DNA from: Chrysoperla carnea
Taxonomy: Eukaryota > Arthropoda > Insecta > Neuroptera > Chrysopidae
Direction of reading: 5' to 3'
Length of the DNA: 64,000 nucleotides
NCBI RefSeq assembly: GCF_905475395.1
Contig: NC_058338.1
Coordinates: forward strand, 72,737,435 to 72,801,434
Shown: piece after piece, positions 1-64,000 of the stretch
Position numbering within the stretch: the first letter of the stretch is position 1
How the letters are laid out: the number at the start of each line of letters is the position of its first letter
The notes under the pieces: model-generated
The model's database searches: none
The model's input: the letters and a program-made list of their open reading frames with translations, nothing else
Told to the model about the DNA's origin: nothing
Position numbers and translations under genes: made by a program

Positions 1-3000
1 TTGGAAAATTGCGAAACCCCCTGTCCCGGTGCTTTAGAGCAGGACATGGCAGGGGCACAAGATACAATTTATTTGTGTAATTTTCGTGTTTCGGTTGATG
101 GTGAATGGTTATGTTTAAAAGAATTACATGATGTTGAATTCAATATGCAAGATTCATTTATTCAATCGCAGGTTATATCACCTGAAGTACCCTGCAATTT
201 ATTGGGTATGTTCACTTATATACAATCATTTTTTACGTCTTTATGGATGTTTTTTTTTTTGTGGTTGACCTTGTCTCATCAATGACCAAATTGTTAATTT
301 CTGTTCATTTTTAATAAATATTTTGTTATGTTTTCTTATTCTACAGATATTACCGGTAAAGTGACACACTTAAGTGATTATCAATTTTTTTGCTGAGGGT
401 GTGAATGTTTATGACTCAATATGGACAAACGTCACGACTCTCGACCAAAAGAAGCCTAAAGATTAGTTTAAAAATTTTTAATTTGAATATTTTTCACAGC
501 TGGACACGACATTATTGCACTTATCAAAATGTTTTCATATTGTTATTATTGAAAAAGTTGCGCTGAATAATCACAAACAAAATTCAGCAAATTTTATTTA
601 CACAAATTCATATGAGATAGTTTTACTTACGACGTTATGAGCATTTCAATTTTGAAATCAAAATTTTTTCTGTTCAGATGTAATTTTGAAAAAAGCCGGA
701 AACTATTTCAAAAGTCGTTTTTAAGAAAAGTCAAAAATGTCAAGTAAAGTTTTATACAAAAACAGTAGAAAATTTAAGTATCTGCGAGAATATTAAAGCT
801 CTAATTTTAATCTTTATAGTATAGCTACAAAATATCGAGATGAAAAAATGATAATAAATTTTTCTTATTTTTTTATCTTTGGAAATTCAGAAATTCTGAC
901 CTTAATGTTTCAACTGAACTAAAATATTTTGATTTTATCACTGAAGTGACTGGACTATTTATTAGCACATTCGCACAAAATGTCTTCTTTTACTTTAAGA
1001 TCTGGAGGAGAGGAATCAAAAGTTTTGACTTTTTTAAATATCTTAAGAAAAAGCTTAAAGATTTGAATTAAGGTTGAAAATTTATGAATAGCGAAGTTAA
1101 CAATAAATAGTGTCCCCGTTGCCGATAATGACATCATGCTTTTAATTTTTCGATGCTTTAACATTCCACCAGCGGTATTACATCATCTTGCCCATAGATT
1201 AATGTAATATGCACAAAAAAATTTTTTAAATTAATAATGCGCCAGATACAACAGGCCATAGATATTTTCATCGATTTGCTTATGTTTCGGATAGTTGTCA
1301 ACTATTCAACTAAAAATCTAATATATTTTACCTTTATCAAACAACAATTTTTGACAAAGATAGAATATTCGTGATATGTGTTTACTTGATTGACATCTAT
1401 CCGAAAGAAAAAAAAGATATTTTTTTTAATGAACAGTCCCTATCAAAACTTCATCCCTTATACGGCGGAAACGTAAAGGAATGTTAACGCTTGCAGAATT
1501 GCCGCGTTGAATGAAAAAGTATGAGGGCAACTAATTATTTTTTTAATAATGAATTCCAGCTTCGCAGCAAAATGTGTGTACTAATTTTTACATGTTTGCT
1601 TATTGCTGCTACGATTTTGCGGTGTTTCCTGCAATTTACCTTATTAGAAAAATTAAATGCCCTTTTTAAGAAAATACAAGGGAAATACTCAAATTTACCC
1701 TATTTTTTTTTATTTATAAAAACACTTGAACAATACTTACAAGTGTCGATATTTAGAATACACTATATTACCACAGACTTTATTAAATGTAGACTGATAG
1801 TGTTTTATAAGATAATTTTAAATTAGTTTTTTAACATGAATGCAATTATTTTTGAATAGCCATTTGAATAATTTACAAAATATTTTTTTTTTTTTTCATA
1901 TATCTATAATTTATATTAGTTTTTTATTTTAGTTACCATATTTTTTGAATATAACTCTTTAAGAAATATCTACTCATAATTTTATAAATTACTAGCTGTA
2001 CCCTCCCACGCTTGATTTTGGCACATGGTTACATAAAAATAAAATAGAAGAAGATTAGTAAATTAACAACAGCTAGTAAATTTTATAAAATTTGATAACC
2101 CCCGATAAAAGAGTTCGTTTTTAAACGGCTGAACTGATTTTCATGTAACTTACATTTTTTTTTATATACACGCCATGCCCTTTTATTTGATATGCCAATT
2201 GGGTATATTTGAAAATATTCTTTACTTGATCTCTATTTCTACTTCCATACCCCAAAAGTAAAATTTTAATTTCATTTGTGTTAGCAATACAAAAATTTTA
2301 ACTAATAAAACATTAAAAATACTTTACTCAACAATGTCTTCACTTTACAATGTAAAGACATTACTCAACTACTTCACACAACAATGCCTTTACTTTATTG
2401 ATTAAATTCAATAGTGCATATAAATTCTTCACTATTGGGTTTTGGACAAAAGTATATAAGGCACTTTCGGCTTAACATTGTACAAAGAATACGCTCTTAA
2501 GCTATGTCCAACGAGTCACAGGATATCCTGTATATAGATTAAGGTACCATTCATTTACGAATTTTCACTTAGCAAATCTATGCTGACCACACATACTATG
2601 ACTTATCCGCATATAAATCTACATACAAAGTCACAGGCAATTTGAGTGCGAAAAGTAAATTTTGTTAATTCAATGAACAATTAATTATTTGTCATTGCAC
2701 GGAAAATCTTTAAAGAAATAGTGTGTGCATTATTACTCACTCTGTCGGCAAAAGCATTCACTGGGTTTCTAATAAGCGTAATATCGCTAAACAATCAGAA
2801 GTAATGTTACTTATCATTTATGACGTGATGTGAATTTACTGCAGCTTCTGTTTGGTTACCGCAATCAAATGTGTATATTGATCGCGTTAATGGTGTGAAG
2901 TTTTTAAAGAGCTGAGTGTGTGTTTAATATTCACCGATTCCGTTTGTTTAGCACTGAAGTTAAAAACTGACGAGTGGATATCCTACAAGAAATGAATCTA

Positions 3001-6000
3001 ACGTGTAATTTATTTTTTGAATTTGCAGCTCGCGATCCTGTAGTAATTGAACGCAGTAATTTAGTTAACATCAGTAAATTAATAGTCAAGGAGTTAATAG
3101 AACAATCCCTTAAATATGGTCGAATGTTGGATTCAGATCATATGCCTTTGCAGCATTTCTTTATTGTTTTGGAACATGTTTTACGTCATGGGCTCAAACC
3201 CAAGAAAGGTTTGCTTGGACCGAAGAAAGAACTATGGGATATTTTACAAACTGTGGAAAAATTTGCACCAGAAGCACAAGATATTACAACTAGCGTTAGA
3301 GATCTACCAACTGTAAGGTAAGTGGAGTATTTAACATATGAAATAGAATGTCCTATTTCAAAAAAGAGTTACCTAATACTTAATGTACCTATGGAAATTT
3401 ATACCAATAGGGAATATGTATGAAGTTTTTTTCGTATATCATAACAATGAAAATACCATAAAAAAGATGACAAAAAGTGAAATTAAAATCGGCCAAAAAA
3501 TGCGGGTTATATAAGCATTTTAAACTAGATTAGACTAATTAGACTAATATTAGACAGAAAAATCCGACAGACGTGAAAGACTGTTATGGCCATGTGCTAC
3601 CAAAGCTACTCCATGCTAAATTATGTTTTGCTAGAGAGAGGTACAGACAAATCTTTGAAGGCTTTTATCTTGGGTGTTTTTATAATTATTAGAAAAATAA
3701 TTTTCCTTTGCTGTTCGTTACATGAATGAGCATCCTAGCCCAAATTTTTATCAAAGAATAGGTCGCTCAATATGATATAGAACACAATTTTATACGTTCT
3801 GTATTATTTACTTAATTGGAAAATTTTATGAATTCTGGGAAATTTGGCATATTGGTTTTTAGCGCCGTTCACGGAAATAATTATAAATTTTATATTGTTT
3901 CATTTTAAGTTTTCTATGTTTTGATGTTTCACGCAATGAATTTGCCATTTATGTAATAATTTTACCTATATCTATAAATAAATAATATAATTATTTAAAA
4001 ATATAGGAAGTTACAAATATTTCCGCTAGTGTCGCTGAATTAGGTTTTGCATGCAAAGAATACATACTAAATATAAAAATTAAAGTCATAATGTATCGTT
4101 TTATTTGAAAAATTAAAGAGTTTTTGTTACTTGTAAGGATTTTTAAAACGAAAATTGCAATTTCAAATACCTCCACCGAAATGCACGATCAGAATTTAGC
4201 TTGTAAGGTATACTTTTCGGTACCTGTGAGATTTTTTTATAGCAAATTCTGATCATGTGCGGCCGGCTAGCTGTCATGATTTTTTGTCACTATATGGAGC
4301 TGGTCATTTGAATAAGGTAGGTTGCAACTTGATGTTCCTTGAAGTATTTAATGTTTGATCTATTGGAGAAAAATAACATTTCAATGAACAAATTGATTCC
4401 TTTTAATTAATGTCATTTTGTATTTATTGTATTCATTAAGAACGCAAAACTTAAAAGATGATTTTAAAATACCAAAGTCTATTGAAATTATCTTGTAAAG
4501 AAAAAATTTATTATTAATCGCTATGTTGAGTTGTTGGCCCTAGTGGCTCATTTGGTTAAAAGTTGATCAATTCCGTACGCAGTATGACGAGAAAGTAGTG
4601 GGTTCGATTCCTGCCGTCACAATAATTTAATTATAATAGTTATGATGGGCTGGTGTAGTGCATGGTATATGCAAGAAGGAGGTGTAGTCAGCCTCTGAAA
4701 ATAATTGAGGAGCAGATAAATTAATTTATCAGCGGAAAGGTGGTAAAACACATAATGCTATCACAATGGGCCATATAGCCTAAGTGTATTCCTCGTGCCA
4801 ATATAACCTATCCTAACCTGTGTTAAGTTGGGCTGACCTTTTTCAACAATTTAATATTTAGAAACTTAGTAAAAACGCAAAAGTCGTAATTTAAAATACC
4901 AAGCCTACTGAAGAAAATTAAGCAAAATCGAGTAATTTTCAATGTGGATACGTTTTTATACATAGTTAGATAAATTTAAAAAAAAATATTTATTTTTATT
5001 TTTCGATACTACCCAAAATTATTAATATTATTTTCATAAATGGTTTACATGATCAATTTTAAAGTTCTAAACTATTTATTGCTTTGTGAATGCAACCACT
5101 CAACACTATCAACAAATTGCCCAAGGTTTTTGTTTATTCAACAGACGGTGTTGTAATCTTTTTGATAACGTATACATCAGTGTTTCGCATTTAAGTTGAA
5201 GACACTCTCATATTTTCGTTATTTATAGGAATATCGATTTGAAATTTTGCAGTCATACAGAAATAAATTTCGATTTTTGCCTCAATTTCCTAGATCAGTT
5301 TTTTGTATATTATAAATACGTATATCGACTACCAAGTAGTCATCATCAGTATGAATTAGCTAGTCGCGATTACTTTTATTATGAATGTTACTCTTTGCTA
5401 ATTTGGTGGCGAACTCTGCATGGTGCAGTCCGCCACCAAAGTAATGATGGTGGAACTGATCTAGGAAATTGGGGCAAAAATCGAAATTTATTTCGAAATA
5501 TCCTAGAGTTCTCATTTATTATCTTCGATAATATTTATATAGTTATACAGGTTGTGGGTGACATTTTTTAAGATTCTTAAACGAAATCTGAAATAGAAAC
5601 TAGAATATTTTTTATACTTATAAAGTGATTTTCATGACAAAATTCACTTTTAAATTTTTTCATTATTTTGGTCTTTACTCAAATTTATTACAGGTTTATT
5701 GAAATAATTGTATACATAACACTATTAAATTATCAATTTGTCAAGTTTTTACATTCCATTTGTACAAAATTTTAAATTTATATTCCTGTAAATAATGTAC
5801 CTCGTCCAAAGAAGCCTCAAATACTTAAAAATAAAATTTTAGGCCGTCCAAAATAACTGAAAATAAGCGATTTCAAAACTAAAAAAAAAAAGGAAGGTTT
5901 CGGCATCTAGTTTAAGACCCTTCTAACGCGCAGTCTCTAAAGTGCTAGGGTTGCGTTAATTAACGCTATGTTTATATAAAAAAACGATTTTGGCCAATAT

Positions 6001-9000
6001 CTAGGAAACCATCAACTTTATGAAAAATAGTTTCAAACAAAAATTGTCGGAAATTTTTTTCCTAAACAAAATGTAAATAAAAAGTTTAATATCTTCAGCT
6101 ATTTTTCCGAAAATCGGGAAAAACGGCCAATATATATATTTATATGCTAATTCACAATATCTTGAAACCAATTGATTTTATAAAAAAATTTTCCAAACAA
6201 ATGAGGATTATTTGAGAAGTTGACGATATGGACCATAATAGTCGCATTCACATAAACAGCTCTTTATGAATGGTTTTGGTAAAATGAAATAAAATCATTA
6301 AAATTACTTAATAAAACAATATTTATTCTGTATATTAATAACTTTTTTTTAGTACAAATTGACAATTATTTTGTGTGCATAAGTAGAGGGGCGGTGTCGG
6401 TCCTCTTAGTACCGACAGCTTAGTCGCTGCCTAATTATTATTTTTAATACTGAACTAATAAAAATAAGACAGCTATTGAGATTAAATTGATGACCATAAA
6501 TTTATAAATATATCACAATAATTTTGAAAAAACCAAATAAATAGATCGATCGTGAATGTTGAAAGTACTACAAATGTTTTACGACATGCTAAAAAACTTA
6601 TTTAATGTTTCTTTTAACGACATACGTTCTGTATTATTATTTCGAATTGGAAAATCTTCACCACGGACGATTTGTTCGCGAAGTTCCATCCAATTGCTCA
6701 GCGTGTTTGAATAATCAATCATTCGATATATTTCATTTAATTCTGTGTACGCATGCACCAAACCACGATAATCGTACTCCAAACCTGAATAACTCTCTCC
6801 AAATAATTTTAAACTAATTGCTATTGACCTAAGATATAATTTCTCTGCTTCTCTATACTTCTCCATGTGATAGTTGTACAGCGATGCTAAATGACCAATA
6901 GATAACGCAACTTCGTAATCTTGATCCCCAAGTAACTCTTCCTTCACTGATATTGCACGTAAATGCATTCGTTCAGCTTTTTCATATTCGGTCATACTTT
7001 GATACAACCTTCCTAGATTCCCATAATGTTTCGCTGTTTGAACATTTTTCTCTCCGAATGCATTTAATGATATTTTTAAAGCAGCTAAATGTAAATCTTC
7101 AGCTTCTTTTAAAATTTTCATTTTATCACGTGATTGACTATTTACACCAGGTAAATCTAATGCAATCTCTTCCAGAATTAAAGCTTTGACACGTTTTGCT
7201 GATGCTAATATTAAATGATCTGTTGGAATCAAAGCTTCCATAATTTGGATAGCTTGTTCTGCATGATCCCGTGCTGAACAAAATCTTCCAGAAGTATATT
7301 CATTCACATAGACTGCATAAGCGATATCTTCATGTGCTTCAGCTATTTTTAAATTATCTTTGTGGAATATTTGTTTTCGTATGTCTAAAGCTTCTTCATA
7401 CACTTTAACACTTGATAATATAGAATCAGAATTAAGTAAATAAAATCCATAATCCATTAAAACATCCGCTACTTTTGGATGTAAGTCTTCAAATATTTCA
7501 TAAGTATAATTGACAGCGTAACGAATTAACACATACGCTTTTTTAAATTTACGTTTCACAACACAAGCTTTAGATGCTTGGCGCAAAACGTCTATAATTA
7601 CACTTGGTGGAAGTGAAGAATCGACATGTTCTAAAGCTTTCACACCCCAATGATAGGCTTTATCGTATTCACTTCGTATAAAATGTAATACAGATAATTC
7701 AGTGTACAAACCAGCTACATTAGGACATTTATCATTTTGTCGTAACTTTGTAATTAGTTGTAAGACTTGTTTGACCGTATTATTTGCATCGTCAAACTTA
7801 CAGTAAACAGCCTGTACATGTAATAGTCTATGGTAACAGTCTAATAATTTGTATTCAGCAAATGGTAAATGTAGATTATTCGTACATATTAATTCCACTT
7901 CATATAAAACTTGTGCGCTGTCTACAAACCAACCAGACTCACTAAAGAATGCACCTAAACGGAGACCTGTGTCTATAAGATCCCGTATGATTTTATCACT
8001 TGATGTTGCCTTGATTGTAGCACACTTATTTGCGTACGATGTAATTAAATCCGCATTAGTATTGTAACAATTTGATTGGAAGCATTGTAGTAATTTGACT
8101 TTTCTATCTGGTAAAATAAGTAAGCGTGAGAATATTTCAATATTACTAAATTCTTTTCTTAATACACTTAGTAGATTGTCTCGATACATTTGATAATACA
8201 AATCGAATAAAACATGATTTGGCAAGTCTCTGTACACATTTTTAAAAATGTTTTCACATCCTATGTTACATGATAACTGTTTTATGGCTATGTTATACAA
8301 TGATAAAGGTGCATTCAATGGACATGAATTTTCTTCCATCGGTGATGAAAAATCGATTCATATATTTACACTATTTGTTGAATGAATTACTTGATTATCT
8401 CAAAAATTGATTTTTTATTTATTAATTTAACCATTAAAGCACTAATTTTTATCAAAATAGTTACAAAAAATATTATTTTAAAGTGACATATTTTTATTTG
8501 TCTATCTACGAACTTTATATGTGCAGGTTATGATACTCTTTGATATGTCACTACTGGGGTGCGTTCATATTTACAGTTGTCGCCAATAGAGTGCATTCTT
8601 ACGTGTTATTTACATTACCAACATTAAGGACGTCTTTTTGTTATATGATGCCTCGAAACATTTTAGTCGCACAATAAAATCTTTCAATAAATTTTTTCTA
8701 ATTCTTTTTGATTAGATACAAATTGTATTTCAAATCTCAATAATTAGAAAAATAATAAGACTTTGCATTTTTAGAAAAATTCATGATGAACTTAAAATAT
8801 GTTTATTTTTCCCATTAGAATATTTGTATTAATTGATTCTGGATTTAATGTATAGATCACAGATTATAGTTTTTAATTTAAAAAATAAATTATAATCTGT
8901 GGTATAGATACTCTTTTTAAAACAAATTTTCCAATATACAAACTATGGAAATTGTTAACTTCTATTTAGAAAGAAACTAATAGAAATAGTGCTAATGACA

Positions 9001-12000
9001 TGCAAAATGAATTGTACCCAAAAATAGCCGGCTAAAGATTTGTGGGAAGTATTCTGGAACGAAAATTTGAATATAAGAAAATCGATTCAGGAATTTCCTC
9101 CCAAAAAGTTAATTTTGAACCATAGGAAGTAGAAAAGTTTAGATACAAAATTGTTTTTTTCTTTGTAAACAATTAGAGTATTTACATATTTAAGCACATT
9201 AGTTTTTATCACCTCATTTTCTTGTTCGAAGAGGGTTAAAATAGTATTTCAGTGTTTTCTAATTAGGAAAAATTTTCGGAGTAGATAGATTAAATTTGAA
9301 TAACCAGAAGATATTTTTTAATTCGATCAGTTTTATCTATCGTAACCCTTTATATATATTTTTGAGAGACTTCATTTAATAACATACCGGAAAATTAATT
9401 TTGCATTTTTAGATTCATAATCTTATTTGAGATTCATGAACGCGGCCTGCAACTTTTTATTCAAAATCCAGTCAAAATTTCTTTAATAAATTGATAATTC
9501 AGGGTCAAAGCCTGATGTAATTGTAAAATTTCGACGTTTAAATCCAGTCAGTGCTTTAAAAGAGGTTGAGATCTAAACGTTGCAACCACCTATCATTTTC
9601 AATAAAGAGTTTCTATTTTCTCTCAAAACGAAGTATTTTATTGTAATTAATTTCTATTGATCTATCCTATAAATGAGCTATTCAGAAAGGCTTTTAGGTC
9701 AGAATTTTAATAATATTAAAAAAATATGTTACAGAACACATATGGGACGTGCAAGAGCATGGCTTCGTTTGGCACTTATGCAGAAGAAATTAGCTGATTA
9801 CTTAAAAGTATTAATTGATCACAAAGAAGAAGCATTAGCTGAATATTTTGAACCAGATGCGTTAATGTTAAGTGATGAAGCAGTTGTTATCATTGGACTT
9901 TTAGTTGGATTAAATGTAATTGATTGTAATTTATGTATCAAGGTTAGTCATGTTACATTACTTTAAGTGAATGCATTCAAATATTTCAAAAGAATGTGAT
10001 AATGTAATGTTTTTATTCTTGAATTGATTTTAATTTCATGCTTTCCAATTTTTAAACAGGAAGAAGATTTAGATTGTCAACAAGGTGTTATCGACTTCTC
10101 ATTGTATTTACGGTCAACAAATCAAGTCACTGGAGACAACAATGGAGACGGAGACAATAATGAAAATATGACAACAGTGTTAGATCAAAAGAATTATATA
10201 GAAGAACTTAATCGTCATTTAAAGTAAGCCTTTTTTAACATCAATTTACGCTTTATTTTAATATTTCTTGTTTTAAATTTTTTTTAATGCAAGATTTACC
10301 TAAAGCTAAGAATTGTTATTATTGTATATTGAACGCGGATAAAAGGGAGGTTTAACCCGAACTTTCATTTCAAATTGGCAGCTCATAAAACATTGGAATA
10401 GTAAAAATTCATAACAAAAATTGTGAAAATTTTGCGAAGACAATTTGAATTTAATCGGTAAATTTGAACCAATCGTATCGGTCTAATTCTGGATGTAAAG
10501 AGGCAAATTCTTGCTTTCACACTCAGATCGATTGTATGTATTACTTCCATAGCAAAAGTTTAAAAAAAATTCTTATTTTTTCATTCGAAGATATTTGACT
10601 TGTTTGAGCATAATACTTCATGCTTCTTAACCGCTGGAATATTCAGATAATTACGGAAAAATATCAAAATACCACGTTTTCCAGAATACTGTTAGTTAAA
10701 AAAATATGACTGTGTTGAATAGAAACAATATTTACTTATAAAGAAAGTGAATAAAAATAGTCCGTACAATTTTGTAATGAAAGAAAATAATGCAAATTAT
10801 ATCCGGTGTGGTGCGGTGCTAGTAAAAATAATTATTCTTCATTTATAAAATAACAGTAAACACTTTTTAAGAATTCGTTTAACATGTTTTTAACATTACC
10901 CACGTCTTCTCATTAACATTTACCATTGCATTAGTGTCAGGGCCGTACAGAGAAGAAAAGCAGAGCTCCTCCGCCCTTCATATTTTTTAAGTTAAAAAAT
11001 ATCGAATTCAGTTAAAGTATTGAAATTTTGCACATGTTCCGTAAAAAAGCAATGTAGTATTCCTAACAGATTATAAAAGCTTAAGATGTTGTGGCTAAAC
11101 CCAATTTCCTATACTATTTTCTTTTATTGAATACTATTTTTTTTTTAAATTTAATGATTATCGATATACCGCATGCTAATATTATACTATTTTTAGCGCA
11201 TACATTTTACAAACGTATATCTTCGCTTATTTAGCGTATAAGAAAAAAAAAGGAAGTGACCCCGTTACCGCGTTGACTTTATACATTTTCAAATAAATCC
11301 TCTTTCGATCTTGAAAACTAAGGGCCTTGCAGAAAAATGGCAAATATAAATTTTATTTTGTTCAAAGAACCAATTCCGTTAGAAAATTTTGTGATCGTGA
11401 GAGATTTTGGTCAGAACGATCCGAAAAACATTTTATGGGTGGATTTCCATTTTCCTAGTCATATACTAAAACTATAATATATTCGCCGCTTTGATCACCC
11501 GTAGCTCGAAAACAACTCGTTAAAAATTTTTCTGGCTGTGAGAGCTTTTGATCAGAATAATCCAAAGAACATTTTAGGGTAGGTTAGAAAAAGTTTCACA
11601 GAAAGCCATTTCCCTATCTTATATTGCGGGGTTCTTTGTGGAGAAAAAAAAATTTTTATGCACGACCTTGACAATCTTTCAAATTTCTAACCGTTCCGAA
11701 ATGATTATCAAGTATTAAGCCTATTATATTCTGTTCCTATACTTATTAATTTTACTTACAAAAAAGAATGTTAGTATCAGTGGCAACGAAGACACTTACT
11801 GTAAATAATTAAAATGTTTCAACTATTATTTACTTATCAAAGAATAGATAATTGATACCCTTATTTGTCGTATTTGTAGGTACTTAATTAATATTCAAAA
11901 CTTATAACATTGTAATGTGTGAGCGTTTTATAAATAATAAATAATTTTAATATGCAGGTGTAGGTGTCATAATAATAAATATAAATATTTTGATGAAGAC

Positions 12001-15000
12001 ACTCAACACACTTTATTTAAAATGATTTAAACAATCATATTCATACCATTATTATTTTAAATATTTATTATTATTATTATTGGTATTATTATCAATTTAA
12101 AATAATTTGCATTTTATTTGATGATTCAATAATATTCTATTTTGTATATTACAATCGGCTACATTATGTTTTTTTTAATTTGTTTTTATTTTTAATATTT
12201 TCTTACTTATCAATATCAGTAGTCAATCAACCAAATAAATAAAAATGTTATCAAAAGAGAAAATTATTCATTTTCGGAATAAATATTATAAAAGAAAAGT
12301 TAAACGGTACGATACGCATATTTATATTTATTGTTATAATTGTTAATAATTTATGGTGCTAATTGGATTTTATGTGCGTGTGTTATGTGTATGTGTGTGC
12401 ATTGATGTAACAGATACATCTTTCTAAAAATATCTTAAAAAATTTAAGTTTATAAATTAAATTTAGACTACAAGTGAAGTTTACAAAATTAAAAAAACCC
12501 CCGAGAAATTTTTCGTGTACGAAACCCAAAACTCGCACTTGAAATATATTTAAGAACACTCTCCATTAAATTACCTTATTCATCACCTATTTTTTAGTTG
12601 TTCCGGGTGCGAAACCCTAAACTTCATTCGGTTCATCCGTTTAGGTGCTACGATGCCACAGACAGACATACACACACACACATAGCAGACAAATTTATAA
12701 CATCACTATTTTTGGTTCGGGGATTAAAAAAACTGAAAATAAAAATATTAAGCCTAGAGCCATGCTAGTATTTGACATTCTTAACAGAACAGTTGGAAAA
12801 CTTCGAGATACTACTGTCACGATCTGTCTTACAACTTTTCCCTGTACAGAAAGTTTCACTCTTCTCTCACGCAGTCAGGGAAATTTTAATTAATTGAATT
12901 GAATTTTTAATTAACGCGGCATGATTAATGACAATCATTTCAGAAGAGCTTTTCCTTCATACCCTACAAAAGTATAGGGTCCTATCTGAAAAAATGAAGT
13001 TGATCACTTCAAATCAAATACGCATTTAGAATTGATAGAGACTTTCAAATGATCAAACCTTTGTTTGGAAACAATTTTTTTTATCTGACATATTGTTTTA
13101 TTTTTTTGCAAATATCAAGTTAAAACAGACACTCTTAATTTTGAATGAAAACGAAAACATTATTTAAAAGTGAGTTAACATAATTAGGATTTGAACTCGG
13201 ACATTAGGGAAGACCTCCCAAAATATTCGTTTTCAAAGAAAAAAGAAATTTTCGAGACATAGGATCCTCCATGACAGAAAAAAAGTCCTTGAAATGAGGG
13301 AAAAATATAACGGCGTTTTGTTTTTCTAATTGCACTAAACTTCACTAGCTCTTGGTTTAAGTTAGATCTTGAATTTTATAATAATAGTAATTTATATTAG
13401 CTTGTAATGATAGTAATTTACAATAATTTATATAAAATTTGTTTGGACAGTGCTACGGTGACAAATCTACAGACAAAAGTGGAATCTTTAACAACAACGA
13501 ATGCATTAATGAAAGAAGATCTTGCAATAGCTAAGAATAATTTACTATCGTTATATGAAGAAAATAGAAAACTAAAATTAGAACTAGGACATGATGTATC
13601 ATCTGAACGAGTAGATGAAGGTGGTGGCAGTGGTGACCATGTTCACGCCCTAGAACATCATAAACAAATGTTAGCAAACTCTGAGGATGCGTCTGCGTTA
13701 CGTTTACAATTAGAAGAGGAATGTAAGCTTAGAATGGAAACAGAAAAGGAATTAGATTTACAGGTAAATAACTATTTAAGTTTCTCTTTCATAACCATAT
13801 CTTGTAAAATCCACAGAAATCCAGAAATCAATAAACAAACTTTGATGCTTAAAGCTTTAAAAAATACGATGCTTACATAAACTTTGATCCTTATATTCAG
13901 TAATTTTAATGAGTCCGATAGTCAGATAATTGCGTATTCTAAAATAGTACACAGTGGTTACAAACCTGGAATATTGGAATTTATTAGAGAATATGATTGA
14001 CCGGTAATTACTACGGAAATTAAAAAATTTAAGCAGTATCAAGAAATTTCGAAAACTTTCCTGCAATAAAATAGATTTTAATTTTTTTTTGTTGTTGTTT
14101 TTTTTTTTTTTTTAATATCTTAGATAATGATTTTTATCCAATTTATCAACAAAAGTTTAACGATATTTTAGATTTTACCGATACCTTATATTTGAATTTT
14201 ACCACTATATATAAAAAGATTTCCAGAAGTTCAATTTCTTTGTCTCTGTTCTTGTAATGGGGGTAGGGTACAAAAGATACACATTCTTTTTATATAACGA
14301 CTAGGCGAATACTTCCGTTAATACCGCTGAAAATCTCTTAAAAACAGAACTTCATATGAGCAATATCATAGAAAATATTCGATTAATCGTCAAATGAATT
14401 CAATTTTTATATTTTTTGGGTTAAAATTGCTCTAAAATTTGTGCCAGGAGTAACGGACGTACTTATGTTGTTTCAAGTAAAAATGAAATTCAAATGCGAA
14501 AAGTCTTCTTAAATTTTTTTAAGAAACACTTATACGCGTATGCACACGTATATGTCAGCGTAAGGTTGAAGTTCTCATTACTTCTGATTGGCTGCCTATT
14601 TTAATATAGCCATTTATCCGTACATCGAATCAAAAAATGAAAGAAAACTTTTTATTTAGGAATTTTATTTTCTACCTGAAGCAACAAGGACGTTCGTTCG
14701 ACTACTGGAACACCCTGTGTATAGCGAATTTTATCAAATTCTTAAATAAAAAATTTTTTTTTATTTTTTCAAAATTGCATTAAAAAAACTGAGTACATAA
14801 TGTAATTTTGACCCAAAAATTTAAAAAACCGGATTTATTTGATGAGTGGATACATAGTTTTTGAGATATTGTCCAAATTCCACCTGAAATACTCGAACTC
14901 TAAATCGAACTCAGTCCTAGTACTTTTATATTAAATAAAATTGATTCGATTAAAATAAAAATTGTTTTTTTTTTTTAATTTCTAATTAGATTTGTTTGAA

Positions 15001-18000
15001 AGCTGAAATGGAAGTAGCTATGAAGTTATTGGAGAAAGATATTCATGAAAAACAAGACACCATTATATCCCTTAGAAGACAACTCGACGATATCAAACTG
15101 ATTAATTTGGAAATGTATAATAAGTTACAAGTAAGTATTGTTGTAATTATGGGATAAAACCATCAACAAAATGTAGGTACTAGTTTTTAGATTGTGTTTA
15201 TTAAATTAGCATATTAACATCATCATCTTGGATCCACGTATTTCTCTTCATTGAACTTATATTCAAGTTCACATCGAGTCCTCAGTCGATTCGAAATGTC
15301 ACGTCATCTAGAAAATGTGCGAAACTTTTATATTCGTACATAAATAATTTCAAAAATTTATTACTAGCAAAAGAGTTTATGGCAAAAGACAGTTTTTCCA
15401 AGAGAAAAAAAATTTTCAATAAAAACTCCCGATAGTCGAGCTCTGTGTCTTTATTCATAATTATCCTATATTGAAAGTATTTTTCAAAAATAACATGAAA
15501 TGTTTATTATCGATCTTAGATATGGCAGAAGAAAGTGAGGCTATGTAAGGGATTCTTCAAGAGCCTTCTATTGGGAAGGCAGGTTAATAATAATAATAAA
15601 ACAAAAGAGGGGTGCCGCAATCGAGTCCTAGCATCTAGAACCAAAAGACCCTCCGTGCCCTCCTTGAGAACAATCTGTCACTCGAAAGCAATACGTTTTC
15701 GAGTAAGAGATGCTATTTTAAGCAGATGAAGCTATAGGATTCTGTCGAGGCCAGGCGCCACTTCAGAAAAATTGCTTGTTACTTGAGAAAAATTGGCCAC
15801 GGTAGAAAATCCACAGCTTCTCCGTCGGGATTTCTCCAGGATTGATGTATCCAAGATTTCGGGCACAAGCATTCTCTATCTGACACCCTGCCGAGTTCTG
15901 CAGTTTAAAATAACATGTATGAAGGTTTCATCGTCCTCCATACAGGCCCTTAAAGCGGGATAATAAGAGATCTCCATGTTATGAAGGTGGTAGTTCAAAC
16001 TACAGTCTCCTGTCAAGAGTCCCACCATACATTTCAACCTTGCTCAAGTGAGTTTCAGGCGAGCACAGTCGAATGGCTTAGTGTGGTTTAAAGCACAATA
16101 AATTTAAATCCCGAAGAAGAAATGTAATTTTTCAACAAAAACAATTTCCAGGTTCAATGTAGAGTTTATTAATTTGGGTGATTTTCTTGCTGTTAAATTA
16201 ATATTTGATCTCTTGTTTTGAGGCTTTAGATAGATTGAGATTTGGAGCTTTTGTGGAGCCATACCTTTATAAATATCTGAAATGAACAAATGAAATGATT
16301 GATCTTGATAATTTGATAGGAACTGATTTAATTATTTATTTATATGTTGAGATGTCACATGATTTGAGTTCTAAATCCTCTGTACTTTCTCGACTTTTAT
16401 AAAAAAAAAAAATTTATATAGTGATTGAAATTGTTTTTATCTTTAAAGAATTTATTGTTTTTTTGGCAATTAAATAAAAAAATGTTATAGGAATGTGAAA
16501 CAGAATTAACACAAAAAGGTGAAATGGTGAGTCGACTACAAGTAAAAGCGAGTCAAATAGGCAAAATTTTAACAAATCTTGAAAAACAAAATTATGCAAT
16601 AAGAGAAAGGAACTCTCATGCTCATGCTCATGAAGGGGGTTCAGGATCTAAAAGTGCCATCACAACTCCAACAACTGTTACTCAAAATAAAATACCTAAA
16701 TCACCATCAACTACTGATTCATCAACTACTTCTAATACAAATGCAAAACCATCTTAATTTTTAAATTATTATTTAAAATTAAATTAATTAATTTTTGGAA
16801 GAAATTTGTGTTTATTATCAAAATGTATTCGTTGCTAATGTTTTGTTATTTATTAATTTTTTTATAGTTGCTTCGAAATGCATGTTATTGTTTAAAGCTA
16901 CACAGCTAAAGCACAAAATAATTCCTTTTTATTAAAATGAAAATAGAAATTACGCGACAAGAACCTTTTTAACTAAAAAAAAATTGCCACCACATTATTT
17001 CCATTATCTATAAATCCTAAATGGAAATAGAACAACGGGAAATAATAGAAATTTAAAAAGTTTCCAATAAAAATCTGTGAATCTTTAAAAAGTAAGATAT
17101 TAGTTAAATGAAATTAATAACTATAGCGCAAGCTTAACAAGTAAATTCTTTTTAAGCATAGGAAAAATAGATATGTTAAATGCTCTGATCTGCATTCACT
17201 CTTCTATAAAAGAAAAGGAAATCACAAGAAAAAGTGCTGATAAAAAAAGGGTTGATCAGATTTTTATCAAACTTTGCTAAGAAACATCGCGATTAAAAAA
17301 ATTTGCACTAAAATATGTTTATTTTTATTTTGTTTGGATGCAAAGATGATACAAATTGATAGACAAAGACTTCAATTACAATATCTTTCAATTACAATAT
17401 GCGTCATGTTGGAAGCTCAGAACTGAACATCCACTGAATCAGATAAGTGTAAAATAACAGGTATTGTTGGTAGTTTTCTTCTATCAGAAAGGACTTTTTC
17501 TAGGGAATTATGTACACACATTTTTTCGATATGTCGGCGACATTTCCACTTTTACTTTCTATATTAACATACGATATTTCATTTTAAAAAACCCTAACTG
17601 ATTATTTCTCTAATAAAGCGTTATAAGGAAAAATAATCCGAGGGTAAATTATTCCGTTACAACAACTTTGGCTGAAAAGGAACAGCATTTCTAATTGAAA
17701 TTGTTCTTCTGCCTTAGTCTGTTATCACTTATAAACATGAGATGACTTTTTAGGCTATTAAAGTCAAAGTCAAATTTAAAGTTATAATGTTTCCTTCCGG
17801 ACAGAATAACTTACAATCGGATAATTTTTCCCAAAAATGTTGCATTGAAGAAATATTCAAGACGTTATTATTTGAGTTAAACACAATTTTCTTCCATATT
17901 AATTTAAATTAAAAAAATTTTGTATGATATACTTAAAAATGACAAATTTATATTTTAAAAATGCCATATATAAATTAATATAGATATACATATATATTAT

Positions 18001-21000
18001 ATATACATATATATATTATAGCGTTAGTTGTTATTTAAATTAAATTATTATTTATTAATTTATTAATTATTCTATAAAGAAACAAGTCATGGAAATTTAA
18101 TATATATTTTATTGATTCTAAATTTAAATTGTAATGTTTACAGGAATGTGAAAGTTCATTAAAACATAAAACAGAATTAATTAGCAAATTGGAAACAAAA
18201 ACATTGTCCATGACTGATACAATCCACAAACTTGATGAAAAGTAGGTGCAAATTTTTAATTTTCAATTACTACAATAAACAAAACTAATTCATTTAACTA
18301 TTTAAATGCTTTATTAATTAATTGAATTATTTATTTTAATGTTGTTTTCCATATTTTTAACCTAATAATTTATTTGTTCAGTTGCCGCCAATCTAGTATT
18401 TTAACAAATTCTAATATTTCGTCAATCACACTTAAACTGCCGTATTTGAAATAGAGACTCATTTTTCTAACTGATTGTACCTATCAGCCCAGCCACATTA
18501 AAAAGTTGTAAAACTTCTACCAAGCTCAACTTTATAGTAACCGTGTTAAATATAGCCTAAGATAAGAATATTATAATTAACATCATAGACAGTCTATTTC
18601 TGAACAAATGGTCAATAATCAAGAGTATACCAAAACAAGTATTCTGATAGTAGCAACATGTAAGCGATCTTTTCCATGTCAAATTTTACCGATGCCGTTT
18701 GATATTTGAAAAAAAATTTCAAGCAAAATTTGTTTGTATTTTTAAGAGAAACAGTTTTAACATTTAAAGTTTTGCTTTTTGATTAATAGTTTGCGAGAGA
18801 ACCGAGCACGAGAAATGAGTAAAATTGTCCAAAATTTGTTGTTGTACTTCGAGCAAAGCATAGATATTAGAGTTCATTTAAGTTAAGCTTTCTTCACAAT
18901 ATTTATAAACTATATTAAATACACTTTTATCACGTATACTTTCGTATTTGTTTATATTTTACAAATACCTGTAAATTTTAAATATAAATAATCAATAAGA
19001 ATTATTATTTTTTAATAAATATTAAAAATATGGAAAACAATATTAAAAACTATCAATTACTAACAATACTAATTATTTTGATAACAATAAATATGCTTGC
19101 ATTATATGATATTACCCTACATATAGCTAAGCTATAACTTCGTTTATTTAAGCCCAATGAAACCAAATTCTTTTAAATATTTTTCTTCTAATAGTCTCAT
19201 AATTATTTAATCGCATATTCAAATGTATACATGATTCAGAACAAAAAGTTCATAATAATAGATAAGCAAATCTCACATTTATTTTTAATATAAATGTGGT
19301 TTAACACTAGATATGTTGAGAGGAATGATAAACGTGATTCCCCTAGAGTTTGAAGTTTCATGCGGTTTGGAATAAATAATTCATCTTGGTGGCATGATTA
19401 AAGTGTTTGTAAGAAACAAATGAAATATACAAAATAAAAAAACCCCCGACAAATGAGGTTTTTTTCTTGTAGCTCTCTCCAAACTGAACCGGCTTTAATG
19501 AAACATAGCTAAGAACACTCTCGAAATAAAAGCGTAAAAACAAGTGTAGCTAAGTACACTCTAAAAAAAACTAAATCGGTTCGTTTAAAAGCTGCGATAC
19601 CACAGTAGACATACACACACATACACATAGCGGATAAACTCTCCTCTTTTTACTTCGGGGATTAAAAATGTGGATGGAATAAGGAACCCGATATTAACTC
19701 TCACCATGGTTCTAGTTACCATATTTTACCTATTTGTCTTTCTTTTATAAAATATATCAAGAAGAATTCGAAAAATGTAAGTGCGAAATTTTTTGAGAGA
19801 GAGGAATTAGAATCAATTTACAAACAATTTTCCCGATAAATTTCTAGAGAGAAATAATAGGTAAAGTTGCGAATAATTTTCTTCAAAATCCTCCAAACTC
19901 AAGTGCCCTTTAACATGGTTTCCTCATACTTCTGTATCAAATTCCCGTTAACTACGAGGTTTAGGGCAGCTCAAGAGGTAGCACCTTGATAGATTATTCA
20001 AGCCACAAAATTTAGCGTAGGTAGTACTCCTTACGTAGATCTAGTCTTTCGCAAATTCTGACTTAAAAAGTATTCAAGAATTATAGATTATAAGAAAAAT
20101 AATATAATAAAAAACTGCTTTTTGAGGCACATTTTGAAGGAGGGAGGTATATTGAATTTTTACTAGCTTTTCTCACAATCTGCTTGCTAAATAATTAGTT
20201 ATTTTATGTTTATTCGAGCATTGTTTATAAATCATGTATATATTTGAAAACAGTATATTTAAATGAATATTTAATCTTAATTTAGCAGATTCTATGATCT
20301 CGAATAAATTTAATTAAAAAAAAGACACATACGCATATTAAATAAACTGAATTGCATTCAATTGTGATAAAATTTAAAATTAACATTGTGTTAGGTCTAA
20401 GTCTAAATCTAGGCTGATTAGCTTGTAATTTATATATATTGAATAATATTAGTAAGTTGCTGCTAAAAAATTATTCTCTTTATTATCAACACAAACAATC
20501 GCATAAAAAATTCATTTAAAAAAACCATGACATGATCGTAAAAATAATGTTGGCAAACCTTCACTATGGCAGCTGCAGTTGTAAAGCATTTACATTTAAC
20601 TATTTTAGATGATGTAGAAATGCAAAATATTTTGTATTATATAATTTTAAATAAAAGTTTAAAACATTTAAAATCAATTATTTTTTACAATTTTATAACT
20701 TTTATATTCAGTTTTATCGTATCGTATTATCATCAAATCGATAAACAATTAAAACGAATACAAATACGCTAGTTAAACTTCATTCCAAATACAAGAATGG
20801 ATGTAATGTGGTTCAATTCCAAGAACATTTAAGAGAGGCCTGAAATTTTGAGTTGAAATCGTATTAGTTGAGATTACTGCACATGAGAGGAGCCGATTTA
20901 AAATATTTGTGTTATAGAACGTTAATCTGAACGTTTTACGCAGCTTTCACTCTTCCTCCAACTAACCCGTTAAATATCATTGACTCTTTTCACATAAAGT

Positions 21001-24000
21001 TTTTACAGTTTATCATTGACACTCAGACAAAGATTCTAAATTTCCGGTCTTTTATTAAATGTATCGACTAGGGCACAAGATGCAAATATATTCATAATTA
21101 CCAAAATAGAATTTAAGTACTGAATTTTATGAAAATTTATTAATAATGCTTCGATATAATTTTGTCTGATATTAATTTATACCATAAATGTTAATTTAGA
21201 ATGTCAGTATACTAATAATAATTGTTATTATTATACGCGGCGAATCGTTCCGTATTTTTTATAACAAAAGAAAGATATTTTTAAAAAAAATTAGCCATTT
21301 GCATTATTTAAATCCGCTAGATTTATCCAACAATTACAAACAAATATTATATGGGTTTATAAATCAAATTCAATTTTTTTTTAAGTAAGCACGTATAATA
21401 TAACCACTTCTAAATGATTAAATTATTGATCGGCGAGTGCGTTTAATCATTGATAGCTCTCAAGTATAGTAAGACATAAGTATGTACTTGTATTTTGGCT
21501 GATAACGTGTCAGTACATTCAGCGGTTGTATATTTTGCTTCCAAGTCCTTATAAATGTTTTATCGGATAAACAAACCCATTAAAATTACGGTCATACATA
21601 CACGGACACATATTCACCCAAAAATATGGATTAGGATTGCTTGAGAGTGGGTAGGTGTATCGATCTCAATATAAGCGTTGCTCACCTGCAAGGAATAATC
21701 TGGGAAGTATCTAGACACAAGAGATTAAATAAATCGAATAAGTAAATGTAATAAGGTTTGGAGGAGGGGGATTCGTTGTACTCATGCCAAGCATGTCATA
21801 AGAAAAATATTACTCCCCAAAAAATAATAATTTGTAAAGATGTAGGTACCATGCGAAAAGATTATTCGAACGCTAGTGTCCAAATTCGTGCCATTTTAAC
21901 TTGAAGGAAGTGGCACTTTCCTCACTTTCTTGCAAGTTTTATGGCTAGCGGATTGTGCGAACGCTATTGTCCAAACTCATGTCGTTCTAACTTGCAGGAA
22001 AGTAGCGCTATGGCATTTTGTGTAATATTAAAAAAATTAATATTTAAAAAAGAAGATAAAGAAGAAAGAAGTATATAAATTCGTTCATGGTGACATGACC
22101 ATAAATTGCATTTTACTTGATTTAAGTAATTAAAAACAAAATTGGTACTTATTATTACTTATTTGATGTACAAAAATTTATTTATAATATCTGTATTTGA
22201 ATGTACTTCAATATTTTATTTTTAATTTTGAGTGTAAGAATGAGTAGGTAAACTTATTTATGCAAATTAATAAAGTAAGTAACTCCTTTTAAAATGTCTC
22301 AAATATTTTTTTAAAATTGTGATTTAACAAGAGAAGTTTATTTATTTTTAATTTCATTTCGATATTTTACCAATACCAATAGAATCTTTATAATCATGTG
22401 CATGACTTGTAGACACAGTACGTCGAAATAGATGTATCTAAAGATATACTACTTCACTAAATGAACATCTTAAAACATATAATGTTAACTAAAAAGAACG
22501 CATTTTATGTTCAAAGAACATGTTTAGATGATTATTACATCTAAAATAGGAAATATTTGTTTAAAAAATTGAAATTATATTTTAAAGATTGATATCAATA
22601 GTTCTTTAGATTTTGGAAACTTTTTCTTTAAGTCTAATATTTATTTAGCTTTTGAATAGTAAGTCACTTTGGAATGTAGAATGCGTTCAGTGCCATGTGC
22701 AGTTTGAAAAGCTACATTGCATAGTAGAACTATTTAAGGCCCATCTACGCATTTTAGTGGACGAGCGGTATCTTTGATGTGATGGTCCGACATCTCAGTA
22801 CTCTTCAGGAATTTCTATATAAAATAGATAGGGAATATTTCATGCACTGAAATGTGTAGATAGACCTTTATATGTAAAGATTGATCTCTTTGTCTTTTAA
22901 GTGCGAAAGCCAGTGATATCAATAAAATAAATGTTGATTGAATTAAATGACCTGACTGATTCGCAAATAAGAACTTAATACACTTAACTCTTTTTTTATA
23001 TGAATTTAATCGTACAAGGACAAAATTTGTATTTAATCTTATTAGGATTTTGAAGAAATAAAAATTCTAATTTTCTTTGCTTAGTCCACTATATTTTTTA
23101 ATATTTTAAATTATTAAAATATAAAAAAATATAGTGGACTAAGCAAAGAAAATTAGAAGTTTAATTTCTTCAAAATCCTAATTATGCAATTCCACAAAGT
23201 AAAGCTCTCTAGAATTAATTAATCTTATTAATTTTGATTGATGTCGCACCAATTATGCTTTATATATTTATTATATTATTATGCATGCACGCTATTTGTA
23301 TGGCTGTGTTATTAAAAATATTTTATATTTTTGTTTTAGAATATTATATATAATTTAAAATGTCAAAATAGGAAACCTTTTATCATATTAAAATTGAAAA
23401 CGAGTAAATTTACCCTTAATAGACTAAGTGCTCGTAAGAATATACTGCAAGAGATGGTTTGCCCGACAAAAGCGTTGAGCCACGTAACGTGTCCAACATA
23501 GCGAATCCCTGTTTTCTCGAATCTTTTTATTAGAATAGCAATAATATTAAAATAAAACAAATATTAATTTTTAAGCCTGCCACTAAATTGAATATTTATG
23601 CAGACCTAAATTGGAAATAGGTTGACCATTCCTCTTCTGCAATTCCTTAGAATGTAACTATACAGCTCTAGGTTGGAATTCACGAGGTGCATATCGTAGA
23701 GTATAAATTTCGGCAAATTTGAAGGAGAACTGGCGAATTTATGAATGCCTTATGCTCCTATTTGAGATCAGACTTTGAGTCTGTCGATGATTCCCAGAAA
23801 TTACACGTTTTTCTGAATAAAGTTTCGAGTAAAAAAGAGTTGAGTGTATGTAGTACTAACCTATATAACGATGTATTTATTTATTCTGTATTTCATATAA
23901 AATACGTATATAATGTTTTAATAACTATTTTTTCAGATGATAGATATACATAACCATTTAAAATTATTTATAAACAGCTTGTAGACGTTTTTAAAAACAA

Positions 24001-26166
24001 ATAAAACCATCAAATTATTATAAAAATATAACTTCTGTGTATGTTATTTCTATTTTATTTTGATTTTTTAAGTCACTGCACGCTCCACAGTGTTGGTTTG
24101 TCAATATTTAACGATATGGTACTTACTAATCACAGCCATTTTAGTTTTATTTTTATTTATTTTAAACAAGTTTTTAGTTTGTACTTTTGTGCATAAATAC
24201 TTTAATTATAATTTTATATTTACAACAGATATCGTGAATGTGAACAATTAAGAGCCAATTTTGAACAATTCTCAAAAAATTTAGAAATACGTGCTGCTGA
24301 AAAAGAGGAAGCTGTTACACATGTTGAAGTTGATTTACGAACCGAACGAGAATGGCGTACAACACTTCAAGAAACATTGGAATCAGATCGGGAACGTATC
24401 GCACAACTTCAACAAGAATTACATCAACTTAGGAATTTATCAAAGGTATGTGAAATTATATAAGCAAAGAAGCGTTAGAATACAAATTGGGCTAGATACA
24501 TGAGTTTTAAATTTATAAAAAAAAAAATCTTTTTTCATTCAGAAATATACTGCATTACAAGAAGATTACTACACGTTAAAAGAACATTGTCTAGAACAAG
24601 AACAAACCCTCGAAGAATTAGGAAGTCAATTGAGTGTTAGTAAATTAAAAATATCTGATCTACAAGAGGAAGCAACACGTCTCAAATCAGATGGACAATG
24701 GGCAAGCGATAAAGATATTACAAATTGTAAATCTTGTAAAAAAGAATTTAATATGACCAGAAGAAAAGTAAGTATACTTGACTGTATAACTATAATCCGC
24801 CAAAAAAAGCGCAACATTATTCGCGACTCCAAGAAACTATAGGTGGCACTTTAATAGCGGTTGAAGAGGGTTATAACCATTTATCTACATGTTATAAACA
24901 AACAAAAAACCATAGAATATATAATTTATATTATTGCATGAAGCATATAGGCAGGAGAACGATAGCTATAGAAAATATTGTCCCCGAAATATGGATAAAA
25001 TAAGTGAGGCGCTGCGACCGCTAGGTAGTATCAATAAAAGCGGGCTGTTGTGCGCTAATTTCAAATGACATATCAATTTGTACATTATGCTAACAACAAC
25101 AGCTAACTTCACAGATACTACTTCTTGATGACAGCGCGGCTGGTGGCTTAAAAATGAACTATAAATTCTACAAATTTTTAGGGACAGGTACGCTAATGCT
25201 TTAGTACATAGCGATCTTTCTCCTGTTCTATAACCTTCATGATTATTGACTACTAGTTCGAGTGAATTAGTAAAAGTTTTCTTTTTAGATCGTTTAATTA
25301 CATGTTTTAAAATGTTGCTTACATCCTCTTCCTAATTTCATATTTAAATCAGTAGAGTCCAGGTCAGTATTTTCAAGTCACGAATTTGTTTTGTTAAAAA
25401 TACACAATATTTGTATTCATGTTTCTTTGTTATCCTTGATATTTTTGGGTTCTAGTAAGGCTCATTTTAAGAGAAAATAAGTGAATTTGAAAATTTCCTA
25501 TTACAATTTACTCTAAGACTCGAAGTGTTTGTCATGACAATCAGAAATTCAAGATATTTTTGAATGTATAAGTTTTGTATATACGATTTATTTGAAATAG
25601 AAATATAAATAAATATCTCGAAAACAAACCATGCTCATATTAGGCATGGTTTGTTTTCGAGAACGAAAAATCATACGGCTATAAAACGCATATAAAATTA
25701 AAGGGAGAACATAGAATTAATTGTCTAACAAACATAACAGTTTTAATATAAAATTTTTCTTTTTATACATGATCTTGAATTTGCGATAGCCATGACAATA
25801 CTTTAAAAGGCTTAAAGTAAATTGTGGTAGACCCGGAAAGGATCAAGGATAACAAGAGTACGTGCCTGCATATACGGTTATTTTTAACGAAACAACAAGT
25901 ATCGTGATTTTATATTTGCGGAGTGTATTAACAAATTTAGGCATAGTTTTTATTAAAAATTGATGCAGACATGATTTCTTTCTGTAATAATAACAATATA
26001 TACTAACACTTTGTTTTGTTTTCAGCATCATTGTCGTAATTGCGGTGACATATTTTGTAATTCATGTTCAGATAATACAATGCTATTAGCATCATCAGCC
26101 AAACCTGTACGCGTATGTGATACATGTCATATCACATTAGTTAGTCGACAATCAGTTATAACGTAA
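1..26166 (+). CDS. RUFY: RUN and FYVE domain protein (RUFY family), 5' end at window edge
   Basis: This is a cytosolic endosome and lysosome adaptor: in this family the RUN domain and coiled coil bind small GTPases and transport machinery, and the FYVE finger binds PI3P. Coding exons, with phases that join cleanly, are 1-205, 3029-3317, 9735-9942, 10060-10223, 13451-13763, 14990-15130, 18144-18241, 24229-24445, 24543-24767 and 26026-26166. From the ATG at 46 this gives 651 aa; the frame is open to position 1, so the true start may lie upstream. Seen: an N-terminal [20 protein letters not shown] block as in vertebrate RUFY3, the RUN core ([25 protein letters not shown]), the [13 protein letters not shown] block, coiled coil with NLEMYNKLQ, and the C-terminal FYVE. 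Introns 2 and 7 are each about 6 kb. An alternative last exon lies at 16491. Family assignment is very secure; which vertebrate paralogue is closest is less so. Confidence 0.93.
206..3028. other. RUFY intron 1
   Basis: The donor GTATGT follows ATTGG at 205 and the acceptor TTTGCAG ends at 3028. The intron is AT-rich and has no coding segment I can support. At 1991-2035 there is a sequence of the ACTAGCTGTACCC type, which looks like one end of a common insect interspersed element (see the copy near 63625). Two near-identical ACAATG.CTT.ACTTTA words at about 2330-2400 form a small degenerate repeat. Confidence 0.5.
4534..4850 (+). mobile_element. tRNA-derived SINE-like repeat
   Basis: The segment begins with a tRNA-like head: a box-A-like TAGTGGCTCATTTGG at about 4550, then a perfect box B (GGTTCGATTCC, 4601-4611) at tRNA spacing. 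It does not fold into a full tRNA with a plausible acceptor stem. The head is followed by about 230 bases of unrelated body ending near CCTATCCTAACCTGTG. This head-body plan is typical of SINEs; the family is not identified. Confidence 0.6.
5176..5720. mobile_element. Copy of the GTGTGTCGCA fold-back family, interrupted by an insertion
   Basis: The left part (CAGTGTTTCGCATTTAAG, then a CATATTTTCG block and GAAATTTTGCAGTCATACAG) matches the left arm of the element at 40911-41873. The match resumes at 5551 (GGGTGACATTTTTTAAGAT) and continues to an ATTATTTTGGTCTTTACTC block that matches the right half near 41600. The stretch 5261-5550 is absent from the other copy and is a later insertion. Confidence 0.65.
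5261..5550. mobile_element. Inverted-repeat element nested in a fold-back element
   Basis: The ends are inverted copies: AAATTTCGATTTTTGCC and TTCCTAGATCAGT at the left, ACTGATCTAGGAAATTGGGG and AAAATCGAAATTT at the right. The sequence AGTCATACAG precedes it and its near copy AGTTATACAG forms its right edge, as a target duplication would. A diverged sister copy lies at about 26740-27005. The open frame that crosses it (5239-5571) is not a gene. Confidence 0.65.
6322..6327 (-). promoter_or_regulatory. Candidate poly(A) signal of APPBP2
   Basis: AATAAA on the minus strand, 252 bases past the APPBP2 stop. It is the most plausible hexamer seen in the downstream AT-rich region, which also contains less perfect ones. 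Confidence 0.3.
6579..8339 (-). CDS. APPBP2: Amyloid protein-binding protein 2 (PAT1) homologue, intronless
   Basis: A single open frame of 586 aa, against 585 in the human protein, starting at the ATG at 8339. APPBP2 is a tetratricopeptide protein that binds the basolateral sorting signal of amyloid precursor protein and microtubules, and serves as a substrate receptor of cullin-2 ubiquitin ligases. Family landmarks are present throughout: [114 protein letters not shown] and [18 protein letters not shown] units fill about residues 220-540. The C-terminal tail is short and diverged. It lies wholly within RUFY intron 2 on the opposite strand. The vertebrate gene has many introns, so the intronless form suggests a retrocopy or intron loss, but the frame is intact and should be functional. 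Confidence 0.95.
   Translation of the reverse strand: MEENSCPLNAPLSLYNIAIKQLSCNIGCENIFKNVYRDLPNHVLFDLYYQMYRDNLLSVLRKEFSNIEIFSRLLILPDRKVKLLQCFQSNCYNTNADLITSYANKCATIKATSSDKIIRDLIDTGLRLGAFFSESGWFVDSAQVLYEVELICTNNLHLPFAEYKLLDCYHRLLHVQAVYCKFDDANNTVKQVLQLITKLRQNDKCPNVAGLYTELSVLHFIRSEYDKAYHWGVKALEHVDSSLPPSVIIDVLRQASKACVVKRKFKKAYVLIRYAVNYTYEIFEDLHPKVADVLMDYGFYLLNSDSILSSVKVYEEALDIRKQIFHKDNLKIAEAHEDIAYAVYVNEYTSGRFCSARDHAEQAIQIMEALIPTDHLILASAKRVKALILEEIALDLPGVNSQSRDKMKILKEAEDLHLAALKISLNAFGEKNVQTAKHYGNLGRLYQSMTEYEKAERMHLRAISVKEELLGDQDYEVALSIGHLASLYNYHMEKYREAEKLYLRSIAISLKLFGESYSGLEYDYRGLVHAYTELNEIYRMIDYSNTLSNWMELREQIVRGEDFPIRNNNTERMSLKETLNKFFSMS
10224..13450. other. RUFY intron 4, with an RTE-like repeat tail
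   Basis: No coding segment recognised. At 12480-12735 there is a repeat of the type also seen at 19430-19670: a CCCCCGA start, a GTGCTACGATGCCACAG block, a (CA)n run and a final TTCGGGGATTAAAAA. At 10938 a CAGGGCCG word resembles hAT-type termini. The rest is AT-rich. Confidence 0.45.
12480..12735 (+). repeat. Interspersed repeat, RTE-like 3' tail (copy 1)
   Basis: Shares with 19430-19670 the order CCCCCGA, AAGAACACTCTC, CTACGATGCCACAG / CTGCGATACCACAG, ACATACACACACA, and TTCGGGGATTAAAAA. Tails of this form are common 3' ends of insect RTE-type retrotransposons. No reverse transcriptase frame is left. Confidence 0.5.
13764..14989. other. RUFY intron 5, with a repeat ending in ACACCCTGT
   Basis: The segment at about 14578-14722 (starting CTTCTGATTGGCTGCCTATT and ending AACACCCTGTGTATA) is a diverged copy of 47252-47397. 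The rest is AT-rich and holds nothing recognised. Confidence 0.45.
14578..14722. repeat. Dispersed repeat, CTTCTGATTGGCT family (copy 1)
   Basis: Shares CTTCTGATTGGCTGCCTATT, GAATTTTATTTTCTACCTGA, GCAACAA and a terminal ACACCCTGTRTATA with 47252-47397. Class unknown; the CACCCTGTATA end is of the kind seen at ends of mariner-like elements. Confidence 0.5.
15535..16090 (-). pseudogene. Broken 3' end of a non-LTR retrotransposon (copy 1)
   Basis: Read on the minus strand, this is a diverged copy of 48057-48600 on the plus strand. Shared blocks include CCATTCGACTGTG, GTGGGACTCTTGACAGGA, TTCATAACATGG and CTGTCGAGGCCAGGCGCCAC (its reverse complement in the other copy). The encoded part is the C-terminal end of a Jockey/R1-type polyprotein, after the reverse transcriptase. 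It lies in RUFY intron 6. Multiple stops break it. Confidence 0.65.
16491..16757 (+). CDS. RUFY: Alternative terminal exon of RUFY, ending the protein before FYVE
   Basis: An acceptor at 16489-16490 opens a frame in the same phase (0) as exon 18144-18241. Both exons start with the residues ECE and continue with related coiled-coil sequence ([19 protein letters not shown] here, [19 protein letters not shown] there). This one has no donor: it runs through a His-Ala run and a Ser/Thr/Asn/Pro-rich tail to a TAA at 16755-16757. An AATAAA lies at 17066-17071. Using it gives about 513 aa with RUN and coiled coil but no FYVE finger, as in the short FYVE-less form of human RUFY3. That it is expressed is inference. 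Confidence 0.8.
   Translation, partial: ECETELTQKGEMVSRLQVKASQIGKILTNLEKQNYAIRERNSHAHAHEGGSGSKSAITTPTTVTQNKIPKSPSTTDSSTTSNTNAKPS
16758..18143. other. Interval between the two alternative RUFY exons
   Basis: Likely 3' UTR of the short isoform up to about 17080, then AT-rich sequence. A TA-rich microsatellite-like run lies at 17975-18020. No other coding segment seen. Confidence 0.45.
17066..17071 (+). promoter_or_regulatory. Candidate poly(A) signal for the short RUFY isoform
   Basis: AATAAA lies 309 bases after the stop codon of the alternative terminal exon. It is the first AATAAA I found downstream of that stop. The region is AT-rich, so chance occurrence is possible. Confidence 0.4.
19430..19670 (+). 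repeat. Interspersed repeat, RTE-like 3' tail (copy 2)
   Basis: Second copy of the repeat described at 12480-12735, ending TTCGGGGATTAAAAATG. A fragment with the GAGTGCTGCGATGCCACAG block also occurs at about 30720-30770. Confidence 0.5.
21845..22020. repeat. Diverged tandem duplication
   Basis: Two consecutive segments share CGAACGCTAGTGTCCAAATT / CGAACGCTATTGTCCAAACT, then ACTTGAAGGAA / ACTTGCAGGAA, separated by about 100 bases. Short and degenerate; no element family recognised. Confidence 0.5.
23041..23182. mobile_element. Near-perfect 142-bp fold-back (MITE-like)
   Basis: The left arm starts ATTAGGATTTTGAAGAAAT and the right arm ends ATTTCTTCAAAATCCTAAT, its exact reverse complement. 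Pairing continues through ATTTTCTTTGCTTAGTCCAC and a TATATTTTTT block, leaving about ten central bases. Such low divergence between arms suggests a young insertion. Confidence 0.75.
24768..26025. other. RUFY last intron, with a perfect hairpin
   Basis: AT-rich, no coding segment. Contains the 18-bp hairpin at 25617-25661. Nothing else recognised. Confidence 0.5.
25617..25661. repeat. Perfect 18-bp inverted repeat, 9-base loop
   Basis: CTCGAAAACAAACCATGC (25617-25634) pairs with its reverse complement at 25644-25661. It is isolated: no larger arms are visible. It could be a very short element or a structured RNA segment within the RUFY pre-mRNA. Confidence 0.7.
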
Positions 26167-26269
26167 CGTAACGTAACGTAACTTAGTACAAACTTACTTG
26201 TTTAATTTGTGGCACATTCACACCCACACACTTTTTACTTATTTACTGTCTGCCTTAACAATTGTAAAT

Positions 26270-26275
26270 AATAAA
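26270..26275 (+). promoter_or_regulatory. Candidate poly(A) signal for the long RUFY isoform
   Basis: AATAAA lies 104 bases after the TAA at 26164-26166, a normal distance for an insect 3' UTR. Further AATAAA-like words follow in the AT-rich stretch to 26410. Confidence 0.45.
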
Positions 26276-26739
26276 TAATACTGCATAATTCATATAAAGA
26301 TTTATTTAAAAAAATTATTTTAAATCATGTTAAATATATATAATTAAATATTTTTAAAATTTTAATCAAATATATTTATAATTCATTTGAAAGGATTTAA
26401 TAAATAATATACGTAATATTCTCTATTTTTTTATTTCTCCTAATTATTCCTAAGACAATTATCAACCATTACTGAACCTTAAACCTTTACCAATTGTCTG
26501 TATGCAAAACAGGAGTGTCAGTCGCTATAATATGGCTATAATGAAGTTCCTTCAGCATTCAATTTTAACCCGATTACGACAATTAAAGAAGGAATTAAAG
26601 AGAATCGTATGAATTTAGAGCCATATACATATGCAAGACTATGGATGGAAACGTATTTTCGCATCTTTATTGCCTTATTGCCTATACTACAAAATAAATA
26701 TAAATATTATCCAAAATAATAAATAAGAACTCTGATTTT

Positions 26740-27005
26740 TGTTTCACTTTCCTTGATCAATTTTTGTATTATATAAATACGTATTTCGACTACTATATAG
26801 TCATCATTGGTATGCATTATCTAATGGTAATTACTCTTATACTGTGTGTTACTTGTTGCTAATTTGGTCACTGCCTGCAACAAACAGCTAATTTACTAGT
26901 CTGCATCAAATTATATTATTACCTTATATCAAATTGTATATAATACGGTATTTATATTATACAAAAATTGATCTAGGAAAATGGGGAGGGGAATCGAAAT
27001 TTATT
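26740..27005. mobile_element. Diverged sister copy of the element nested at 5261-5550
   Basis: Shares TTGATCAATTTTTGTATTAT, AAATACGTATNTCGACTAC, a TAGTCATCAT block, a GTTACTNTTTGCTAATTTGG block and the right-end ACAAAAATTGATCTAGGAAA / CGAAATTTATT with the copy at 5261. The left tip is eroded. Confidence 0.6.
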
Positions 27006-27560
27006 ACAAAATAAGTGTAAAATTTAAGATAATTGTATCATGGTTGTTATACAATGAAAAATTTTGAAAAGAATATTCTCTTCATGAAGGGGGGACTATG
27101 TTAAATAGACCTTTTCATTTCAAATAAGCTTCATTATATTGTTTCGGACAGATAGTTATAAACTGGGTAAAGATATATTTGTTTTGTAAAAGGTAATCAC
27201 TTTTTGAAATGAAATGAATGGTCTATAGCAGTAAAAAGTAAAAAAGTATACAGTTGAAAACATAAAATAATAGTTCTAAAATTTACCAGAGTGGCGCTAA
27301 TGTAGAAGAGTGTGTTTGATGTGAACTGCTATTCTACTCTAATAACCTGTTTACTTAGTTCTATATCTTACTCTTATTATTTTGAGCACTTCTTTTAAAA
27401 TTTAATCTTTTACTTAAGGGGCGCCATTCTTATTTACTGCTTTTCGACGTACAATTTTTGATAGGCTAAGTGGCACTGAGCAGGAGTCATATCTACATTC
27501 TCTCTTACTCAGTGCCACTTTGGTTTGATAGAACTATATGCCGTAGATGCCGTAATGTTC

Positions 27561-27615
27561 AGGGCCGGATTAACGCATATCGGAGCCCATAGACAATAAA
27601 ATTCTAAGGGCCCTC
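27561..27615. mobile_element. Possible hAT-type terminal sequence
   Basis: CAGGGCCGGATTAACG followed by a GGAGCCC word and GGGCCCTCCCAGA resembles the terminal repeats of non-autonomous hAT elements. I could not identify a matching opposite end, so this is a weak call. Confidence 0.3.
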
Positions 27616-28511
27616 CCAGACAATCAGACGCGTTTTTTAGCCTTTTCTCTCTATTTTTTATCTTATCCCTTTTTTGTTTACTCTTCGTAAATCAACAATG
27701 TGTGAGACGAGGACCATCACACATGATGACGTAATTTCATTTCGGTCCATTCAGCAACCATTTTAATCAGCTGATTTTAACATCTATTTATGAAATTTTG
27801 TTATTTTAAGAATTGGAAAATATTTTCTTATAACTGAGGCTAAAAGTTATTACCACTTCTTCGTTATTAATTTTATTTATTCCCTTCATATAAAATACCT
27901 TACGGCTGAAAAATATAATTAATTTTCACAATGACGTCACATATGTCAAATAGTCCAATGTGAGCGCTAACTTATAAATTTAAAATAAAATAATTTATTT
28001 TTAATAAATATTCTAAATAGAGCTAATTTATTTTTTATTTTTTAAGTTTAATTTTCTTCTCTAATTAAAAACAAAAAAAATATTATTCAAATTCAAAAAG
28101 GAAGAAAGTTTTGTTATATAATTTAGATTGAATATCACCTGTTATTGTTTTTTTTACCTATTCGTAAGTTTTGATTGTTTTTTTATAACCACATTGCAAT
28201 CAATGTCAAAGAAATAATAATATAAGATTCTTTTACATTTATTATCTGTTTTTGTGTGATAATTATACATAAAAAATTTGTTGATTTAATTATATATAAA
28301 AAAATAAAATTTATTTGTTCTAATCTTAAAATTTTATCAACTCAATTATCATTTGTAAATTTTCATTGGTTAAACTATCTAAATTTTTATTTGTATTTTA
28401 CAATATATAAATACAATTTAAGTATTGTACAAGTATAGTAATCATAACTAAATAAAAAACTACAAGACACAATTCGAAAATTCAATTCAAACTTTAATTA
28501 CCTCAGCAAGA

Positions 28512-31102
28512 ATGCCTTTAAAATTCTGTAGTAATATTTCATTTATGTTTACGGAAAGTTCGAATATATTAGAACGATATGCTTTAGCAAAATCTGCGGG
28601 TTTTAAAGCTGTGGAAGGTGCTTATCCTTCTGGACCAACTAAAGATGAAATTGTTGCAGCTAAAAAGAAAGCTAATGTACAGCAAGCTTTGTTGAATATG
28701 TATGTTGGTATGTAGGCTATGTTTTATTTTTACAATATATTTTTAAAGTTGAATCGGATTCGAATTATACTTGACTTAAGTCGGTATATTTTTTATCACT
28801 ATCAATTCTGCTAATAATTTGTTTCTTTTAAAAATGGTTATTATGGATAGAATCGCGGATCTAGAAAACTTTTCATATGCGTTCGTTTAGTAAATTATTT
28901 ATACTATTATTCACTCAAATAAAAAATATGTCAAGATATAAAATATTATACATTTTTTTATATTTATAAATTGTACTTAATTAAGTTAAAAATAAAAAAA
29001 TATTACGATATTATTTTTATTCTGTATGAGAATTTTTGTTAATACCCCCCTCCTTCAGAGTTGTCCAGCTTTGCCCATCTAAAAATCTGGTCTGCACCTT
29101 TAAAAAAATAATAATTTCATTTTTTTCATGCCCCCGGGGATGGATACCTTTTTTTAATTTGAAAAATATCTATCCAAATCGTAGACAAATAAATTGTACC
29201 AAATTTTTGTAATTTCTTAAGGGAAAATTCGAGAAAATCCCAACATAATTTGTGTTCCGGAATTGAATGAAACTTAGTATATAGGGTAATTTTAATCCAA
29301 ACAAGTGGAAACAAACAATTGACTAAGTTAATGCAATTGTTGAAATACCCTGTACAGAAAGTGTTATATTTTTTATAAAGTAGAATAAGGGTTTAGAAAA
29401 CCAACACAATTATGGCGACTTACGGAAAATTTTCGAAAGTATTATTTCTAGAATTTTGTTTTTCAAGAATGCTTCACAAGACCACTAGTTGAAGCTACTT
29501 GCTTATTTTCAACTTCCTAATTTTTATAGAAAATGGCCACCAAAGTTTTGTCCTAATTTCCGCCCTCACATTTGACGCATATATTGTTAATTTATTCATA
29601 AATATAATCGTTAATTTAATTACAGCCGATGGTTATTTTGGATACACCGCACTTCCAGGTAAAGAAAATGAATTTCGCGAGGCTCTTGCTAAAACAGTAG
29701 AACTTGCAAAAGCACTTGAATGTCCAAAGTAAGTAGTGAGTAAAGTTTACACCTGTAAAATAACAATATTAATTAATTAAATGAATTAATTTTGAATTGA
29801 TTTTATATTTAGAATACATATAACGGCTGGTACAGTGAAGGATACACCAGTGACAGACATACATCACCAAACATATGAAAAGAATCTAATTTACGCTGAA
29901 CAAATATTATCAAAAGAAAACATCCTTGGAGTTATTGAACCAATTAATAAATATTCATTACCTAATTATTATTTAAATGATTATGATAGAGGTGAGTAAA
30001 TAATTTATTGTATATACTTATTCTTAGAAAAGAAACCGGTAAAGTATGAAGAACTCTCGAAAGCTTCACAGAGGCGGCCTTAGAATGTATATTGAGCGAT
30101 GCTAAATCGTTTACCGATCTTCATTAAACGTATATCTTCATTGCAAATATCGAGTTCTTCGAGTAAATTTTTGAAAGTTGAACTTTATCGACCCAAAAGT
30201 CATGGAAGTCATAATTTAAAATGGAAGTGTATGGTTCAAAAACTTGGGCACAAGAGTCTACATCAGAATTTTTATTTTTGATGGAAAAGAGACAAGAAAA
30301 ATTTTATAAAATATTGTCATGATTAAAACGTTATTTAGATTGTGATCCAGAAATAATCTACAATCAGTCTGTATACATTCGAGCGTTGAGTCTATTTTGA
30401 CGAGAGCCTTACCTTCTGCAACTCCATGGCGTATTTTTCGCAAATATATAAATGTCAACAAATGTCGAACAGCTTGAACAGCTAAGTGTATTCAGTGGAA
30501 CTGTGTTTCATAAATGTCTGCATTTGCAGGACTATATTGTTAATTCAAATTTATGTGGAGAGATTCTCAATAGGAGGGTTTTTAATACCAACATCCTTCC
30601 CCTACTCATATGTACAGGCCTGATGACCGGGTATTTTGTTAGGGTTAATTGTCGTTAATTTAAATTAAATAAAATTTTGCCCCAATCAATAAGATTTTCG
30701 TTAAACACAAGCAAAAATGGTCGTGGCTAAATCGGGCTTCCGGGTTTGAGTGCTGCGATGCCACAGAAGTTAAAAATATAAAATTTATAATTGATTTTTT
30801 CAGCTGTGGCTTTAATTAAAAAAATTAATAGCAAGCACATCAAATTACAATTGGATATCTTCCATTTACAACATATACGTGGTGATTTAACCAATAGTAT
30901 TAAAACATTCCTACCACATACTGGACATATACAAATTGCACAAGTACCTGGCAGAGGTGAACCAAATACATTTGGTGAGATTAATTATAAATATATTTTG
31001 GAATTGATTGAAAAAGAAGGCTATAACGATTGGATTGGTTTGGAATATAAACCAACGGCTGCAGGACTCAATTGGATTCAAGAGTATGGCTATTCTTTAT
31101 AA
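28512..31102 (+). CDS. Gip: Hydroxypyruvate isomerase
   Basis: Predicted to interconvert hydroxypyruvate and tartronate semialdehyde (HYI in vertebrates, Gip in flies), a cytosolic TIM-barrel enzyme of the xylose isomerase-like superfamily. Exons 28512-28707, 29626-29728, 29813-29991 and 30804-31102 join in phase to 258 aa. Conserved blocks: the N-terminal FCSNISFMFTE strand, GFKAVEGAYP, the GYTALPGKENEFREAL block, IHITAGTV, LGVIEPINKYSLPNYYL with a predicted metal-ligand Glu, LQLDIFHLQHIRGDLT with the Asp and His pair, HIQIAQVPGRGEP, and the terminal WIGLEYKP with a second catalytic Glu. The join of exons 1 and 2 (MYVADGYFG) is about three residues shorter than in human HYI, so a missed micro-exon in the first intron is possible. 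The ATG at 28512 matches the family start. Spliced and compact, with no close partner gene. Confidence 0.93.
28708..29625. other. HYI intron 1, with a repeat tail
   Basis: The segment 29290-29560 matches 53255-53530 and, in reverse, about 42760-42990 (AACAATTGACT.A.TTAAT, GAAATACCCTGTA, TTTTTCAAGAATG.TTCACAAGA). It belongs to the dispersed family described at 32680. The rest is AT-rich. Confidence 0.5.
29290..29560 (-). repeat. Dispersed repeat family (GTTTACCCG...CAGGGTATTTCAACA), partial copy
   Basis: Reverse-strand partial copy covering the CAGGGTATTTCAACAATT end and the segment beyond it. See 32680-33235 for the fuller form. Confidence 0.55.
29992..30803. other. HYI intron 3
   Basis: Holds no coding segment that I can support. 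At 30705-30775 there is a fragment with TGAGTGCTGCGATGCCACAG, as in the RTE-like tails at 12480 and 19430. The reading frames here lack splice or family support. Confidence 0.45.
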
Positions 31103-31369
31103 CGACTTTGATAAAATTTTATTAACTGATTATACCTCGTTATGGATTTAAATGTTGTTAATCATTTTATATAGAATTTTATAATTTATTCATGTTACAG
31201 TTTCAGTTATGTTCATAAAAATTATTGACTATTGTTTAAAATATTTACCCTTCTTATTTTTTAAATGTATAAAAAAACAAAAACAATCCAGTTAGCTAGG
31301 TGTCATTTTATGGGATGTTAAACCTGGATAAGAAAACTTAAAGGTTTTTTAATGGCCGAAAATGCTTGA

Positions 31370-32070
31370 TTTTTGCTATTTTCCTTCGAGGGGCAGAGGA
31401 AAAACTGGAAAACTTTCGACTTCCCTTAAATTTTTAATTAATAACTTTTTTCCCTTTCGTCCTCCGTCAAAGGCATTCCGATATTTTTGTATAGCATTAA
31501 ATTTTCTACAATTTTGATAGATGTTTGTTGGCCAATTTATAACCGAAATATAGCGCTTCGAAAAAAGATTATTTTTCAAAAAATGCAAAATTTTACCTTA
31601 TTTCTTCTGTTATACCCAGATTACGTTTCTGGTTATAATCACAAACTTTAGTGATCCTACCTCTGCTCCTCTTTCCCCACCCTACGCCAATTCACAAAAG
31701 GTAATTTTCTTTTCTGTTGAATGTTGGCATTAATATTAGTTACTTTTCGAATCAATATACAAGATTACTCTAAGGCTGCTGAGTCAAAGGTACTTATGCT
31801 GGGGCAAATGTCAGAATAGCATGGCAAATATTAGAGTATTCAGCTCACTCAGCTGACCAGGGTTGCTTCCGACACCCCGGATAGCAAAATATTACCATTA
31901 CTGACTTACTACAATTTTCGCAATTCCAATTAATTAAAATAGTTAAAATTTAGCGCTCTTCAAAATGTATTGGGATGGTTTTGCCGTTGGATTTAAGGGA
32001 AAAAGTTATTGAGGAAAACTGGAAGAAGGTAGAAAATTTTGCAGTTTTCTTCTCCCCTTCCCTTTTCACA
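31370..32070. repeat. Inverted pair of about 120-bp segments
   Basis: The reverse complement of 31385-31500 (TATCGGAATGCC, GACGGAGGA, AGGGAAAAAAGTTATT, TTTTCCAGTTTTTCCTC) aligns with 31960-32065 (TATTGGGATGGTT, AGGGAAAAAGTTATT, TTTTGCAGTTTTCTTCTCC) at roughly three of four bases by eye. Either an old fold-back element or two copies inserted in opposite directions. Confidence 0.45.
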
Positions 32071-32679
32071 CAGGGTCTTCGAGATCTAAAACTTGAGAAA
32101 ATATTAATTAACGATCCCTGAATAACATCCCAAATTTTCATTAACTTCCTACTTTTTTCTATCTGCCGACTGTACTATATTAAATGATATGACAAAAAAA
32201 GATACTCATTACGATTTTTTAAAACGACACACAGTTCTAATAATAACATTCCATAAAATAAATTTTTCGATAAAAGGTTTCAAACAAAAGTTGTGCAAAA
32301 TAATAAAAGTTGTCATGCCATAGTACTAGCTGATGGTTTACGCTATATACACCATGTTATGTAAGGCTGAAAGATAAAAATGTACAGCTTCTCTTACTGT
32401 ATATTTTGAAATGAAAAAGGAAGGTTTTATAGAATTGTACTTGAAAAAGAAACTCAAATGCCCTTGTTAAATTTTGTTTATAATTAAAAGTTTAATCTTA
32501 CCCAAAATAATTTGTAATATCCACAGCGTTTTCCTTAATTTTTTTTTCGACTTTCCAAAACTGCTAGTCAGTCGGTTTAATCTTTTTTTTCTAATTTAAA
32601 AAATCGATTTTAGTTATCTCATGTTCTGTCCCATTCATCCATGATTTAGAATATTTACCAGTACCGGCTTTACAATACA

Positions 32680-33235
32680 TTTAATTTTTATACCATGTAT
32701 ATGAAATATACTAAGGTATATTAAGTTTAGTCCCAAGTTTGTAACGCTTAAAAATATTTATGCTATGAACAAAATTTTGGTATAGGTGTTCATAAAATCA
32801 CTTAATTAATTTCCGGTTGTCTGTCTGCCTGTCGTCTGTCCGTCTGTCATCACAATTACTCAAAAACGAAAAGAGATATCAAGCTGAAAATTTTAAAGCT
32901 TGCTGAGGACGTAAAAAGTGAGGTCGAGTTCGTAAATGAGCAACATAGGTCAATTGGGTCTTGTAAACCGTTAGAGATAGAACAAAAGTTTAAATGTAAA
33001 AAATGTTCCTTATAAAAAAAATTAAACAACTTTCGTTTGAAACATTTTTTCGTAAACATCACTGTTTACCCGTGAGAGCGCATATTATGGGCAAATTGTA
33101 TTATTATATGTTTATATCAGTTATGTATGTGTGACATATATGTATGTGTAATGTGACAGAGTAATCAACACTGTTTATACATGGTATTTCAACAATTAAC
33201 TCAGTCAATTGTTTGTTTTGATTTGTTTTGTAAAG
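32680..33235 (+). repeat. Dispersed repeat family, fullest copy
   Basis: Order of blocks: AAGTTTGTAACGCTTAAAAA, AAAATTTTGGTATAGGTGTT, a GTCTGTCTGCC/CCGTCTGTC run, ACTCAAAAACGAAAAG, GTAAAAAGTGAGGTCGAGTT, ATGAGCAACATAGGTCAATT, CGTAAACATCACTGTTTACC, and a final TGGTATTTCAACAATTAACT. Copies or parts occur at 42480-42990, 44870-45345, 49425-49800 (reverse), 29290-29560 (reverse) and 53255-53530 (reverse). No coding capacity; class not identified. Confidence 0.75.
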
Positions 33236-34036
33236 TATTAAAATTCTCTCATAGAGTATAGTATGTACCCATTATTACTAAAACTGAATTTATTTTTTTA
33301 TGATATTGAATTAATTAGATATCTACTAAAATAGTCAATAGAGCCGATCCTGTATTAATTATGCATGAGTAATAATTTTTAAATGATAAGAGATGCGGTG
33401 ACAATTATTTATGTTTGTATTACCATAACTTTCAAGTCTGGTTGCCGTCTCCGTTTTCAAAGACTGCAATTTTAAGGAATTTTTAATTTGTAGACTTCAT
33501 TTTTTTTCAAAAATACACACAAATTTGTTTTTTTTATTAATGCTATTATGAAAATAAATTACTTAAAAAAAATTCTTTTAGCTATAGTATTTTACGTTTT
33601 ATGTCCACAAAATGGCCAAAAAGTTTGTGAACCATTTATAAATAGAAAAACTTTCTACAATGAATTAACTATAATATTTTGTCTATGATGATTCTTAGAA
33701 CGTAGTTCAAGGGAATTGAACATCCAAACGGATGTATATAAGGACACACGGTTTCTCGTAAAACCGTTAAAGATCGTCCGGAATGGAGAAAATTCCGGAA
33801 GTTCTTTTTTCGTGGCCATAAAGGAGGGTGATTGGGTCCTTATAATGTTGAATAAACGAACATTGAAGTATGGAATTATTTTATTGAAAAATATGTTACA
33901 AACTTATAAACGTGCTTAAAATAAAAAATTGTGACAACTTCCTTAAACATAATCTTATTGTAAATACTTAACTTTGTACAGAGAGTAAAAAAATTCTAAA
34001 TTATTAATACGAACACATTATTTTAATAGGTAATTA

Positions 34037-34070
34037 CCAATCACATTTATTGCTGTTCAAATGTGATTGG
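34037..34070 (-). promoter_or_regulatory. Hairpin overlapping the collagen poly(A) signal
   Basis: A perfect 12-bp stem (34037-34048 with 34059-34070, loop of ten bases) lies 42 bases past the collagen stop codon. The minus-strand AATAAA at 34046-34051 straddles the stem-loop junction. It is the first AATAAA after the stop, so 3'-end formation may act on a folded signal. Function is inference. Confidence 0.55.
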
Positions 34071-34112
34071 AAATGGCAGTTAAATTTGCTTTATCATTTC
34101 AAACATTGCATA

Positions 34113-35046
34113 TTATTTGAAACATACTGGTCCAATTTCAACCCAAAATGATTGATCTGGTTTTCCAAAGTCACGTACTCCAATATCAGTAATTGGTAAA
34201 CGTGTTGATTTTTCAGTAGCATATGTCAAAACGGTTTTGGCCCATTCAGGTTTACGGAACTATAACCGATATATTATTAGATGAATAAAAAAATTCCTAA
34301 AATTATGTTTTCTCATTGCTACTTACCCGACAATCGTCTTCAATCATTTCGTATCGTAATCTTTGATTGCCTCTTGGTGTTATTTCTGCATCATTCCATG
34401 ACATCAATTTAATACCTTTACGGTAAGTTCGTTTTTCTGCATCAAAATATGCGACGGAATTTTTGCAGTGGTATGTTATATTTTGTTGAGCACTCTCTGC
34501 GAGTAGTTGTAAGAAATTGATTTGGCTGCTATCTGCTTTATACGTTATCTAAAAAGAAATTGCCTCAGTTATAAGAAAATTATTTTCGTAACAGAAAAAG
34601 TAAATAGTTTAAGGAAAAAGTTGCTCAAGGCCTTGGTATAATTAATAATTTTACCTTTAGACCACCAGATATTTCTCCGAGCCAAATTTCTTGTTCGTTT
34701 CCTTCATATACTATTTCTGGGCTACGAGTTGGACTTGGATATACACATGTTGTATGTGCTTCTTTATTACAATAAACCATAATAGCATCTCGCATATCAC
34801 CCTCATTTGGATCAATCCAATAGTCACCCGATGAGAAGTCAGGATGCGCTACAAAAATATCTCGGCAAGTTTTTCCTGGAGAATGTTTCTGACCATCTGG
34901 TGATCTGAACTTTTCAAAGGATGCTTTCAATTGTTCGTAAGCTTTGAGAACTAATTCACGTCGTTCTTTTTCAGTTATTTCTTTTCCAAATATTCGAAGT
35001 GGTTCATCACCTTGTGGATCAGGTCCTTTATTATTATTTATTTGAC
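34113..35046 (-). other. COLFI C-propeptide domain of the collagen
   Basis: The last three exons encode the trimerisation domain removed by procollagen C-proteinase. Landmarks: [18 protein letters not shown] (calcium-binding loop), [30 protein letters not shown] with the conserved glycosylation site NIT, EDDCR, and [12 protein letters not shown] at the end. Six cysteines remain of the usual eight; positions 2 and 3, which link chains in vertebrates, are Ala and Asp here. Confidence 0.9.
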
Positions 35047-38000
35047 CTGAAAGTACCGAGAGAAATTAAATAAATTTAAATAACTTAAAATAGCTACAAA
35101 ATAAAAAAATATAATACCTGCACTAATAAACGCAGCTAATGCCGTAGGATCATACATTGGCTCACCAGGAGGTCCAGGTGGACCCGGAGGGCCAGCTGGA
35201 CCACTGATACCTTGTTTTCCTTCATCTCCAGCAGGACCACGTGAACCTGGAGGGCCAGGGGGACCTTGTGGTCCCGGATTACCATCTCTGCCAGGAGAAC
35301 CTCTTGGACCAGGTTCGCCATCTTTGCCCGGTAATCCATTTGCTCCAGGTATTCCCTTATCTCCAGGCAAACCAGGTTGTCCTGGCAACCCTTGTAATCC
35401 CATTAATCCTCTATGCCCTTTAGCTCCTTGAGGTCCAATATCTCCATGATCTCCTTTTGGTCCTTCTGGTCCTGGTGTTCCAGGTTTTCCTCGGGGTCCT
35501 TGTTGTCCTTCAACACCTTGTGGGCCTGTTTCACCACGACTTCCTCTTTCTCCTGTCAGACCTGGTGGTCCATTTGGTCCAGGTGGACCCTATCCGTGAA
35601 TAGTTTATTAATAATATAATTAAATATATATAAACAGTTTGTAATAAACCATGTATTTTTGATATACTCACTGGTAATCCAGGTGGCCCAGTTGGTCCAG
35701 GATTTCCTGGCTGTCCTATTGGTCCTTTATCTCCTGGACGACCTGAAATTCCTGGAGGACCTTGCTTTCCGGACGGACCTTCGGGTCCATGATCACCTTG
35801 TGGGCCAGGAGGACCTGGTGGACCATTTGGACCAACAGGACCTGGTGGACCTTCATTTCCAGGTTTTCCTGGTGAACCAGTTTCTCCCTATACAAAAAAA
35901 CTCTGTAAACCTATTGTGAAATCAAGAAACATACTGCAAAATCAAAATAATTACATACCGGAGCACCTCGAATTCCTCTAGATCCAACGGGACCTGTAGG
36001 TCCGGGTAAGCCGGGTAAACCTCTGTCCCCTGCTGGCCCTTGTGGTCCTGGTTGACCAGCTACCCCTGGTGGACCTTGAGAGCCCACATCACCTTTCTGT
36101 CCCTCAGGTCCAATGACACCTGGTTCACCTTGTAATCCTGGGCTTCCAGGACGCCCTTGTTCTCCGGGAGTACCCTTTATTCCTGGAACTCCAGCAGATC
36201 CTGGTGGCCCTACATTACCAGGTTGACCCTAAAATATTAATTAATTTTTTGAAACACATTGAAATTGCGATGAATATTATGACTATGAAAAAAATAAAAT
36301 TGAATGAAAATTACCGGTAATCCAGGTTCTCCTGGTCTTCCCGGCGGTCCTGATAAACCCACATCTCCTCGTAAACCTGGTTCACCCCGTGCTCCTTTAG
36401 AACCAGTAAGTCCAATAGGACCTTGAGGTCCTGCTTCACCAGGATTTCCTGTATAACAAATGTAGAACTTCATATAAATTTTGTTCTTTTCGAAAATAAT
36501 TTAATTTGTATTATTTTTAATTTATTACCTACTGGTCCCGGTTTTCCCTGTTCACCCTTAAGCCCATTATGACCACGTTCTCCTTTAATACCAGGTAATC
36601 CAAATAGCCCTTGCGGTCCTGGGAAGCCTTGAGGTCCAGGAGGTCCGGCGGGGCCACGTTCTCCAATCGAACCCGGAGATCCCGGTTCACCAGGTGGGCC
36701 AGGTGAGCCTGGATCACCCCTTTCAGCTGGTTCACCAGGTGGACCAACAGGACCCGTAGGTCCTTGTACACCTCTTTCACCTTGGCGACCTGCATACAAT
36801 TTATAAAAAAACTTGAGCTTAATTCACATAATCTCACGGTGGAAGTATAATTTCTTCTTTAGAGTCATCCTTGAAATGAAATAACAAAGGTTCTATAGTT
36901 TAAGGATGTATAAGCACGGTAGTGGGAGCATAAATTTAAAAAATAAATATTTTCAATATTGATTATGAATTTTTCTAAAATTTTATGATATGTAAGATGT
37001 AAAGTAAGAATAAATTTTTTCGATATCTTTCTATTAATAAGTTTTTTTTTAATTTGTTTTCATTTAGTAGAAGTGAAAATTATCAAAAACAGTCAAAATA
37101 TGTCTTTTTTGAGATTTCTCCATAAGAGCCAATTTATTTTACATCGATTTTCAATGATTTTTTTCTTAAAAATTTGCATGGGTACCTAATTTCAACCACA
37201 TATTCTACCTATAAAAAAATTTTGAGCTTTTAAATCAAACATTGTTGTTATGCTTATACAATTCTTCTGTCTGATTATTCAATCATGTCTGATTATTTTA
37301 GCTTGGCAGTGTCTCATTTTGTTTAACATATGACGATGGTAGAAAAACATTAATCCAAGTATCATTTTTCTAAAAATAAAGACATGTGGACATTAAAAAA
37401 CAAAATTATAAGTCTTCCATAAGAACTCATTAAAGTGATATTTGGCATCATTTTCAATATTGAAATCCCAAATGCTTACTTCTTGAAGAATTGATTTTTT
37501 AATTTGTAAAATCAAATATTATTATTTTTTATCAAAGTAAATTAATTGAATAATGTTTTCCATTATTCCTACAATTAATTAGTTAATGTTGATATACAAA
37601 ATCACTAAATTCTTTACAAATAAAAAAAAATTGTTCTCACAAAAAATGAATTAAAAATGTTAAATTAGGCCACTATGGTTCTACCGTCCCCATATTTCGT
37701 GTACTATCTGACTCCACCATTTCTGAATGTTTGTTTTTATATTTTTTTTCAGACGAATAAATTTTAGCTAGTGTCTGACCTAAAGTTTCTAATAGGTTGA
37801 AGTTTAAAGAAATCTACTTCAAAAAATTTAGTTGTTTATCTATTTTGTTTTCATATACTGGCATCTTTTAGTTTTGTTTACCTGGAGGACCCGCAGGTCC
37901 AACAAGACCAATTTCTCCACGGTCTCCTTTTTCTCCACTAGGTCCCGGCAATCCTCTTAATCCAGGTAAACCAATTAAACCTTGATGACCTTGAATACCT

Positions 38001-41000
38001 TTATCACCTTTAGCGCCCGTTGGTCCCTAAAATTTTTGTAAACATAATAATTTTACTCATATTTATGTACAGTCAATGTATTTACAGGTAATCCGTCTGC
38101 GCCTTGTGGACCTGCTTCGCCACGTAATCCTGGAGGTCCCGCTAAACCAGTTGGACCTCTTTCACCTGGGAATCCTCTTTCTCCACGAGCACCAGCTTGA
38201 CCAGGCAAACCTGGTGGACCTTGAACGCCCGCTTCTCCATCCTTTCCGGGAGATCCAGGATTTCCGGCAACACCTGGCAATCCCTATATTGAAAATCAGT
38301 TGACTAAGTTCATACAAATTTTTCAGGATAGTAAAAAAATTATAAGCATTTACATTTTTAGCATAGAATACTCTGTTAGTATTTTAATTAAAAAAATTTT
38401 CTTACATTGAATCCTCGAGGTCCTGGAGCGCCCGTTGGTCCACGTTCACCATCTGAACCAGGGGGTCCTGGAGGACCTGTTGCACCAGGGGCACCGTCTT
38501 TACCAGGGTCTCCACGGGGTCCGGGTGCACCTGTTGGTCCTTGTTCACCATCTTTTCCAGGTTCCCCCTATAATATATTTAATTTTAAGTAATCTAATTT
38601 CTTCAGTAAATTTGTACAATACTTACAGTCAACCCCTTGTCTCCTTGAGGTCCAAGAGGACCTGGTAAACCTTGTAATCCTTGTGGTCCTGGCTCACCAG
38701 GCCTGCCGTCTGCACCTTGTATTCCTCGTTCTCCTGGATTTCCAGGTTTACCTACTTGACCAGGACGACCGGGAATACCACGGAGTCCTTGAATACCTGG
38801 GGATCCTGGGCGCCCTGGGTCTCCTTGCGCTCCTTTTATTCCTGCTGGACCTTGAGGACCTCTATCTCCAGATTGACCTACAAAACTTCTTTATTAATAT
38901 ATACTACCATTAATATGTTAAGGAGCACGTACCTTTTGGACCAACAGAACCATCTGGACCTGGAAGTCCTCTTGCACCTGCTACTCCTCGTTCTCCCTGA
39001 GGGCCTGAAGGTCCAGTCGGCCCTCTCATACCCCGTTTTCCTCGTTTACCCTCACTACCTTGGGGACCAGGAAGTCCGCGAGGTCCAGGAGCTCCACTTT
39101 CACCTTTTGAACCACTATCACCTTTATATCCTCGTTCTCCAGGGGTACCCTTTATTTTAAGATATTAATATAGTCAATATTATAATATAAATGTTAATAT
39201 TGATATACTCACAGGTATTCCTTTTGCCCCTGCTGGTCCGTCAGCCCCAGGTAAACCAGGTGGACCACGAGCCCCGGGAAATCCGGGGGGTCCAGCGGGT
39301 CCAATCCCACCTATATTCCCTTTTTCACCTGGTATTCCATCTTTGCCTTGAGGTCCTTGTGGTCCAGATTCTCCAGGCTGGCCAGGTCTACCAGATTCAC
39401 CTGAAAACAGATTTACATCAAAATAGTTACTTGATGGCTTTCCTTTGAACTAATTCCAAAATGAAGTATTTACTATACATTTGATATTTCTGAAATTTTA
39501 CCTCTAGGACCTTGAAGGCCTTGGCTTCCTTTGGGACCTTGTGCACCTTGATCACCTTTATTGCCAGTGCTTCCTGGAAATCCCGGTGGACCTGGTTTGC
39601 CGATGGCACCCTAAAATAGTAATTATTAATTTAAAAAAAACATCATAATATAAGTTATAAAAAAATTTGTCTTACTGGAGGTCCCGGTGGCCCAGATATA
39701 CCGTCCACTCCACGCAATCCAGGTGGACCAGGAGGTCCTTCTCTTCCACGTTCACCTCTAGGCCCGGCTGGACCCGGGGGACCCGTAGGTCCTATTGAAC
39801 CTATATTCCCTTGTGCACCCTTTTCTCCTAATGGACCTTGCTCTCCTTTGGCGCCATCTAAACCAGGGTATCCTCGGTGACCTTTTACACCGGGTAAGCC
39901 TGGCATGCCAGGTAAGCCTCGGGGTCCTTGTGGCCCAACTGCACCAGGCTGGCCTACTTCACCATCGTCTCCAGGAGCGCCCTATAATTATATTAAGTCA
40001 GTAAAAATCAATAATTTATGAATATTAAATAAATATTCTCATACATCTTTTCCTTGTGGTCCGGGTAGTCCTCTTGGTCCTGCAATTCCTGGTACACCAG
40101 GTGGTCCTGGTTCACCAGGCTCTCCTCTTACACCTTGGAAACCTTGCGGACCTGGTGGGCCAGGTAATCCAGGAGCACCGCGTGGTCCAACTGGGCCTAC
40201 TTGTGCTTGGAGGAATGGAAAAGCTTCCGGTCCTGCATAACTCGGTCCTTTATCTGCACCCGCTTGTGCAAGAGCCAATTGATTATAGTAATTGGTTAAC
40301 TGAAATTAAATTTCTGAATAAAGCATTTGAATTATTTCTCTTAAACAATATTACATACATCCGGTACAGGGCCAGGAGGTCCAGGATGGCCAGGAATTCC
40401 TGGTGAACCAGGTGATCCAGGGATGCCAGAATCTCCAGGTCTACCAGGTTCTCCTGGATAACCATTATCCCCTCTTGGACCAACAACAGGTGGCTCATCT
40501 GGATTTGGCTTGGCATCTGGAGTTGGCCTGACAGTTCTGGGTTTTGAAGTTGTTGGCTGTACTGGACGCCTTGATGGAGGAACATATGGTTGAGGAGTTG
40601 TTGGTGGTGTTGTCACGATATTCACATTTATCGCACCTGTCAGAAATTAAATGAATTTACCTAACAAGCTAATTCACGATCATTTAGGCCTACTAATAGG
40701 TAACATTCGAATTAGGTGCATATGAATTTTAAAATTTACATATAAATTATTACCGGTTGGAGTAGGCCGTTCATCTGGAGGTTGTCCATATTCTGTACCT
40801 GGAGTTACACCTTCTGGAGTAGCTGCAATTGTTCAAAGTGATTAAAATAAATATTAAAGCATTTTTGTAATGCATTATACATTTAAGTTTGAATTTTTTT
40901 AAACTCCATTTACAGTATGTCGCATTTAAGATGAAGACCTTCATATTTTCGTTTTGAAGTCGATTTGAAATTTTGTACAGTCATACAGGGGTGATGGGTC

Positions 41001-42088
41001 GCATTTTTTAAGATACTTAACCAAAATCTGAACTTTAAACTCAGCCTACTACAAATTGACAAATAAGGCAGATTCTTAATATTTTGCCTAGCGCCAGAGA
41101 ATGATAGAGATATCAAAAAAAATTATTATAAAAAGTTGCTTGGAATATTTTTTTATGCTCATATTCGCTCCGTGCGTGAGTTTCGTTTCCTTGGTAACGA
41201 TACACTACTTTAATTATAGAATTGTATGGATGTATATATAATTGTATGGATTGCATTTAAGACTTACATTGAAAATATAATATTATTGTCTCACAAATTT
41301 AAATAAATAATTATGATAATTTACATTTGAAAAATAATATTTGTGCAATTTGATTTCTTATTTTCACAATTTTTATATATACGTTTAATTAATTCGTGTT
41401 TTACAATAATTTTAATTTGACATTTCTATAACATTAACATGTAAAGAACTGCAAATTAGTAATAACAGCCCCCTTTAACGCCAAAATTTTTCACTGGAAG
41501 CGCTGGCATCGATTTTATTGTCCCTACCATGACTACGCGCACAACGAATACCTATTTTCGTGAAAAAATGCGCATTTTTAATTTTTTAATTATTTTGGTC
41601 TGCACTCAAAATTATTACAAGTAAAAAAATATTTGAAGCAACTTTAATAGTTTTTTTCGATATCTCTAACCATCTCTGATGCTAGACAAAATATTAAGAA
41701 TCGGTCCTATTTGTCAATTTGTAGTAGCCTGAGTTTAAATTTCACATTTCGGTTAATTATTTTAAAAAATGTGACCAATCACCCTCTATGACTGTGCAAA
41801 ATTTCAAATCGTTATCCCTATAGAAATAAAGAAAATATGAAGGTGTCTGCATCTTAAGTGCGACACACTGTACATATAAAAATTAAAAAAATGTGTTTAC
41901 TTACTTTCTCCATACGTATAATCGTAATCCCCATCAGTGTAATTATCATCGTAATTTTCATCAGGTTGTTGAGCTTGTGGTCGATTCAAATTCGTTGATC
42001 TTCGTCGTGTTTTTGCTAATTCTGCAGTATTTAACCATAAAATCAAAACTGCTAATATGTACTGCAGACGCCAGGAATAAATCTTCAT
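34113..42088 (-). CDS. Fibrillar procollagen alpha chain
   Basis: Secreted fibril-forming collagen. Twenty coding exons (minus): 42088-41905, 40822-40754, 40636-40359, 40299-40045, 39981-39676, 39610-39502, 39400-39213, 39149-38933, 38877-38627, 38567-38406, 38283-38086, 38026-37882, 36789-36529, 36448-36315, 36228-35959, 35887-35672, 35589-35118, 35046-34655, 34548-34327, 34259-34113. Phases agree throughout and give 1491 aa. Order: signal peptide (residues 1-25), an acidic Tyr/Asp-rich and Pro/Thr-rich N-propeptide without visible VWC or laminin-G module, a minor helix with RGD, a Lys-containing N-telopeptide, a major helix of exactly 338 triplets (1014 residues), a C-telopeptide, and a COLFI C-propeptide ([31 protein letters not shown]). 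Several exons are multiples of 54 bp (162, 216, 270), the ancestral fibrillar pattern; others split a Gly codon after its first base. Vertebrate type I, II, III or V identity cannot be assigned. Confidence 0.95.
36790..37881. other. Longest intron inside the collagen triple-helix region
   Basis: A 1.1 kb AT-rich intron with a phase-1 junction on both sides. No repeats or reading frames of note seen. Confidence 0.6.
40911..41873. mobile_element. Long fold-back element in a collagen intron
   Basis: The left end (TACAGTATGTCGCATTTAAG) and right end (CTTAAGTGCGACACACTGTA) are inverted. Inverted similarity continues inward for over 200 bases (GATTTGAAATTTTGTACAGT / ACTGTGCAAAATTTCAAATC, then the CTACTACAAATTGACAAAT / ATTTGTCAATTTGTAGTAG and TCTTAATATTTTG blocks). 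About 500 central bases are unpaired and contain no transposase. A second, interrupted copy lies at 5176-5720. Class unknown. Confidence 0.75.
41905..42088 (-). other. First coding exon of collagen: signal peptide and acidic Tyr region
   Basis: The ATG at 42088 begins a typical secretory signal: MKIYSWRLQ, then the hydrophobic core [11 protein letters not shown], with likely cleavage near residue 25. A basic RRRS follows, then a segment of alternating Asp, Glu and Tyr ([16 protein letters not shown]). Acidic Tyr runs like this are sulphated in vertebrate type V and XI N-propeptides; sulphation here is inference. Confidence 0.85.
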
Positions 42089-42479
42089 TTTTCCTTTAAT
42101 AAATTTTTGATTCGTAGGTAATGATTATTAGTTTAAGGATTGAATTTATAAAACATCGTAAGAAAAAAGTACCTAATCTTGATATTAATGAAAAATCCGT
42201 TTTTTTTTTGCTTTTCAGTTTTTACGTTTTTCAGAATAATTTATAGCGAAATTAGTATAGTCAATGTACGGTGAAATATATTCAAGAAATTCAATCAAGC
42301 AATCAAAATATGACCTTTTTTGTAAAAAATATGATTTTTCGAGAATATTTCGAATGCAATTATTTTATAAATATGTTTCTTCATAATTTGAAAATTTTGA
42401 TTATATTTTATGGATTGCGAGCACCTATAACTGTAATCGTATCGAAAAACTATGGACTTTTATTAAAAAATTTTAAATA

Positions 42480-42990
42480 TATGTATATTAAAGTGTACTA
42501 ATTTTAGACCTAAAGTTTGTAACGCTTCGAAAAATTGATGATACGAGCAAAATTTTGGTATAGGTGTATATAGGTGTATATGATAGGTGTTCATAAACTC
42601 AAAACGTAAAAATTAAGTTTAAGTTCGTCTATTATCCGTAGGAATCAACTTGTAAGAGATAGAACAAATTTATAAAAATGTTCCTTATACAAAAATAAAC
42701 AACTTTTGTTTGAAACTTTTTTTTCATAAAGATAATTGTTTACCCAGGGCGCAAATTAGGACAACATTTTGGTGTCCATTTTCTCCAAAACCATAAAAGA
42801 TAGGGAGTTGAAATTTATAGGTAGCTTCGACTAGTCTTCTTGTGAAAGATTCTCGAAAAACGAAAAGAATCTAGAAAATACTTCGGTTTTTTAAACTTTT
42901 CTAATTATGTTTAAAAATAATACAAGTACTGACATTCAACATTTTCTATACAGGGTATTTCAACAATTCACTCAGTTTTTGTTTTTTATT
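42480..42990 (+). repeat. Dispersed repeat family, copy with internal deletion
   Basis: Shares AAAGTTTGTAACGCTTCGAA, AAAATTTTGGTATAGGTG, GTTTACCC.GGGCGCAAATTA and CAGGGTATTTCAACAATTCA with the copy at 32680. It also has a short tandem duplication of ATAGGTGTATAT at 42560-42580. Confidence 0.6.
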
Positions 42991-44869
42991 TTATTTAAAT
43001 AAAATTAGCAAAAATTTTATTACCCTGCAGATTTTTGAATTATCAAAAATGTTTAAACTCACTAATAGATTGTTGATTAGAATTGTGTTTTGAATGAAAT
43101 GAATGTAACATGTACCATCTAAATAGTGTATTTCGCCTGAGTAACTATTTACTCTTAATTACCAGACTCAGTTATTTCGAAAATTGAGATTTTCATAAAG
43201 TGAATTTTTGGGGAACTACATTAAGTGAGTCCACCATCGAAACAAAGCCGTATTGGATAAGGAAATTAATGCACACAGTATAATCAACAATTGCTTAATT
43301 TCAAAAGCTCATTTTATAAAACTACATTAATTTTTATCGATATATGGAGTGTTCCAATATTAATGCACTAAAAACTCAAGACTGTATTTATTTATATAGC
43401 GAAAATATAATTGTTTATAATTAGCAAAAATGTAGAATATAAAATTTACTCCTAGCAATTTATCCTCTTTAATAAAAAAATTTGTTTTTTTTCGAAAATT
43501 TTCAAATTTTGTATTTTAAAACATTGAATGTAAATATTTCCGTATTTAAAACCTAGGGAAAATGCTTGAAGGATAAATTCTAGTAAAATTTATTTTTCAA
43601 ACTTTCCTTACTATAGGGGTATCAATCAAATCGTATAACTATTTTTCTTCGTTATTCTGGGGCGTAAATGAGGCCTTATCGATACCCCTCCTTTCAATTT
43701 GGCAAATATTTATGAATATTTCACAAAATTTTATATAATTAACGAAGTCCTATCTTGTTAATGGGATATCGGATCCCAAAGCCGCACACTTTTCTAATAC
43801 GATAGTTTTTAACACCTTGTATACTAAATAAAATTGTAAATAAAAATTAAAATATTTTCCATACCTGACAATTATATGGTCTATGACCAAACTGTTTTTT
43901 TAGAAATCCATTATTGTTGATAATTGAAATAACTAAATACAAAAAAGTTGTCCTAATTAAAATAAATGACTTGATTTGATAGAATGATGCAGACTTTATG
44001 AGATTTGAACATTTCTAACATCTTTAGATATTCCTTGTAAAATGGATAGTGATAGTGGAAGGGGGATCCCAATAATGCAGTATTACGAAATCTTATCCAT
44101 AAATCATCAATTATTAAAATAGTATCTAATAATTACAATCTATATTTTCAAATAAAATTAATCAGCTATTCGTCTATTTTAGATACAACTACTAACAAAA
44201 CTTAAGTGATTACTTCGCAATGTAAATATATAAAGTTAACGGCTAAGAATCATTTAAATTTCCTTACCATGAACAACTTCGTACTTTTACAAGAATCAAG
44301 ATTTTGTTTATAAAACTACAAGTACGATACCACAAGCTAAAATCGGAGGGCTTAAATTTAAAATCTAGAAAACTGACAAAATTATATCTCTATTTAGACA
44401 GAAACAATGTTCAAAAAAATTCGATGTTCGTAATTTTAGATCAAAATTATTTTCATTGAAAATAAAATATTCTTCAATTTTTATTAAAAATTCGTTAAAA
44501 CTCATTTGATTTTGATGAAATCGATGCTTCCGAATAAAATCCATGCCGAATTGGGATCTCATAACGTGTTAGTTAAATTCGAATTGTACTTTCAGCAAAT
44601 GGGCCAATACCTACCTAAATTTTCGGCTGCATTTATACTTCTGAAAATGATGAAAATAATACCGCGAATATTTCGAATAAAAGCATATATTAATAAAATT
44701 TAATAATATTAATTTTTAATTCCATAAAATTTAATAGAAAAATTCCATAAAATTTGATTTGAAAATATTGAAAAAAAATCAATATAGGAGAAATTTTCAT
44801 CATTTTATTGTTGTCTTAAGTACTCTCAAAAATAGATAAATTATTTTCTTTTTTGGAAACAAAAACGAA

Positions 44870-45345
44870 CTACGAACAAAACTTTGGTATAGGCGTTCAT
44901 AAAATCACCTAATTAGTCAATTTCCGGTTGTCCGTCCGTCCGTCTGTGGGCACGATAACTCAAAAACAAAAAAGGTATCAAGCTGAAATTTACAGCGTAC
45001 TCAGAACGTAAAAAGTGAGGTCGAGTTCGCAAATGAGCAACATAGGTCAATTGGATCTTGGTTTCGTAGGACCCATCTTGTCAACCGTTAGAGATAGAAC
45101 AAAAGTTTAAATATTCCTTATAAAAAAATAAACAACTTTTGCCTGAAACATTTTTTCGTAAACATCACTGTTTACCCGTCAGGGCGCAAATTAGGCGTAA
45201 ATTTTATAGTTTTTATTATATGGGAATATCAGTTATATATGTGTGACATGTATGTATGTGCTATGTGATCAGAGTAATCAACACTGTCTATGCATGGTAT
45301 TTCAATAAATAACTCAGTCAATTGTTTGTTTTCACTTTTGAATTT
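44870..45345 (+). repeat. Dispersed repeat family, near-complete copy
   Basis: Closest relative of the copy at 32680: TTTGGTATAGGCGTTCATAA, TCCGGTTGTCCGTCCGTCCG, GTAAAAAGTGAGGTCGAGTT, CGTAAACATCACTGTTTACC, and GGTATTTCAATAAATAACTC at the end. Confidence 0.65.
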
Positions 45346-46834
45346 CAATTTAAATCTCGCAACTTCCTTCCGTGATATTATTTTCCATTTTTACCTACTT
45401 TTTTTTTAATTTATCAATGCTTGAGCTTAAACGAAAATTTATTATACCTATTTTCAGTTTTAAAAATGTCCTTTTATAATTTATTAACATTTTTTTCATA
45501 TTAATTTTATTCATTAAAAAAAAAAACTATTTTCAAAGGAAGGGAGAAGGGAATTGACATTATCTAAAGAGATGATTTCGGAGGGAAATATGGCCATAAT
45601 CTGACCATTATAAAGAACTTCAATGGCTCTGGTTTTATTTAGATTTAAGTACCTATATCCAATCCAAAAAAAATTTATTTTGCAAAAACTATAATATTGT
45701 GTTTAATAAAGGCCAACCTACACATCAATTATTTTACTGTATTGAAAAACAATTTTGAAACATATTTTAAGAAAAATAATCAAAACTTCTTCCGCATTTC
45801 AAATAAATTCTGTATAGATTTAAATACCATATGTGTACGGATAAATGATACTGAATTATATTGCATGTTTCAGGATAAATTATAATTTTAGAAATACCTA
45901 GAAGAACTTAACGTAGTATTATTAAAACTACAATATTTATTAAGCCACAGGGGTTTATACAACCAGAAACTGGTCCTAAAAAAGTCAAAAACCTTTTTAA
46001 GGGACAGCTTTCAGTGAATTTGCCATTTATATTCTCGTGCTGTGTAATTTAGTGGAACCTTTAATTCGCGATGATCTTTTATAGCCCACTCAATCGCCTG
46101 ACTCTGAGAATAAAATTTTACTATAATTTATTACTGTATACCCTAATTTATTTCCTGGCCATTTTTTCTTTTCATTCAAGTACTTGCTTGGGCGCCAAAA
46201 TGTGAGGAAATCCGATTTCAAATTCTCGCTTTGAAAACTTACAATATTGATAAAATAACGCAACAAAAATATTTTCGCTTTAAATAATTTACTGAACTGA
46301 GCAATCTACTCCTCTTTAAAACTTAGAAATCTATATCTTTACATTGTCAAACTGATCGTTTTAGAGCTTAAAGTAAACCGAAATAGTACAGTAACATTTA
46401 TGATAAATGATAGAAATCTATACTATTTCAAGTGTTATTTAAAAACATTTTCTAATATTCATGTTGGCTTAATCTTTTTATTCGATATTGTTAAATTTAC
46501 CTTTATATTGTTAACTCTTTCTGAAACATTTTGTATGTACGAATTGTTAAACTTATTTTTAAAATATGCGTAAGCAGGTTTGTATGTAATGATTTTAGAT
46601 CTTATCATATATTATAATAATATTCCATGATTTACTCCTTATTTTAAAGCTTCTCGTGCTGGCTAATAACGAAAAATAGATTCACGGTCTAAAAACGTAC
46701 CGCTTAGTAAAAAACAGGGTAAAAAAATAATTTTAAGATTTAATTTTGTTCATTATGTAATTTGTATATCATATCTGTAATAAAATTGCCTATAAATAAA
46801 AAGATAGTAAATGACTATTGATTTTATTCTCTAG

Positions 46835-46945
46835 ACAATTTTTAGCCACGAGTACTACACTGCGGAATATCGCTCGGGTCGAGCTATTAGTTTCGAAGTG
46901 ATATCTTGGCCAGTTCTATTGCCTTATCGTTTTCCAATGCAGAAG
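46835..46945 (+). CDS. Isolated exon-like reading frame of 37 codons, unknown
   Basis: A stretch of 111 bases, open in one frame and clearly richer in G and C than its surroundings, is flanked by an acceptor (TTTTATTCTCTAG) and a strong donor (AAGGTATGT). The frame contains FSHEYYTAEYRSGRAISFEV and ISWPVLLPYRFPMQK. The minus-strand frames are all broken. I do not recognise a family and see no partner exons nearby. It could be an internal exon of a gene with very long introns, a non-coding RNA exon, or a remnant of an element. Confidence 0.35.
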
Positions 46946-47251
46946 GTATGTAATTATTTCAGGGTATACGACAAATTAGTCCGATTAAAAACTCTAGAGA
47001 ATGACAAATTTTTAAAGAAAGGATTGATTGATTTATGTTTTTATTTATTTATTTAATTAGCGTGAATATGTATTAGGAGAGCATGACAAACAAATTTAAT
47101 TAAATTTCTAATCTTTCTAATAAGAATTTCTGTTATAAAAGAAAAATTCTATATACAAGATGTCCCGACACAAATTTATACTTAAATTTATTTATTAATA
47201 ACAATAATATTTATTTAATAAATTATCTATCAAAAATCATTAAATACAATA

Positions 47252-47397
47252 TGCTTCTGATTGGCTACCTATTTTAATGAATAGCTAAATACCCGTGCAT
47301 TGGATCAAAAAATTGAAAAAGACTATTCTTCTTAGAATTTTATTTTCTACCTGATGCAACAAAAGCATGCGGTACTTACAGGACACCCTGTATATAT
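47252..47397. repeat. Dispersed repeat, CTTCTGATTGGCT family (copy 2)
   Basis: Second copy of the repeat at 14578-14722, ending GGACACCCTGTATATATA. Confidence 0.5.
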
Positions 47398-48056
47398 AAA
47401 AATGTTATGTTCGTTTATGTATTGCTTATGGACTCAAAAAGTTCTGCAACGATTGAGCTCAAATTTATACACGATACCTGTTTCAAGGATAGTTTTTATC
47501 TATATTTAACCAATAATAATCAATTTTTGGGTATTTGTATTAAGGGAACATAATAAGCAATTTTTACAATTAATTATTTGAATGAAAATCATCAATTTTA
47601 GTGCATTTGTATTAGGAGAACATAAAGAACAAACTATTACTTTTATTTTTAAATAAATAGTCAATTTTCGTATATTTGTATTAGGCGAACATAATGAATC
47701 GGAAAGTACATAGTTTTTTCTTCAATTTTCAATAATCACAGATAATTACTTTGCAATAAATAGAATTATCTGCCAACCATCCATTTTTTGAGAAGCTGGA
47801 ATTTAGTAAAGTTTTGTAAATCCAATCCTGTTAAATATTTAAATAGATTGTAATGCATTATTATTAATGATATAGTAAATTGAATGTCCCCAGCATCTGT
47901 GTGTCCAATCATCATTACATTACAAATATCTTAATTATTTTATCTAATGTTTTTCTATTTGATGATAAAGAAGACGCCTAACTAACTAACTAGCTAACTA
48001 TAACGCTGCTATAACACTAATTAATTACAATTATTAATTTTATTACCATTCATTCT

Positions 48057-48600
48057 ATAGTATGCTTATTCATGGACGTATCGAGAGGAGGGCAGTTTTA
48101 CCCCCCCCCCCCTTTATCACAACTAGGCCATTCGACTGTGTTCGTCTAAAAATTACTAGAGCACAGTTGAGAAGGGTGGTGGGACTCTTGACAGGACACT
48201 GTCGATTGAACTATCACCTTCATAACATGGGGATCTCTAATGATCCCACTTGAAGAGCATGTGGAGAATGACGAAATCTCCATACATGTTATTTACACCT
48301 TAATGTTCGGACTAGAATGTTCGGAGCCGAAACTATGGATCCATCAATCTTGGGAGAGATCCCGGCGGAGAAGCTGTGGGCTTTTCTGAGTGGCGCCTGG
48401 CCTCGACAGAATCCTATATCTTCATCCGATTTTAATAGCGCCTCCTATTCGAAGACGTCTCGTTCTCAAGAAGGGCACAGAGGACTCTTGGTCTAGGGGC
48501 TAGGGACCCATTTGCGGTATCCCTTTTTTGTTTTATTATAATTATTACCCCCTCTTTTGGACCTGGATTTACCAAAGATTTAGTTAGTTAAGTATGTGTT
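48057..48600 (+). pseudogene. Broken 3' end of a non-LTR retrotransposon (copy 2)
   Basis: The frame 48062-48253 encodes ITRAQLRRVVGLLTGHCRLN and HLHNMGISNDPT, the segment that follows the reverse transcriptase in Jockey/R1-type elements. An in-frame TGA interrupts before RACGE, and the DPSILGEIPAEKLWAFLSGA block follows in another stretch. A related broken copy lies on the opposite strand at 15535-16090. Neither can be active. Confidence 0.7.
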
Positions 48601-49424
48601 TATGGCAAAAAAAAAAATTGCAATTTATGAAATTTTTTAAACAAAATTTTCTGATTTATACTGTCTCTAATTCAAAAATTCTTGTTTGGTATCTCTAATC
48701 TAAATAAGATGGTAACGCCTATGTATTTATTTATGGCATAATAATTTAATATTTAGTTCATACAAATATTTAAATTTATAAGTACTTTGCATATAAAGAC
48801 TATGCGAAGCGATCATTACAATTTTGTTTCATGTTTTCATTTAGTTTCTTTTAGTTTCAAGTCTTAAAAGTGGTCGAGTAGTAAAGACTTTTTTTTATTC
48901 CAAAAAGAATTTTAGTTCCGGAAAAAAAATATTTTCAATTTTTTTAAGCAAGCACGGATCCAAAGAGAGATTAGATCAACTATTTTAAGTGATCTTCCTT
49001 CTCCTCTTTAACGTTTAGACGAGATGCAAATCTAGTTGATTTTGCAATTAAATGAAATGGATGGGTCTTTGAATCAAAAGTATTTTGAAATTCTATGTCT
49101 CCCAATTTACCATAAGTTATACCGAATTCTGAAAAAAAAAATTTTTGTGAGTTTCTTAAAGGGTTACAAAAATTTCAACAAATTGGGACAAATTTTTCTC
49201 TCCAATTAGATTGGAAATATATTTTCTATAATAATTTTAACAGAAATAATACAACAATCGGCTCCATTCGACCGACCATTGGACGCGCTTATACAATATA
49301 TCACGTACATAGAATCGTGTACAAAGGATGATTTCCTGGATCAATTTCAATCGATATTTTAGAATTTTAATGTCAAACAAATCATCATATTTTAATGGCA
49401 GAGACACTTTAAAACAAGTGAAAA

Positions 49425-49800
49425 AAAATAATTGACTGAGTTAATTGTTGAAATACTATGTATAGAATTGTTGATTATGCAATCGTTTGTTTTTTTACGT
49501 CATGTAAGTAAAGAAAGATGGCCACACATACATACATGTCACACACACCTAACTGATATTCCCATATAATATATACCTACTATATAATTTTCGCCCTCAC
49601 AGAGAAAACAGTGTTGTTTACGAAAAAATATATCAAACAAAAGTTGTTTATTTTTTTATAAGAAACATTTTTTACATTTAAACTTTTGTTTTATCTCTAA
49701 CTGTTTACAAGATGGCCCAAGACTATACGGAACCAAGACTTTCAATTGACCCATGTTGCTCATTTATGAACTTTTTGTTTGACAATTATGCAAGAGTAAG
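49425..49800 (-). repeat. Dispersed repeat family, reverse copy
   Basis: Reverse complement of the family at 32680: AATTGACTGAGTTAATTGTT, GAAATACTATGTATAGAA, AACAGTGTTGTTTACGAAAA, and TTGACCCATGTTGCTCATTT. It stops within the family. Confidence 0.6.
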
Positions 49801-52800
49801 ACCATGAGACTGTCAACTTTTAAATAACTCGAATAATACCGTTTCGAGTCTTTTAAGTTAATATATTTTGGATAAAGGTTTTTGTTAAGACAAGCCAAGT
49901 TTTTGGCTTGTCTTGCGCTGGCTGAACTTCTAGTTCGAGGACTCGTAATCCTGAGCGGAAACCGAGCATTGTCCCAATCTATGTGTAATTATTTCCACAG
50001 AAAATTCATTAATTAAAATTCGTCCAGTTCTGACAACCACCTTTTTGCTACTAAAAGTTTTGGTAGGCAGATCATTGGTCGATTTTTTTGATTTTTAAAC
50101 GTGTAAATGGTATTGCATACAATATGTGATACAAAATTATCGTACAAATCATACATGTGTTTATATGACAACCAATTAATCATACTTAGTTAGCAGAACC
50201 ACGCTAAATCATTTAAATAATTCAGTCACATACCAATTAAAAATTAGTTTGGCACGTGTTAAATACTTACACTAAACTTTAGTCAAACCTGTTTAACTCA
50301 AACAAACAAAAATATTTCCTCTACTTACCCAAAAAATCGATTTTTGTACTTTGTGGCGTCATCAAAAATTAAATGAACTGATTTTAATCTTCCATACTCA
50401 AATTTTAACCAATTTTAATGATCCAAGTATGTAATTATACTAAATTTGGATATTTTCAATTTTTTTGTTAAATTTTAGTTACCGGATCAATTTGGCTAAC
50501 TTATCTAAAAAATCGATTTTCTATATTTGGTGATTTTATTTAATTTTGATGTAATTCTATTTATGGATCTTATTTTTAAAATTTTTGATTAAATCTTATA
50601 TATCGGATACACTTACCATGTTTTGGGTGGAGCCTATTTTCAAACAAGCTGTTCATGTGAGTGCAATCCTTATGTTCCACACATTCAACTTCCCCGATGA
50701 TGAAAATAAATTTCTATAACTGATTAAAGCACTTCAACATTAATTATTATTTGAAACACAGTCGTGTTGCTTAGAGTTAAAATACTCGCATTCTATGTTA
50801 TCATAATATCCAGTTTGTTAATATTTGGAGAAAAATTTCTGATTTTATTTTTCTGTTAAAACAACCCCCCCCCCGCGCCACAATTTTTACGCCCTGCTTT
50901 TGGAAATGTTTCCAACATATCTTGCTGTTATTCAGCAACGTTTGGCGGTTAATATTACATTTCAAATCCGGAATTAATATTACATTTTATTTACGAGTAA
51001 TAGAAAGCGAAAAAATTTCCACACTGCCTAGCCTTTTTACTAAACGGCGCTGTTCAATGATTTTCAGGCGTAGCGTCAAATACAACATTTAATGAACTAC
51101 CTGGCTTTAGACTATAAATAAGCTAACTGGCTGCAACATTAATACATTGCAGTGGCAATAAAATGTAAAGATATGTTCAACATTTCGATTTGGATTTTCG
51201 GACCAATTACAAGAACTTACCTATACTGGAAAGTGGAAAGTTAATAATGGCATGTTATATCTTATACAAGATTTACTGTACATTAATATTATCCATTACT
51301 TTCATACTCATTGATTTTACAGATAGTAAGTAGTGCATTTTTCAAATAAAATATATTGACAATATAGAGCAGGCGCCAGATAGAGTTTAGTGTGCAAGAT
51401 ATGTGAGGACCACATTTTGTCAAATGATTCTTGTTCAGGAAAGCTTTAGATTAATTTTCCGGATGTCGCCAGAATCTCTATTGGTCCAATTTTTCTCTGG
51501 AGTTTTGCCAAACATTAAACTATTGTTAATAACTCAAACAGTGAATTTTAGGAAAAATCACAAGGAGCTTTTTTGACATAAAATTACTCAAAAAACTTCG
51601 AGTATAGCTTTATATATGGTTCAAAAATGGCATTTGACCGTTTCCGTGGAGGCCCTCCGAACAACCCGGGTTGGGGCTATAACAAAATTGGACCAATAGG
51701 ATTTCTACCAACATCCGAAATATTAATCTATAAGCTTTTCTACGAACAAGAATCAATTGACAAAATGTGATCTTTATATTTTGCACACACAACTCTATCT
51801 AGCACCTGCTCTAGTATTAATAATGCATTTCTAAAACAATTAAAATACAATTGGAATTTTGTCTTGAACTAAAGTGTATCAAGCCTTCAAGAAAATGTTG
51901 CTACAATACTGCCCTTTTAAAATTTATAACAATTATTCTCTAGAAAAACTGGGCATCTTGGAAACGGGAATATGTTACTAAATTTTTACAAAAAAGACCT
52001 AGCCAACACTTACCTAGCCAACAATTTTAGCAACAAAAATTTTTTATTTTCCATAACAATAAAGAATTTATACAGGAATTTATTATAGCTCTTATTTGAA
52101 AACTCAAGCACATTTCAATGGAACTTATACACACACTCGTTAGTCGCATCATTTACTTTTATTTTTTTCAATAATTTGTGATATCGATAGAAGTTAATTT
52201 ATAAATATTTATGCAGTTATGCAAAGCAATAATATCTATTCAACCCAGTAAGTATAGTCACTTACATAAATTTTCTTTGTGCCTTTTATTTTTGCTGCAG
52301 TCTAGTTTATAATCGACCGTGCACCTCTTAAGAACAAGATCTTAGGAAACATGCTGTAATTTTATTGAAAATAAATTTTTGAAAAAAAACTGGCATGCCC
52401 GCTTAACAGCGTAGCCGATGCAGGAATGAAATTATTGAGAGGTCACCAAGACTGGGTAGGTATTTGGGGGCTAGATAGACATCCTATGTAAAAATGTGCA
52501 GTTCTTTCGTTGTAATTGCGCTACCTAAAGTCAACTTGTAGCAAATAATTAAAAAAATGTTTAATGATTTGAAATGCATGCATGAGCTCGTATAATTATT
52601 ATATGAATATAAATAATAATAAAAATAAATCAATTTTTAAATCTCTTCCTTATTAATACTATTTATATTTTATATTACAAATCAAATCGACCCGACCCAT
52701 TTAAAATTGTAACGGATCAAAATGTTTATATAATAATATTAATATGTATATGTGTAAAGAAAGGTTAAAACCTTTCAAACATTCAATTGAACTCGAACCC

Positions 52801-53254
52801 ATTATTACTAATTATAAAAAGATCTCTGTCGACTATGATGTCGATATGAGTAAATTAAAATTCATTTTGTTTGATTCGTTACACGCACAAACATTATCTT
52901 TTTATTTTAAACCAATTAAAATTCAATTCATATTTATATAAATTTTATTACATATACATAATAATATTATAAATTCGAAAGTATGTTTGTTTGTAGATTT
53001 TTTTATATTTTTAACTTTGTAATACCATTCTTGGAAAATTGATTTTTGCATTTCCGGAATGTACATATATTTAAGTATATTCTCTGAAAATTTCAAGTTG
53101 TTCCAAGAAATATTAACGAAGATAAGCGCATATATATAAAAAAATTTAACTGAGTGTACCTCTTTTGAAACTTTAAATACGTTTTTCTTAAAACAGTGTT
53201 TTTAAAATCGGTGAGCATGATTCCTTCGAAATGTCCCGACCGAACGATTTCATT

Positions 53255-53530
53255 AAAAATATTGAAAACAAACAATTGACTGAATTAATTGTTTAAATGC
53301 CCTATATAGAAAGTATTGAATGTCAGTGCCTGCATGATTTTTAATAAATCAGGAAAGATTCAAAAAGCAATATAATTGTGGCGACCTTTCGGCAGCCATT
53401 TGTTTTGGCTTTCGAAAATTTTTATTTCGTTTTTCAAGAATCTTTCACAAGAGCACTAGTTGAATTGCTTCAACTCCCTAACTTCTATAGTTTTGGAGAA
53501 AATAGAAAATTATGTTTACGAAAAATGTTT
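53255..53530 (-). repeat. Dispersed repeat family, reverse partial copy
   Basis: Matches 29290-29560 in the same orientation: AACAAACAATTGACTGAATT, CCCTATATAGAAAG, TTTTTCAAGAATCTTTCACA, CTAGTTGAA and CTTCTATAGTTTTGGAGAAA. Confidence 0.55.
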
Positions 53531-53850
53531 CAAAAAAAAAGTTTTTATATCTATGCTTATATCTATATACAAAAACTTCTCGTAGTAGTAAATTTTGTAG
53601 GTTTTCCTGACACCAATATTTTAAATTAGTCTTTTTTAAGTGCCAAGTTGGTTTATAATGCGTTAAAAGGTAATTATTAACTTGCTGATAAAAAATGTAA
53701 ATAGGAAAAAATGAGGAATAATTTTTGAGATATTTGGGATCAAATGTATAAAGAACTATAATCGATAAAAAATTACTAGCTACCTATATTTTTACGTTAA
53801 ATTCGATACGTATTCAATTTTTTATATTAAAATAATTTATTCTTTATCCA

Positions 53851-53996
53851 CGACCGAAAGTATACTCACTGTCAGACAAAATGCTACAGTTAAAACATTC
53901 TAAGCGTACTCATCATATGTTATGTTATAACAGTAACACTTAGAATGTTTTAAAACGAGCATTTTTTCTGACATTGAGTATACGTACTTTCGGCTG
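53851..53996. mobile_element. 146-bp fold-back (MITE-like)
   Basis: The left arm (CCGAAAGTATACTCACTGTC, CAAAATGCT, AAAACATTCTAAG) is the inverted copy of the right arm (CTTAGAATGTTTT, AGCATTTTTTCTGAC, GAGTATACGTACTTTCGG). The arms have a few mismatches, so it is older than the one at 23041. Confidence 0.7.
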
Positions 53997-54902
53997 AAAA
54001 TGAAGAAAAATAGTATAAATCACACGGGCAGAAAATATGAGAGACCTAAATATACGTTACACGGGCAGAAAGTTAGACAGTCCTGAGCAGCGCGAAAAAA
54101 TTATAGCATTATAAAGATCTTAATTTACTACTACGGTTAGACTGCTAACTCGACAATATATATCAGAGTTTTATAAAGAGCAAAATAAAATATAGTCAAT
54201 ACTTTAAACAATGAAAATTTGAAATTCTTATAATCATCGAAAGAGAAAAGAACATATCCCGAACGATCATTTTCGTTCAGTATTATTTAAACCTAGTTTT
54301 CGAAGCTAATATTTTTTTGGGATTCACAATAACCACTTTAATTCTTTTGTTTGGCAGAAACTTCTAATATGCAAAAAATTATCATGTTTTTTAGAAAAAT
54401 CTGTTCAACTCTTCAAATGCTGCTTCTTATTTTCATCTTTTTGTCATTTGAATGAAAAATTAATTTTTGGGCAATTCTCTCTAAAAATTAATTCTTCTTA
54501 CTTTAGCAAACACTGATATAATTTTCAAACCACTCCGACGCAGGAAAACATAACTTTTTGGCGGTGTCTTACAATCTATTACAGGTTCTTTTATCAAAAA
54601 CTACAAAAAAGATTTGCTGGTGATTTAGATGTGTTAACCAAACTTGGGACACTAACATAAAATTTCAAATTTTTTTACAATTATGGAGACCATTAATGGG
54701 TCGAATTACATTAGAATTGAAAGGAAACTAATGGTCACACTGCTAATCGTCGAAGCGTAATCGCATGATATTTAAAAGAACTTGTAAAATGTTTAATTTT
54801 ATTTGTTCCAAGCAAATTTATAGCCAATCATTTTTAATCAGATAATTAATTACCTTTCAATAATCTTTGAATTGAAATTTTGTGTCAGTATTTTTAAGTC
54901 TA

Positions 54903-55413
54903 GACTACAAGCCCATGCTAAAATTTTTCAGTTGAAATGACCCACCAGGAAATATGTTAAAAAAGATGCTCCTATATGTAAAGGGAAGTTTAACTACTAT
55001 GTCGTCAGTTATGCGAGTTACAGGATGAGTAGAGGTGAGAATTATGTCAAACCTCTTGAGTTTTCACTCCTACACCAGCAAATTTGTACGGCGTTGCTGA
55101 ATACTAATTCTGCATAAGTATTCGAAGCAAATTACATAATAATGCCGTACAGAAATAAATCACGTAAGGCTTCGATAACTGACGGGAGATTAAAAATTTT
55201 ACCGGGTTTACTGGATTTATTTCTGTACGGCGTTTATGCAATTCACTTCGAATAATTATGCAGAATTAGTATCCAGCAACGCCGTACATATTTGCTGGTG
55301 CAGGCAAAACTGACGCCATGGTGCTTAAACTTACTTTTACATATAGGAGCATATTTTTTAACATAATTCCTAATGGGCCATTTGACATTTCACCCGAAAA
55401 TTTTTTTGTAGTC
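54903..55413. mobile_element. 511-bp fold-back element flanked by TA
   Basis: The left end TAGACTACAAGCCCATG and right end TTTTGTAGTCTA give inverted tips GACTACAA bordered by TA on both sides, the target duplication expected of Tc1/mariner-type movement. Inner arms pair strongly (GATGCTCCTATATGTAAA / TTTACATATAGGAGCAT; GCTGAATACTAATTCTGCAT / ATGCAGAATTAGTATCCAGC; TACAGAAATAAAT / ATTTATTTCTGTA). No transposase. Confidence 0.75.
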
Positions 55414-55856
55414 TACTAGTGTGTTAACATTTTGATGTGTTGAATTTAAATAAAACAGGTTTATATACATGTATATATATATATATAAATTATATTAATA
55501 AGCAACCACAAAATTCATAATTAATTAAAAATATCATTTAATCATACATAAAAACAAACAACTGCTTTTTTTTATTTGTTGAATCTGATAGGTACGTTTT
55601 ATCAGCAATCAGTGGGTGGGTGTAATAGCGTAGATGTACACGTAGTATATTTATAGATATATTTATTTTATTTTATTTAATTCTGTCTAAAGAGAAGTAG
55701 TAGTTTAAACAAGTTTTTGTTATTATTTATTTATAATTATAATAATAATAATAATAATAATAGTTATAGTAATAATAGGTGAGAAGAACAGGCAGGACAA
55801 ACAGGACAAAAATTATTCAAAACACATCAAAAAAAAAATTAATAGAACCACCACGT

Positions 55857-58776
55857 TTAATCAATAAAACTTTGTTCTACACACGCCTTCACTCGTTTCT
55901 CATATTCTCTACGATTTTCTTTGTATAACTGTGCAGCCATCGAGTTCGCTGGTGAATTTGGATTTGGATCACTCAATAAAGACTGTAAAATTAAAAAAAA
56001 AAAATATATTAATTAGTTTTAGTTTTAGATTTATTAATTATAAGCGAATTTGCAAGGTCGTGACTGATTACAAATATAAATGTATATGTGAATATACTGT
56101 CTATATCAGGGGTGGGAAAACGGTCGATCGAGATAGACTGGTCGATCGCAAATGGTTCAACAGTCGATGGCATAAATTGCCCTTTCTTTTCGTTGTAGTT
56201 TGACGAATCAACAGATTTTGTTAATACATGTTTTCCATAAAAGAATTTTTAACAATATTTCCGATAAAGGGAACAACGTAAGGTGCAGAAAAGATAGCAA
56301 ATTTTATGTCATTTGCTGAAAAAACAAATTTGCCTTAAATAAATTTGCAAAAATATTGGATGTTAATGATATTATAGATATTGGCATGTTAGGTGGCTCA
56401 ACAGAGGGTAGATTTTCGCAAAGGTTTCTAAATCTTTTATCTGAAATTATTACATTTTTGTACACATAGCCAAACAGTTTAGTATGGAAAAAGTTGTAAT
56501 GGGGGGCAGTTGTTAATCTTTTGTTAGGAAGAACTTTACAAAGTTTATATTTTTATCTTATATATGGATTGTTAGTTCTCTTGTGCTCTCCAGCAAAAGC
56601 AAGCTTTCAAACATAGGATAAGACAAGAAGGCAGAAATGATGATCAGGTTAATCCGATGTTTTATGAAATCAGTTATTACGCAGATTCAGCAACTATGTT
56701 TACAACCAATACGATAAATAACGACATTTCCGAATCAGTAGTGATTGATTCTATGTTTGATCGGTTATTTTCTATCAACTAGCAGCAGTTCATATGTACT
56801 AGATAGTCATAGAGTTTTTATCTGCAACTCAGTTAACATTAGTAGAAATTAGCATAACTACGCAACACAATAATTTTTAAAAGTCTATTTATCCAGTATA
56901 AAGTCTAGTCTATTTAGAAGTCTATTAACAGCATATTATGCTCATGAGGGCCTAAAGTTAAATATTTTTTAAAATAGGATAGGCTTAATAATTAAAATCA
57001 ATCTCTTAAAGTACATTATACACTAAAAATAGAGTTTCTCCAGCTAGATTTATAGGCTACGCTTACACGGCATATTATTTGTCCGGACTAAAAATTCTGA
57101 TTCCCCCAAACAACTATATATAACAGAAGCTGGGTGAACTAGGTGCCGGTCTTGGACTTGAAAGCTAACACACTTTGAACACACAGGGTGATAAAAGTGA
57201 CTTAATCTCGATTAAAAATATAAGGAAACTTTTGAAACACAAGATCAAAGCAACAGCATGAAAAGGGTCTGTAGGGGCTACGATCGTTTAGTAATCCACT
57301 TGAAGCAATGTCAGTCACTCCTCGACACGAACTGCTCCACTTAAATTAGTAGGAAGGGATCTATTAATTTGGTATTTAATATTTGATAAAACCCTCAAAG
57401 CCGGAGTTACCAATCCGATTTAGTGACCCCGATTAAAAGATCCGGCTAATAAAATAAACTTATAAAAACTTGGTATATATTACACAGTATTCAGGATAGA
57501 AAGCAGCAAATATATTCGTTTAAAGACCCATAAAAAAATGTGAGTTCTTGATTTAAAGATCCTTAAGAGATCTTTCACTTTTCAATCATATGGATTTTTA
57601 CTTTTGTTATTATTCAATAATAATTTTTGAAGAACACTGTCAGAATTTTAAGCAAAACATACTCTATACAATAACAATAAATATATAATAACTAACAAAG
57701 TTAATTATTTAAATGTCCAGTTTATACTGTAAATCTGTAACCCATTGAGTTTAAGAAAAGTGTTAAATAAATAAATTTTTTTTAAAATAGCGATAAATTG
57801 TTTGTATTTGAACTTTTCTTCTGTTTCATACAACTAAAAATAGATTTCTTGTGGGAAAACCCATAATTACCTAATCATACATTAAAAATAAAATTGTTTT
57901 TGATTGACTCATTGCGTAATATTGACCATAAATATATATTGCATAATTGTGCTATATTAATCAGCTAGCATAATAAAAGCCAAACTATTTTTGATTGACT
58001 CAATGTATTGCACAATCTGTCAATACGATTTTCAATCAATACTATTGTGCAATATTAATAAATGTAATCAATATTGATCATCAAAAGACCGCTTAATACG
58101 GAATATTCGACATATGAAATTTAAATGTTGTTTTGGTATACCGTTGTTTTTTGTTCATTTACAACTGATTATTATAATTTGCATAATATTTAACTGATAA
58201 ATGACAAAACATTCAGAGATTTTTATCAATTTATTTATTTTTTTACCTGTATAGATGTCAATATAGCTGACACATCATATGTGGGACTCCATCGATTCTG
58301 TAAAATGTCTAAACAAATACCACCATCGGCATAAACATTCGGATGAAACATATGACTGACAAATCGAACCGTTGGTGGTTTATTAGGATATTCTTCTGTA
58401 AATTCAATAGTTAATTTAAAAGTTCCATCTTCGAAGGGGGTATCATGTGGGCCAAATATCACTGCATTCCATATCATGATATTGTTATCTGTTGGTGCTC
58501 CACTAACTCCTGTTGGGGGATCTTCTTGAAGTCTGTTATACATACAAAATGACAATACACATTTAAAAATAATTTTATATGTCATAATTTAAATATCTGA
58601 TGTATTTAAGGTAATTTTTAAAGTGTATTCATTACATTTAAATTCAGATTGTTTTTGTTTCGTTCAGAATAACTGTTTCTTTGACAAGGTCATTATATTG
58701 AATTGAATTGAATAACTATAAGTACAACTAACCGTTTGAAGTCTCTCATTAGACGTCTTCGTGCAGGGGTTGACAT
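55857..58776 (-). CDS. UBE2A: Ubiquitin-conjugating enzyme E2 A (RAD6)
   Basis: E2 enzyme that works with RAD18 and BRE1-type ligases on PCNA and histone H2B, in DNA-damage tolerance and transcription; Drosophila name UbcD6. Exons on the minus strand are 58776-58733, 58532-58247 and 55982-55857, joining in phase to 151 aa, the length of fly and human proteins. The sequence is nearly invariant: [20 protein letters not shown] at the start, [16 protein letters not shown], the [19 protein letters not shown] segment with catalytic Cys88, then [17 protein letters not shown] and the helix ending VEQSFID. The yeast acidic tail is absent, as expected for animals. It diverges from CSTF2. Intron 2 (2.3 kb) carries a possible hAT remnant near 56107. 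Confidence 0.97.
55983..58246. other. UBE2A intron 2
   Basis: At 56107 CAGGGGTGGGAAAAC begins a segment with repeated GGTCGATCG words, like the tips of non-autonomous hAT elements. No matching right end was found. The segment 57895-58075 holds two diverged TTTTTGATTGACTCA repeats. Nothing else is recognised. Confidence 0.45.
56107..56200. mobile_element. Possible hAT-type element end
   Basis: Starts CAGGGGTGGGAAAACGG and continues with GGTCGATCGAGATAGACTGG and GTCGATCGCAAATGG, a layout known from tips of insect and vertebrate hAT elements. Only one end is visible. Confidence 0.35.
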
Positions 58777-59984
58777 TGTGAGAACTAACACAAATAACGC
58801 CCAATATTGTTAATTATTGTTTTAACCACATAAATAATTTGATTCAATAGTAGATTCAACTACTTGAATTTATAAAATGCCAAATAAAAGTTAGTCAGAA
58901 ACACAATAGATATATTAACAGTTCACAACTTATAAACATGAAGTTAGTTCAGATTCAGTTCCTTATTCGACTGTAATTATTATTATTGTACTAGTTATTT
59001 TGTTACTATACTCTTTATCATTCAAACTCTATTCAGTATAAGCTCGAATGTGCAATATCATTTCCACCACAGACATAAATATTTTAAAAATACATCGTAA
59101 TGTGTGGTTTGCAATAAAAATTATTTAAACTCCTATTTATTTTTAAAATACTTTATCCAGTCAAATTAGTCCATAAAATATAAGTAAGGTTACAAAAATT
59201 CCCATAGAGCTAAAAATTGGTATGAATGTTCAGAATACTATTATAAATGAATTGTGAAAAGTCCCCATCAACCCCCTTGTGCAAAAAATTTTATTGAGGG
59301 GGGAAGTTTGCAAAAATAGACTTTTCACGTTTTTCAGCAAAACGATGAATTTCACAGCAAAAATAGTTCAGACAAAAATATATTATAGATAATCCGATTC
59401 TCTACCAAAAGTGTCTCTACACCTTTTTTCATAAGTATTGCCATTTTCGTGATATAGCGGTTCAAAGAATTGAACAAATTATTTTTTTCGTAATACATTT
59501 TTGAACCGTTATACGTGTAAAAATATGAGGACTTATTTTTGATGAACCGCTTCTTCTTCTTGGCGCTGTCTTTTCACAGCATCAATGCTACTCTTTAGAG
59601 TATAATTTTTTCAACACTGCACATGAATTTTTACAGATGTCTGGTCTTTCAGGTGTTCCGAAAAATCACCACCTCTTTCAATACTTAAGACTAACTGACT
59701 TAATGACTTTTAATGGAATATTTTCTGTTCTGTCTAGGTCATTTTATTATAGCATCATTGCCGGTCTATATATTTAACTAAGTCTATGACTTATCTGCAA
59801 CACTATTTCAAAGAATAAGCTCGATTGTATCAAATCATAATTATCGTGTTCGTTTCGGACTTGACAACAAATAAAACAGAATTTTTAATTTGTTGAATGT
59901 TGAAACTTTAATTTTTCCATAACAACACAAATATAAAACAGGTTGATTTACATTGTTTAAAAGTAAATAAACAATTACTTTAAA
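58777..59984. promoter_or_regulatory. Divergent UBE2A / CSTF2 upstream region
   Basis: The two start codons face away from each other across 1.2 kb. Both 5' UTRs and promoters should lie here. I see no clear TATA box or CpG-rich block; the region is AT-rich throughout. An upstream non-coding exon for either gene is possible but not visible. Confidence 0.4.
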
Positions 59985-62900
59985 ATGGAGAGCAACATGG
60001 ATCAAAATATCATGGACAAGTCCATGAGATCGGTTTTCGGTACGATACATTATTTTCGGCATACCTTAAAACTTTTAATTTATGGCTAACAATTCTATTT
60101 TACAGTTGGAAATATTCCATATGAAGCAACCGAAGAAAAATTAAAAGATATTTTTAGCGAAGTGGGACCAGTTCTTTCATTTAAGTAAGTATCCGCACTT
60201 CTTTTAAATCTCATAATTCTCTTTTCGCATAGGTGATTTACCCAAATTTGTTTTTAATTTCAAACTTCTCCAGTAATTCGGTATACGGCATTCTGTTATA
60301 GGCTAGTGTTCGATAGAGAAACCGGCAAACCTAAAGGTTATGGCTTCTGTGAATATAAAGATCAAGAAACTGCTTTAAGTGCTATGAGGAATTTAAATAA
60401 CTACGAAATAGCTGGACGTACTTTACGTGTTGACAATGCGTGTACGGAAAAGTCGAGAATGGAAATGCAAAATTTACTACAAGCACCAACAGTAGAAAAT
60501 CCGTATGGTGAACCAATTCAAGCAGAGAAAGCACCAGAAGCTATTAGCAAAGCAGTCGCTTCTTTACCACCAGAGCAAATGTTCGAATTAATGAAACAAA
60601 TGAAATTGTGCATTCAAGTTAGTTTAATTGAGATTAGTAATTGTTACTATTTAAAAATATTTATTGTAAATTTTAATTATTTAGAATAATCCTACAGAAG
60701 CAAGAACTATGCTATTACAAAATCCACAATTGGCATACGCTTTACTTCAAGCACAAGTTGTTATGAGAATTATTGATCCTGCTATAGCATGTGTAAGTAT
60801 TTGACAATATTTTTAAGGGTTAAAAAAACCCAGCGTGGTTTACACAAACGACGTTTAAATATCTTTTTTTCTATAATATAGAAAATTACCTTTATCTTAT
60901 AGAAATATACCTTTTATCTACAGGGTGGGCTATTTTAATCTATACACCTAAATATCTTGTTTTGTAGTTAAAAATACCTTACCCTTTATATAATATCAAT
61001 TTTGATAATATATTTAATAATAATTTTAATTAACAAATAATGTTATCATTTATATTTATTGAAACCCGCTTGCTTCGGTGGGTTTAAAAGGAAAGACTAC
61101 CGCGTTATAACCTTCACATCTATTGCACTCACTTACCCTCCTTCCATAACACTCGAAATACTTTTTATTACGAATCTAAACTATTTGGCTTTTAATATAT
61201 AAATCTTCCGGTAAGGCGGGCTGGTAACTACCAGTATATTTATAAATTATTCGTTGATTGTGTAGTAGGTGAAGGGTATAATTAAATTGATCGCAGCGAT
61301 GTCATCTTATAAAATTTTCAATAAATCATTCGTTTTTTTTTTTTTTTTTTTAAATATGACTAGTTTTCAATTGTTTATATGTAAATGATATAGTAATGTA
61401 TGTCGTTGCTATGGAAACGCTGGAAATAATACTCAAGTTCGGTTCGAATCCAGCTAAGTAGGCGGATAACTGCTATTTTATAAATTATAAGTTGTGTTAT
61501 TTTGATATATGTAAAGTTTCATTCAAATCCATCCAGTAATTTTTGGTTGAAAGCGTAGCAAATAAACTCACTTTCGCATTTATTAAGGGTAAGAATTTTA
61601 AGAAGCCCCGAAGCCGAACTCCTAGAGATTAAATTCAGTTTTCTGAGCTACGAAGATTTTAGTATATTGTAATCACGTAAAGAATTTCCCACGCCCCAAA
61701 ATCTGACTTATTCCTGCAAAATATTGAAAGAAAATTATCAGTAACCATTATTTTGTAATATGAATATTTGTAGACAATGTTACATAAAGCTAATCAACCG
61801 CCACCAACTTTACAACCAGCTGAGAAAGTAGCTAATGAACCGGTTCCAATCAATTTACCAACAGCAGTAGCACCAGTAGCAGTACCAGCCCCAAGGCAAC
61901 AACCTGATTTCCCATCAATGGCTGTTGCACCACATTCAAATCAAAATCCTGTATTTTCAGGTAATTTTTATACTCTATATCAATTACCTAAAACCTTATT
62001 GATTTCATCACCGTTGAAAATTCTCAGGACGTTTTTCTTGAACATCTACTTTTTCCTATTTTAACAAAATTATCGAATAATAAATAGAAAATCATTTTGA
62101 ACTCATCCATCCGGGGAACAATCGCAAATTAGTAACAAGTGCAAAAATATTATTCTTTACAGCTCAAGATGTCGATTTACGTTCAATTGAACCACGACCA
62201 ATAGACCCACGTTTATCTCGAATGGGCGATCAAGATATGCGAATTGCACCAACCGTAACTCAACCCATAACACCTGTACCACCACCTATTACTGGAAGTG
62301 GTTTTTCACCAGTTGATACGTAAGTAGAAAGAAAATTAGTTGATAGTAAGTTTAATTAATATTTATGTTTGATAAATTAATGGATAAAAATACCTGACAT
62401 TCGATGAGGCTTGTTTTATGCTATGGAAGCTTGAACTAAGTCCAATAACCAAAATGAAGACTGTTCGTAATGCGAAATGTTTTACAATCGAAAGTGCTGA
62501 TATAGAATACAGGGGCTGACAAAAGTTCCAGGGGCTAAGAAAAGTTCATGTTTGTATCTGATAAGAGATCAAGGAAAATTTATATTGCAGTTTCGGTCAA
62601 ATGTTTTTGTTATTTCATAAAGGCTAACACTAATAGAAATTTGTCTCTATCTCTAACCAGAAAAAGCTCAGCTACGAACAAGAGCTTTTTTTAGCCCCTG
62701 GGGTATGTAACACCTCAGGGACCAATAGCATATTCCAATTGAAATAAAAAACCAATAGATAAAGCAAAAACTAATGCACCATTTGTTATAAAAAGTTAAA
62801 TCCGGCGCTGTCTACAACTGCATAAAATTTTGCATTCCGCATTAAGTCCTAATTTCTATTTGAGTATTCAAAAGAACAAATTGTCCGATTTAATTGAAAT

Positions 62901-63250
62901 TAATGTCGAGTATTAAATGAAAAGAAATGTAATTATTTAATCCATGTAGAGAAATTGTCTTGTTTGAACAAATTTGACATGATTTAATAATTTTTATTAT
63001 TAATCTTAGCACGCTTGCAAAGACTGGAGACACTTCAGAAAGGTTAGTTTATTCATTAATATTCCCATATAAATGTGTATCATATATATATATATATATA
63101 TTTTTTTTAAAATATTTATCAATAAAACATCATTTTATTTCTTTATTTTGTTATGTTTAAACAGTTTTTCACGTGATCCTCGTGCTGCTTCTACATTTAC
63201 CAGTGATCCAAGACAACGTAATATAGATCCAAGACATGCAAAAACTATAG
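59985..63250 (+). CDS. CSTF2: Cleavage stimulation factor subunit 2 (CstF-64), 3' end beyond window
   Basis: Nuclear RNA-binding subunit of the cleavage stimulation factor; it reads the U/GU-rich element downstream of poly(A) sites. Exons: 59985-60039, 60106-60184, 60302-60617, 60685-60792, 61774-61960, 62163-62319, 63010-63042 and 63165-63250, all in phase, the last ending in a donor (ATAG/GTTAGT). The RRM runs from [16 protein letters not shown] (RNP2) through [12 protein letters not shown] (RNP1) to RTLRVDNA. The hinge that binds CstF-77 follows ([37 protein letters not shown]). A Pro/Ala-rich region and DPR repeats ([23 protein letters not shown]) come next. The C-terminal domain that binds PCF11 must lie to the right of the window. 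The start ATG at 59985 fits the short N-terminus of the family. Confidence 0.95.
60793..61773. other. CSTF2 intron 4, with part of a common interspersed repeat
   Basis: The segment 61505-61590 (GTTTCATTCAAATCCATCCA, AAAGCGTAGCAAATAAACTC, ACTTTCGCATTTAT) is the reverse-oriented relative of 63270-63345. A T-run of about 20 bases lies near 61334. No coding segment recognised. Confidence 0.5.
62320..63009. other. CSTF2 intron 6
   Basis: AT-rich, nothing recognised apart from two AAAAGTTC..GGGGCTAA words near 62520. Confidence 0.4.
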
Positions 63251-63269
63251 GTTAGTATCTGATATATAT

Positions 63270-63655
63270 TATAATCGTGAAAGTTTGGATGAATGGATAT
63301 TTGTTACTCTTTCACGCAAAAACTACCAAACGGATTTGGATGAAATTCGGCACAGAGTTGGATTATAGTTTCGAATAGCACATAGGCTACTTTTCATTTC
63401 GATATGATTTTTTGTATAAGTAGTGGTAGTTTAAGGGTCAAAAATGACATATTTTAATTTTTATCCCGAAAAAATGCACGGTTCCTATGGGATAGCATAC
63501 AGGAACCGTGTTTATTAAAGGGTTTTGTAAAAGTTCGTGAAATAGATTTTTAGCGCATTTTTCTCTAGAAGGCTTGATTAAATTATACAATAACGATAAA
63601 AACTTTCAAAATCTCTAATCGCGGGTAACACTACGGGGCGCAGCTAGTTACTATA
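63270..63655 (+). repeat. Interspersed repeat ending GCGCAGCTAGT
   Basis: Contains TTACTCTTTCACGCAAAAAC, CAAACGGATTTGGATGAAAT, ATAGCACATAGGCTACTTTT and a final GGGTAACACTACGGGGCGCAGCTAGT. This type of tail is widespread in insect genomes; a reverse fragment lies at 61505-61590 and a possible end at 1991. It sits in the CSTF2 intron that runs to the window edge. The remaining 350 bases to 64000 show nothing recognised. Confidence 0.5.
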
Positions 63656-64000
63656 TAAAGCTAAAATGTGGTTTAAGGTAGTTCACGCATAAAATGAAAA
63701 GATATTTTTTTCACCATTTGTAGAATGAAATATTAACAATCAAAATTAACATGTATATTTCTCGAAAATGGTTCTCACCATTTTCTTCAAAAACAATGAA
63801 TTAAAACATTAATTTCTGGCGAATTTTTTGATAACAAGAAACGGTTCTTGATTTGTTAAAAATGAAAGCAAACATAAAAATTAAAAACAATTTATTTGAG
63901 GCTTAGTCAGGCTATTATGAATACTAAGTCACTCAGGCATAATAGGGTATGTAGCTAGCAGGCTCACCTCCAAATACTTCGCTCAGCCTGCCATTATTAT

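Follow-up and report, generated by a model that had tools for sequence, protein, structure and literature searches.

The window, a stretch of 64,000 nucleotides from the genome of Chrysoperla carnea, contains a fibrillar procollagen gene that is read from the minus strand. The gene was modelled from the sequence alone as one open frame running across the exon joins, and the predicted protein begins with a signal-like start (judged by eye), which is followed by a region rich in Asp/Tyr and Thr/Pro, a minor helix, a short linker, the major helix, a short C-terminal linker and a COLFI C-propeptide. The features of the locus are as follows.

34113..42088, minus strand (42088 to 34113): fibrillar procollagen gene, 20 exons, 19 GT-AG introns, single open frame, 1491 amino acids.
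40359..40636, minus strand: exon 3, with the minor helix inside it (13 triplets, protein residues 137-175; PF01391, E 3.5e-07).
40249..40251, minus strand: codon of the N-telopeptide lysine (ADKGP), 18 residues before the helix (-18), the sole lysine between the minor and major helices.
35158..40197, minus strand, introns counted in: major triple helix of 1014 residues (protein residues 212-1225), aligned with rat alpha1(I) at E 2.7e-168.
39883..39885, minus strand: codon of the helical cross-link lysine K84 (VKGHRG; protein residue 295, exon 39981-39676), which aligns with rat K87.
36725..36727, minus strand: Ala codon (GCT) where Gly is expected, helix residue 598 (GEP-AER-GDP).
35419..35421, minus strand: codon of the helical cross-link lysine K927 (AKGHRG; protein residue 1138, exon 35589-35118), which aligns with rat K930.
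35027..35029, minus strand: codon of the C-telopeptide lysine (NNNKGP, an XKGP pattern), 20 residues past the helix (+20).
34113..35046, minus strand: exons 18-20, encoding the C-telopeptide end and the COLFI C-propeptide, which has no cysteines C2 and C3 (PF01410, E 1.8e-75).

The PF01410 match extends over profile positions 5-233 of 233. When the C-propeptide was compared with the PDB (E up to 0.001), the five sequences listed, two fusion constructs included, all came from COL3A1 or COL1A1, with no clade B/C propeptide among them. In the N-terminal 211 residues PF01391 was the sole domain match at E up to 0.001, and neither a TSPN/laminin-G-type N-domain nor a VWC module was found there at this threshold. 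The chain ends in Cys-Phe-Lys, and an excerpt of Sharma et al. (PMC5353611) describes a C-terminal lysine in several arthropods, both insects and crustacea. Glycine starts 337 of the 338 triplets of the major helix, the sole exception being the Ala codon at residue 598, which may be a substitution, an allele or an assembly error; the assembly holds no second copy of this stretch, the single match being the window itself.

The first-pass annotation had placed two KGHRG lysines at helix residues 84 and 927, within peptides of 16 and 12 residues respectively, and our exon model recovered both at the same positions and in the same exons. Their separation is 843 residues, which had been claimed to equal that of K87 to K930 in human alpha1(I). 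The rat alpha1(I) helix, taken from the alignment with PDB 3hqv_A (969 residues covered), carries KGHR at 87 and 930, likewise 843 residues apart, so the claim was borne out. Alignment to vertebrate helices had been proposed as a check, and in it K84 and K927 fall on rat K87 and K930: phmmer matched window helix residues 1-1011 with residues 20-1030 of the rat chain, with one compensated three-residue shift in the portion of the alignment seen. Window helix residue 1 thereby pairs with rat helix residue 4, and at this offset the identity at X and Y positions was 32.9% of 644 positions, while no other offset between -60 and 60 (in steps of 3) exceeded 30%, the three further offsets reported giving 17.5-18.4%. 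Thus 84/927 corresponds to 87/930 moved by one triplet, and the predicted helix carries an additional triplet at its C-end, which keeps the total at 1014 residues despite the shift.

A chance origin of the motif pair was ruled out by 20,000 shuffles of the X and Y residues that kept the composition, among which at least one KGHR arose in 759 and at least two in 15, with no pair at the 843 spacing. A missing exon or otherwise wrong gene model, of the kind that on correction might shift the spacing away from 843, found no support in the open frame or in the gap pattern of the rat alignment. Exons of fibrillar collagen genes are expected to be multiples of 9 bases, and for exons 5-16, which lie entirely within the helix, all eight summed exon groups were divisible by 9, which together with the rat alignment favours the model.

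Lysines had also been noted in both telopeptides, and the -18 and +20 sites bear this out. All three flanking stretches, from the minor helix to the N-side lysine, from that lysine to the major helix, and from the helix end to the C-side lysine, are free of other lysines. From telopeptide lysine to helical lysine the chain distance is 944 residues at the N-terminal end and 950 at the C-terminal end, which exceeds 4D (D = 234.2) by 7.2 and 13.2 residues respectively. The same excess for alpha1(I) is 1.2 and 6.2 residues, calculated with telopeptide lysine positions that we take to be -9 and +16. Since the excess is larger than in type I, the window telopeptides would need tighter folding, and it is possible that they reach the helical lysines in this way. 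It is also conceivable that the N-propeptide is cut after the N-side lysine, which would remove that lysine.

Evidence of a different kind came from the stagger at which two copies of the helix interact best. Hydrophobic and opposite-charge contacts between the two copies were scored at staggers of 150-760 residues, an approach reportedly due to Hulmes and colleagues, and z-scores against 1500 triplet shuffles were summed over D, 2D and 3D, with the search for the best D confined to 200-253. The best D was 234.8 residues in the window chain and also 234.8 in rat. Within 233-236 the score was matched by 3 of 1500 shuffles for the window chain and by none of 1500 for rat; over the whole range of 200-253, 44 and 6 of the 1500 shuffles matched it respectively. 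The window signal was carried by 1D (z 2.56 at 232) and 3D (z 3.43 at 703), with 2D weak (z 1.27 at 471). This signal, which is independent of the motifs, supports the view that the chain is one built for a quarter stagger.

The genome (559 Mb, 337 contigs; counts for large families are lower bounds) was then searched for other fibrillar collagens and for the modifying enzymes. TTAGG, the arthropod telomere motif, was abundant, with 458 matches to its arrays and 2 to a reversed control. COLFI matches numbered nine, at three places. The second gene (contig C2, 13.38 Mb; model with one splice junction placed by hand) has a laminin-G-type N-domain and a helix of 1011 residues with Gly at each third position, a lysine at helix residue 84 (EKGERG) and KGHRG at 924, a spacing of 840. 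The first 202 residues of its helix align gaplessly with the type XI alpha1 chain 9wxp_AC, in which the KGHR lysine lies at the position of K84, as does the first KGHR lysine of the window chain. We take K84/K924 to be the cross-link positions of vertebrate type V/XI collagen, and by its sequence this second gene looks type V/XI-like. It differs from the window gene, whose N-propeptide has only the collagen repeat and whose spacing is 843. No stagger signal was found in the second gene, 282 of 1500 shuffles matching its score within 233-236 and the best D being 221.6; with an alternative normalisation the best D was 234.8 for the window gene, 233.5 for rat and 221.7 for the second gene. The third place (contig C1, 73.95 Mb; 40 kb, plus strand scanned) held three Gly-X-Y blocks of at least five triplets, ending within COLFI exons, and is a short third fibrillar collagen gene.

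Lysyl oxidase and lysyl hydroxylase genes, which it had been suggested to look for, were both found with their key residues intact. Lysyl oxidase was present at one place (contig C1, 79992203-79992884; two matches) with a complete catalytic domain and an SRCR domain ahead of it, an arrangement that presumably marks it as LOXL2-like. Its exons join across an intron to give WEWHMCHMHYH, which we take to be the copper motif, and the GHK lysine and DIY tyrosine, presumably the quinone cofactor positions, are kept. For lysyl hydroxylase, three glycosyltransferase exons lie at 124044701-124047010 of contig C1, and two catalytic exons, with 64 and 68% identity to a stretch of human LH3, lie about 12 kb beyond them on the same strand; the HxD...H...R residues are in place (HHD, HPGRLTHYHEG, TRYIMISF), and we infer that the two sets of exons form one gene. 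The prolyl 4-hydroxylase alpha N-domain gave a match at one place.

Taken as a clade A-type fibrillar procollagen, the product of the window gene would trimerise via its C-propeptide and then have its propeptides removed, and the resulting molecules would pack staggered by roughly 234-235 residues (D). In such packing, K927 in the helix of a neighbour displaced by four D would lie close to the N-telopeptide lysine, and K84 close to the C-telopeptide lysine. The telopeptide lysines, converted to aldehydes by lysyl oxidase, would condense with the helical (hydroxy)lysines. Such cross-linking of telopeptide to helical lysines at the 4D stagger would be the likeliest mechanism, and we regard it as highly probable; it is favoured because the 843 spacing is as in rat, XKGP occurs in both telopeptides, D is 234.8 and the enzyme genes are present. 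Counting against it are the 44 of 1500 shuffles that matched the stagger score, the weak 2D signal, the excess over 4D and the one Ala for Gly. Lysyl-oxidase-type cross-linking of staggered fibrils had been called likely at the outset, and the enzyme genes, the D of 234.8 and the XKGP telopeptide sites lend support to that expectation.

The KGHRG motifs could instead have been kept for other roles, such as the binding of matrix proteins or the carrying of glycosylated hydroxylysine, with no lysyl-oxidase cross-links in this animal. Lysyl oxidases act on other substrates, and transglutaminases, among others, also cross-link collagens, as stated in a section of PMC5120351, and fibromodulin binds cross-linking sites in vertebrates (PMC4825002, in part). 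However, the co-occurrence of telopeptide lysines, the 843 spacing and the D-stagger signal would be left unexplained, and we consider this explanation improbable.

An alignment of C-propeptides in five rows, three from this genome together with human COL1A1 and COL3A1, showed cysteines C1 and C4-C8 to be invariant in all five. In each of the three arthropod rows both of the remaining cysteines are missing, C2 being replaced by A, G and L and C3 by D, M and K. In the calcium region D31, N33 and D39 are invariant, and the three arthropod rows have E, L and G in place of the Gln of the vertebrate DPNQG motif. In type I, C2 and C3 make interchain disulfides, and human chains able to homotrimerise keep both of them whereas those unable to do so have one missing (DiChiara et al., PMC6181919, in the sections consulted). 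None of the three arthropod C-propeptides aligned follows this vertebrate code of both cysteines present or one missing, and the words insect, arthropod, Drosophila and Apis do not occur in the main text of PMC6181919. Since the three COLFI C-propeptides have neither C2 nor C3, trimers would form without interchain propeptide disulfides. It may be that lysyl-oxidase cross-linking of D-staggered fibrils was kept while the vertebrate cysteine code was lost, with trimerisation by the non-covalent propeptide interface alone; we put this forward tentatively, on the doubtful side of even, and the change of the Gln of DPNQG, which adjoins the calcium site, lowers its odds. That the gene is instead decaying or no longer fibril-forming, with the cross-link sites a relic, is very unlikely, for although the Ala at helix 598, the absent C2 and C3 and the altered Gln would suit such a view, the frame is open, the splice sites are of consensus type, Gly is kept in all triplets but one, and all three C-propeptides found share the absence of these two cysteines, with the other six cysteines retained throughout.

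The cross-link sites themselves are conserved, and this has already been published. In a portion of the text of Rodriguez-Pascual and Slatter 2016 (PMC5120351), metazoan clade A chains are described as having XKGP in the telopeptides, few lysines in the flanking stretches and KGH(R) within the helix, and the chains listed include Apis mellifera XP_393523 and Anopheles sinensis KFB49448. The telopeptide XKGP and helical KGH(R) are common to these invertebrate chains and to the window chain, a comparison made by the published pattern only, and what is new here is confined to details, mildly new, namely the shifted ends around the 843 spacing and the missing propeptide cysteines. We noticed no account of the chemistry of fibrillar collagen cross-links in insects, as judged mostly without full texts, and none of six insect terms looked for occurs in PMC2852846. 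To our knowledge, Drosophila has no fibrillar collagens. For this reason an arthropod in which the cross-link sites, a stagger signal and the modifying enzymes occur together is a fair system for asking how old lysyl-oxidase cross-linking is.

Compared with rat alpha1(I), the window chain has in common the helix of 1014 residues, a length given for type I in PMC4450265, together with the 843 spacing and the D of 234.8. It differs in the placing of the helical lysines at 84/927 rather than 87/930, in its telopeptide lysines at -18/+20 against -9/+16, in the one Ala for Gly and in a C-propeptide devoid of C2 and C3. According to an excerpt of Slatter and Farndale (PMC4450265), the 87-residue lead and 85-residue tail of the helix, once fixed, could not be changed without lethal misalignment. 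Counted likewise, the window chain begins with an 84-residue lead and ends with an 88-residue tail, with 843 and 1014 unchanged, which suggests that the spacing between the sites is under tighter constraint than are the ends of the helix.

A single glycine among the 338 triplets of the window-gene helix is replaced by alanine (GCT, codon 36727-36725, helix residue 598). A search of the assembly for the stretch containing the Ala codon found one copy, and the alanine may be a real substitution, an allele or an assembly error.

Two other genes of this genome encode COLFI domains:

contig C2, 13382181-13387837 (L018): gene B, second fibrillar collagen gene
contig C1, 73951477-73954976 (L021): gene C, third COLFI gene

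Gene B, which has a laminin-G-type N-domain, is type V/XI-like, and its helix of 1011 residues carries a lysine at 84 and KGHRG at 924; when this helix was scored for D-stagger contacts, no signal was obtained by that score. Only three Gly-X-Y blocks of at least five triplets were found for gene C in the 40 kb scanned, and the predicted COLFI protein would have a long helix that is much reduced or absent.

Two similar open frames, both resembling arthropod ionotropic receptors when their sequences were inspected by eye, lie next to the lysyl oxidase gene within locus L006 (contig C1, 79990501-80000400, minus strand):

L006 4241-4942: open frame
L006 7964-8668: open frame

Cysteines C2 and C3 are both missing from each of the three COLFI C-propeptides identified in the genome, while the remaining six cysteines are retained:

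35046-34113, minus strand: window gene, without C2 and C3
contig C2, 13386800-13387837: gene B (L018), without C2 and C3
contig C1, 73953500-73954976: gene C (L021), without C2 and C3

In human type I collagen, C2 and C3 make the interchain disulfides (PMC6181919).
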